From NCBI GenBank assembly GCA_945865425.1, contig CAMBFN010000004.1, positions 1 to 40,519 on the forward strand: a stretch of 40,519 nucleotides of DNA, read 5' to 3'. The notes under the pieces were generated by a model. It saw only the letters and a program-made list of their open reading frames with translations. It was not told the origin of the DNA and made no database searches. The stretch comes from Comamonas sp. lk (GTDB taxonomy: Bacteria; Pseudomonadota; Gammaproteobacteria; Burkholderiales; Burkholderiaceae_C). The position numbers were made by a program, and so were the translations under genes. Below are positions 1 through 40,519 of the stretch, in pieces. The stretch's first letter is position 1; each line of letters starts with the position of its first letter.

Positions 1-59
1 CGCGCCGCCGCCGCCGCCGTGGCGATGGGATAAATCCCACCGTTAGAATCCCAGCCCAT

Positions 60-149
60 GGAAGCTTGGCCGAGCGGTTTAAGGCACCGGTCTTGAAAAC
101 CGGCGAGGATGTGAGTCCTCCGTGAGTTCGAATCTCACAGCTTCCGCCA
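60..149 (+). tRNA. tRNA-Ser (anticodon UGA)
   Basis: Complete 90-base class II tRNA that decodes UCN serine codons, with CCA encoded at 147-149. The 7-bp acceptor stem pairs 60-66 (GGAAGCT) with 139-145 (AGCTTCC), and G146 is the discriminator. The anticodon stem CCGGT/ACCGG encloses a seven-base loop with TGA at 94-96. A long variable arm and the T-loop TTCGAAT follow. The long variable arm and the anticodon both identify it as a serine tRNA. It stands alone and has its own terminator directly downstream. Confidence 0.97.
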
Positions 150-152
150 GAT

Positions 153-174
153 ACCCCTCTCATGGGGTTTTTTT
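153..174 (+). terminator. Rho-independent terminator of the tRNA-Ser gene
   Basis: ACCCC (153-157) pairs with GGGGT (164-168) across a six-base loop and is followed by a run of seven T. It starts four bases after the tRNA CCA end and stops just before the convergent Adhesin_E-like gene. Confidence 0.8.
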
Positions 175-180
175 CGCCGA

Positions 181-573
181 TTATTTCCCGCAAGCCATAT
201 TTATGCGTTGCGAAAAAATACTGTCCGGTGGCACGGCTTCCCAGCCATCGGGGTCCGGCCCGAGTTGTTGCAACACTGTGCCGGCGCCCATGGGCTCTTT
301 GTAGGTTTGCATATCCAGACCGCGGCTGCGTTTTCCTTTGCAGTCGTACTCGACCAAAAAGCGGCTGGAGCGCACGCCCTCGCCATCGGCTTGCTCCATA
401 TTCACCAGTTCCCACACTTGCACCATGCCCGCTTTGCGCGTAAGGCTGGCCTTGTCCATAAAAAATTGTGCGCCACTCGTGGGTCCGACAGGCGTCCAAT
501 CGGCTTGCGCAGCGCCGGCAAATAGCAGGGTGGCGATGCCGATAAGGTGTGTGAGTGAACCTAGGCTTTTCAT
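181..573 (-). CDS. secreted Adhesin_E-like (surface-adhesin protein E family) small protein
   Basis: This 130-residue protein starts with MKSLGS, then has a hydrophobic signal peptide that probably ends after AGAAQA. The mature part begins WTPVGPTSGAQFF. The Adhesin_E family pattern is visible: an early W, an FMDKASLTR segment, VQVWELVN, EYDCKGKRSR with one conserved cysteine, and a second cysteine near the C-terminus (MACGK). The two cysteines could form a disulfide in the periplasm. A longer reading from 684 would run backwards through the end of the GMC gene and has no signal peptide at its start, so I chose the start at 573. The gene lies 13 bases after the GMC oxidoreductase stop and may share its transcript. 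Members of this family are mostly uncharacterised despite the name, so a true adhesin role is uncertain. Confidence 0.82.
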   Translation of the reverse strand: MKSLGSLTHLIGIATLLFAGAAQADWTPVGPTSGAQFFMDKASLTRKAGMVQVWELVNMEQADGEGVRSSRFLVEYDCKGKRSRGLDMQTYKEPMGAGTVLQQLGPDPDGWEAVPPDSIFSQRINMACGK

Positions 574-586
574 GGCGTTTTTGCGT

Positions 587-2206
587 TTATGCCAGCCCCA
601 CCGCCGTGCCGCCCAAGCGCTTGGCCAAGCCTTGTGCCAGTCGGTTGACGTTGCCGTAAATCGAGAGTTGCGGGTTCGCGCCAATGCTGGTGGGGAAAAG
701 GGAGCCGTCGTGGATGGACAGGTTTTCTATTTGCCAGTGCTGGCCATCGGGCCGGGTGACGCCCAGTTTTTCATCGCCCGCCAGACCGCAGCCGCCCATG
801 ACGTGGGCGCTGCCTAGTTTGGTTAGTAGTGGCTTCATCGGCAGGGCCTCAATGGCCGCTTTGGTGGCCGCCCAGGTGCTGCTGCCGTCTGCCAGTTCGT
901 GGCCCGGGTACACCATGGTGGCACCTGCCTCAAACTGGATTTGCGCCATGGCCAGCATAGAGCGGCGCGCGCCTTCGAGCACATAGTCGGTGAGCGGGTA
1001 GTCCAGCAGGGGCGAGCCGTCGCCTTGCAGCTCGACCTTACCCCCGACGGCGCCTTCATGAAAGCCATCGCGCATCAGCGCCAGCATCACATTGGCCCTG
1101 GGAAATTGGCGGTACAGCGCCGCCTGTTTTTCGCCAAAGCCGGGCAGGTTGGCCCCGAAAAACACCGGGTGCAGCGGCGCGACCTCCAGCTTGAAGCCGA
1201 TAGGGCCGTCCACCGGCTGGGTGTACAAAAAGTGGTCTGAATAAATGGTTTGTGGCGCACCGGCCCAGCCGTCCACCGTGTCTTTCATGACGGCGGTGGT
1301 GATGGCGACTGGATGTAAAAAAGTGCGCGCGCCCAGGCGCTTGTGCGGGTCTGGTGCCTTGGAGCGTAAGAGCAGGGCGGGCGAATTGATCGCGCCACCG
1401 GCCAGCACATAGTGTTTGGCGATGATGCGGGTAGGCGTTTGCGCGCCATCGAGCGGCGCCGCATTGGGTTTGACGGAAATACATTGCAAATCGCTGATAC
1501 GGCCTTTGTCGATCGTGATGCGTTCGACGCGCGTTTCCACCAAGAGCGTGGCGCCATGGTCTAGCGCGTAGGGGATGGTGGTCACCAGCATCGACTGCTT
1601 GGCGTTGGTGGGGCAGCCCATGCCGCAAGAGCCCAGGTTGTAGCAGCCCTTTACATTGCGCTGCATCACCTCGGCTTTGATGCCCAACTTCTCTGCACCC
1701 CGGCGCAAGAGCTCATTGTTCTCATTGGGCGCCACTGTCCAGGGCGCGATGTTCAGGCGGGCTTCGGCCTGGGCGAAGTAGGGCTCCAGGGCTTCGGGTG
1801 TGTAGTCGGGCAGGGCGAATTTGTCGCGCCAAAAGTTCAGGGTATCGGTGGGGGTGCGGAAAGAACTGGTCCAGTTGACGGTGGTGGTGCCGCCGACGCT
1901 GCGGCCTTGCAAAATCGTGATGCCTTTGTCCTTGGTTTTGCGCCCGGCCGATTCCTGGTACAGCGAGGCGTAGGCCTCGGGTTCGCGCTGCTTGAAGTCG
2001 GTGCTGGTTTTGAGTTGGCCTTCTTCGATGATGATGACCGACAGGCCGGCCTTGGTCAGCAGCTCGGCGGTGATGCCCGCACCTGCGCCTGAGCCGATGA
2101 TGGCGACATCGCAGCTCAGGCTGACCGGGACCGCGCCGTGTTTGCCGCCCAAGACTTTCCAGCCGCGTTGCAGACCTTGGAGGATGGGATCAGGAATATT
2201 GCTCAT
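587..2206 (-). CDS. GMC-family FAD-dependent oxidoreductase (probable dehydrogenase catalytic subunit)
   Basis: This 539-residue flavoprotein has the Rossmann motif GSGAGAG near residues 38-44 and a GGTTTVNW segment near 105-112 typical of GMC FAD binding. The C-terminal end has HVMGG (H near 468) and NPQLSIYGN (N near 511), which match the usual GMC catalytic His/Asn pair. A cysteine cluster C-x5-C-x3-C at about 188-198 resembles the cysteine-rich loop of multi-subunit sugar and alcohol dehydrogenases of this superfamily and could hold a metal cluster. There is no signal peptide. The small Tat-signal protein encoded 59 bases upstream is the likely partner that would carry it across the membrane. 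GMC enzymes oxidise alcohol or hydroxyl groups on very varied substrates, so the substrate is unknown. No cytochrome c subunit gene is adjacent. Confidence 0.92.
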   Translation of the reverse strand: MSNIPDPILQGLQRGWKVLGGKHGAVPVSLSCDVAIIGSGAGAGITAELLTKAGLSVIIIEEGQLKTSTDFKQREPEAYASLYQESAGRKTKDKGITILQGRSVGGTTTVNWTSSFRTPTDTLNFWRDKFALPDYTPEALEPYFAQAEARLNIAPWTVAPNENNELLRRGAEKLGIKAEVMQRNVKGCYNLGSCGMGCPTNAKQSMLVTTIPYALDHGATLLVETRVERITIDKGRISDLQCISVKPNAAPLDGAQTPTRIIAKHYVLAGGAINSPALLLRSKAPDPHKRLGARTFLHPVAITTAVMKDTVDGWAGAPQTIYSDHFLYTQPVDGPIGFKLEVAPLHPVFFGANLPGFGEKQAALYRQFPRANVMLALMRDGFHEGAVGGKVELQGDGSPLLDYPLTDYVLEGARRSMLAMAQIQFEAGATMVYPGHELADGSSTWAATKAAIEALPMKPLLTKLGSAHVMGGCGLAGDEKLGVTRPDGQHWQIENLSIHDGSLFPTSIGANPQLSIYGNVNRLAQGLAKRLGGTAVGLA

Positions 2207-2265
2207 GGCGTGCTAACTCAATAAAAAAGGGGATAGGTGAGTGGCGCACCCAGGGCGCCAGGTGA

Positions 2266-2772
2266 CTAGACGGCAGTAGGGCCGGGATAACCCAGCACCG
2301 CCCAGGATTCTTCACCTGAAAAATAAGGTGCACACACGATGTCGTGCAGGCCCAGATAGGCTTGTTGTTTGAGCTCGGTACCAGAGGTCCGCATGCCTTG
2401 TAATGCCGCGCCGACCTCGGCCACCGTAGCGCTTTCCCACGTCGCGGACAAACCGACAATGCCGCGCCGTCCGGCCATGGTGGGTAGGAGCGCAAACAAT
2501 TGCGAGAGTTCGGCTTGTACCCCTTGCGGTGTGCCGGCGATGAAGCTGTCTGCACGTTCCAGGTAAGCCAGCAGCGATGCCTCTTGGGCCGCTGCGTCGG
2601 CAGGCAAAGTGCCGGCCAGCATGGCTTGGGCTACGCGCCTGAGCACCAGGCGTGCCGGGTCACTGAGTTTGCCTTTGACGAGCCCGGGCTGCAGCAGTGC
2701 CACCGCGCCTCCGGCTGCGGCCAGCACGATGGCTGATCCGAATCCAAGTTTGAGTAAGGTTCTTCTTTGCAT
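2266..2772 (-). CDS. Tat-signal small subunit, gluconate 2-dehydrogenase subunit 3-like
   Basis: This 168-residue protein begins MQRRTLLKLGFG, a twin-arginine signal (RRTLLK) followed by a long Ala/Gly/Leu-rich hydrophobic stretch to about residue 30. The rest is predicted helical and soluble, with no metal motif seen. Its size, Tat signal and position directly upstream of a signal-less GMC oxidoreductase match the small (gamma) subunits of FAD-dependent dehydrogenases. Those subunits escort the catalytic flavoprotein through the Tat system. The family assignment rests on context and general layout rather than on a strong motif, so it is moderately secure. It begins 122 bases downstream of the PhyH stop, so it could belong to the same transcript or have its own promoter. 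Confidence 0.7.
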   Translation of the reverse strand: MQRRTLLKLGFGSAIVLAAAGGAVALLQPGLVKGKLSDPARLVLRRVAQAMLAGTLPADAAAQEASLLAYLERADSFIAGTPQGVQAELSQLFALLPTMAGRRGIVGLSATWESATVAEVGAALQGMRTSGTELKQQAYLGLHDIVCAPYFSGEESWAVLGYPGPTAV

Positions 2773-2894
2773 GGCGCAACTATCGCACAGCGCAGCCCAC
2801 TTGCGGTCGCCAAGGCGTCGGGGTTTTCCCGATTGTTAGCGCGTATGCGCTTGCGCAGTGTCAGACCAAGCGCCCGGAACCAAGGCCCGAAGGT

Positions 2895-3695
2895 TCAAGC
2901 CCCTAGCAGCACCGGAAACGCCGCCGAGTCCATGGCCGCGCCAGGGGTCGGACCGCCTGAAGGTGGGGGCGGGGGCGACATAAAGCCGCTGCGCAGCACA
3001 AATCGGGCATCGGACCCGGTAAAGCGCGCTGAGAAGGCGCGGCGCCGGTTGGGGCTGGCGTTGGCCGGGGCACCATGTACGGTCAGGCCATGAAACGCAA
3101 TGCAGTCGCCCACTTCCAGCGGCCATTGCAAAACGCGGTGTTGCGCGCGTTGCGCCTCAAAATCGGGCGGCGGTTCAAAGCGCGGATCTTCGGCTGCATG
3201 GGTCTTGGAATCCACAAAGCGTGCCGGCGTAAACCACCTTCCCCAAGCGTGCGAACCGCCAATGAATTCGATGGCCGTATCCTGGTTCACCGGGTCCAGC
3301 GGTATCCAAAAGCTGATGATGTGCTCGCCGTCTATGGGGTAGTAAGGCTGGTCGTGGTGCCAGGGCGTGCGCTCTTTGGTACCCGGCTCTTTGACCAAAA
3401 TATGTTCGTGGTACAGATTGACCTTGGACGAGTCCATGAGCTGTGCCGCCAGTTGCTTAATGGGTGATTCAAAAAAGAAGTCGCGGTAGGCGTCAATGCG
3501 CTGCCAGTTGCAATAGTCACCAAAAAATCGGCCTGGGTTGCCCTCGGGTGTGTAGTGCTTGGCGTAGGGGCCGGGCTGGCGCAAATTTTCTTCAACGCCT
3601 TCGCGCAAGCGCTCAATCCAATCCATGCTGACGACCTGGCGCAGCGGCACTGCGCCGTCTTTTTGGTAAGCTGTCCGAGTGTTTTGGTCGATCAT
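2895..3695 (-). CDS. phytanoyl-CoA dioxygenase (PhyH) family Fe(II)/2-oxoglutarate oxygenase
   Basis: This 266-residue protein carries the PhyH iron-binding triad: HxD at H113-H114-D115 in the segment WHHDQPY, and a distal histidine at H207 in LTVHGAP. Arginines at 217-219 (NRRRAF) are placed to bind 2-oxoglutarate. FWIPLDPV and FIGGSHAW are typical core strands of the family. PhyH enzymes hydroxylate small molecules using 2-oxoglutarate and oxygen, and some cause dealkylation. The C-terminus has an unusual proline run (PPPPPSGG) near 241-248. I start at ATG 3695; the open frame extends to 3848, but that extension is a translation of a REP-like repeat. The gene is divergent from the Rieske oxygenase gene, and a HutC-type palindrome lies in the shared upstream region. 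The substrate is unknown; an imidazole compound is my inference. Confidence 0.9.
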   Translation of the reverse strand: MIDQNTRTAYQKDGAVPLRQVVSMDWIERLREGVEENLRQPGPYAKHYTPEGNPGRFFGDYCNWQRIDAYRDFFFESPIKQLAAQLMDSSKVNLYHEHILVKEPGTKERTPWHHDQPYYPIDGEHIISFWIPLDPVNQDTAIEFIGGSHAWGRWFTPARFVDSKTHAAEDPRFEPPPDFEAQRAQHRVLQWPLEVGDCIAFHGLTVHGAPANASPNRRRAFSARFTGSDARFVLRSGFMSPPPPPSGGPTPGAAMDSAAFPVLLGA

Positions 3696-3765
3696 GCGTG
3701 CTCCTATGGGGTGCGTGGCGGCTGGGCGAATGCTACGGTGGTTGAACGAAGGTCTGGATAAGCCC

Positions 3766-3852
3766 GTCATCGCGAGGAGCGCAGCGACGCGGCGATCCAG
3801 CAGTGCAAGATTCTCAAGCCAAAGTGGATTGCTTCGCTTTGCTCGCAATGAC
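3766..3852. repeat. REP-like palindromic element
   Basis: The left arm begins GTCATCGCGAGGAGCGCAG and ends GGCGATCCA at 3799. The right arm at 3825-3852 begins TGGATTGCTTCGCTTTGCTC and ends GCAATGAC. The arms are imperfect inverted copies around a 25-base centre. This is the common short interspersed type beginning GTCATTGCGAGG. It lies in the untranslated leader of the PhyH gene and belongs to the same family as the array at 6284-6700. Confidence 0.75.
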
Positions 3853-3879
3853 AGGACTGGACTTTTGCAAATGTTCCTA

Positions 3880-3900
3880 AAGTTGTCTAGACAACTATAC
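3880..3900. promoter_or_regulatory. predicted HutC operator 1 (PhyH/Rieske intergenic)
   Basis: GTTGTCTAGACAAC at 3882-3895 is a perfect 14-base palindrome, with AA before it and TATAC after it. It differs at one core base from operator 2, which lies exactly 66 bases downstream and has the same flanks, and it closely matches the palindrome at the hutU promoter. It is the operator nearer the PhyH gene and probably controls the minus-strand promoter, or acts with operator 2 through looping or cooperative binding. Binding of HutC is inferred. Confidence 0.75.
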
Positions 3901-3919
3901 GCTTGTTATTTGACTTGAA

Positions 3920-3967
3920 GGCTCAGGGTTTTCCCGCTTTAGCTTAAGTTGTATAGACAACTATACT
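3920..3967 (+). promoter_or_regulatory. predicted HutC-controlled promoter of the Rieske-aminotransferase operon (operator 2)
   Basis: The element reads GGCTCAGGGTTTTCCC (3920-3935), ten bases, then AAGTTGTATAGACAACTA (3946-3963). It overlaps a good -10 box TATACT at 3962-3967. The same 16-mer and 18-mer with the same ten-base gap occur on the minus strand at 15621-15664, upstream of hutU. The palindrome GTTGTATAGACAAC lies in the spacer just upstream of the -10 box, where a bound repressor would block polymerase. No clear -35 box is present. Predicted transcription would start near 3974, giving a leader of about 60 bases before the ATG at 4036. Confidence 0.8.
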
Positions 3968-4035
3968 CAATCAGACCTCAGTCGGGCAGCCTTGTCCGAT
4001 CCGGCGGGCCGCGTTTTTTGCAAGGAGTTTTCGCC

Positions 4036-5118
4036 ATGTTTTTGCGCAATACCTGGTATATCGCCGCTTGGGATAGCGAACTTGGCAGCAGCCCGCACGC
4101 AGTGCAGGTGCTGGGCGAGCGCATCGTGCTCTATCGCAAGTCGGACGGCAGCGCCGCCGCCTTGGAGGACGCCTGCCCACACCGCAAACTGCCGCTGTCG
4201 CTGGGCCGTATTCAGGGCGACCATATCGAGTGCGGTTACCACGGCCTGACTTTTGACTGCAGCGGCGCCTGCGTGAAGGTGCCGAGCATGGACAGTATCC
4301 CGCCGGGCGCGCGGGTGCGTGCCTACCCGCTGCATGAGCGCTACGGTTTGTTGTGGATTTGGATGGGCGAGTCTGAGCGCGCTGACCCGTCCACCATCCA
4401 CGCGATTGCGTATTGGGATGACCCTGCTTGGGGTTGTAACCAGGGCGAGGCCATCGACATGGCCTGCAACTACCTGCATATCACCGACAACCTGCTGGAC
4501 CCTTCGCATGTGTCATGGGTACACCAAAGTTCGTTTGGCAATGCTGCTTGCGAAGATACGCCGCTCGATACCATCGTCGCCGATAACGGCGTCACCGTGT
4601 CGCGTTGGATGCGCGATGTCGAACCTGCGCCTTTTTATGTCCCTTTCCTCAAGTTCCAGGGTAACTGCGACCGCAAGCAGCAGTATGAAGTGCGCTTTCC
4701 CAGCCACGCCTATATCAAGGCGATTTTTGTACCGGCGGGCACGGGAGGTGACGACAAGCCTTTGCACACCGATGGTTTCATTATGGACAGCTATAACTTT
4801 ATGACGCCGGTAGATGAAAACCACACGCGTTATTACTGGTTTCAGATGCGCAATTTCGCGCCCGATGATGCCGAGGTGTCGCGCCAGTTCACCGAGTCGG
4901 TGCGTGGCGCTTTTGCAGAAGACAAGGTGATTTTGGAAGCGGTGCACCGCGGTATAGAAACTGCCAGTGTGCCGCCAATTGGCTTAAAAATTGACTTAGG
5001 TCCGACACGCTTTCGCCGCGCTATGGCGCAGTTGATTGCCGAAGAAAATTCGCAGGCCCAAGCCCAAGGTCCAGCGCGCACGCGTTCCATCCCCATCCAA
5101 GCGGAGACGGTATCTTGA
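4036..5118 (+). CDS. VanA-like Rieske [2Fe-2S] ring-hydroxylating/demethylating oxygenase, alpha subunit
   Basis: This 360-residue oxygenase starts MFLRNTWYIAAW, typical of the vanillate demethylase (VanA) class. The Rieske cluster ligands are C47 and H49 (CPHR) and C66 and H69 (CGYHG). The mononuclear iron site is the segment DNLLDPSHVSWVH, with H158 and H163. Relatives remove O- or N-methyl groups or hydroxylate rings, taking electrons from a separate reductase. I use ATG 4036 because AAGGAG at 4022-4027 precedes it with good spacing; the upstream extension to 3949 would run through the operator. The aminotransferase start overlaps its stop. The promoter shares the hutU control element, so the substrate is probably a histidine or imidazole derivative (inference), for example an N-methylated one. 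No VanB-type reductase gene is in the window. Confidence 0.93.
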   Translation: MFLRNTWYIAAWDSELGSSPHAVQVLGERIVLYRKSDGSAAALEDACPHRKLPLSLGRIQGDHIECGYHGLTFDCSGACVKVPSMDSIPPGARVRAYPLHERYGLLWIWMGESERADPSTIHAIAYWDDPAWGCNQGEAIDMACNYLHITDNLLDPSHVSWVHQSSFGNAACEDTPLDTIVADNGVTVSRWMRDVEPAPFYVPFLKFQGNCDRKQQYEVRFPSHAYIKAIFVPAGTGGDDKPLHTDGFIMDSYNFMTPVDENHTRYYWFQMRNFAPDDAEVSRQFTESVRGAFAEDKVILEAVHRGIETASVPPIGLKIDLGPTRFRRAMAQLIAEENSQAQAQGPARTRSIPIQAETVS

Positions 5119-6230
5119 GCGCCACCCACCAGGGCCTGCATTTCAATCCCCATGTGGCCGCCCTGCCGCCCTATAACGCAGGGACCAATGTGGCGATTGC
5201 CCGCGCGGCCTCGGGCATGCAGGACATTGCCCGCTTAGCCAGTAACGAAAACCCCGAAGGCTGCTCGCCCAAGGTCATGCAGGCTTTGGCCTCCAGCACC
5301 TTTGAGCCTTGGCGTTATGCGGACCCGGCGTGTACGGCTTTGCGCGCGGCACTAGCGGTGCGCTTGGGTGTAGATGTGGCGCAGATTGTGGTGGGCAATG
5401 GCTCAGAAGAAATGATTGCAGCGGTGTCGCGCGCCATGCTGGTACAGGGTAACCAGGTCCTCACCGTAGTGCCTAGTTTTGGTCTGCATGAAATCGAACC
5501 CCTGGCGATTGGCGCCACTGTGGTCAAGCTGCCCATGACGGCAGAGTTTGGCTTTGACTTGGCGGCCTTGGAGCGTGCCATGGCCGCAGGCCCGCGCATT
5601 GTGTTTTTATCCTCGCCCTGGAACCCGGTGGGGCCTGCGCTCAGCCATGCCGATTTGCAGCGTGTGCTCCGTGCGGTGCAACCGGGCAGCTTGCTGGTGC
5701 TAGACGAAGCCTACTTTGAATACGCCGACCCCGGCAGTGTTGACGGCTTGGAAATGCTCAAGACCAGTGGCCTGCCCTTTGTGGTGTTGCGCACTTTTTC
5801 CAAGGCCTACGGATTGGCGGGTTTGCGGGTGGGTTACGCGGTGTGTTCAGATGGGGAAATTGCGCGTGTTATGGGCTCGGCCAAAACGCCTTTCAACGTG
5901 AATGCTGCCGCGCAATTGGCCGCTGTGGCCGCCCTCGAAGATGATGCCTGGATGCGCGCTTCGGTGGCGCGCTTGCGCACCGAGCGTGCGCGCGTGGCCC
6001 AGGTAATAAAAGCGCTGGGTTTACGCGTAGCCGATTCGCAAACCAATTTTTTGTTTTTCGAATGCCGCAGTGATAGCGCCGAACAAGCCGCGGCGCTCTT
6101 GCGCCAGGGCATCATCGTCAAGGCCTGGCGCGAAGCGGGGTACGAACGCTTTATGCGCGCCACGATTGGCAGCACGCAAGACAACGACCGTTTGTTGGCT
6201 GCGCTGGCGCTGCTCAACCCAAAACCTTAA
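5115..6230 (+). CDS. HisC-like class II PLP-dependent aminotransferase
   Basis: This 371-residue fold-type I aminotransferase resembles histidinol-phosphate aminotransferase: SNENPEGCSPKV near 43-53, LDEAYFEY near 196-203, the PLP lysine K230 in TFSKAYGLAGLRVGYA, and a C-terminal MRATIGSTQDN with the conserved arginine. The usual NNPTG loop is SPWNPVG, so the PLP-contacting Asn (170) is kept but the neighbouring Thr is Val. The start is a TTG at 5115 overlapping the Rieske stop as TTGA, so translation is probably coupled. No other his biosynthetic gene is nearby, and the gene sits behind a HutC-type promoter. This suggests a catabolic role such as histidine or modified histidine to imidazolepyruvate rather than histidine synthesis (inference). 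A genuine hisC that happens to lie here is the alternative. Confidence 0.88.
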   Translation: MSATHQGLHFNPHVAALPPYNAGTNVAIARAASGMQDIARLASNENPEGCSPKVMQALASSTFEPWRYADPACTALRAALAVRLGVDVAQIVVGNGSEEMIAAVSRAMLVQGNQVLTVVPSFGLHEIEPLAIGATVVKLPMTAEFGFDLAALERAMAAGPRIVFLSSPWNPVGPALSHADLQRVLRAVQPGSLLVLDEAYFEYADPGSVDGLEMLKTSGLPFVVLRTFSKAYGLAGLRVGYAVCSDGEIARVMGSAKTPFNVNAAAQLAAVAALEDDAWMRASVARLRTERARVAQVIKALGLRVADSQTNFLFFECRSDSAEQAAALLRQGIIVKAWREAGYERFMRATIGSTQDNDRLLAALALLNPKP

Positions 6231-6283
6231 ATGTGGCGCAATCCAATTGAGGCCAATGCCCCCATGGCGAGCGAGGCTAGCCC

Positions 6284-6585
6284 GTCATTACGAGGCCGCA
6301 GGCTGTGGCAAAGTCTTGTCATTGTGAGGCCGCAGGCTGTGGCAAAGTGGCGTCATTGCGAGGCCGCAGCCGCGACAAAGTGTTGTCATTGCGAGGCCGC
6401 AGGCCGTGGCAATCCAGGACTTCATGCTTTGGCGGTAGTGACCTCATTGCAGCATGGACTGCCGCGTCGCTTCGCTCCTCGCAGTGACGGATCTCGCGTG
6501 GCCGCATCCTTGACAAAGTGTCGTCATTGCGAGGCCGCAGGCCGTGACAAAGTGTTGTCATTGCGTGGCCGCAGGCCGTGGCAAT
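6284..6585 (+). repeat. tandem and dispersed REP-like half-units, period 33-34 bases
   Basis: Copies starting GTCATTGCGAGGCCGCAGG begin at 6284, 6318, 6352, 6385, 6523 and 6557, with a decayed copy near 6487. Four of them are consecutive at 33-34 base spacing. Some copies end in GACAAAGT and others in GGCAATCCAGG. The copies at 6385 and 6557 have matching inverted right arms (TCGCTCCTCGCAGTGAC near 6470-6487 and a similar one near 6620-6637), so full REP-type palindromes are nested in the array. Together with the block at 6621-6700 this accounts for most of the gene-free stretch 6231-6828. Confidence 0.82.
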
Positions 6586-6620
6586 CCAGGGCTTCATGCC
6601 CGCATGTATCGCCACGTCGC

Positions 6621-6700
6621 TACGCTCCTCGCGATGACGGGTCTGGTGTGATTTACGCTCCTCGCGATGACGGGTCTGGTGTGATTTACGCTGCTCGTGA
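6621..6700 (+). repeat. 33-base direct repeats derived from the REP right arm
   Basis: TACGCTCCTCGCGATGACGG recurs at 6621 and 6654, and a decayed copy (TACGCTGCTCGTGATGA) starts at 6687. The first two copies are followed by the same GTCTGGTGTGATT, giving an exact 33-base period. The unit is the inverted arm of the repeat family found at 6284-6585, here multiplied on its own. Confidence 0.8.
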
Positions 6701-6828
6701 TGAATTAGCTTCGCAATGTGTTCCTAGCCTGTGCATCCGCATAATGCGCCAAGTTCGGTGCCAAGTCTGCCGTATATGGCGGTGTAAATCGCTTTCATCT
6801 GCGTTAAATTTTTTCTAGGAAATACGCC

Positions 6829-8232
6829 ATGCCTAAGACCTCAATTCCTGCTACTTTGCTCCAAGCGCTGCGCCAAGCCATCGGTGCCGACTATGTAGCG
6901 ACCGCCGAGGCGGTCGCGCTTTTGGATGTAGGTTGGAACCCGCAGAACCTGGGCGCAGGCATCGTCGTCTCGCCCGGCTCTACGCAGGAAGTGGCTGCAG
7001 TAGTGCGCTTGTGCGCGCAGCACGGTGTATCGCTGGTGCCGCAAGCTGGGCGCACCGGACTGGTGGGTGGCAGCGTGTCGCAGCTGGGGCAAATCGTGTT
7101 GTCGTTATTACGTATGAATCAGATCGAACCCATTGATGCGGCTGAGCGCGTGGCGGTGGTGGGCGCGGGTTGCACTTTGCAGGCTTTGCAAGAGGCCGCT
7201 GCGGCAGTTCAACTGGAGCCGGGCATTGATCTGGCCGCACGCGGTTCGGCCACCTTGGGCGGCATGGTGTCTACCAATGCCGGCGGTGTAATGGCGTTTC
7301 GCAATGGCGTAATGCGCCACCGCGTGCTTGGCCTCGAAGCCGTGCTGCCGGACGGCACGGTGTTTCAGGATTTGACGCGGGTGGTGAAGAACTCTGCGGG
7401 CTACGACCTGAAACATTTGTTCATAGGCGCTGAAGGTACGCTGGGTGTGGTCACGCGCGTAGTCATCAAGCTGGACCCGCTGCCCCCGGCCAGCGCCACG
7501 GTGTTGCTCGGCCTGCCGTCGGTGGAGGCAACTTTGGAAGTTATCAGCCGCGCCTTGCATATCGACGCCGGCCATTTGCGCGCTGCCGAGGCCTTGTGGC
7601 AAGGCTTTATGCAGCTCAACGCCCACGCCTTGCAATGGGTGGACGCAGCCATGCCGCTAGACCAGCCCATGTACCTCTTGCTCAAGTTGGGCGGCAACCA
7701 AAGCGATGCGCTAAATGCCGCGCTGGAAAATTTATTTGAATCCATTGCCGCCGATTACCCCGGCGCCACCGGCATCATCGCCAGCTCGGCGCGTCAGGAG
7801 AACGAACTGTGGCGCCTGCGCGAAGACACCGACATCGTCTATCGCGCGCACCCGCAAGCGCCGTCCTACGATGTATCAGTACCGCTTTCGCGCATCCCTG
7901 CGTACGCGGCGCAAGTGCAGACCGAATTAGCCCAATACGACGCCGCCTGGCGTCCCTATATCTTCGGCCACCTGGCCGATGGCAATCTGCACATCATCTT
8001 GAATCAGGCCGGTCCGCTGCCGCCCAAGCGCGCGCAAGCGGTAGAGCACATCCTTTACCGGAACTTGCAAGCCATGGGCGGCTCGTTCTCCGCAGAGCAC
8101 GGCGTAGGCTCCAAGCGCATCGGCGCGATGAACGACACCACCGACAGCACCAAGCTGGCCGCTATGTCGCAGGTGAAGCAGTTGTTAGACCCGCAGCGGC
8201 TGATGAATCCGGGCAAACTGTTTGTGGCCTGA
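6829..8232 (+). CDS. FAD-linked D-2-hydroxyacid dehydrogenase (GlcD/D-LDH/D2HGDH family)
   Basis: This 467-residue flavoenzyme has the PCMH-type FAD domain at the N-terminus (PQAGRTGLVGGS near 71-82, RGSATLGGMVSTNAGG near 138-153) and an FAD-oxidase C-terminal domain with FGHLADGNLHI near 379-389 and EHGVGSKR near 423-430. These enzymes oxidise D-2-hydroxyacids such as D-lactate, glycolate or D-2-hydroxyglutarate to 2-oxoacids. ATG 6829 follows TAGGAAA at 6815-6821. It lies 598 bases beyond the HisC-like gene, with repeats between, so it probably has its own promoter. A near-palindrome GCCGTATATGGC at 6769-6780 upstream is a possible operator for an unknown regulator. Oxidation of imidazolelactate to imidazolepyruvate would fit the neighbours, but that is speculative. 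Confidence 0.9.
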   Translation: MPKTSIPATLLQALRQAIGADYVATAEAVALLDVGWNPQNLGAGIVVSPGSTQEVAAVVRLCAQHGVSLVPQAGRTGLVGGSVSQLGQIVLSLLRMNQIEPIDAAERVAVVGAGCTLQALQEAAAAVQLEPGIDLAARGSATLGGMVSTNAGGVMAFRNGVMRHRVLGLEAVLPDGTVFQDLTRVVKNSAGYDLKHLFIGAEGTLGVVTRVVIKLDPLPPASATVLLGLPSVEATLEVISRALHIDAGHLRAAEALWQGFMQLNAHALQWVDAAMPLDQPMYLLLKLGGNQSDALNAALENLFESIAADYPGATGIIASSARQENELWRLREDTDIVYRAHPQAPSYDVSVPLSRIPAYAAQVQTELAQYDAAWRPYIFGHLADGNLHIILNQAGPLPPKRAQAVEHILYRNLQAMGGSFSAEHGVGSKRIGAMNDTTDSTKLAAMSQVKQLLDPQRLMNPGKLFVA

Positions 8233-8251
8233 TATCTTTGGCGATCGCATC

Positions 8252-8286
8252 GGTCATAATGACCAGTATGATCGATATATCTATCG
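8252..8286. promoter_or_regulatory. palindromes upstream of the toxin-antitoxin genes (probable operator)
   Basis: GGTCATAATGACC at 8252-8264 is a perfect palindrome. CGATATATCTATCG at 8273-8286 is an inverted repeat of CGATA with a four-base centre. They lie 14-48 bases before the antitoxin ATG. Phd/YefM antitoxins bind such sites to repress their own operon; the binding here is inferred. Confidence 0.55.
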
Positions 8287-8299
8287 GGATGGAAAAACC

Positions 8300-8617
8300 A
8301 TGATCACCCAAACCAGCGCCGTGAATTTCAGGCAAAACCTGGGCGAAATGCTCAACCAAGTGCAGTACCGCCAGGACAGCGTACTGATCAGCAAGGACGG
8401 CAAACCCGTCGCTGCCCTGGTGGACGCCCGCTTGTTTGAACGTATCCGGCGCATGCAAGGCCGCTTTGATGCGCTGTGCCAGCGGATTGAAACTGGCTTT
8501 GCTGCAGTGCCGCAAGAGCAGGGCTTGGCTGACATCGACACGGCCATTTCGGCGGAGCGGCAGGTCATGAACAAGCAGGCACCGGGCGCCAGCGCAAAAC
8601 CACGCCAGGTCACTTGA
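8300..8617 (+). CDS. Phd/YefM-family antitoxin
   Basis: This 105-residue protein starts MITQTSAVNFRQNLGEMLNQV, and the segment VLISKDGKPVAALVDARLFERI follows, the usual Phd/YefM N-terminal DNA-binding and dimerisation fold. The C-terminal half from about residue 60 should wrap and inhibit the toxin. ATG 8300 follows GGAAAAA closely; the frame extends upstream to 8222, but that part crosses the palindromes. It overlaps the PIN toxin start by four bases, so the pair is translationally coupled. The antitoxin would neutralise the toxin and repress the operon. Confidence 0.88.
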   Translation: MITQTSAVNFRQNLGEMLNQVQYRQDSVLISKDGKPVAALVDARLFERIRRMQGRFDALCQRIETGFAAVPQEQGLADIDTAISAERQVMNKQAPGASAKPRQVT

Positions 8618-9051
8618 TTGCGCTGCGTATGGGCCTGGTGCTAGATACCAATGTATTGCTGTCAGGGATCGCCTATCCGGCCAGCATCCCAGGCAAAATT
8701 TTGACCGCCTGGCACCGGGGTTCTCTGGAACTGGTGCTGTCCGATTACCTGTTGGATGAGTTGCGGCGCGTCTTGCCGCGTTTGTCGCACCGCCATGGTT
8801 TGAGCGCTACCGAGATAGACGATTTGGTGGACGCTTTGTCTATCCAGGCCGAAGTCATAGAACCGGACACCAACATAGACCCCGAATTACGCGACGCAGG
8901 GGATCAGCCTGTGCTCGGGACCTTGGTGGCTGGGATGGCGTCTGCAAATATCGACTACCTCATCACTGGGGATAAAGACTTGCTGGCTCTGGTCGGGCGT
9001 TATCCGATCATCACCCCCGCCCAATTTTGGGCACAACACGGCGGCGTGTAG
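8614..9051 (+). CDS. PIN-domain ribonuclease toxin (putative TA toxin family)
   Basis: This PIN-domain protein of 145 residues from TTG 8614, or 140 from ATG 8629, has the acidic residues of the nuclease site: D in VLDTNVLLSG, E in LLDELRRVL, D in RDAGDQPVLG and D in ITGDKDLLALVG. This arrangement is typical of PIN toxins of the COG1569 type, which cleave RNA with Mg2+ or Mn2+. I list the TTG because it overlaps the antitoxin stop as TTGA and AGG lies just upstream; the ATG start would remove only five residues. It is convergent with the amino-acid ABC transporter genes. Whether the pair is active as a toxin-antitoxin system is untested. Confidence 0.87.
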   Translation: MIALRMGLVLDTNVLLSGIAYPASIPGKILTAWHRGSLELVLSDYLLDELRRVLPRLSHRHGLSATEIDDLVDALSIQAEVIEPDTNIDPELRDAGDQPVLGTLVAGMASANIDYLITGDKDLLALVGRYPIITPAQFWAQHGGV

Positions 9052-9120
9052 TACCGACTTTGCTGGCCCACGCGCGCTGGCGTGGTACCGAAAAAGTAAG
9101 CGCTTAAATGGCCTAAAGCG

Positions 9121-9930
9121 CTACACCAACATCGCCGCGCCGCGGTCCAAATAGGTGTCCAAAAATTGGTCTAGGCGCGGGTGGCGGGGTTTACCGAAGA
9201 CTTCGGCAGGGGTGCCATGCAGCAGCAGTTTGCCTTCATCTAAAAAAGTAATGCGGTTGGCCACCGAGGCAGCAAAACCGATTTCGTGGGACACCACCAC
9301 CATGGTCATGCCGTCGGCCGCCAGGTCGCGCATGACCTTAAGCACCTCGCCGGTCAGCTCCGGATCCAGCGAAGAGGTGGGCTCGTCAAACAACATGATT
9401 TTGGGCTCGCAAGCCAGCGCGCGTGCAATGGCGACGCGCTGCTGCTGGCCGCCCGAAAGTTGCGAGGGGTAGTGGCCGGCACGGTCTTCCAGACCTACTT
9501 TACGCAGCTGCGCCATGGCGCGTTGCTCAGCCTGCGCTTTGGGCACACCGCGTGCGGTTTTGAGGGCCTCGCTGACGTTGCCCAGCGCCGTCATATGCGG
9601 CCATAAATTAAACTGCTGAAAACACATGCCGATATTGGCACGCACTGCGCGTATGCGCTCGGGCGCCAGACGCACGCGGTCGGCACCTGGCACTTGCGAA
9701 AAGCCCAAGGGCTCGCCGTTGATCAAGATGGTGCCTTCGGTGGCTTCTTCCAAAAATGCCATGCAGCGCAGCAGCGTACTTTTGCCCGAACCCGAGGGGC
9801 CGATTACGCAGGTGACCTGGCCGTGCGGTATCTCCAGATCGATGCCGTGCAAAACTTCGGTCTGGCCAAAGCGCTTGCTCACGCCGCGCACAGAGATGGC
9901 CGGATGCGTTGAATGGGGTGCAGTGCTCAT
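9121..9930 (-). CDS. polar amino-acid ABC transporter ATP-binding protein (HisP/GlnQ type)
   Basis: This 269-residue ATPase has Walker A GPSGSGKST near 44-52, the Q-loop in CFQQFNLWPHMT, the signature LSGGQQQR, Walker B IMLFDEPTSSLDPEL and the switch histidine in VVSHEIGFA. WPHMT and the overall size are characteristic of amino-acid importers of the HisP/GlnQ group. It is the last gene of a four-gene set and overlaps the preceding permease gene by four bases. Its position downstream of hutU and hutH on the same strand suggests import of histidine or a histidine relative (inference). General polar amino-acid import is the alternative. Confidence 0.95.
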   Translation of the reverse strand: MSTAPHSTHPAISVRGVSKRFGQTEVLHGIDLEIPHGQVTCVIGPSGSGKSTLLRCMAFLEEATEGTILINGEPLGFSQVPGADRVRLAPERIRAVRANIGMCFQQFNLWPHMTALGNVSEALKTARGVPKAQAEQRAMAQLRKVGLEDRAGHYPSQLSGGQQQRVAIARALACEPKIMLFDEPTSSLDPELTGEVLKVMRDLAADGMTMVVVSHEIGFAASVANRITFLDEGKLLLHGTPAEVFGKPRHPRLDQFLDTYLDRGAAMLV

Positions 9931-10595
9931 GTGTGGGCGAAAGTGAATTTAGAGAGTTTTTGTTCGAAGGCTTTGCCGATGCGCCCCGTGATAGACACCA
10001 TGGCCCAGTAAAAACAGGCTAGTACCGCCATGGCTTCGACAAATGCGTATTGTTGCGAACCTATGGCTTGCATTAAAAACGTGAGTTCGGGCACGGTGAT
10101 GATGGACAGCACCGCAGTTTCTTTGAGCAAGATAACCGTCATATTTACCGCCGGAGGAAGCACTAGCATAGTCATCTCAGGCACTTCGATGCGGAAAATA
10201 ATTTGCATGCGCGAAAGGCCCAGGCATTGCGCGGCTTCCACATGGCCGCGCGGAATGGCATCAAAACCGGCCCGGAAAATTTCGCTGAAATAGGCCGCAC
10301 CATAGACGGTGACTCCTAGCAATCCCGCAGGTATCGGGTCTAGCGCGATGCCGATAAACGGCCCGCCGTAATAGAGTAAAAACAGCTGTACCAAAAAAGG
10401 CGTGCCGCGTATCAACTCCACGTAAAAATAAAGCAGCCAGCGCACAAACCGGGCGCCAAAACGCAGGCCCAGCGCCACAAAAAAACCAAGCACCAAGGCC
10501 CCCACCGTGCCGACCAACCAGATCACCAGCGTCACGCCCATGGAACGCACCAACTCGGGCAGTTGTTCGGTGATGTGAGTGAAGTCGATGATCAT
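9927..10595 (-). CDS. amino-acid ABC transporter permease 1 (HisM/HisQ-like)
   Basis: This 222-residue inner-membrane permease has several hydrophobic spans and the EAA loop that contacts the ATPase (EAAQCLGLSRMQIIF, then PEMTMLVLPP). ELIRGTPFLVQLFLLYYG is the well-conserved family segment of polar amino-acid permeases. It overlaps the next permease gene and the ATPase gene by four bases each, so the three proteins are coupled. It should pair with the permease at 10592-11233 as a heterodimer. Confidence 0.94.
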   Translation of the reverse strand: MIIDFTHITEQLPELVRSMGVTLVIWLVGTVGALVLGFFVALGLRFGARFVRWLLYFYVELIRGTPFLVQLFLLYYGGPFIGIALDPIPAGLLGVTVYGAAYFSEIFRAGFDAIPRGHVEAAQCLGLSRMQIIFRIEVPEMTMLVLPPAVNMTVILLKETAVLSIITVPELTFLMQAIGSQQYAFVEAMAVLACFYWAMVSITGRIGKAFEQKLSKFTFAHT

Positions 10596-11233
10596 CGGAT
10601 GCCCCAGCTAAAGGAGCGCTCCAAGCGGCGGCCCAATTGGGACAAGACCCAGTTGGTGACGAAATACAGCAAACCGGCAGCTGCAAACAGTTCCAAGGGC
10701 TTGAAAGTGCTGGCGGCCAGGTCTTGCGCCATGCGCGTCAGCTCGACCACGCCCACTACCGACACCAGCGAGGAGGCTTTGACAATCATGATGGCCTCGC
10801 TGGTTAGCGCGGGCAAGGTCAGGCGCAAGGCGATAGGCACTTTGATACGCCAAAACTGCTGGCGTGGGCTCAGGCCCAGCATGTCGGCCGCTTCCAGCAG
10901 GCCCTTGGGAATGCTGGCTAAGCCGCCGCGCATGTTCTCAGCCTGGTACGCGGCATCGCACAAAGACAGGCCGACGATGGCGGCCACCAGGCTGGGCACA
11001 TTGAGCCCTAATACTGGCAGCAGGTTGTAAATGAGGAGCAGTTGCACCAGCAGGGGTGAACCGCGAAAGAAGCTGACAAAGGTGCGTCCGCACCAGGAGA
11101 CAAGCGCATTACGCGAGAGCATAGCGCCCGAGACCAAAATACCAATCAGCAGACCAAACACAATGGACACCGCGCTGATGGCGATGGTCAGCCCGCAAGA
11201 TTGCACAAGGAGTGCGAAGAGTTTCCAGGACAC
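10592..11233 (-). CDS. amino-acid ABC transporter permease 2 (HisM/HisQ-like)
   Basis: This 213-residue membrane protein is of the same family as its neighbour, with SFFRGSPLLVQLLLIYNLLP and the EAA loop EAADMLGLSPRQQFWRIKVP. The start is GTG at 11233, six bases after GGAG (reading the minus strand), which supports it. The binding-protein gene ends 77 bases upstream, and the gap holds a strong stem-loop. This is a usual arrangement where the binding protein is made in excess over the membrane parts. Confidence 0.93.
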   Translation of the reverse strand: MSWKLFALLVQSCGLTIAISAVSIVFGLLIGILVSGAMLSRNALVSWCGRTFVSFFRGSPLLVQLLLIYNLLPVLGLNVPSLVAAIVGLSLCDAAYQAENMRGGLASIPKGLLEAADMLGLSPRQQFWRIKVPIALRLTLPALTSEAIMIVKASSLVSVVGVVELTRMAQDLAASTFKPLELFAAAGLLYFVTNWVLSQLGRRLERSFSWGIR

Positions 11234-11263
11234 ATCGTGCTCCGTGGCTTGGGTACAGTCAAT

Positions 11264-11294
11264 CTGTATCCGAGCCTATGCGGTTCGGATACAG
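11264..11294 (-). other. intercistronic stem-loop between binding protein and permease genes
   Basis: CTGTATCCGA (11264-11273) and TCGGATACAG (11285-11294) form a perfect 10-bp stem with an 11-base loop. On the minus strand no T-run follows, so it is not a standard terminator. It probably protects or processes the upstream part of the mRNA, so that more binding protein than permease is made (inference). Confidence 0.65.
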
Positions 11295-11310
11295 GTTTCA
11301 CATCAAAAAA

Positions 11311-12135
11311 TTACAGAGCCGGGTTAGGCACCGAGTCCGGTATGTCAAAGGAATCGCCAAACCATTTTTTCTGGATTTTGGCCAGACGTCCGTCACCCTT
11401 GATTTTTAACATAGCAGCGGTCATGGCGTCCATCAGCTTGGCCGAGTCGTCATCCTTGCGGGTCACGTAGCCAAAGTAGGTTTTCAGACCGAAGGCCGGT
11501 TTGACCACTTCAAAGGTGTCCGAACGTTGTTGCGCTACATAGCTGATATTGGGCAGCGAATTACCCACCGCCACGATGCGTCCCGCAGCCAGGTCGGCAT
11601 AGGCTTCGTTGTTACCGGGGTACTCGCGCACATCGGCTTTGCCCAGGCTTTCGGCAAAGGTCTTGAGCTGTGCCAGTTGGGCCGAGGCCTTGCCGCCACC
11701 GACCGGCTTGCCGGCGATGTCTTCGGGCTTCATCACCGTCTTGTCACCCTTGCGCTTGAGCAGGGCCACGGTGGCCTCGGCGATCGGGGGGGTGAAGCGG
11801 TAGCGCTCCATACGGGCTTTGGTGATAGTCACCGGGCCGGTCACCATGTCAAATTTTTTCGCTTCCAGACCGGGTAGTACCCCTTCCCAGGGCAGGGTGG
11901 TCCACTCGACCTTGACGCCCATTTCCTTGGCCACTTCGTTCATCAAGTCCGAATTCAGGCCGGTGTGGGTTCCTTCCTGGATGAAGTCAAACGGTGCAAA
12001 AGCCGTTTCAGTGCCGATTTTCAAAACGCCAGATGCTTTGGTGCGTGCTAGTGCATCTTGCGCTTGTGCGCCAGCCAATAAACCCATTGCCAAGGTGGCG
12101 CCCAAGAGCGATTTCAGTACCAGTCTTTTGCTCAT
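11311..12135 (-). CDS. amino-acid ABC transporter periplasmic substrate-binding protein (SBP family 3)
   Basis: This 274-residue protein has a signal peptide (MSKRLVLKSLLG, then a hydrophobic core ending AGAQA near residue 25). The mature part has the family 3 pattern: LKIGTETAFAPFDF, GLNSDLMNEVAKEMG, FDMVTGPVTITKAR and WFGDSFDIP near the end. The start at 12135 is preceded by GGAG; the frame could begin 14 codons earlier but would spoil the signal peptide. It lies 165 bases downstream of hutH on the same strand and could be read from the hutU promoter, or from its own promoter in that gap. The ligand is probably histidine or urocanate-like, by context only. The gap carries no HutC palindrome. 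Confidence 0.93.
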   Translation of the reverse strand: MSKRLVLKSLLGATLAMGLLAGAQAQDALARTKASGVLKIGTETAFAPFDFIQEGTHTGLNSDLMNEVAKEMGVKVEWTTLPWEGVLPGLEAKKFDMVTGPVTITKARMERYRFTPPIAEATVALLKRKGDKTVMKPEDIAGKPVGGGKASAQLAQLKTFAESLGKADVREYPGNNEAYADLAAGRIVAVGNSLPNISYVAQQRSDTFEVVKPAFGLKTYFGYVTRKDDDSAKLMDAMTAAMLKIKGDGRLAKIQKKWFGDSFDIPDSVPNPAL

Positions 12136-12300
12136 GTGTGTCTCCAGTAAATAATTAATTTGAAACAGGGAAGTCAACCATGCAAGGCGCGGTGTACCGA
12201 CGAACTTGCCAACGAGAGGGTGGATTATGGTGCGGTGTGGGTGGCTATGCGTCGTCCTTTCATAGTAGGTGGTGGGGAAGACGCGCTGCCTGACAGCGCT

Positions 12301-13851
12301 TCAAGCGGGAATCCAGAGTGCGGGTACATCATTGAGCTTGCGCAATATCCGCGCCAGTGCGCCGCTTTGCACCAAGGCGCTGGCGTGTGCAATATCGGGC
12401 GCCAAATAGCGGTCTTGCTCCATTTTGGGCACGTGTTGGCGTAGCAAAGCATGCACTTCTTCCAGCAAGACCGAGCTTTGCAAAGGACGCAAAAAGTCGA
12501 TGCCTTGCGCAGCAGCCAGCAGTTCGATGCCCAGGATGTGTGCGGTGTTGTGCACCATGGCTTGCAGACGGCGGGCTGCAAACGTGGCCATAGACACATG
12601 GTCTTCCTGGTTGGCACTGGTAGGCAAACTGTCCACGCTGGCCGGGTGCGCCAGTGACTTGTTTTCGGAGGCCAGTGACGCAGCTGTCACATGCGCAATC
12701 ATGTAGCCGCTATTGAGCCCGGCATCCTCGGTCAAAAATGGTGGCAGGCGGGAGACGCCGCTGTCAATCAGCATGGCAATGCGCCGTTCGGCAATCGCGC
12801 CTACTTCAGCAATCGCCAAGGCCATCCCGTCAGCGGCCAGGGCCACTGGCTCGGCGTGGAAATTACCGCCCGAGAGCATGGCACCGTCCTGGGCAAACAC
12901 CAGCGGGTTATCGGTGACGGCATTGGCCTCGCGCAGCAAAACAGTGGCCGCGTGGCGCAATTGATCAAGGCAGGCGCCGACTACCTGGGGCTGGCAGCGC
13001 AGGCAATACGGGTCTTGCACGCGGTCATCGCCATCCAAGTGCGACAAGCGTATCGAGCTGCCCGCCAGCAGGCTGCGGTAGTACTGGGCTACATCGATTT
13101 GGCCGGGCTGGCCGCGCAGCGCGTGGATACGCGGGTCAAACGGGCCGTCGCTGCCGCGTGCCGCGTCGATCGTCAGCGCGCCGATGACCAGCGCAGCTTC
13201 GAGCACCGGCTCAAAGCTGAGCAAGGCGTGCAAGGCCAGCGCGGTAGAGGTTTGGGTTCCGTTGATGAGCGCCAAGCCTTCCTTAGCGCCCAGGCTTAGG
13301 GGCGTAATGCCTGCCGCTTGCAGCAAGGGCAATGCCGGGGCGGCCTGGCCCTCCACCAGCATAAAGCCTTCGCCCATCAGGGCTAGCGTCATGTGCGCCA
13401 GTGGCGCCAAATCGCCCGAAGCGCCTACCGAGCCTTGCGAGGGCACCCAGGGAAGCAGACCAGCGTTGAAAACGGCGATCAAGGTATCGACCACGGTTTC
13501 GCGCACGCCTGAATACCCACGCGCCAGACTGGCTGCTTTGAGGGCCAGCATCAGGCGCATCACCGGTGCCGATAAGGGCTCGCCCACGCCCACGCAGTGC
13601 GAGCGGATGAGGTTGCATTGCAAGGTGGCCAGTTGCTCTTTGCTGATGCGCTTGTTGGCCAATTTGCCAAAACCGGTGTTCACGCCATAGACCGGCGCGT
13701 CGCCATCGGCTGCGCGTTGCACTACCTGCTGGCTGGCGCGTATACCGGGCCGGCAGGCATCATCTAGCTTGAGCTGCACGCCACCCGCGTGTATAGCTAA
13801 TAGCGCCTCTAGCGTCAGCGCGCCGGGTACCAGGTGCAAGGGTGTCGTCAT
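12301..13851 (-). CDS. hutH: histidine ammonia-lyase
   Basis: HutH converts L-histidine to trans-urocanate and ammonia in the cytoplasm, the first step of the pathway. The protein has 516 residues, the normal length. The Ala-Ser-Gly triad that forms the MIO cofactor is visible in GSVGASGDLAPLAHM. Other family blocks are YGVNTGFGKLA near the N-terminus and the segment TSANQEDHVSMATFAARRL. The start lies one base after the hutU stop, so the two genes are a tight unit. The urocanate it makes is the known inducer that releases HutC. Confidence 0.98.
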   Translation of the reverse strand: MTTPLHLVPGALTLEALLAIHAGGVQLKLDDACRPGIRASQQVVQRAADGDAPVYGVNTGFGKLANKRISKEQLATLQCNLIRSHCVGVGEPLSAPVMRLMLALKAASLARGYSGVRETVVDTLIAVFNAGLLPWVPSQGSVGASGDLAPLAHMTLALMGEGFMLVEGQAAPALPLLQAAGITPLSLGAKEGLALINGTQTSTALALHALLSFEPVLEAALVIGALTIDAARGSDGPFDPRIHALRGQPGQIDVAQYYRSLLAGSSIRLSHLDGDDRVQDPYCLRCQPQVVGACLDQLRHAATVLLREANAVTDNPLVFAQDGAMLSGGNFHAEPVALAADGMALAIAEVGAIAERRIAMLIDSGVSRLPPFLTEDAGLNSGYMIAHVTAASLASENKSLAHPASVDSLPTSANQEDHVSMATFAARRLQAMVHNTAHILGIELLAAAQGIDFLRPLQSSVLLEEVHALLRQHVPKMEQDRYLAPDIAHASALVQSGALARILRKLNDVPALWIPA

Positions 13852-13852
13852 G

Positions 13853-15571
13853 TCAGCGCGCCTGCATGGGCAAATTCAGGCTGTGCGCCTGCGCGCATTC
13901 CTGCGCGACCTCATAGCCCGCATCGGCATGGCGCATGACGCCGGTGGCCGGGTCGTTCCAGAGCACGCGCTCTAAGCGGCGCGCGGCGCTGTCGGTGCCG
14001 TCGCAGACGATGACCACGCCCGAGTGCTGCGAATAGCCCATGCCCACGCCGCCTCCGTGGTGGATGCTGACCCAGGTGGCGCCGCTGGCGGTGTTGAGTA
14101 AGGCATTGAGCAGCGGCCAGTCGCTGACCGCATCACTGCCGTCTTGCATGGCCTCGGTTTCGCGGTTGGGCGAGGCCACCGAGCCGCTGTCCAGGTGGTC
14201 GCGGCCAATGACGATAGGACCTTGGAGTTCGCCACTTTTCACCATGGCGTTAAAAGCCAGACCGGCGCGGTGGCGTTCGCCCAGGCCAATCCAGCAAATG
14301 CGCGCAGGCAGGCCCTGAAAAGCGATGCGCTCACCGGCCATGTCCAGCCAGCGATGCAAATGCGCGTTGTCGGGGAAAAGTTCTTTCATCTTGGCGTCGG
14401 TTTTGCGGATGTCCTCAGGGTCACCGCTCAATGCCACCCAGCGAAATGGCCCTATGCCTTTGCAAAACAAGGGTCGCACATAAGCCGGTACAAAGCCGGG
14501 GTAGTCAAAGGCATTGGCAACGCCAAAGTCTTTGGCGACCTGGCGCAGGTTGTTACCGTAGTCCACCGTGGGTATTCCCATGGCGTGAAACTCCAGCAGC
14601 GCGCGTACATGGACGGCGCAGGACTGACCTGCGGCTTGCTTGAGCGCGGCATGCTGCGTCGGGTCTTGCTGCGCCGCCTTCCATTGGGCCACGCTCCAGC
14701 CCGAGGGCAGGTAGCCATTGATGATGTCGTGCGCCGAGGTCTGGTCGGTCACGATGTCCGGGCGCGGCCCGCCGGCTTTGGCGCGGCGTACCAGTTCAGG
14801 AATGATGTCTGCTGCGTTGCCGCACAGGCCGATAGACACGACCTCTTTGCGATCTGTGTGCAGGGCGATGAGTTGTAATGCCTCGTCCAAGGTTGCGGCC
14901 TGCTTGTCAAGGTAGCGGGTGCGCAAGCGAAAGTCGATGCTGCTTTGCTGGCATTCAATGTTCAACGAGCAAGCCCCGGCAAAGGTGGCGGCTAGTGGCT
15001 GCGCGCCGCCCATGCCGCCCAGGCCGGCCGTTAGGATCCAGCGTCCGGCCAGCGAGCCGCCGAAATGCTGGCGTCCGGCTTCCACAAAGGTTTCGTAAGT
15101 CCCTTGCACAATGCCTTGTGAACCGATGTAAATCCAGCTACCCGCGGTCATTTGGCCGTACATCATCAGGCCGGCACGGTCCAACTGGTTGAAGTGTTCC
15201 CAGTTAGCCCATTGCGGCACCAAGTTGGAATTGGCCAGCAGTACGCGCGGCGCTTCGGTGTGGGTGCGGAACACGCCTACGGGCTTGCCGCTTTGCACCA
15301 GCAGGGTTTCGTCTTCTTTGAGCTTGCGCAGGCTGTCCAGAATGCCTTCAAAACAGGACCAGTTGCGCGCTGCTTTGCCAATGCCGCCATAGACCACCAG
15401 CTGGTCTGGGTTTTCGGCCACCTCGGGGTCCAGGTTGTTTTGGATCATGCGATAAGCCGCTTCAATCTGCCAGTTGGCGCAACTCAAGGCCGGGCCGCGC
15501 GGGGCACGCACCGGGCGGGCTTGGGCATTGGCGAAGGGGGCCAGGGCGGCCTGGGGGAGCGATGCGTTCAT
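13853..15571 (-). CDS. hutU: urocanate hydratase (urocanase)
   Basis: HutU adds water to urocanate to give imidazolonepropionate, using tightly bound NAD+. The protein has 572 residues, near the usual 555-570. Family blocks seen are [14 protein letters not shown] near the N-terminus, the glycine-rich [53 protein letters not shown] and [21 protein letters not shown] use ATG 15571, ten bases after AGGAAA on the minus strand; nine further upstream codons are open but lack support. The HutC-type promoter is about 50 bases upstream. It is first in an apparent operon hutU-hutH-ABC transporter, divergent from hutC. Confidence 0.98.
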
Positions 15572-15616
15572 GGTGCTGGGGTTTCCTGCAAAGCGCACTT
15601 AAGGGTTTGTCAGGAT

Positions 15617-15664
15617 AGTGTAGTTGTCTATACAACTTGCACAATAGGGGGAAAACCCTGAGCC
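15617..15664 (-). promoter_or_regulatory. HutC operator/promoter between hutU and hutC
   Basis: Read on the minus strand, GGCTCAGGGTTTTCCC (15664-15649) is followed after ten bases by AAGTTGTATAGACAACTA (15638-15621), overlapping a -10-like TACACT (15622-15617). The core GTTGTCTATACAAC at 15623-15636 (plus strand) is a near-perfect palindrome of the GntR/HutC type. Its place between divergent hutU and hutC lets HutC control both arms. The hutU leader would be about 40 bases. An equally arranged copy lies at 3920-3967. Confidence 0.85.
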
Positions 15665-15710
15665 CACAAGTGAGCTCACCAGCCCACGCACCGCCTTCCA
15701 TAATCCGCCC

Positions 15711-16421
15711 ATGCCCCAGCCCCCCATGCCAGCCTACGAGCAGGTCAAAGCCTTTATCAAAGCGCAAATCAACCACGGGCACTTGCGCCCGGGCGACGCC
15801 GTGCCCAGCGAGGCGGTGCTGCAACAGCAGTTTGGCCTGAGCCGCATGACGGTGAACCGCGCCATGACCGAGCTGGCCGCTGAAGGATTGCTCACACGTA
15901 TCCGAGGTTCGGGTACGGTGGTGGCGCAATGGCACCGCATCAGCAGTACGCTGGCGGTGCGCGACATCCATGAAGAGGTGCTAGAGCGTGGCCATCGCCA
16001 TAGCTGCGTGGTGCTGACATTGGAAGTTATCAGTGCGGATGCATCCTTAGCCCCTGCCTTAGGCTTGCGCAGCGGCGCCAAGGTGTTTCATTCGGTGATG
16101 GTGCATTACGAGGACGGCGTGCCGATTCAGTTGGAAGACCGCCATGTCAATCCTGCCGCCGCGCCGGATTATTTGCAAGTGGATTTTCAAACCACTACGC
16201 CCACGCAATACCTGTTTCAATGCGCGCCACTCAGCGAGGCGCGCTATTGCATCGAGGCGGCATTGCCTACCAAGCTGGAAGCCAAAGCCCTGGGTATCAA
16301 GCCCAGCGAGCCCTGCTTGGTGATTACCCGTTGCACTATCAGCGGCGCGCAGGTGGCCAGCCAGGGGCGCCTGGTTTACCCCGGTATGCGCTACAACTTG
16401 CAAGGCAATTTTCAGCTATGA
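15711..16421 (+). CDS. hutC: histidine-utilisation repressor, GntR family
   Basis: This 236-residue regulator has an N-terminal winged helix-turn-helix (PSEAVLQQQFGLSRMTVNRA near 32-51, then EGLLTRIRGSGTVV) and a UTRA ligand-binding domain from about residue 90 to the end. HutC proteins repress hut genes and release DNA when urocanate binds. The start may be ATG 15711 or ATG 15726 (five residues shorter); neither has a clear ribosome-binding site. The hutD ATG overlaps its stop as ATGA. The palindrome upstream at 15623-15636 suggests autoregulation. Two further matches at 3882 and 3948 suggest that it also governs the oxygenase cassette. Confidence 0.96.
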   Translation: MPQPPMPAYEQVKAFIKAQINHGHLRPGDAVPSEAVLQQQFGLSRMTVNRAMTELAAEGLLTRIRGSGTVVAQWHRISSTLAVRDIHEEVLERGHRHSCVVLTLEVISADASLAPALGLRSGAKVFHSVMVHYEDGVPIQLEDRHVNPAAAPDYLQVDFQTTTPTQYLFQCAPLSEARYCIEAALPTKLEAKALGIKPSEPCLVITRCTISGAQVASQGRLVYPGMRYNLQGNFQL

Positions 16422-16999
16422 ATTGGCAGCACATCGCCTTAGCTGACGCCACGCCACTACCTTGGAAAAACGGCGGTGGCGTCACGCGCGAGTTGTTGGC
16501 CTGGCCGCCTGGGGTGGCGGATTGGCATTGGCGTGTCTCCGTGGCACAGGTGGATGGCGATGGCCCGTTTTCAGCGTTTGAAGGCGTGCAACGGTGGTTT
16601 GCCGTACTGGGCGGCGCGGGTGTCGAACTGGCCTTGGGGCAGGGCAGCGCGGTGCAGACGCAGCGATTGACCCAGCAAAGCGAAGCCTTTTGCTTCGACG
16701 GCGCTGTGCCGGTGTATTGCACATTGATCAACGGGCCAACGCAAGACTTTAATTTGATGGTGCGTAGCGTGCATGCGCGAGCTCAGATGCAGCGGGTGCG
16801 GGGGGCGCTGGCGGTGTCTGCGCAAAATGGTTCAGTGTGTGCGCTGTGGACGGGGGCAAATGGTGCGGTGTTACGCGACGCAAACGGCATTTGGCCGGTG
16901 CCCGCGCAGTCACTGGCCTGGATAACTTCTGTGCCTGCGCAAGGCCTGCACATTGACAGCGCGGATGCGCTCTATATGGAGATGGCGCCATGTCTTTAA
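16418..16999 (+). CDS. hutD: HutD family protein
   Basis: This 193-residue protein has the HutD signature [19 protein letters not shown] near the N-terminus, then [20 protein letters not shown] and NLMVRS. The family has a cupin-like fold and is found only in hut clusters. Work in Pseudomonas suggests that it limits or tunes hut activity, perhaps by binding formylglutamate, but its biochemical role is unsettled. Its ATG overlaps the hutC stop, and its 3' end overlaps hutI by ten bases. Length and position are normal for the family. Confidence 0.95.
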
Positions 17000-18204
17000 G
17001 CCTTTGGACGCACTGCGACGCGGCCACCCTTCAAGAGGGTGCGGCGCAGCCTTATGGGCTGATGCCCGATGCCGCTCTGGTGACCGAAGGTGAAATGATT
17101 CGCTGGCTTGGGCCGCGCAAGCATCTGCCGGACGCACTGAAAGCGCAGTGCAGTACCGAGCATGACTGCCAAGGCGCTCTGATAACGCCGGGACTGATCG
17201 ACTGCCACACCCATTTGGTTTATGGCGGCGACCGCGCTGCTGAGTTTGAGCAACGTTTGCAGGGTGTGAGCTATGAGGATATTGCGCGCCGAGGCGGCGG
17301 TATCGCCTCCACGGTGCGCGCCACGCGAGAGGCAAGCGCCTCTGAATTGGAGCGTAGCGGTGGTATCCGCTTGCGCGCCCTGATGGCCGAGGGCGTGACG
17401 ACCATAGAAATCAAATCCGGCTACGGATTGGCTTTGGAGCACGAGCGCAAATGCCTGCAAGTGGCGCGCAATCTTGCCCGCAGCCACGCGATAGATGTGC
17501 GCACTACCTTTTTAGGCGCGCATGCGGTGCCCTCCGAGTTTGCGGGACAGAGCGATGCCTACGTTGACAGCCTGCTGCCCATGATGCATACCTTGCACGC
17601 AGAGGGTCTGGTCGATGCGGTGGACGTTTTTTGCGAGCGCATTGGATTTAGCGTGGCGCAGACCGCGCGCGTTTTCGATGCAGCGCGCGTGCTGGGCCTG
17701 CCCGTCAAGCTGCATGCCGAGCAACTGAGCGATAGCGGCGGCGCGCAATTGGCAGCGGACTATGGCGCGCTCAGTTGCGACCATTTGGAATGGCTATCGA
17801 GCGAGGGAGCAGTCGCCATGGCGCAAGCGGGCACGGTGGCGGTTTTGCTGCCCGGCGCATTTTATTTTTTACGGGAAACCCAGTTGCCGCCTATAGACCT
17901 GCTGCGTCAACATAAGGTGCCCATGGCGCTGTCTACCGATTGCAATCCAGGTAGTTCACCCTGTACCTCGCTGCTCTTGATGCTCAATATGGCCTGTACC
18001 CTGTTTCGCTTCACGCCCAAAGAAGCCCTAGCTGGGGTGACTCGCCACGCGGCCCAAGCCTTGGGCCTGGCTGACCGGGGCGTACTGGCGCCCGGCATGC
18101 GGGCTGATTTCGCGCTGTGGGATGTGCAACATCCGGCGGCGCTGGCCTATGCTATAGGGGCCAATCCACTGCGCGCCTCCGTTTACAAGGGACAGTTGCG
18201 ATGA
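16990..18204 (+). CDS. hutI: imidazolonepropionase
   Basis: HutI hydrolyses 4-imidazolone-5-propionate to N-formimidoyl-L-glutamate, the third step. The 404-residue amidohydrolase has the metal-binding HxH in [18 protein letters not shown], then [25 protein letters not shown] with the metal-site histidine, and [11 protein letters not shown] with the catalytic aspartate. These are all standard imidazolonepropionase blocks. The start ATG lies within the end of hutD and the stop overlaps the hutG ATG (ATGA), so translation is coupled along the arm. Confidence 0.98.
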
Positions 18205-19040
18205 AGGAGACAGACCCGAGCCGCCCTGTTTTTGCATTGACAAAAGGCACTGTGCCCCTGCTGGTGAGCATGCCGCACATCGGCACCGAGATCCCAGCGC
18301 AGCTGCAAGCGGGCTACACCGCGCGCGCCTTGCAAGTGGAGGACACCGATTGGCACTTAGCACAGTTGTATGACTTTTTGCCCGCCATGGGCGCCAGCGT
18401 TTTGCAGCCGCGCTACAGCCGTTATGTGATCGACCTCAACCGTCCACCAGACGATGTGCCCATGTACCCCGGTGCGTCCAATACCGAGTTGTGCCCCACG
18501 CGCTTTTTTACTGGTGATGCTTTGTATTTGGAGGACTGCGCGCCTGATGTTGCGGCGCGTGCGCAAAGGCGCAGCGACTACTGGCAGCCGTATCACGGTG
18601 CGCTATCGCGCGAATTGCAGCGATTGGTACACGTGCACGGCTACGCACTTTTGTGGGATGCACACAGCATCCGATCGGCCATTCCATGGTTGTTTGACGG
18701 CACCTTGCCGGCGCTCAATATAGGTACTGCCAATGGTGAAAGCGCCCACGCGGCAATCACGCAAGCGGTCATGGATGTATGCCTTGCTGCAGGGAAATTT
18801 GGCCATGTACTCAATGGCCGCTTCAAGGGCGGCTATATCACGCGCCACTATGGACGGCCGGCAGACCATGTGCATGCGCTGCAACTGGAAATGTGCCAAA
18901 ACTTGTATATGCAGGAGGAGGCGCCTTTTGCCTATGACGCAGCGCTGGCTGCGCAGGTGCAGCCCCAACTTTGTGGCATGCTGCAAGCGGCCCTGAATGC
19001 TGGCGCTGCTTTGGTTGCAGGAGGCAAATATGGCCATTGA
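18201..19040 (+). CDS. hutG: N-formylglutamate deformylase
   Basis: HutG splits N-formyl-L-glutamate into glutamate and formate, the last step of the five-step route. The 279-residue protein has the family blocks [48 protein letters not shown] with the metal-binding DxHS, and [16 protein letters not shown]. It is of the FGase family, not the arginase-like formimidoylglutamase sometimes also called HutG. This fits with hutF next door. The start overlaps the hutI stop and the 3' end overlaps hutF by 11 bases. Confidence 0.96.
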
Positions 19041-20415
19041 AGCTTGCCGATATTTCGCACACCAAGCCTGGGTACAAGGTGCTTGGGCCAACGATGTTTT
19101 GCTGGAGGTGGACGCCAGCGGCCATTGGTCACGTATCACTTGCGACGCGGCGCAGGACACCGTGCGTGATGCGGTGCGCCTGGCCGGGCCGGTGCTCCCT
19201 GGTGTGGTCAACGCGCACAGCCATGCGTTTCAGCGCGCTATTGCAGGCCTTACCGAGCAGGGCGCGCCACATGGACAGGATAATTTTTGGAGCTGGCGCG
19301 AGCGCATGTACGCCGTGGCCCAGCGCATCACCCCCGAACAACTAGAAGTCATTGCCACCATGCTCTATACCGAGTTACTGGCTGGCGGCTATACGCAAGT
19401 GTGTGAATTTCACTACTTGCACAACGCTGGTGCCCGTGCGCCACACGCCAGCGCGCTAGACATGTCCATGGCCTTGGTGCGGGCAGCCCAGCGCAGCGGA
19501 ATCGGCCTGACGCTATTACCCACCTTGTATATGCGCTCGGGCTTTGGCGCAGACCGATTGCGCCCGGACCAGCAGCGCTTTGCCTCCACGCCCGACAGCA
19601 TCGCCCGCTTGGTACAGGATTTACAGGCCCACACGCGCGATATGGCGCATGTGAATCTGGGTGTGGCCCTGCATTCATTGCGCGCCGTTAAGCCGCAAGC
19701 CCTGTCGGATTTGGTGACCTTTGCAGATGCGCAAGGGCTGCCGATCCACATTCACATTGCTGAGCAGCCGCAAGAGGTGCACGACTGCATCGCGCAGACG
19801 GGCCAGCGGCCTATCGATTGGCTGTTAAGCCATGCGCAGCTACATCACCGCTGGAACTTGGTACATGCCACTCACGCCACACAGGCGGAACTAAATGGCG
19901 TGCGCGCCAGTGGTGCCAGCATCGTGATTTGCCCCAGTACCGAAGCCAATCTGGGCGATGGCGTGTTCGACTATGGCGCCTATTGCGCCCAAGGCGGCAG
20001 CTGGTCCGTGGGCTCGGACAGCCACATCAGCCGCGCCTGGAACGAAGAACTGCGCTTGCTCGAATACGGCCAACGGCTGATCCGTGGCCAGCGCAATGTG
20101 GCGGCCCAAAGCGGTGCAACCACCAGCAGTGCGGCCAATATGTTGCAAGCCATGGTGCATGGCGCGCAGGCCTGTACCGCACGCCCCTTAGGTGGTTTGC
20201 AAGAAGGCCAGCGGGCAGATGGTGTGGTGCTGGATATCAATTCGCCCGCGCTGTGTGGGCTGCCTCACGCGCATGTGCTGGATGCCCATGTGTTCTCCAG
20301 CCCAGGTAGCGCACCTTTGGCTGTGTGCGTAGGCGGGCAATGGCGTTCTCACTCTTCGCAAGGTGCGGTGTTGCAGGAGGACTATGCGCGCACATTGGCG
20401 CAGGTGTTTTCCTGA
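19030..20415 (+). CDS. hutF: formimidoylglutamate deiminase
   Basis: HutF deaminates N-formimidoyl-L-glutamate to N-formyl-L-glutamate, releasing ammonia. The 461-residue amidohydrolase has NAHSHAFQRAIAGL with the metal-site HxH, IHIHIAEQPQEV, HATHAT and VGSDSHISRAWNEELRLLEYG with the catalytic aspartate. Start ATG 19030 was chosen because it gives the usual N-terminus and follows AGGAGG at 19019-19024 closely; the frame is open 11 codons further. It is the last gene of the plus-strand hut arm, and a terminator follows within 70 bases. Confidence 0.97.
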   Translation: MAIEACRYFAHQAWVQGAWANDVLLEVDASGHWSRITCDAAQDTVRDAVRLAGPVLPGVVNAHSHAFQRAIAGLTEQGAPHGQDNFWSWRERMYAVAQRITPEQLEVIATMLYTELLAGGYTQVCEFHYLHNAGARAPHASALDMSMALVRAAQRSGIGLTLLPTLYMRSGFGADRLRPDQQRFASTPDSIARLVQDLQAHTRDMAHVNLGVALHSLRAVKPQALSDLVTFADAQGLPIHIHIAEQPQEVHDCIAQTGQRPIDWLLSHAQLHHRWNLVHATHATQAELNGVRASGASIVICPSTEANLGDGVFDYGAYCAQGGSWSVGSDSHISRAWNEELRLLEYGQRLIRGQRNVAAQSGATTSSAANMLQAMVHGAQACTARPLGGLQEGQRADGVVLDINSPALCGLPHAHVLDAHVFSSPGSAPLAVCVGGQWRSHSSQGAVLQEDYARTLAQVFS

Positions 20416-20443
20416 AAAATTCTTTATCGATGCTTGTGCATAT

Positions 20444-21820
20444 CTAACCCACCGTGCGTGTACGCGCCAGCGGTGGGTTTTTGCCAAAGTAGGCGCTGAT
20501 GCCGCGCATCAAGGCATCGGCAATCTGGTTTTGGTAGTCCTCGGTAATTAGTTTTTTTTCTTCTTCGGGGTTGCTGATAAAAGCCGCTTCAACCAGTACG
20601 CTGGGAATATCTGGCGCTTTCAGTACGGCAAAAGAGGCTTGCTCCACACTGCCTTTGTGCAACTTGCCAACGCGGCCCATTTCGCCCAGCAGCGTGCCGC
20701 CCAGTTTTAAGCTGTCGCTGATTTGCGCGGTAGTGCTCATATCCAACAGCGCGCTTTGCACTACGGCATCTTTGGCTTTGACGTTGAGGCCGCCGATTAA
20801 GTCAGCCTTGTTTTCTTTGGCTGCCATCCAACGCGCCGCGCTGCTCGATGCGCCGCCCTGGCTGAGGGCAAACACGCTGGCCCCTTGCGGCGCCGGAGTG
20901 TAAAAAGCGTCGGCATGCAGGCTGACAAACAGGTCGGCCTGCACTCGCCGGGCTTTTTGTACGCGCACATGCAGGGGGACAAAAAAATCGCCATCGCGCG
21001 TAAGGTAGGCGCGCATGGGGTTGCCTTTAACGCTGGCGGCATTAATGCGGTCGCGCAGCAAAAAAGCGATTTGCAGCACCACGTTTTTTTCCTGCGTGCC
21101 GCCCGGCCCTATGGCGCCCGGGTCCTCGCCACCGTGGCCAGGATCTAGTGCGATGATGATCAAGCGGTCGGTGCCAGCATTAGGCGGGCTGGGCCCTATA
21201 AAAGCGCCGGGGCTGGCGTTCTCAGCGGTTTTGCTTTGCGCTATCGGCTTGGCAGGAGGGCTAAGCGGTGTCGCGGTGTTGCCCGCCACGGCCGGTGGCA
21301 AATCAGCTCTGCTTCCTCGCTGGGCCAGCAAATCGGTCAGCGGGTCGACCGCCTTGCTCGCAGTAGGCACGGGCACATGCTGGGCAATCAATGCGTCCAG
21401 CGGGTCGATTGCTTGCAGCGGGTAGAGGTCTAGGATCAGGCGGTGTTGGTAGGCGGCGATGGGGGTCAGGCTAAAGACTTGCGGCCGCACGCTTTGCTTG
21501 AGGTCTATGACCAGGCGCACCACATCGGCGGTGTATTGGCCCACGCGGATGCCTGCAATATTCGGATCGTCCTGCCGCACCTTGGCCACCAGCTCTTTGA
21601 GCGCTGGGTTCATACTGATACCGGCTATGTCCACTGCCAGACGCGGCGGGTTGTTCACCAGGCTTTGTGTCGCTTGCAGCGGGCTGTCTGACTCAATGGT
21701 GACGCGCGAATAGTCTTGCGCCGGCCAGATGCGCACATTGACAATGCTGGCGCCGCGTACCAAGCCCGCGCCCAGGCACAGGACTACCGCCCCGCTTTGC
21801 ACAAAAGCGCGCCGCTTCAT
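20444..21820 (-). CDS. amiC: N-acetylmuramoyl-L-alanine amidase AmiC (AMIN + Amidase_3)
   Basis: This 458-residue periplasmic zinc amidase removes stem peptides from peptidoglycan and helps daughter cells separate. It has a Tat-type signal (MKRRAFVQSG, with RRAFVQ) and an AMIN septal-targeting domain from about 25 to 130. A variable Pro/Ala linker follows, then the Amidase_3 domain from about 220. The zinc site is seen as DPGHGGEDPG, the glutamate in QEKNVV, and SLHADAF. The catalytic glutamate lies in VLVEAAFISNP. E. coli AmiC is likewise Tat-exported. Its ATG overlaps the tsaE stop by four bases, the common arrangement in this group. EnvC/NlpD-like activators are not in the window. Confidence 0.96.
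   Translation of the reverse strand: MKRRAFVQSGAVVLCLGAGLVRGASIVNVRIWPAQDYSRVTIESDSPLQATQSLVNNPPRLAVDIAGISMNPALKELVAKVRQDDPNIAGIRVGQYTADVVRLVIDLKQSVRPQVFSLTPIAAYQHRLILDLYPLQAIDPLDALIAQHVPVPTASKAVDPLTDLLAQRGSRADLPPAVAGNTATPLSPPAKPIAQSKTAENASPGAFIGPSPPNAGTDRLIIIALDPGHGGEDPGAIGPGGTQEKNVVLQIAFLLRDRINAASVKGNPMRAYLTRDGDFFVPLHVRVQKARRVQADLFVSLHADAFYTPAPQGASVFALSQGGASSSAARWMAAKENKADLIGGLNVKAKDAVVQSALLDMSTTAQISDSLKLGGTLLGEMGRVGKLHKGSVEQASFAVLKAPDIPSVLVEAAFISNPEEEKKLITEDYQNQIADALMRGISAYFGKNPPLARTRTVG
20446..20482 (+). terminator. terminator of the hutC-F arm, embedded in the amiC 3' end
   Basis: AACCCACCG (20446-20454) pairs with CGGTGGGTT (20471-20479) and a run of five T follows (20478-20482). It works on the plus strand after hutF. 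The same bases encode the last dozen codons of the convergent amiC gene. Confidence 0.8.
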
Positions 21821-22326
21821 GCGTTTTCTCCAGCGTCACGCGTAGGCGCTTCTTGCAGCGCTTGCATCAGCGCAAGGCCGGTAGCGCTTTTTGCTTGCAG
21901 GGTAGCGCTGCGGCTTTGGTCACGGTGGACTTCCAAGCGAATTTCCAAGTCTGGCAGCGGCAGCGCGCCGAAGGCTTTGTCCGGCCATTCGGCCAGCTTG
22001 AGGCCGGGGCTGGCAAAAATATCCCGAAAACCCGCGTCTTCCCACTCGCGCGGGTCGCTAAAGCGGTAGAAGTCGAAATGCCAGATGTCCAGGCCCTGCA
22101 GACTGTAGGGTTCTACCACCGCATAGGTAGGGCTTTTGACACGCCCTTGCACCCCTAGCGCACGCAGCAGATGGCGTACCAGCGTGGTTTTGCCGGCACC
22201 CAAATTGCCCTGCAGGCTGACAAATGCATTGCGCAAACCCACCTGGCCGGCCAAGTGCTCAGCGAAGGCTTGCGTGGCGTTTTCGTCAGGCCAGTGCAGC
22301 AGCAGAGGCGGGGTTTTTACAATCAC
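21817..22326 (-). CDS. tsaE: tRNA threonylcarbamoyladenosine biosynthesis ATPase TsaE
   Basis: TsaE is the ATPase that helps TsaB/TsaD place the t6A modification at A37 of ANN-decoding tRNAs. The protein has Walker A GNLGAGKTTLVRHLL, the SPTYAVVEPY segment and the FDFYRFSDPREWEDAG block, with WPD near the end of the conserved core. No ATG fits. A GTG at 22326 gives 169 residues, near the usual length, and its N-terminus (IVKTPPLLLHWPDENAT) fits well. The frame stays open to 22701, but that extension is antisense to queG. Translation is coupled to amiC downstream. Confidence 0.9.
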   Translation of the reverse strand: MIVKTPPLLLHWPDENATQAFAEHLAGQVGLRNAFVSLQGNLGAGKTTLVRHLLRALGVQGRVKSPTYAVVEPYSLQGLDIWHFDFYRFSDPREWEDAGFRDIFASPGLKLAEWPDKAFGALPLPDLEIRLEVHRDQSRSATLQAKSATGLALMQALQEAPTRDAGENA

Positions 22327-22329
22327 AGG

Positions 22330-23466
22330 GTGAACAATCCAAAGGCCCAGACTAGCACCCCCGATGCCGCGGCGCTGGACATGGCGCAGTTGCAAACCTG
22401 GGGGCAGGAACTGGGATTCTCCCAAATCGGCGTGGCCGGGGTGGATTTGCACAGCGCTGAGCCTGGTTTGTTGGCCTGGCTGGAGGCCGGTTTTCACGGC
22501 GGCATGGACTATATGCAACGCCATGGCACCAAGCGCGTACGGCCCGCCGAACTGGTTCCCGGCACTTTGAGTGTCATCACTGCGCGCATGGACTACCTGC
22601 CGCGCGGCACCCCACCGGGCTGGCAAAACATAGAGATGGACCGTCTGCAAAGCCCGGCCACCGGCACCGTGGCTTTGTATGCGCGGGGGCGGGATTACCA
22701 CAAGGTTTTACGCAGCCGCTTGCAAACCTTGGTAGAGCGTTTGGCGGCGCATCTAGGGCCTCTGGGCCACCGGGTTTTTACCGATTCTGCGCCAGTGCTG
22801 GAGGCCGAATTGGCGACGCGCAGCGGCCTGGGCTGGCGCGCAAAGCACACGCTGGTCTTGCACCGGGAAGCGGGCTCGATGTTTTTTCTGGGCGAAATAT
22901 TTGTCGATGTGGCCTTGACACCCACCCCCCCGGTGGAGCCGCATTGCGGCAGCTGTAGCGCCTGTATCGACGTCTGCCCCACGCAGGCCATCGTTGCGCC
23001 TTATCAACTCGATGCGCGGCGCTGTATCTCGTATTTGACTATTGAGCATGCGGGCAGCATCGATGTGCAACTACGCCCCTTAATGGGCAACCGCATTTAC
23101 GGCTGTGATGACTGCCAAAGCGTATGCCCTTGGAATAAATATGCGCGCACCAGCCTTTTGCCAGACTTTGACGAACGCGCGGGGCTTAACGGCCAAGCTC
23201 TGGAGGCCCTACTGGGTTGGAGTGAAGCAGAGTTTTTGCAGCGCACCGAAGGTAGCGCTATCCGCCGCATAGGCCATGTGCGCTGGCTGCGCAATGTGGC
23301 GGTGGCCGCTGGCAATGCTTTGCGCGCGGGAGATGCACGCGGGCGCGCTTTGCGCCAAGCGTTGCTGGCGCACTTGGGCCACGAGAGCGAGGTCGTGCGG
23401 GAACATGTGCATTGGGCGTTGGCGCAAGAGCCACCAAAGCCAAGCCAAGCCAAGCCAAGTAACTAA
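22330..23466 (+). CDS. queG: epoxyqueuosine reductase QueG
   Basis: QueG reduces epoxyqueuosine to queuosine in tRNA, using cobalamin and two [4Fe-4S] clusters. The two ferredoxin motifs are seen as CGSCSACIDVCPTQAI and CDDCQSVCPWNKYA. A DUF1730 N-terminal part (LGFSQIGVAG, MDYMQRHGTKR) and a HEAT-like C-terminal tail are also present. From GTG 22330 the protein has 378 residues; from ATG 22381 it has 361. Both are within the family range and neither has a clear ribosome-binding site. The E. coli protein has about ten residues before the block WGQELGF, which slightly favours the GTG. The gene is divergent from tsaE with almost no space between the starts. Its last codons are built of CCAAG repeats. 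Confidence 0.93.
   Translation: MNNPKAQTSTPDAAALDMAQLQTWGQELGFSQIGVAGVDLHSAEPGLLAWLEAGFHGGMDYMQRHGTKRVRPAELVPGTLSVITARMDYLPRGTPPGWQNIEMDRLQSPATGTVALYARGRDYHKVLRSRLQTLVERLAAHLGPLGHRVFTDSAPVLEAELATRSGLGWRAKHTLVLHREAGSMFFLGEIFVDVALTPTPPVEPHCGSCSACIDVCPTQAIVAPYQLDARRCISYLTIEHAGSIDVQLRPLMGNRIYGCDDCQSVCPWNKYARTSLLPDFDERAGLNGQALEALLGWSEAEFLQRTEGSAIRRIGHVRWLRNVAVAAGNALRAGDARGRALRQALLAHLGHESEVVREHVHWALAQEPPKPSQAKPSN
23440..23459 (+). repeat. four tandem CCAAG units at the queG 3' end
   Basis: CCAAG repeats four times without change just before the stop region (TAACTAA) and encodes the terminal PSQAKPSN. The unit length of five is not a multiple of three, so a gain or loss of one unit would change the reading frame of the last residues only. 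Confidence 0.85.
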
Positions 23467-23472
23467 TGCGCC

Positions 23473-24393
23473 TTAAGCGCCGTACAGCGGTAACAAAATA
23501 CCGAGCGACAGCCCCAGGCTGCCCATTCCCAGCAGGGTGGAGGCGGTGATCAAGGCACCGACGTAGCCGCCGTCATAGCCCATTTTGGCGGCCAGTACAT
23601 AGCCGCTGGCCGCAGTGGGCAAGGCGGCGAAAGTGAGCAAGATGGCTGCATGCGCTGGAGATAGCTTCAGTGCAAAGGCCAGGCCCAGCGCGGCCAGGGG
23701 CAAGAGCAGGTGCCGGATGCTCAGTAGCCCCATGCCCAGGGTTTTGGCCCGGGCCAGCGACTGCAATTGCATGCCAGCGCCCGCAGCCATCAGGCCCAGC
23801 GCTAAGGATGCCGCGCCAATGCGCGCCACCGTGGGCTCCACCCAGTGGGGGAGCGATAAACCAAGCAAGTTTGCCGCCAAGCCGCTGGTGGTGGCGATGA
23901 TCAAGGGGTTACGCAATAACTCGCGTCCAAAGCCGCGCTCGCTGCCGCGCGCCATGGGCCAGACTGCCGCCACATTGGCTAAGGGCACGCAAAAACCGAT
24001 CAAAACGGCGATGGATAGCAATCCTACGGGGCCGCCCAGCCTTTCGGCCAGGGCCAGGCCGATAAATGAATTGAAGCGAAAGCCCACTTGCGCGGCCGCT
24101 GCGTGTTCGCGCCGGTCAATATGTCTGGAGAGACCCGGTAGAAAGGGCAGGCTGTAGGCCAGTGCCACGCCGCTTGCCAATACGCCCAAGCCACCGGCCA
24201 ACAGGCGCGAGGCGTCGCCCATGTCCAGCGGGCTTTTGATGATGGAGTGAAACAACAGGGTTGGAAACAACAAGTAGTACACCAGCGCATCCACCTGGCT
24301 CCACACGCTGCGGTTCAGGGCGGTATGTCGGCAGATCAGGTAGCCCAGCAAGATAAGGGAAAACTCGGGAAGCAGAATTAGGGCGTAGCTCAC
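23473..24393 (-). CDS. AEC (auxin efflux carrier) family transporter
   Basis: This 306-residue integral membrane protein has about ten hydrophobic spans and the AEC pattern: an N-terminal LPEFSLILLGYLICR, the middle GFCVPLANVAAVWPM, and TFAALPTAASGYVLAAKMG near the C-terminus. Members move small organic anions or auxin-like acids with protons, and the substrate cannot be told from sequence. The start is GTG at 24393. It is convergent with queG, with a gap of six bases. There is no partner gene. Confidence 0.88.
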   Translation of the reverse strand: MSYALILLPEFSLILLGYLICRHTALNRSVWSQVDALVYYLLFPTLLFHSIIKSPLDMGDASRLLAGGLGVLASGVALAYSLPFLPGLSRHIDRREHAAAAQVGFRFNSFIGLALAERLGGPVGLLSIAVLIGFCVPLANVAAVWPMARGSERGFGRELLRNPLIIATTSGLAANLLGLSLPHWVEPTVARIGAASLALGLMAAGAGMQLQSLARAKTLGMGLLSIRHLLLPLAALGLAFALKLSPAHAAILLTFAALPTAASGYVLAAKMGYDGGYVGALITASTLLGMGSLGLSLGILLPLYGA

Positions 24394-24576
24394 GCCTACG
24401 AGGATACCAGCGCAAGCCCGCAGCGTCGGGCCACCGAAGGGCGCAGCAGCTTGGGACCTATGGGCCCACGCGGTGTGGCCGCTTTGGTGAGGGCCTGGCG
24501 GGCTTCGTTGTAGTATCGCCGTTTACCATGAAGGTCGCTGCGCTTGGCAGCGGCCATTGATACACAGGAGTTTCCT

Positions 24577-25551
24577 ATGCAGCGTCGCCCCTTAGTCGTT
24601 TCCATTTTTGCCCTCAGTGCCCTGGTAGCGGCCAGTGGCGTAGGGGCCCAGGCCTACCCCAACAAACCGGTGAAATTACAAGTGCCTTTTGCGCCCGGCG
24701 GCACCACCGACATCGTGGCCCGGGTGATTTCCGATGCCATGGGCAAGGCCCTGGGCCAAAGCGTGGTGGTGGAAAACAAGGCCGGTGGCGGCGGCGTGAT
24801 TGGCGCCAATGAAACCGCCAAGTCCGCGCCCGATGGCTATTCGCTGGGTATGGCCACCGTGTCCACGGTAGCGGCCAACCCGGCCATCAACCCCAAAATT
24901 CCGTACAACGTGCTGACCGATTTCACACCCATCATCAACGTGGCGGCTACGCCTAATGTGATTGCAGTGCATCCCAGCTTCCCCGCCAAGGACTACAAGG
25001 GCTTTGTCGCCGAGCTGAAAAAAAGCCCCGGCCAGCATTCCTACGCGTCCTCGGGCACGGGCGGGATCGGGCATCTGCAGATGGAGTTGTACAAAAACCT
25101 GGCCGGTGTCTTTGTGACCCATATTCCTTACCGGGGCGCCGGTCCGGCACTCAACGACACCGTGGCTGGCCAGGTGCCGATTATTTTTGACAATATGCCA
25201 TCGGCTTTGCCTTTCATCCAGACTAACAAACTGGTCGCCATCGCAGTTGCTGCACCGCAGCGCCTGGCCCAATTGCCGCAAGTGCCGACCTTCAAAGAAG
25301 TGGGTTTGGAGCCGGTGAACCGCATGGCGTTTTACGGTATTTACGGCCCTAAAGGCTTACCCAAAGACGTGGTGGACAAGGTCAATGCGGCAGTACGCAA
25401 GGCCTTGGAAGACCCCTCGGTTCGCAAGCGCATCGAGGACACCGGCTCGATCATCATTGGCAACACCCCCGAGCAATTTGCAGAGCAAATGAAGGCCGAA
25501 TACGCGGTCTATAAGCAAGTGGTAGAGACAGCCAAACTCAAGCTCGACTGA
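24577..25551 (+). CDS. Bug/TctC-family tripartite tricarboxylate transporter substrate-binding protein
   Basis: This 324-residue periplasmic binding protein has a signal peptide ending near AQA at residue 25, then [16 protein letters not shown]. The Bug family ligand loops are seen as [12 protein letters not shown] and [16 protein letters not shown], with [10 protein letters not shown] after. Members bind carboxylates, aromatic acids or amino acids, and Burkholderiales genomes carry very many. ATG 24577 follows AGGAG at 24566-24570. No TctA/TctB membrane genes are adjacent, which is common for this group. It is followed after two bases by xerD. Confidence 0.94.
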
Positions 25552-25553
25552 GT

Positions 25554-26480
25554 TTGCCCGGCCTGCCAACGAGCATCGTGCCTGCATCGGCGAGTGATGC
25601 GTCTATCGACGCATTTGTTGATGCGCTGTGGCTGGAAGACGGGCTGGCACTCAACAGCTTGCAGGCCTACCGGCGCGACCTGGTCAAGCTGCAAGCCCAT
25701 CTGCAAGGCGCGTCGCTGACCAGTTGTTCGCAATGGCAATTGCAGCATTACTTTGCGGCGCAACATGGGGGTAGCAAAGCCACTACCGCCAACCGCCGCC
25801 TGACGGTCTTTAAACGCTACTTCCGCTGGGCACTGCGCCATGGACTGGTGCAGCAAGACCCTACGCTACAGCTTCAATCGGCCAAGCAGGCCTTGCGTGT
25901 GCCCAAGACCTTGAGTGAAGCCCAGGTCGAAGCCTTGTTGGCCGCGCCCGATGTGGGCAGCGCCATTGGCGTGCGTGACCGCACCATGCTGGAGCTGATG
26001 TACGCCAGCGGCCTGCGGGTGAGTGAACTGGTCGGGCTCAAAGTGTTTCAACTCGGGCTCAACGACAACGTCTTGCGGGTGATGGGAAAGGGCTCTAAAG
26101 AGCGCCTGGTGCCCTATGGCGAAGTGGCAAGCCAGTGGCTGGGTGATTACCTGGGCGGCGCCCGCGATGTCTTGCTTGCGGGCAAGCAGACCGAAGCGCT
26201 ATTTGTGACCACCCGCGGAACCGTTGCGGGCAGCGCCATGACGCGGGTGATGTTTTGGATGCTGGTGAAAAAATATGCGCTTGTAGCAGGCATCCATGCC
26301 CCCTTGTCGCCGCATACTTTGCGCCATGCATTCGCGACGCACTTACTCAACCATGGCGCCGATTTGCGGACTGTGCAACTGCTGCTGGGTCATGCCGATA
26401 TTTCCACCACCACCATATACACCCATGTCGCGCGCGAACGCCTGGCCAAGCTGCATGCGGAGCACCACCCCAGGGGATAA
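25554..26480 (+). CDS. xerD: site-specific tyrosine recombinase XerD
   Basis: This 308-residue recombinase resolves chromosome dimers at dif together with XerC. The SAM-like N-terminal domain covers about 20-105. The catalytic residues are in place: R in ASGLRVSEL, K in GKGSKERLVP, H and R in LSPHTLRHAFATH, H in LGHADIST and Y in TTIYTHV. Length and sequence fit XerD better than XerC or an island integrase. The start seems to be TTG 25554, two bases after the Bug gene stop; a GTG at 25578 is an alternative. No attachment site is beside it. Confidence 0.93.
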   Translation: MPGLPTSIVPASASDASIDAFVDALWLEDGLALNSLQAYRRDLVKLQAHLQGASLTSCSQWQLQHYFAAQHGGSKATTANRRLTVFKRYFRWALRHGLVQQDPTLQLQSAKQALRVPKTLSEAQVEALLAAPDVGSAIGVRDRTMLELMYASGLRVSELVGLKVFQLGLNDNVLRVMGKGSKERLVPYGEVASQWLGDYLGGARDVLLAGKQTEALFVTTRGTVAGSAMTRVMFWMLVKKYALVAGIHAPLSPHTLRHAFATHLLNHGADLRTVQLLLGHADISTTTIYTHVARERLAKLHAEHHPRG

Positions 26481-26510
26481 GCGAAAGCGGCCACGCGCCG
26501 CGCGCAGTAC

Positions 26511-27437
26511 TTAGTCCGCTGTGCGCGGTTTGAAAAACGGCAGGCTCCACAAACCACTGGACAAGCTGGTGCCCAAGACGATGACTAAAGCGCAGCCCAG
26601 CATCCAGTGCGTCACGCCTTCACCCAGCAAGACCACGCCATAGGCAATGGCAAATACCGGGATGGCAAAAGTCACCGTTAATGCGCGGCCTGGGCCGGCT
26701 TTGGCAATCAGCCGGAAATACAGGATGTAGGCGGTACCGGTACACAGCACGCCCAAGGCGCTCACGGCGAGCCATGCTTGCGTACTGGGCGCCTGCGCCG
26801 GCCAAAACCACAGGCAAAAAGGCAGTAGAAAAATCGAGGCACCCAGCTGGCTTCCGGTAGCCGAGACCAAAGACGGCACGCCACCCAAAAAGCGCCGCGT
26901 ATAGCTGGCGGCAATGCCGTAGCACAGGCAGGCCAGTAGGCTGGCGGCAATGCCCCAGGCGCTGGAGCCGCCCAGGGGATTGGCGTCAAAGCTGGCGTTC
27001 TCACTGGCCAATAAGGCAATGCCGGCAAAGCCGATGAGCAAGCCCACCGCGCGCGAACCCGATGGCCGCTCACCCAGCCAGAACCAGGCGACGAGCGCGC
27101 CAAACAAGGGCACAGTGGCATTGAGCACCGAGGACTGGCCGATAGAAATATTTTGCAGCGCAAAGGCGATGCAGACAAAGGGAATGGCCGAATTGATCAC
27201 CCCGACCAGCAGGACCTTTTTCCAATGCAATACAAAGTCGGCCCGGTGCCCCCGCAGCAGCATCAAGGGCAGCAGCACGGCGCTGGCGATGATCACGCGC
27301 AGCGCGGCGGTGGCCACTGGCCCAAAGCCGGCCATGCTCAGGCGCGTGAATAAAAAAGAAGCGCCCCAAATGGCTGCCAGGGCAATGAAATCAGGTACCC
27401 AGCGTGCTGGGCGCGCGTCGCTGACAAGGGAATTCAA
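26511..27437 (-). CDS. DMT superfamily (EamA) transporter
   Basis: This 308-residue membrane protein has two EamA repeats and about ten spans. The first repeat begins FIALAAIWGASFLFTRLS; the second begins SSAWGIAASLLACLCYGIAASYTRRFLG. Members export amino acids, nucleosides or other metabolites, and the substrate is not evident. The start is TTG 27437 overlapping the ogt stop as TTGA, so the two genes are translationally coupled. It is convergent with xerD. Confidence 0.9.
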   Translation of the reverse strand: MNSLVSDARPARWVPDFIALAAIWGASFLFTRLSMAGFGPVATAALRVIIASAVLLPLMLLRGHRADFVLHWKKVLLVGVINSAIPFVCIAFALQNISIGQSSVLNATVPLFGALVAWFWLGERPSGSRAVGLLIGFAGIALLASENASFDANPLGGSSAWGIAASLLACLCYGIAASYTRRFLGGVPSLVSATGSQLGASIFLLPFCLWFWPAQAPSTQAWLAVSALGVLCTGTAYILYFRLIAKAGPGRALTVTFAIPVFAIAYGVVLLGEGVTHWMLGCALVIVLGTSLSSGLWSLPFFKPRTAD

Positions 27438-27931
27438 ATCGCGCTTTCGAGTTGCAGCAAGGCGATCTTACGTGGCAGGCCACCGGCATAGCCGGTCAAT
27501 TGACCATTGCTGCCGATCACGCGGTGGCAGGGTATAAAAATGCTCAAAGGATTTCGGCCTATCGCACCACCCACGGCGCGTACCGCTGCCGGGTTGCCGA
27601 TGGCCCGCGCAATCGCGCCATAGGTACAGGTAGTGCCGGCGGGAATGGCGCGCAAGCCTTGCCACACCGATTGCTGGAAGGTGGTGCCACCTGTCCAATC
27701 CAAGGCCAGCGTGAACACCCTGCGCCTTTTTGAAAAATAGTCGTTCAACTGGCTACGGGCTTGCTCCAGCAGCAAATGGCCAGGGCGCTTTTGAAAAGTG
27801 TCAAGCACCGCAAAGTGCTGCTGGCCTTCAAACCATGCGCCCAAAAGGGCATCATCCGTTGCCAGCAGCGCCATGGGTCCTAAGGGACTGAGGTAGCTGC
27901 AGGTGACTGCCTGGGGCGGGAAGCGGTGCAT
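27434..27931 (-). CDS. ogt: methylated-DNA--[protein]-cysteine S-methyltransferase
   Basis: This 165-residue repair protein takes O6-alkyl groups from guanine onto its own cysteine and is used once. The active site IPCHRVIG is present. So is the helix-turn-helix that enters the minor groove, seen as FQQSVWQGLRAIPAGTTCTYGAIARAIG and ending RAVGGAIGRNP. There is no Ada regulatory N-terminus, so it is of the Ogt type. It is divergent from the phosphohexomutase gene, with about 210 bases between, where I see no strong promoter motif. Confidence 0.94.
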   Translation of the reverse strand: MHRFPPQAVTCSYLSPLGPMALLATDDALLGAWFEGQQHFAVLDTFQKRPGHLLLEQARSQLNDYFSKRRRVFTLALDWTGGTTFQQSVWQGLRAIPAGTTCTYGAIARAIGNPAAVRAVGGAIGRNPLSIFIPCHRVIGSNGQLTGYAGGLPRKIALLQLESAI

Positions 27932-28141
27932 GGGGGTATGAGAGCAGGTTTCGAATTTTGCAGTGTATCGGGCTTGCCCTCAAGACCAGCGGGCGTTGGG
28001 CATGGCGGTTTTTGCGGACTCCGTTCGGCGCTGATCCAAGGCGCGGGTGGTCCGCAATTGCTTGCAGGTGCCCCTTCTACAATGCTTCGCACTGAGCCTG
28101 CCAGCCCGGCACACATAAAAATACGCAATCACCTTCATCGT

Positions 28142-29524
28142 ATGCAACTTTCTCCCACCATATTTAAAGCCTACGACATCCGAGGCATCGTGCCTGCCAC
28201 GGTACACGCCGACATGGCACGCGCTCTGGGCCGCGCCTTCGGCACCCTGGCCATGCGCCAGGGCGAGCGCACCGTGGCCGTCGGGCGCGATGGACGCCTT
28301 AGCGGGCCGCTGCTGGCCGGCGCATTGATGCAGGGTTTGCAGGATACGGGCGTCCAGGTCATCGATATCGGCCCCGCCACTACGCCTATGCTGTACTTTG
28401 CCGCCTGCACCTTGTGCAACAGCGGCATCCAGGTTACGGGAAGCCATAACCCACGTGATTACAACGGCTTCAAAATGGTCCTGGGCAGTAAGGCGATTTA
28501 CGGCGAGGAAATCCAGTCTTTGCGCCGCATCATGGAAGACGAAAGCTGGGATTTGCAAGCCGGTGGCGGCTGCACCCAGGCCGACGTTTTGCCCACGTAT
28601 CGCGAACGCATCGTCGGTGACATCCAGTTGGCGCGTCCCCTCAAAATCGTGGTCGATTCGGGCAATGGCATTGCCGGTGCCAGCGCGCCGGGCATTTTGC
28701 GCGCCATAGGCTGTGAGGTTACCGAGTTGTACAGCGAGGTCGATGGTAATTTCCCCAACCACCACCCGGACCCGAGCAAGCCCGAAAATCTGCGCGACCT
28801 GATCGCCGCCTTGCAGGCCGGTGACGCCGAGTTGGGCCTGGCCTTCGATGGCGACGGCGACCGCCTGGGCATTGTGACGCGCGATGGCAGTAATATTTTC
28901 CCAGACCGGCAAATGATGTTGTTTGCGCAGGACGTGCTTTCGCGGGTACCCGGCGCTACTATTTTGTTTGATGTGAAATGCTCGCAGCGCCTGGCTCCGG
29001 CCATAGCGGCAGCAGGCGGCGTGCCGCTGATGTTCAAGACCGGCCACTCTTTGATCAAAGCCAAAATGCGCGAAATCGGTTCGCCCCTGGGCGGCGAGAT
29101 GAGCGGGCATATATTTTTCAAAGAGCGTTGGTTCGGTTTTGATGACGGCACCTACGCAGGATGTCGTTTGCTGGAGATCGTCAGCCGTGTTGCCGATTCC
29201 AATGCTTTGCTGCACGCATTGCCCACCAGCTTTTCCACGCCCGAGCTCAACGTGCCCTGCCAAGAAGGCGAAGCGCATGCAGTGGTGGAACGCTTGGTAG
29301 CGGCGGCACACTTTGTCGCCCCAGCGGTATGCACCACCATCGACGGTTTGCGCGTAGATTGGCCCGATGGTTTTGGCCTGGTGCGTGCCTCCAACACCAC
29401 GCCGGTGCTGGTGCTGCGCTTTGAGGGCCATGACGCGCAAGCGCTGGCACGCATCCAAGACGCCATGATGGTTTTGTTGCGCAGTGTCAAGCCCGATGCA
29501 CGGTTCGAAGAGGCCGCGCATTGA
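28142..29524 (+). CDS. phosphomannomutase/phosphoglucomutase
   Basis: This 460-residue alpha-D-phosphohexomutase interconverts hexose 1- and 6-phosphates for nucleotide sugars used in LPS and exopolysaccharide. The four active-site loops are clear: the phosphoserine loop TGSHNPRDYN, the metal loop AFDGDGDRLG, the sugar loop GGEMSGHIFF and the phosphate loop RASNTTPVLV. The AlgC/ManB type is likely, with dual specificity. ATG 28142 begins MQLSPTIFKAYDIRG, the normal N-terminus; the frame is open from 27926, but that part is unlike the family. waaC follows after 18 bases, so it may be one operon with the LPS core genes. Confidence 0.95.
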   Translation: MQLSPTIFKAYDIRGIVPATVHADMARALGRAFGTLAMRQGERTVAVGRDGRLSGPLLAGALMQGLQDTGVQVIDIGPATTPMLYFAACTLCNSGIQVTGSHNPRDYNGFKMVLGSKAIYGEEIQSLRRIMEDESWDLQAGGGCTQADVLPTYRERIVGDIQLARPLKIVVDSGNGIAGASAPGILRAIGCEVTELYSEVDGNFPNHHPDPSKPENLRDLIAALQAGDAELGLAFDGDGDRLGIVTRDGSNIFPDRQMMLFAQDVLSRVPGATILFDVKCSQRLAPAIAAAGGVPLMFKTGHSLIKAKMREIGSPLGGEMSGHIFFKERWFGFDDGTYAGCRLLEIVSRVADSNALLHALPTSFSTPELNVPCQEGEAHAVVERLVAAAHFVAPAVCTTIDGLRVDWPDGFGLVRASNTTPVLVLRFEGHDAQALARIQDAMMVLLRSVKPDARFEEAAH

Positions 29525-29542
29525 GACTTACCGCCTGGCCCC

Positions 29543-30553
29543 ATGCGCATCTTGTTCGTTAAGCTTTCCTCCTTGGGTGATGTCATTCAGACCATGGCGG
29601 TGGTGCCAGACTTACTGGCGGCGGTTCCAAACGCAGAGATCGATTGGGTTGTAGAAGAAGCGTTTGCGCCCTTGGTGTCTTTGGTAAACGGAGTGCGCGC
29701 TGTCATACCGGTCGGACAAAGGCGTTGGCGTAAGTCTTTTTTTAGCGCGCCGACACGCGCAGAACGCCGCGCATTTCACGCCCGATTGCGTCGGGATGCT
29801 TATGACGCTGTAATTGACTTCCAAGGATTGCTCAAATCAGCTTGGGTGGCCCGTACAGCCCGCCTACAGCCCGGCGGTTTTAGCGTGACCTATGCCAATG
29901 GCAGTGATGCCTGTTCCTATGAGTGGCCAGTGCGCTACCTTGTGCAGCGCAGTGTGCCCATGCCCCAGCGCATCCACGCGGTGGAGCGTTATCGCCTGTT
30001 GGCGGCTAAGGCCCTGGCTTATAGCCATTTGCCGCTTTTGCAAATGCCTGCGCGATACGCCTGGGATATCGGGGCTCAGGCCCAACCGGCCATGGCGATG
30101 CCCGAAGTGGTGCTGGCGCATGGCACCACGCGTTCGGATAACGAATGGCCTGACGACCGTTGGCTCGCTGTAGCGCAAAAATTGATCACTGCCGGGTTCT
30201 CTGTGGGCTTTCCGCACGCCGGAGCGCGGGAGTTGACGCGGGTAAAGGCGCTTGCGGGCCAGTTAGGCCCGATGGCTTGCGTTTGGCCGGCACACAGCTT
30301 GGACGCGCTGGCCCGCCGGATGGCTGCCAGCGCCGGCGTGATTGGCGTCGATTCCGGCCTCAGCCATTTGGCCGTGGCCCTGGATTTGCCGCATGTACAG
30401 ATCTTCAGCCAGGACCGTGCGTGGCGTGCCGGGCCGGTGGGGCGAGACTACCAACTTGTTGTCGGTGGTGCAGAGGCGCCCGACGGAGCCCAGGTGTGGG
30501 ATGCCTGGCAAGCAGTCACTGCCGCATCCCATGCGGGCCGGGTGTGCCCATGA
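29543..30553 (+). CDS. waaC: lipopolysaccharide heptosyltransferase I
   Basis: This 336-residue glycosyltransferase family 9 enzyme adds the first heptose to Kdo of the LPS inner core. It begins MRILFVKLSSLGDVIQTM, the typical start, then DWVVEEAFAPLV and VIDFQGLLKSAW. The C-terminal half holds HGTTRSDNEWP and GVIGVDSGLSHLAVALD, the ADP-heptose binding region. Its stop overlaps the waaA ATG by four bases. It works at the inner face of the inner membrane. Confidence 0.95.
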   Translation: MRILFVKLSSLGDVIQTMAVVPDLLAAVPNAEIDWVVEEAFAPLVSLVNGVRAVIPVGQRRWRKSFFSAPTRAERRAFHARLRRDAYDAVIDFQGLLKSAWVARTARLQPGGFSVTYANGSDACSYEWPVRYLVQRSVPMPQRIHAVERYRLLAAKALAYSHLPLLQMPARYAWDIGAQAQPAMAMPEVVLAHGTTRSDNEWPDDRWLAVAQKLITAGFSVGFPHAGARELTRVKALAGQLGPMACVWPAHSLDALARRMAASAGVIGVDSGLSHLAVALDLPHVQIFSQDRAWRAGPVGRDYQLVVGGAEAPDGAQVWDAWQAVTAASHAGRVCP

Positions 30554-31881
30554 ACAACTCGGAGTCCCAGCGGCCGGCATCGCGTCCCGTCTCTGCGCTG
30601 CAAAGTTTGGTGCATTTGCTGTACAGCGGCCTAATGGTCTTATTGCAGCCCGCGCTGCGCTGGAAGCTACGCCGCCGGGCGCGCAGCGAACCGGCCTATG
30701 CGCAGCATGTAGAACAGCGTTTCGGGCACTATGGCGCAGCGGCCTTGCAAGCGGGCCCGGTGTTGTGGGTGCATTCGGTGTCCCTCGGCGAGACCCGTGC
30801 TATCGGGGCATTGATTGCCTTGTTGCGTGCCCAATGGCCTGGTATGCGCTTATTGCTCACCCATGGTACGGCCACTGGGTTGGATGCCGGCGCTGACTTG
30901 CTGCAAGCGGGCGATTTACAGGTTTGGCAGCCCTGGGACACGGCGGCCGCTACGCGTAGTTTTGTACAGTACTTCAAGCCCCGCCTTGGCTTGTTGGTGG
31001 ACACCGAAATCTGGCCTAACCTGGTGCGCGCCTGTGCCCAGGCCTCGGTGCCACTGTGCCTGGTCAATGCACGCTTAAGCGCGCACTCTTTGCAGCGCGC
31101 CCAGCGCTTACATTGGCTGGCCGAACCGGCTTACCAAAGCTTGGCCGGCGTTTGGCCGCAGGACGAGGACCAGGCCATGCGTTTTCGCGCGCTGGGGGTC
31201 AAGCCCTATGCCCCAACCGGCAATATCAAATTTGACATGGAGCCCGACCTGGCTTTGTGGAGCCAAGGCCAATCGGTCCGCCAGGCGCAGCTGCGCCCGG
31301 TACTCATGCTGGCCGTGAGTCGCGAAGGCGAAGAGGAAATGTGGCTGGATGCCATGCGCCAAGCGCGGGTAAGCGGGCTGGCTATGGACCGCGTGCAGTG
31401 TTTGATCGTGCCACGCCATCCGCAGCGTTTTGACGCAGTGGCCGACTTGCTGCAGTCGGCGGGCTTGTCGGTGGCGCGCCGATCGGTCGATGGAGCACAG
31501 TTTTCGGTCGCTGACGTTTGGTTGGGCGACACGCTGGGCGAGATGGCTTTTTATTACGGCCTGGCCGATGTGGCCTTGCTAGGCGGCAGCTTTGCGCCGC
31601 TAGGCGGGCAAAACCTGATTGAGGCTGCCGCCTGCCGTTGTCCGGTGGTCATGGGCCCGCATACCTTTAATTTTGCGCAAGCGGCCGAGATGGCCCAGGA
31701 GGCTGGCGCTGCCTTGGTGCGGCCCGACCTGGCATCGGCCATACAGGCAGCTTTGCAACTTCTGCAAGACAAAGTGGCCTTGGAGGCTGCGAGCAGCGCT
31801 GCCTGGGCTTTTGCGCAGACCCACAGGGGTGCTGCACTGCGTTTAAGCCGGGCCTTGGATTCGCTGTGGCGTCAGGGCTAA
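30550..31881 (+). CDS. waaA: 3-deoxy-D-manno-octulosonic acid (Kdo) transferase
   Basis: This 443-residue enzyme transfers Kdo from CMP-Kdo to lipid A precursor. An N-terminal hydrophobic anchor (LVHLLYSGLMVLLQPAL) precedes the family blocks WVHSVSLGETRA with the catalytic glutamate, LLLTHGTATG, DTEIWPNLVR and NARLSAHSL. The C-terminal CMP-Kdo site has GGSFAPLGGQNLIEAAA. ATG 30550 overlaps the waaC stop as ATGA. The protein is slightly longer than the usual 420-430 because of the N-terminus. Confidence 0.95.
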   Translation: MNNSESQRPASRPVSALQSLVHLLYSGLMVLLQPALRWKLRRRARSEPAYAQHVEQRFGHYGAAALQAGPVLWVHSVSLGETRAIGALIALLRAQWPGMRLLLTHGTATGLDAGADLLQAGDLQVWQPWDTAAATRSFVQYFKPRLGLLVDTEIWPNLVRACAQASVPLCLVNARLSAHSLQRAQRLHWLAEPAYQSLAGVWPQDEDQAMRFRALGVKPYAPTGNIKFDMEPDLALWSQGQSVRQAQLRPVLMLAVSREGEEEMWLDAMRQARVSGLAMDRVQCLIVPRHPQRFDAVADLLQSAGLSVARRSVDGAQFSVADVWLGDTLGEMAFYYGLADVALLGGSFAPLGGQNLIEAAACRCPVVMGPHTFNFAQAAEMAQEAGAALVRPDLASAIQAALQLLQDKVALEAASSAAWAFAQTHRGAALRLSRALDSLWRQG

Positions 31882-31907
31882 GGCGCACGGGCCTTGCTGC
31901 TTAGCGC

Positions 31908-33221
31908 CTAACGCAGCAGCGCATTAATGGCTTGTAGATCAGCCGCCTTTAGGATGCCGCTGGCCTGGCGCAGCTTGAGGTTACCCACCAAAACGTCGTA
32001 GCGCGCTTTCGATAGCTTGGCTTTGGTGTCGTAGAGCTGGCTTTGGGAATTGAGTACGTCGATGTTGATGCGCACGCCCACCTGGTAACCAAGCTTGTTG
32101 GCATCGAGCGCGCTTTGGCTGGAGATAGTCGCCGCTTGGTAGGCCCGCACCTGTCCGAGTGCCGAGTCCACACCCATAAACGCTGCACGGGTGCTCTGAG
32201 CCACATTGCGTTGCGCTGCTTCCAGATCCGCGCGCGCCTTGTCTTCTAGAGACAAGGTTTCTTTGACGCGATTTTGAATCGAGTAGCCGGAAAACAATGG
32301 CATATTGATGTTGAAACCCACCGTGTAGGCATTGGAGCCCGCAAAAAATGACGAGGCCACACTGCCATTGTTGGTGGTGGCCTGGTAGCGGGCCACCAGA
32401 TCTACTGTGGGCATATTGGCTGAATTGGCCTTTTGGGTTTCCAGGCGGGCCACTTCCAGCGCGAGCTTAAGCTGCCGGATAACGGGGTGCTCGGTTTGAC
32501 CGACGGTCAGCCATTCGTTCATGTCCGCGGGCGAGAACTGGGAAAGATTGAAATCCGGTGCAAGCGCCAACGGCTTGACATCGGACTTGCCCACTAACTG
32601 CGCCAATGCCAATGTTTTGACGCGCAAATCATTTTCTGCAGCGATCTCTTGGGCTAGTACCAGGTCAAAGCGCGCTTGCGCTTCGCGCGCGTCGGTGATC
32701 GTGGAAGTGCCGACTTCAAAGTTGCGCTTGGCGGCAGCTAATTGTTCTTGCACCGCCACTTTTTGGGCTTTTACAAATTCCAGGCTGTCGGCCGATGCCA
32801 GCACATCAAAGTAAGCCTGACTCAGCCGCAAGATCAGTTCCTGCTCGGCAGTTTGCAAGGCGCTGGCGGCTTGTTGTACCGCTTTGCGGCTCTGTGCATA
32901 GCTGGCCTCATCGGCCGGCCGGTACAAGCCCTGACTGGCGTCCAGCGTCATGGAGTTGTTGTTAAAGGTACGGTCCGCTTGCGCCAGGCCGGCGCTCCAG
33001 GTGGCATTGATGCCGACCTTGGGCAAGACCAGGGCCATAGCCTGGTCAGCCTTATATAGGTTGGCGTCGTTTTGTGCCTTAGCCGATTGGTAGCTGGCAT
33101 CAAAGTCGCGCGCGGCGGCATACAAGTCCACCAGACTTTGGGCCTGCACAGCCGGTACCATGCAGATCGCCATCAGCAAAACTACATGGCGCAAACGCGA
33201 GGGATGGATGGGTGTTTTCAT
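31908..33221 (-). CDS. TolC-family outer-membrane efflux channel
   Basis: This 437-residue protein has a signal peptide ending AVQAQ near 28, then SLVDLYAAARDFDASYQSAKAQ, the TolC first helix with its repeated inner copy. Long helical stretches with regular Ala/Gln and YQVGVRINIDVLNSQSQLYDTKAKL are typical of TolC/TolC-like type I secretion and RND channels. It trimerises in the outer membrane and spans the periplasm. It is the last gene of the run with a fusion protein and RND pump upstream, so it is the likely exit duct of that pump. It could also serve other pumps. Confidence 0.95.
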   Translation of the reverse strand: MKTPIHPSRLRHVVLLMAICMVPAVQAQSLVDLYAAARDFDASYQSAKAQNDANLYKADQAMALVLPKVGINATWSAGLAQADRTFNNNSMTLDASQGLYRPADEASYAQSRKAVQQAASALQTAEQELILRLSQAYFDVLASADSLEFVKAQKVAVQEQLAAAKRNFEVGTSTITDAREAQARFDLVLAQEIAAENDLRVKTLALAQLVGKSDVKPLALAPDFNLSQFSPADMNEWLTVGQTEHPVIRQLKLALEVARLETQKANSANMPTVDLVARYQATTNNGSVASSFFAGSNAYTVGFNINMPLFSGYSIQNRVKETLSLEDKARADLEAAQRNVAQSTRAAFMGVDSALGQVRAYQAATISSQSALDANKLGYQVGVRINIDVLNSQSQLYDTKAKLSKARYDVLVGNLKLRQASGILKAADLQAINALLR

Positions 33222-33293
33222 AGTCAGTTTCTCGGTCGTTAAATAGATGTTGTTGGGGCCGGATAGTGTTCTTCAACGAAAAATGTCTTTGCG

Positions 33294-33647
33294 TCAATAA
33301 CGCGCAATAGTGCTATCGACCTGTGCGGACCAAGCGTCGATACCGCCTTCGATGTTGACCACATGGCCAAAACCGTTGCTGGCCAGAAAGCGCGCCACTT
33401 GCATGCTGCGCACACCATGGTGGCAGAGGCAGGCAATGGCTTGGTCGGGGTCCAGTTCGGCCAGGCGCGCGGGTATGTCGGCCATAGGGATGGCGAGGAC
33501 GCGAAAATCAGCGCCCTGTGCCAACTGTGCCCAGCCCAGTTCATAGGGTTCGCGAACATCAAGCAAGACCGGCGCGTCCATAGGATGCGATTGCGCAACA
33601 GCCGCCAACCAAGCGGCGAAATCAGCGGGTCGAACCTGTGCAATCAT
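33294..33647 (-). CDS. single-domain rhodanese-like protein
   Basis: This 117-residue rhodanese fold protein begins near MIAQVRPADFAAW and has LLDVREPYELGW. The active-site loop is CHHGVRSMQVA with the catalytic cysteine, close to the C-x4-R form that carries persulfide sulfur, and VVNIEGGIDAW follows. It has no signal peptide, so it is cytoplasmic. It lies between an isoaspartate-methyltransferase-like gene (18 bases) and the TolC-like gene (72 bases), all on the minus strand. A role in sulfur transfer or cyanide/thiosulfate handling is possible; the link with efflux is unknown. Confidence 0.9.
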   Translation of the reverse strand: MIAQVRPADFAAWLAAVAQSHPMDAPVLLDVREPYELGWAQLAQGADFRVLAIPMADIPARLAELDPDQAIACLCHHGVRSMQVARFLASNGFGHVVNIEGGIDAWSAQVDSTIARY

Positions 33648-33665
33648 CGTTGGATAGGTGGTGCT

Positions 33666-34328
33666 TTAAAAGTGGAACTGCGAATGTTCGGCAAAACCAT
33701 GCAGACGCGGTGCATTGGCGTCCCAAGGCGTAGTGCTGCGCAGTGCGGTTTCGCTCACGCGGGTAATCAGCTGGGCCGACATGATGGGCTCGTCGCCCAC
33801 AATGGCTATCAGGCGGCCACCCACAGCCAGCAGGTCCAGCACATGTTGCGGCACCTGGGGCACCGAGCCGCTGAGCACGATGACGTCAAATTTGCCTAGG
33901 CCGATTAAGGCTTGGGATCCATCAGTAACCCGTACTTCGACATTGTTCAGACCCGCTTTTTGTAGCTTGGTGCCTGCGATGGCGGCCAGTTCAGGGATGC
34001 GCTCCAGGCTCAGTACGCTGTGTGCGCGGCGCCCCAGCAGCGCAGCCATATAGCCCGAGCCGGTGCCGATCTCTAGTGCTTTTTCATGGGGCTGCATTTG
34101 TAAGTCTTGCAGCATGCGTGCTTCCAATCGCGGTGCCAGCATGCACTGGCCGTGGCCCAGGGGCACTTCCAGGTCAGCAAAGGCCAGCGCCTGGTGTGCC
34201 AAGGGCACAAACTCTTCGCGCCGCACATCGGCCAGCAGGCTTAGAACGTCTGCATCGAGCACATTCCAGGGTCTGATTTGCTGCTCGATCATATTGAAGC
34301 GGGCTTGGGCGATGTTGGCAAGGTTCAT
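33666..34328 (-). CDS. protein-L-isoaspartate O-methyltransferase family protein
   Basis: This 220-residue protein has the PCMT fold: MIEQQIRPWNVLDADVL, GHGQCMLAPRLEARMLQDL, and motif I ALEIGTGSGYMAALL that binds S-adenosylmethionine. The usual PCMT substrate segment includes a Ser/Thr stretch before the GQTISQPY block; here the matching place reads GHGQCMLAP, so the substrate site is divergent. It may be a PCMT paralogue rather than the true repair enzyme. It is encoded 23 bases downstream of the RND pump gene in the same run. Confidence 0.85.
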   Translation of the reverse strand: MNLANIAQARFNMIEQQIRPWNVLDADVLSLLADVRREEFVPLAHQALAFADLEVPLGHGQCMLAPRLEARMLQDLQMQPHEKALEIGTGSGYMAALLGRRAHSVLSLERIPELAAIAGTKLQKAGLNNVEVRVTDGSQALIGLGKFDVIVLSGSVPQVPQHVLDLLAVGGRLIAIVGDEPIMSAQLITRVSETALRSTTPWDANAPRLHGFAEHSQFHF

Positions 34329-34351
34329 AACAATACTTTCGAGAGCGCAGC

Positions 34352-37300
34352 TCAGACGGACCCAATTTTACCGGCGGCTTGTGACGGCGCATCTAAGGCG
34401 GCGGCCGGCAGCCCGAATAGTCGGCGCATCCACTGACCCAGATCGTCCAAATAGCAATACACCACCGGGACGACCACTAAGGTAAGCAGGGACGAGGTAA
34501 TTACCCCACCGATCACCGCCTGGCCCATGGGCGCGCGCATTTCTGAGCCTTCGGAGAGCGCAAAGGCCAGCGGCACCATACCAAAAATCATCGCCAGCGT
34601 AGTCATCAAAATCGGGCGCAGGCGCACTTTAGCGGCCATCAGCAAGGCCGCATTACGGTCCAAGCCGGGCACCGCGCGTCCCTGGGCGTCCGTAGAGCCT
34701 TCACGCGCCCGGATGGCAAAGTCCACCAGCAAAATTGCGTTTTTGGTGACCAGGCCCATCAGCATGAGCACACCGATGACCGAGAACATGGACAGGGTGG
34801 AGCGAAAGGCCATCAGCGCCAGCACCACGCCGATCAGGGTCAGCGGCAAGGCCGTCATCAGCGCCAGCGGTTGCAAAAAGCTTTTGAACTGGCTGGCGAG
34901 AATCATGTAAATGAACACAATGCCTAGCGCCAGCGCCGACACGGCGTAGCCAAAGGAGTCGGCCATGTCTTTGGTCGATCCGCTGAACTGTGTGCTGTAG
35001 CCTGGCGGCATGCTAATGCCGTCCATCACTTTCTTGATGTCCTTGGAAACTTCTCCGGCCGAGCGGCCGCTGACATTAGCGTTGATCGACACCTCGCGTA
35101 GCAAGTCACGCCGATTGATTTGGTTGGATGTCCGTGTCTCCACCAGTTTGGCGACCTGGTTCAAGCGCACGATGCGCCCCGATCCGTCGGCATTGCTGCC
35201 CATCGCCAGGGGCATGCGTTCCAGGTCGGTGGCGCTGTCGCGCGCAGCCGGGTTGAGTCGCACATTGACATCATAGGTTTGGTCGTCACTTGCGCGCCAG
35301 TTGCCCACGGTTTGCCCGGCTACCAAGGTGCGCAGGCTGTTGCCGATCTGGGCCAGGGAGAGGCCCAAGTCGGAGGCCGCGTCGCGGTTGACTTCTAATT
35401 CCAGCGTGGGCTTGTTGGGCTTCATGCTGGAGTCCAGATCTACCAAGCCGGGAATCTCGCGCAGTTTGGGCAAGGCGCTTTGGGCGATGCGTTCTAAAGT
35501 CTGGATGTCGCTGCCCAGCAGCGAAAAGGTGATTTGTTTGCTACCGCCCACCGAATCGAATAAGCCGATATGGGTGACGGTAATGCCCGGCACATGGGCC
35601 AGGCGTTCGCGCAAAATAGTAGATATTTCTTCGATACCGCGTTTGCGCGCTTTGCGGTCCAGCAAGCGGATGTAAATGCTGGCGTACATCTTGCCCTGCG
35701 CGTTGCCGGTATTGATGGTGGTCAGCGTGTAGCGCACTTCTGGAAATTCGCGCACGATGGCTTCGACCTGCTTAGCGCGCGCCTCGGTCACTTCCAAGGA
35801 GGAGCCTACCGGGGTGTGAAAGTTGACCGTGGTTTCTGAAAAATCTGACTTCGGTACAAACTCGGTACCCAGCAGCGGTACCATGAGTAGGCTGGCGATA
35901 AAAATGCCAATGGCCAGCAAGACGGTAGCCAGTTTGTGGCCCAGCGCCCAGCGCAAAATGCGTTGGTACACATCCACCAGGTAGTTCGTACCCCGGTCAA
36001 ACCAGCCGGTGACACGGCCTATGGTTTTGTCGTACCAGTTAGCGGGCCCGCTGTGTTTCCCATGGCTTTGGACACTAGGGTCGTGCCAGACGCTGGAAAG
36101 CATAGGGTCCAGCGTGAAACTCACAAACATGGATATCAGCACCGCCACCACAATCGTCAGGCCAAATTCGTGAAAAAACTTGCCGATGATGCCGGCCATA
36201 AAACCAATGGGTAAGAATACGGCCACGATAGACAAGGTGGTGGCCAGCACCGCCAGCCCGATTTCTTGCGTGCCGTCCATAGCGGCTTGAAACGGCGTTT
36301 TGCCCATTTGAATATGGCGCACAATGTTTTCGCGCACCACGATGGCATCGTCAATCAGCAAACCTACGCACAGGCTAAGCGCCATCATGCTGATCATATT
36401 GATGGTAAAGCCCAGCATGTACATGAACAAAAACGTACCTATTAGGGCAATCGGTAGCGTGAGGCCGGTGATGATGGTAGAGCGCCAGGAGTTAAGAAAC
36501 AAAAACACAATCAATACGGTGAGCACCGCGCCTTCGATCAGCGTGCGATTGACGTTATCCACGGACACACGGATCTGGCGCGACCCATCGGTAATCGTTT
36601 CCAGCCGGATGCCCGGCGGCAATTGTTTGCGCACTTCGACCAGCGTTTTTTCCAGACCGTCAACGACGCCAATCGTGTTCTCGTCTTGCGATTTTTGTAC
36701 CGACAGCAGCAAGGTGCGCTGCCCGTTGTACAGGGCCAAGTTTTCCACTTCCTGCGCGCCATCTTTGAGTTGTGCAATTTGGCTGACCCGCACCGGCGCC
36801 CCATTTTTGCGGGCGACGATGATGTTGCCAAAGTCCTCAGGCCTTGGCACGCGGCCCGAGACCTGAATCACCCGCTCCTGCTCCAAGGATCGGATGCTGC
36901 CCAGGGGCAGGTCTTGGTTCTCATTGCGCACGGCCGAGACGACCTGGTCGGGCGTAATGCCCAGCGACTCCATGGCCTGCGGATTGAGGTAAATATTGAT
37001 CTCGCGTTTGGTGCCGCCCACTACGCTGGCCGATCCCACGCCGGGCACATTTTCCAGGCGCTTTTTAAACACCTGCTCAGCCCAGTTGGTCAACTCCACG
37101 GCGCTGAGCGCGGGGCCTTTGGCATCGGGTAAGACCGCTACCGACCAGACCGCCTTGGCCGATGGGTCAAAGCGCAGAACCCGTGGCTCTTTCACTTCGG
37201 TTCGCAACAAGGGTTTGACGGATGCAACTTTCTCGCGTACGTCGTCGGCCGCTTTGCGACCGTCCATGGTCAGGTCAAAGCTGATGATGACCACCGATTG

Positions 37301-37561
37301 GCCTTCGTAGCTGCGAGAGGTCAGTGAGCTAATGCCTGCAATCGAGTTGACCGCCTCTTCTAACTTCTTGGAAACTTCGCTCTCCACAATCTCGGGTGCA
37401 GCGCCCGGGTAGTCGGTAATTACCACCACCGTAGGGAAGTCGATGGCGGGAAACTGATCGACCTTGAGCCTATTCATGGAAAACAGGCCTAACACCACCA
37501 GCGCGACCATCATCATGGTGGCCAACACCGGGTTGTTCAGACTGACGCGGGTAAACCACAT
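34352..37561 (-). CDS. RND (HAE1) efflux pump inner-membrane transporter
   Basis: This 1069-residue proton-driven pump of the AcrB/MexB/MdtB type has 12 membrane spans in two halves and large periplasmic loops. It begins [19 protein letters not shown]. The paired aspartates of TM4 are present in [19 protein letters not shown], and [14 protein letters not shown] is the matching TM10 region. Length is normal. It exports hydrophobic or amphipathic drugs, solvents or other compounds; the substrate is not known. It lies three bases after the fusion-protein gene, and the TetR gene heads the set. Confidence 0.96.
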
Positions 37562-37564
37562 AAA

Positions 37565-38722
37565 TTATTTGCCCGCTTCGTTCACGGTGACTGGCGTGCC
37601 TGCTAGCAAAGCGCCCACGCTGCCCAGCAGCGCGCGCGTGCCCGGCGCTAAGCCGACCACTTCGACCATGGTTTGCCCCTGGTAGTCACCGATAAAGCCG
37701 GTTACCACCGTTTGATGCTCCACTTTGCCGTCCACGATGGTTTGGGCATAGGTCAACGGTTTGTCTGTCCGTACCGCACTTAAGGGAAGCGCCGGACCGA
37801 TGCGGCTGCCGGTGGACAAACGGCCTTGCACGAACAGCCCTTGGCGCAGTTGTGCATGGGGTGAAAGCGTCAGGTACACCACCACCGCGCGGCTGCCCGC
37901 GGTCGCAATCGGGTTGACCCGAGCCACCCTGGCGGCCACGCTGTCAATGCTGCCGTCGATGCTGACCTGCGCCACTTGCCCAAGCCGGACCCGGGCCGCC
38001 TCTTCGGCGCTCAGGCTGGCTTCCATTTCTAATTGCGCCAGGTCCACTATCTCCACCACACGCGCATCAACGGCAACCCGCTCCCCGTTTTGCGCCAGGC
38101 GTTGGGATACCTGGCCGGTAATGGGCGCGCGCATGACCGCGTCGTCTAAAGATTTTTGCAGCACGTCCACACCCGATTGCGCCGCTTGGTAAACGGCCTG
38201 GCCGGCCGCCAGGTTGGAGGCGGACATCTCCAGTGCAGTTTTGGAAATAAAGCCCTGGTCCACTAGCGAGCGGTTGTTGTCATAGTTGCGCTGCGCAATA
38301 TCGACCTGCGCCTTGGCCGATTGGGCTTGTTGCTGTGCCTGGCGCAGGCGCGCCTGGTATTCGGTGCTGTCCACGCGCGCAATCACCTGCCCGGCTTTTA
38401 CATAGTCGCCCTCGCGTACCAGCAGATCCTGCAATTCACCGGCTACGCGGGCCTTTACAAAAGCCGAATTCACCGCTTTGACTGGCCCGGAGATTTGCAG
38501 CATCTGCACCAGTGCGATAGTTTGCACACTGACCAAGTCGCTGGCGGCCAGCGCCACCACGGGCAAAGGCTTGGCAACTGCACTGGCAGCCGATGCGGGC
38601 TTGGTCGCTGCGCCAGCGGCGGTGGCTGCACTCGTGCTGCTCTTCATACGTTGCCATTGAAACGCGCCGCCGCCTGCGGCAAGCGCCAGCACCAGAAATA
38701 TCCAGGGTAATTTCGATTTCAT
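37565..38722 (-). CDS. RND efflux membrane fusion (periplasmic adaptor) protein
   Basis: This 385-residue HlyD/AcrA-type adaptor has an N-terminal hydrophobic anchor (WIFLVLALAAGGGAF), an Ala-rich linker, then the lipoyl half-motif ARVAGELQDLLVREGDYVKAGQVIARVD, a helical hairpin and the second half VMRAPITGQVSQRLAQNGERV. It bridges the RND pump and the outer-membrane channel. No lipobox cysteine is evident, so it is probably anchored by the N-terminal span. Its ATG overlaps the TetR stop as ATGA, so the repressor and pump are made together. Confidence 0.95.
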   Translation of the reverse strand: MKSKLPWIFLVLALAAGGGAFQWQRMKSSTSAATAAGAATKPASAASAVAKPLPVVALAASDLVSVQTIALVQMLQISGPVKAVNSAFVKARVAGELQDLLVREGDYVKAGQVIARVDSTEYQARLRQAQQQAQSAKAQVDIAQRNYDNNRSLVDQGFISKTALEMSASNLAAGQAVYQAAQSGVDVLQKSLDDAVMRAPITGQVSQRLAQNGERVAVDARVVEIVDLAQLEMEASLSAEEAARVRLGQVAQVSIDGSIDSVAARVARVNPIATAGSRAVVVYLTLSPHAQLRQGLFVQGRLSTGSRIGPALPLSAVRTDKPLTYAQTIVDGKVEHQTVVTGFIGDYQGQTMVEVVGLAPGTRALLGSVGALLAGTPVTVNEAGK

Positions 38723-39417
38723 AAAGCTTTTTTATCAAGTACAGGGTGCGTTGGCTCGTGCAGTAACACCCCGCTAAGGTGGGTATCGATCAAAGCATCC
38801 AAATAGGCCAGCGGTTGCAAAGGGCTTATTTGCGAGGGGCTCAAGGCCGGCGCATGGCGCCACAAAGCCAAAAATAGAATAGACGAGAGCAGGGTCAAGG
38901 GGCCATAAATAGGGTCAATAGGCCGAAATTCGCCCCGCTGCACGCCGCGCCCGTGCACGCGCGCAATCAACTCGCGCGCCGGATCAATGACCTCTTCGCG
39001 GTAAAAAGCGGCTAATTCAGGAAATTGCTGCCCTTCGCTGAGCATGAGCTTGGCGATGCCGCTGCTTTGGCTGGCGTCTGCCTGCTGCCACCACGCATGC
39101 AAAAACGTGCGCATCAGTCGGTCGGTTGGGCCCTCAAAGGCGTCAATGGCGGCATGAAACTGCGACAACTGGCCCACAATCTTGTCCCGCACCACGGCTT
39201 TGAACAACTCTTCTTTGCTGCTGAAATATAGAAACAAAGTGCCTTTGGATACCCCAGCCATCCGGGCCACGTCTTCCACCTTGGTGGCGGCAAAGCCTTT
39301 CTCCACGAACAAGGCCAGCGCAGCCTGCAACAGTTCGCCGGGACGCGCCTCCTTACGACGCTCGCGCTTGACCGGCATGGGGCAGGTAGGTTGGAAGAAG
39401 TTTTTGATCAACTGCAT
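38719..39417 (-). CDS. TetR/AcrR family transcriptional regulator of the efflux operon
   Basis: This 232-residue regulator has the N-terminal TetR helix-turn-helix: LLQAALALFVEKGFAATKVEDV then ARMAGVSKGTLFLYFSSKEELF. The C-terminal half is the ligand-binding domain. ATG 39417 gives an extra 13 residues before the typical start; ATG 39378 (MPVKRERR) is a plausible alternative. It heads the efflux operon, so it should repress its own genes and be released by pump substrates. An 18-base palindrome lies five bases before the 39417 start. Confidence 0.92.
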   Translation of the reverse strand: MQLIKNFFQPTCPMPVKRERRKEARPGELLQAALALFVEKGFAATKVEDVARMAGVSKGTLFLYFSSKEELFKAVVRDKIVGQLSQFHAAIDAFEGPTDRLMRTFLHAWWQQADASQSSGIAKLMLSEGQQFPELAAFYREEVIDPARELIARVHGRGVQRGEFRPIDPIYGPLTLLSSILFLALWRHAPALSPSQISPLQPLAYLDALIDTHLSGVLLHEPTHPVLDKKAL

Positions 39418-39421
39418 TTTT

Positions 39422-39439
39422 ACTGACCAGGTGGTTAGT
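39422..39439. promoter_or_regulatory. candidate operator of the TetR-type efflux regulator
   Basis: ACTGACCAGGTGGTTAGT is a near-palindrome of the form ACT-n-ACCA-nn-TGGT-n-AGT. It lies just upstream of the regulator start, where TetR-family repressors commonly bind and control themselves. Binding is inferred from position and symmetry. Confidence 0.55.
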
Positions 39440-39582
39440 AGTGTAACGCCTGGCTGCGTACAGGCCCTTGTGCGCTCTTGCGCAGGCTTATTGCCCTAAG
39501 CCGGGCAATGCCGTTTGTCCCCGCGCGCCCTGGGCTACACCGTACGGACACGCAAGCGCCTTATGCTCGGGGTTTTGATTAT

Positions 39583-39596
39583 TCAGTCTTGACTGA
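39583..39596. promoter_or_regulatory. short palindrome before msrA
   Basis: TCAGTCTTGACTGA is a perfect inverted repeat of six bases around TT. It lies 13 bases before the msrA ATG and directly beside its ribosome-binding site GAGGAGA (39594-39600). It could be an operator or an RNA hairpin that limits translation. No function is established. Confidence 0.4.
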
Positions 39597-39609
39597 GGAG
39601 AAATAGCGC

Positions 39610-40152
39610 ATGGGCACAGCCGCACAAACCCTGGTACTGGGGGGAGGATGTTTTTGGTGCACCGAATCGGTGTTTTTGCAGGTGCGCGGGCTCACGCAGG
39701 TAGAGTCCGGTTACAGCAACGGGCATGCGCCCCAGCCCACTTACGAGATGGTCTGTACCGGTACCAGCGGCCACAACGAGGTGGTACGGCTGGAGTTTGA
39801 CCCGCAGCAAATCAGTTTGACCGAGGTACTGGAAATCTTTTTTCTGATCCACGATCCGACGACGCTTAACCGCCAGGGTAATGACGTAGGCACCCAGTAC
39901 CGCAGCGCTATTTACTGCACCACGTCCGAGCAATTACAAGCGGCCCAGACCCTGGTGCATGCTTTGGATGCGGCAGGCGACTTTGGCAAACCCATCGTCA
40001 CCGAGGTGCAGATGTTGTCCAACTACGCCCGCGCCGAGGAATACCACCAAAACTTTTTTGCCAAGAACCCCGGCCAGGGCTATTGCATGGCAGTGGCGGC
40101 GCCTAAAGTGGCCAAGTTCAAAAAGACGTTTGCGCGCCTAGCCAAGGCCTGA
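39610..40152 (+). CDS. msrA: peptide-methionine (S)-S-oxide reductase MsrA
   Basis: MsrA repairs S-methionine sulfoxide in proteins and free methionine after oxidative damage. The 180-residue protein has the active-site block GGGCFWCTE, with the nucleophile C14 and a second cysteine C17, and the family segments VESGYSNGHAPQPTYEMVCTG and GHNEVVRLEFDP. QYRSAIY and the NYARAEEYHQNFFAKNPGQGYC segment complete the fold and supply the resolving cysteine. ATG 39610 follows GAGGAGA. There is no MsrB domain and no signal peptide. Confidence 0.97.
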   Translation: MGTAAQTLVLGGGCFWCTESVFLQVRGLTQVESGYSNGHAPQPTYEMVCTGTSGHNEVVRLEFDPQQISLTEVLEIFFLIHDPTTLNRQGNDVGTQYRSAIYCTTSEQLQAAQTLVHALDAAGDFGKPIVTEVQMLSNYARAEEYHQNFFAKNPGQGYCMAVAAPKVAKFKKTFARLAKA

Positions 40153-40181
40153 CACTCCAATTTCCGGATGGCCTGATTTCT

Positions 40182-40519
40182 ATGATTGAAACGCAGCAAT
40201 TGCAATTTGCGTACGGTGCGGGTCAGCCTTTGGTATTCCCGGATGTGGCAGTGCCGCAAGGCGCCGTGGTTTTGCTCAGTGGTCTCTCGGGCAGCGGCAA
40301 ATCTACCTGGCTGGCATTGCTGGCAGCACTGGTCAAACCCCAGCATGGCGCGCTCACGGTGGCGGGGCAGGACTTGCGGGCTTTGTCCGGCCGCAGTGCC
40401 GATGCCTGGCGCGCGCGCAACATCGGATTTTTGCCGCAAAAGCTGTATTTGAGCGCCGCCTTGACGGTGCAGCACAACCTGGAATTGGCTTTTTGGGCGG
40501 CAGGCTTGCCGGTCGATAG
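40182..40519 (+). CDS. ABC transporter ATP-binding protein (LolD/MacB-like), cut by the window end
   Basis: This frame runs from ATG 40182 to the end of the window with no stop (112 codons visible). It begins MIETQQLQFAYGAGQPLVF and has Walker A SGLSGSGKSTWLALL near 36-50 and the Q-loop in NIGFLPQKLYLS. The short form and the FLPQ Q-loop suit the LolD/MacB/FtsE type of exporters and extractors, which usually have a permease gene next to them. The signature and Walker B motifs would lie beyond the window. It lies 29 bases after msrA. Confidence 0.85.
   Translation, partial: MIETQQLQFAYGAGQPLVFPDVAVPQGAVVLLSGLSGSGKSTWLALLAALVKPQHGALTVAGQDLRALSGRSADAWRARNIGFLPQKLYLSAALTVQHNLELAFWAAGLPVD

What the first reader, a model, noticed from the sequence alone, without database searches (positions are those of the whole stretch)
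3920..3967. A composite HutC-type promoter element is shared by the Rieske operon and hutU, 11.6 kb apart
The 16-mer GGCTCAGGGTTTTCCC and the 18-mer AAGTTGTATAGACAACTA occur with the same ten-base gap at 3920-3963 (plus strand) and 15664-15621 (minus strand). That is 34 identical fixed positions. The element has the same direction relative to the downstream gene in both cases (Rieske oxygenase; hutU) and the same following -10-like box. The ten-base spacers differ, so this is unlikely to be a simple recent duplication. Because hutC is encoded in the window and GntR/HutC proteins bind such palindromes, the Rieske-aminotransferase genes are predicted members of the HutC/urocanate regulon.
Basis: partly seen in the sequence, partly recalled or inferred. 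Interest (0 to 1): 0.88.

Follow-up and report, generated by a model that had tools for sequence, protein, structure and literature searches.

The report
HutC-controlled oxygenase operon beside histidine genes
A set of oxygenase genes next to the histidine-degradation genes of a betaproteobacterium carries the same on/off switch as those genes, so it probably widens what the histidine pathway can consume, perhaps to methylated histidine; this is predicted from sequence and not yet tested.

Summary
The 16-mer, ten-base gap and 18-mer are at both places. In ten related genomes all 24 operator cores lie at hutU (9) or the Rieske gene (15); the two genomes without the Rieske gene have only the hutU site. 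The 16-mer is not a HutC site. GGGTTTTCCC is a separate block at fixed spacing. In 8 of 12 hutU promoters without it, the operator lies in the 17-bp spacer behind a perfect TTGACA; in the 25 promoters with it, that -35 is degenerate. I infer an activator site; no activator was found. In 80 Rieske loci, hut genes lie nearby in 25 and formaldehyde-detoxification genes in 13, which suggests a demethylase of a methylated histidine feeding the hut pathway. Binding, induction and enzyme activity are untested.

The parts
3881..3896 (+). Operator O1, AGTTGTCTAGACAACT (perfect palindrome)
   Evidence: Exact match, one of three in the own genome; same 66-bp distance to O2 in 8 of 8 distinct two-operator Rieske promoters
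3894..3899 (-). Possible -10 (TATAGT) of the divergent PhyH-family gene
   Evidence: Sequence only; GGGTTTTCCC lies exactly 26 bp away; speculative
3926..3935 (+).
   Evidence: Fixed spacing in 17 of 17 sites of 61 same-genus genomes; goes with loss of a consensus -35
3946..3963 (+). Operator O2 (18-mer; core palindrome 3947-3962)
3962..3967 (+). Predicted -10 box TATACT of the Rieske operon
   Evidence: Sequence; TATACT in all 12 distinct O2-type Rieske promoters
4036..5118 (+). Rieske oxygenase with VanA_C domain
   Evidence: Pfam Rieske 3.9e-23, VanA_C 4.9e-47
5115..6230 (+). HisC-like PLP aminotransferase
   Evidence: NCBIfam TIGR01141 2.2e-86, above cut-off
6829..8232 (+). GlcD-like FAD-linked oxidase
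   Evidence: Pfam FAD_binding_4 and FAD-oxidase_C; GlcD model below its cut-off
2895..3695 (-). Divergent PhyH-family Fe(II)/2-oxoglutarate dioxygenase; start chosen by me
   Evidence: Pfam PhyH 7e-30; start from translation
15649..15658 (-). GGGTTTTCCC element of hutU
15621..15638 (-). hutU/hutC operator (core palindrome 15622-15637)
15617..15622 (-). Predicted -10 box TACACT of hutU
   Evidence: Sequence; position equals the -10 of TTGACA-type hutU promoters
15607..15634 (+). Possible hutC promoter: TTGTCA, 16 bp, TATACA, the latter inside the operator
   Evidence: By eye
13853..15571 (-). hutU, urocanate hydratase
   Evidence: TIGR01228 4.3e-276, above cut-off
15711..16421 (+). hutC, histidine utilization repressor
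   Evidence: TIGR02018 5.7e-84, above cut-off; GntR + UTRA domains

Best explanation
The Rieske-aminotransferase-FAD oxidase operon has been brought into the HutC regulon. HutC bound at O2 covers the stretch between the -35 region and the TATACT box and keeps RNA polymerase off, as at hutU. Urocanate, made from histidine, should release it (effector known from Pseudomonas HutC). A second HutC bound at O1, 66 bp upstream, may repress the divergent PhyH-family gene or strengthen repression. GGGTTTTCCC, just upstream of the -35 region, is a separate site; because it goes with loss of the TTGACA box it probably binds an unknown activator, so these promoters would need urocanate and that activator. 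The operon most likely sends an imidazole compound into the hut pathway; links to hut and formaldehyde genes in relatives point to oxidative demethylation of a methylated histidine to histidine plus formaldehyde. Shown by computation: sites, spacing, genome-wide exclusivity, conservation, gene linkage. Inferred: HutC binding, urocanate induction, activator, substrate. The confidence given is for HutC control of the Rieske operon; I put the activator reading at about 0.5 and the demethylase reading at about 0.4.
For: Three exact operators in the own genome, all at these two promoters. 11 of 11 clade loci fetched by the Rieske protein have the core operator upstream. Ten related genomes: 24 of 24 cores at hutU (9) or the Rieske gene (15); the 2 of 10 without a Rieske gene have only the hutU site. 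In 299 same-family genomes 16 hold the exact operator; of the 15 other than the own, 14 loci are at hutU. HutC at least 62% identical: 10 of 10 genomes have the operator, against 3 of the other 190. HutC keeps NagR's Arg48 and Gly69 equivalents and has Ala for Arg38; by PMC4333415 (passages) that predicts NagR's site with G-5 changed, which is O1 exactly. In 8 of 12 hutU promoters without GGGTTTTCCC the operator sits in the 17-bp spacer of TTGACA, while 0 of 25 promoters with it have a -35 of 5 or 6 matches. hut genes within 10 kb in 25 of 80 Rieske loci, gfa or frmA in 13 of 80; in 8 of the 9 such gfa-linked genomes searched, that is the only above-cut-off gfa hit.
Against: No binding or expression data. 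Pseudomonas HutC is reported to prefer TGTA-N2-TACA (passages of PMC12977541); O2 and the hutU site are one base off, O1 two. The own genome holds four HutC-like matches, so another GntR protein is not formally excluded. The ten genomes were picked because they carry the composite, and 50 of 61 same-genus genomes lack it. Against the activator: three hutU promoters (L131, L132, L155) and two Rieske promoters (L026, L030) have neither the element nor a good -35; related genomes are not independent, so the exchange may be one or two events. Against the demethylase: 67 of 80 loci show no gfa or frmA nearby, no such gene was seen in the clade loci, 55 of 80 have no hut gene within the stretch held, and the window operon has no reductase (only a 28% match elsewhere).
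Confidence: 0.88

Rival explanations
1. The Rieske promoter arose as a copy of the hutU promoter, and GGGTTTTCCC is a passive relic; only the HutC operator and the -10 matter.
For: The two blocks share order, spacing and orientation. Rieske promoters of L026 and L030 keep operator and -10 but lack the element.
Against: Flanks are at chance identity between the two promoter sets (0.28 and 0.18) and the spacer is at 0.46, so a relic should have decayed too. In loci fetched by protein alone the element is in 9 of 11 Rieske and 5 of 5 hutU promoters.
Confidence: 0.3
2. The operators are read by another GntR/HutC-subfamily repressor, not by HutC.
For: The own genome holds four HutC-like matches. 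L145 carries the exact operator beside a 43% HutC-like regulator and transporter genes.
Against: 14 of 15 operator loci in other same-family genomes are at hutU, most beside hutC; operator presence follows HutC identity.
Confidence: 0.07
3. The operon handles imidazole-lactate or imidazole-pyruvate (FAD oxidase, then aminotransferase giving histidine) and the Rieske enzyme hydroxylates rather than demethylates.
For: Aminotransferase of the HisC type and a GlcD-type oxidase in the same operon. Growth of Comamonas testosteroni on imidazolyl-lactate is recalled, not found.
Against: Linkage to gfa/frmA in 13 of 80 loci is better explained by formaldehyde release.
Confidence: 0.3
4. Chance resemblance or a common genomic repeat.
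For: None found beyond the weak enrichment at 3 mismatches.
Against: Two copies only of the 16-mer, three of the operator; conserved at the same two genes in 11 of 61 same-genus genomes.
Confidence: 0.01

Closest known systems
HutC regulon of Proteobacteria (Leyn et al. 2016, PMC5343134; Pseudomonas HutC, PMC12977541; passages of both)
   Same: HutC-type repressor encoded beside hutU; palindromic operator at hutU overlapping the promoter; Comamonadaceae HutC regulons with hut genes and an ABC transporter were already predicted.
   Different: A Rieske-aminotransferase-FAD oxidase operon and probably a PhyH gene are added; 'Rieske' does not occur in the main text of PMC5343134 (supplements not readable here). 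The promoters carry GGGTTTTCCC in place of a consensus -35.
NagR/DasR operators (GntR/HutC subfamily; PMC4333415, passages)
   Same: Same palindrome frame: NagR's crystallised site GTGGTCTAGACCAC against O1 GTTGTCTAGACAAC.
   Different: T instead of G at -5 in both half-sites; Arg38 of NagR is Ala35 in this HutC; different metabolic role.
Single-subunit Rieske demethylases and monooxygenases (dicamba O-demethylase DdmC, methylxanthine N-demethylases NdmA/NdmB)
   Same: Rieske plus VanA_C domains; PDB sequence hits DdmC 3.5e-46, NdmA 1.4e-19, NdmB 5.5e-15. Relatives outside the clade have a ferredoxin-NAD reductase in the same stretch (46 of 80 loci).
   Different: Linked to histidine genes; substrate unknown; no reductase gene in the window operon.

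Membership tests
HutC regulon | hutC orthologue in the genome | tested here: met
   TIGR02018 5.7e-84, above cut-off, at 15711-16421
HutC regulon | Operator that matches the hutU operator, upstream of the target gene | tested here: met
   O1 and O2 before the Rieske gene, same motif at hutU
HutC regulon | Operator conserved upstream of orthologues and absent where the gene is absent | tested here: met
   11 of 11 clade loci; 8 of 8 genomes with the Rieske gene have it there, 2 of 2 without it have only the hutU site. Not met outside the clade: no exact core in the non-clade loci scanned (18 of 69)
HutC regulon | Canonical Pseudomonas core TGTA-N2-TACA | tested here: inconclusive
   O2 and the hutU site one base off, O1 two; the hutU operator of clade locus L031 matches exactly; consensus from passages of PMC12977541
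HutC regulon | HutC binding released by urocanate | not testable with these tools
   Needs gel shift or footprint
Activator-dependent promoter (site at the -35 region) | Conserved site near -40 with a degenerate -35 | tested here: met
   0 of 25 promoters with the element have a -35 of 5-6 matches, against 9 of 12 hutU promoters without it; lineages not independent
Activator-dependent promoter (site at the -35 region) | A protein that binds the element and stimulates transcription | not tested
   No candidate found
Rieske demethylase | Rieske 2Fe-2S domain and VanA_C catalytic domain | tested here: met
   Pfam, both above gathering score
Rieske demethylase | Partner reductase | tested here: inconclusive
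   In the same stretch in 46 of 80 loci, in none of 11 clade loci; own genome only a 28% match, genome incomplete
Rieske demethylase | Releases formaldehyde from a methylated substrate | not testable with these tools
   Only gene linkage: gfa or frmA in 13 of 80 loci

The most novel reading that the evidence does not exclude
The operon encodes an undescribed route for methylated histidines: a Rieske N-demethylase gives histidine plus formaldehyde, with an aminotransferase and a hydroxyacid oxidase handling the keto and hydroxy forms. In one betaproteobacterial clade its LysR control was replaced by HutC plus a second, unknown activator acting at GGGTTTTCCC, which sits midway (26 bp each way) between the Rieske -10 and a possible -10 of a divergent PhyH oxygenase gene, so that one site serves both.
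Probability: 0.25. Interest if true: 0.72.

Novelty: new variant of a known kind. Interest (0 to 1): 0.55.

Why it matters
It adds an oxygenase operon to the HutC regulon with clean whole-genome evidence, offers a promoter pair in which a consensus -35 seems to have been exchanged for a second conserved site, and proposes a testable substrate class for a Rieske family seen in alpha-, beta- and gammaproteobacteria. Methylhistidines are common breakdown products of animal tissue (recalled). No bacterial Rieske route for them appeared in my full-text searches, which cover open-licence papers only.

Tried and rejected
GGGTTTTCCC as a general promoter motif: 13 sites in the own genome against 2 for the reversed control. 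I read the surroundings of all 13 and saw no shared promoter layout beyond the two hut-linked ones; a TATACC at the same distance in L104 falls inside a likely coding start (by eye).

The 195-aa ORF 6231-6818 between aminotransferase and FAD oxidase: no Pfam or NCBIfam match and made of tandem and dispersed repeats; not treated as a gene.

DNA looping between O1 and O2: 66 bp is about 6.3 helical turns, not a whole number; looping is not claimed.

Partner reductase in the own genome: best match 28% identity; with 72.7% completeness absence is not concluded.

Exact operator at Rieske genes outside the clade: none in the 18 non-clade loci scanned (one search scanned 29 of 80 loci); weak 3-mismatch sites in L057, L068 and L096 are not counted.

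Papers: searches listed nothing, by title and start of abstract, on a Rieske enzyme in histidine or methylhistidine catabolism.

Full report
THE OBSERVATION. Both composites are at the stated coordinates with a ten-base gap. The 16-mer has two exact copies in the own genome. AGTTGTNTANACAACT has three exact copies in 2.12 Mb, all in this window: O1 at 3881-3896, O2 at 3947-3962, and the hutU/hutC operator at 15622-15637. At 3 mismatches the operator is not enriched, so the exact sites carry the weight. The genome is 72.7% complete.

GENES. hutC, hutD, hutI, hutG and hutF lie to the right of the hut operator; hutU, hutH and an amino-acid ABC transporter to its left. At 4036-8232 lie a Rieske/VanA_C oxygenase, a HisC-like aminotransferase and a GlcD-like FAD oxidase. 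A PhyH-family dioxygenase is divergent at 2895-3695 (start chosen from the translation).

IS THE OPERATOR A HutC SITE? Four lines agree. (1) Of 299 same-family genomes, 16 hold the exact operator (the family is unnamed there, but named relatives are mostly labelled Comamonadaceae). For the 15 other than the own, one locus each was examined: 14 at hutU, and one (L145) beside a 43% HutC-like regulator and transporter genes. (2) In 200 same-family genomes, the 10 whose best HutC match is at least 62% identical (own included) all have the operator; 3 of the other 190 do (G081, G138, G243), and G143 with a 61% HutC does not. (3) HutC aligns Ala35, Arg45 and Gly66 with Arg38, Arg48 and Gly69 of NagR. 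In passages of PMC4333415 NagR's crystallised site is GTGGTCTAGACCAC, with Arg38 reading G-5, Arg48 reading G-4 and Gly69 going with G-7. O1 is that site with only the -5 pair changed, as expected when Arg38 is missing. (4) In 8 of 12 hutU promoters without GGGTTTTCCC, the operator lies in the 17-bp spacer behind a perfect TTGACA, a classical repressor position. Against: Pseudomonas HutC is reported to prefer TGTA-N2-TACA (passages of PMC12977541); O2 and the hutU site are one base off and O1 two.

IS THE RIESKE OPERON IN THE REGULON? The search for related loci found 132 relatives of the Rieske protein and kept the best 80. In the 11 closest (L021-L031, the clade), 11 of 11 have the core operator upstream. 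Ten same-genus genomes that carry the composite were searched whole with the 14-base core: 24 sites, 9 at hutU and 15 at the Rieske gene. Eight of the ten have the Rieske gene; the two that do not (G005, G056; 95% and 92% complete) have only the hutU site. Two genomes listed as 99% complete (G021, G035) have exactly three sites each. These ten were chosen because they carry the composite, so this tests exclusivity within them, not frequency: 11 of 61 same-genus genomes carry it, own included.

THE SECOND ELEMENT. A search allowing 8-12 bases between CAGGGTTTTCCC and the operator found 17 sites in the 61 genomes, all with the same spacing, 8 at the Rieske gene and 9 at hutU. In 399 same-family genomes, GGGTTTTCCC within 6-16 bases of the core occurs in four: the own (2 sites) and three of one other genus (1 each, hutU), all five at the same spacing. 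In loci fetched by protein alone, so not picked for the element, it is in 9 of 11 Rieske promoters and 5 of 5 hutU promoters of the clade, counting GGGTTTCCCC; L031's Rieske copy stands one base closer. Between 9 Rieske and 9 hutU promoters, mean identity is 0.98 for the element, 0.97 for the operator, 0.46 for the spacer, and 0.28 and 0.18 for the flanks. Those 18 were chosen for having both blocks, so the high values are partly by construction; the informative part is that spacer and flanks have diverged to near chance around an unchanged arrangement.

WHAT IT MIGHT DO. Of 25 promoters with the element (10 Rieske; 15 hutU after dropping one truncated duplicate), none has a -35 with 5 or 6 matches to TTGACA at 16-18 bp; they have 2-4. 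Of 12 hutU promoters without it, 9 do: 8 perfect, and L135 with one mismatch. Fisher p is 4.7e-5 for hutU alone, but relatives are not independent and there may have been one or two events. L131, L132 and L155 (hutU) and L026 and L030 (Rieske) have neither. If the -10 boxes are right, the element spans about -48 to -39, where an activator could touch polymerase. That it binds an activator is inference; I found no candidate protein.

THE DIVERGENT GENE. In 8 of 8 distinct two-operator Rieske promoters, O1 and O2 are 66 bp apart and GGGTTTTCCC lies 26 bp from TATACT (Rieske direction) and 26 bp from TATAGT (PhyH direction). One activator could serve both genes. But this follows from the fixed 66 bp, O1 has the same orientation as O2, and the two may be a tandem copy (24-nt direct repeat). 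L026 and L029-L031 show only one operator in the 350 bp upstream.

REWIRING. By ORF clustering, 52 of 80 loci have a LysR-type gene (the 14 printed are all on the opposite strand) and 46 of 80 a ferredoxin-NAD-type reductase in the same stretch; none of the 11 clade loci has either. Some ORFs were lost in clustering, so the counts are rough. The simplest reading is that LysR control gave way to HutC in this clade.

LIKELY CHEMISTRY. hut genes lie in the fetched stretch (up to 10 kb each side) in 25 of 80 Rieske loci, 7 of them in the clade. gfa is in 10 and frmA in 11 of 80, 13 together: L036, L041, L049, L050, L054, L056, L061, L063, L064, L070, L071, L086, L092 (names). In L050, L056, L061 and L063 the order is hut genes, frmA, gfa, LysR, Rieske, reductase, aminotransferase, FAD oxidase. 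Twelve Rieske genomes were searched whole for gfa. Nine have gfa near the Rieske gene, and in 8 of these 9 it is the only hit above the family cut-off (L071's genome has two). Of the other three, L041's genome has two above the cut-off, L077's has one elsewhere and L082's none. With one copy in 4-7 Mb, chance linkage within 10 kb is below about 1% per genome (my arithmetic), though relatives share history. With N-demethylases NdmA/NdmB and O-demethylase DdmC among PDB sequence relatives, demethylation of a methylated histidine is the most economical reading. Against it: 67 of 80 loci show no such gene, and none was seen in the clade.

LITERATURE. PMC5343134 (passages) predicts HutC regulons in 113 genomes and mentions a Comamonadaceae transporter; 'Rieske' is absent from its main text, and supplements could not be read. 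Full-text searches listed nothing on this operon; only open-licence papers are held.

VERDICT. Observation confirmed; HutC-regulon prediction well supported; the element is two sites, not one HutC site; activator and substrate are open, testable predictions.

Noticed in passing
window 3763-3810 and 6283-6686: Dispersed and tandem repeats (GTCATTGCGAGG... type) stand between the PhyH gene and O1 and between aminotransferase and FAD oxidase; the aminotransferase-FAD oxidase gap is 598 bp here against about 92 bp in L021.
   Followed up: partly
window 15607-15634: A possible hutC promoter (TTGTCA, 16 bp, TATACA inside the operator) suggests hutC autoregulation from the same operator.
   Followed up: no
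L145 around 1501-1516: The exact operator lies beside a 43% HutC-like regulator with weak matches to the ABC transporter genes, not hutU; perhaps a second HutC-type regulon.
   Followed up: no
L136-L139: hutU promoters of some other genera carry two operators about 36-58 bp apart.
   Followed up: no
L029 and L031, just upstream of the Rieske start: A further GGGGTTTACCC-like palindrome lies in the Rieske leader.
   Followed up: no
L036 (Acidovorax sp. SRB_14): hut genes, transporter, GntR regulator, Rieske, aminotransferase, FAD oxidase and the genome's only above-cut-off gfa lie within 20 kb; a good strain for the demethylase test.
   Followed up: partly
window 8614-9051: PIN-domain toxin-like gene between FAD oxidase and ABC transporter, also in L021, L022 and L024.
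   Followed up: no
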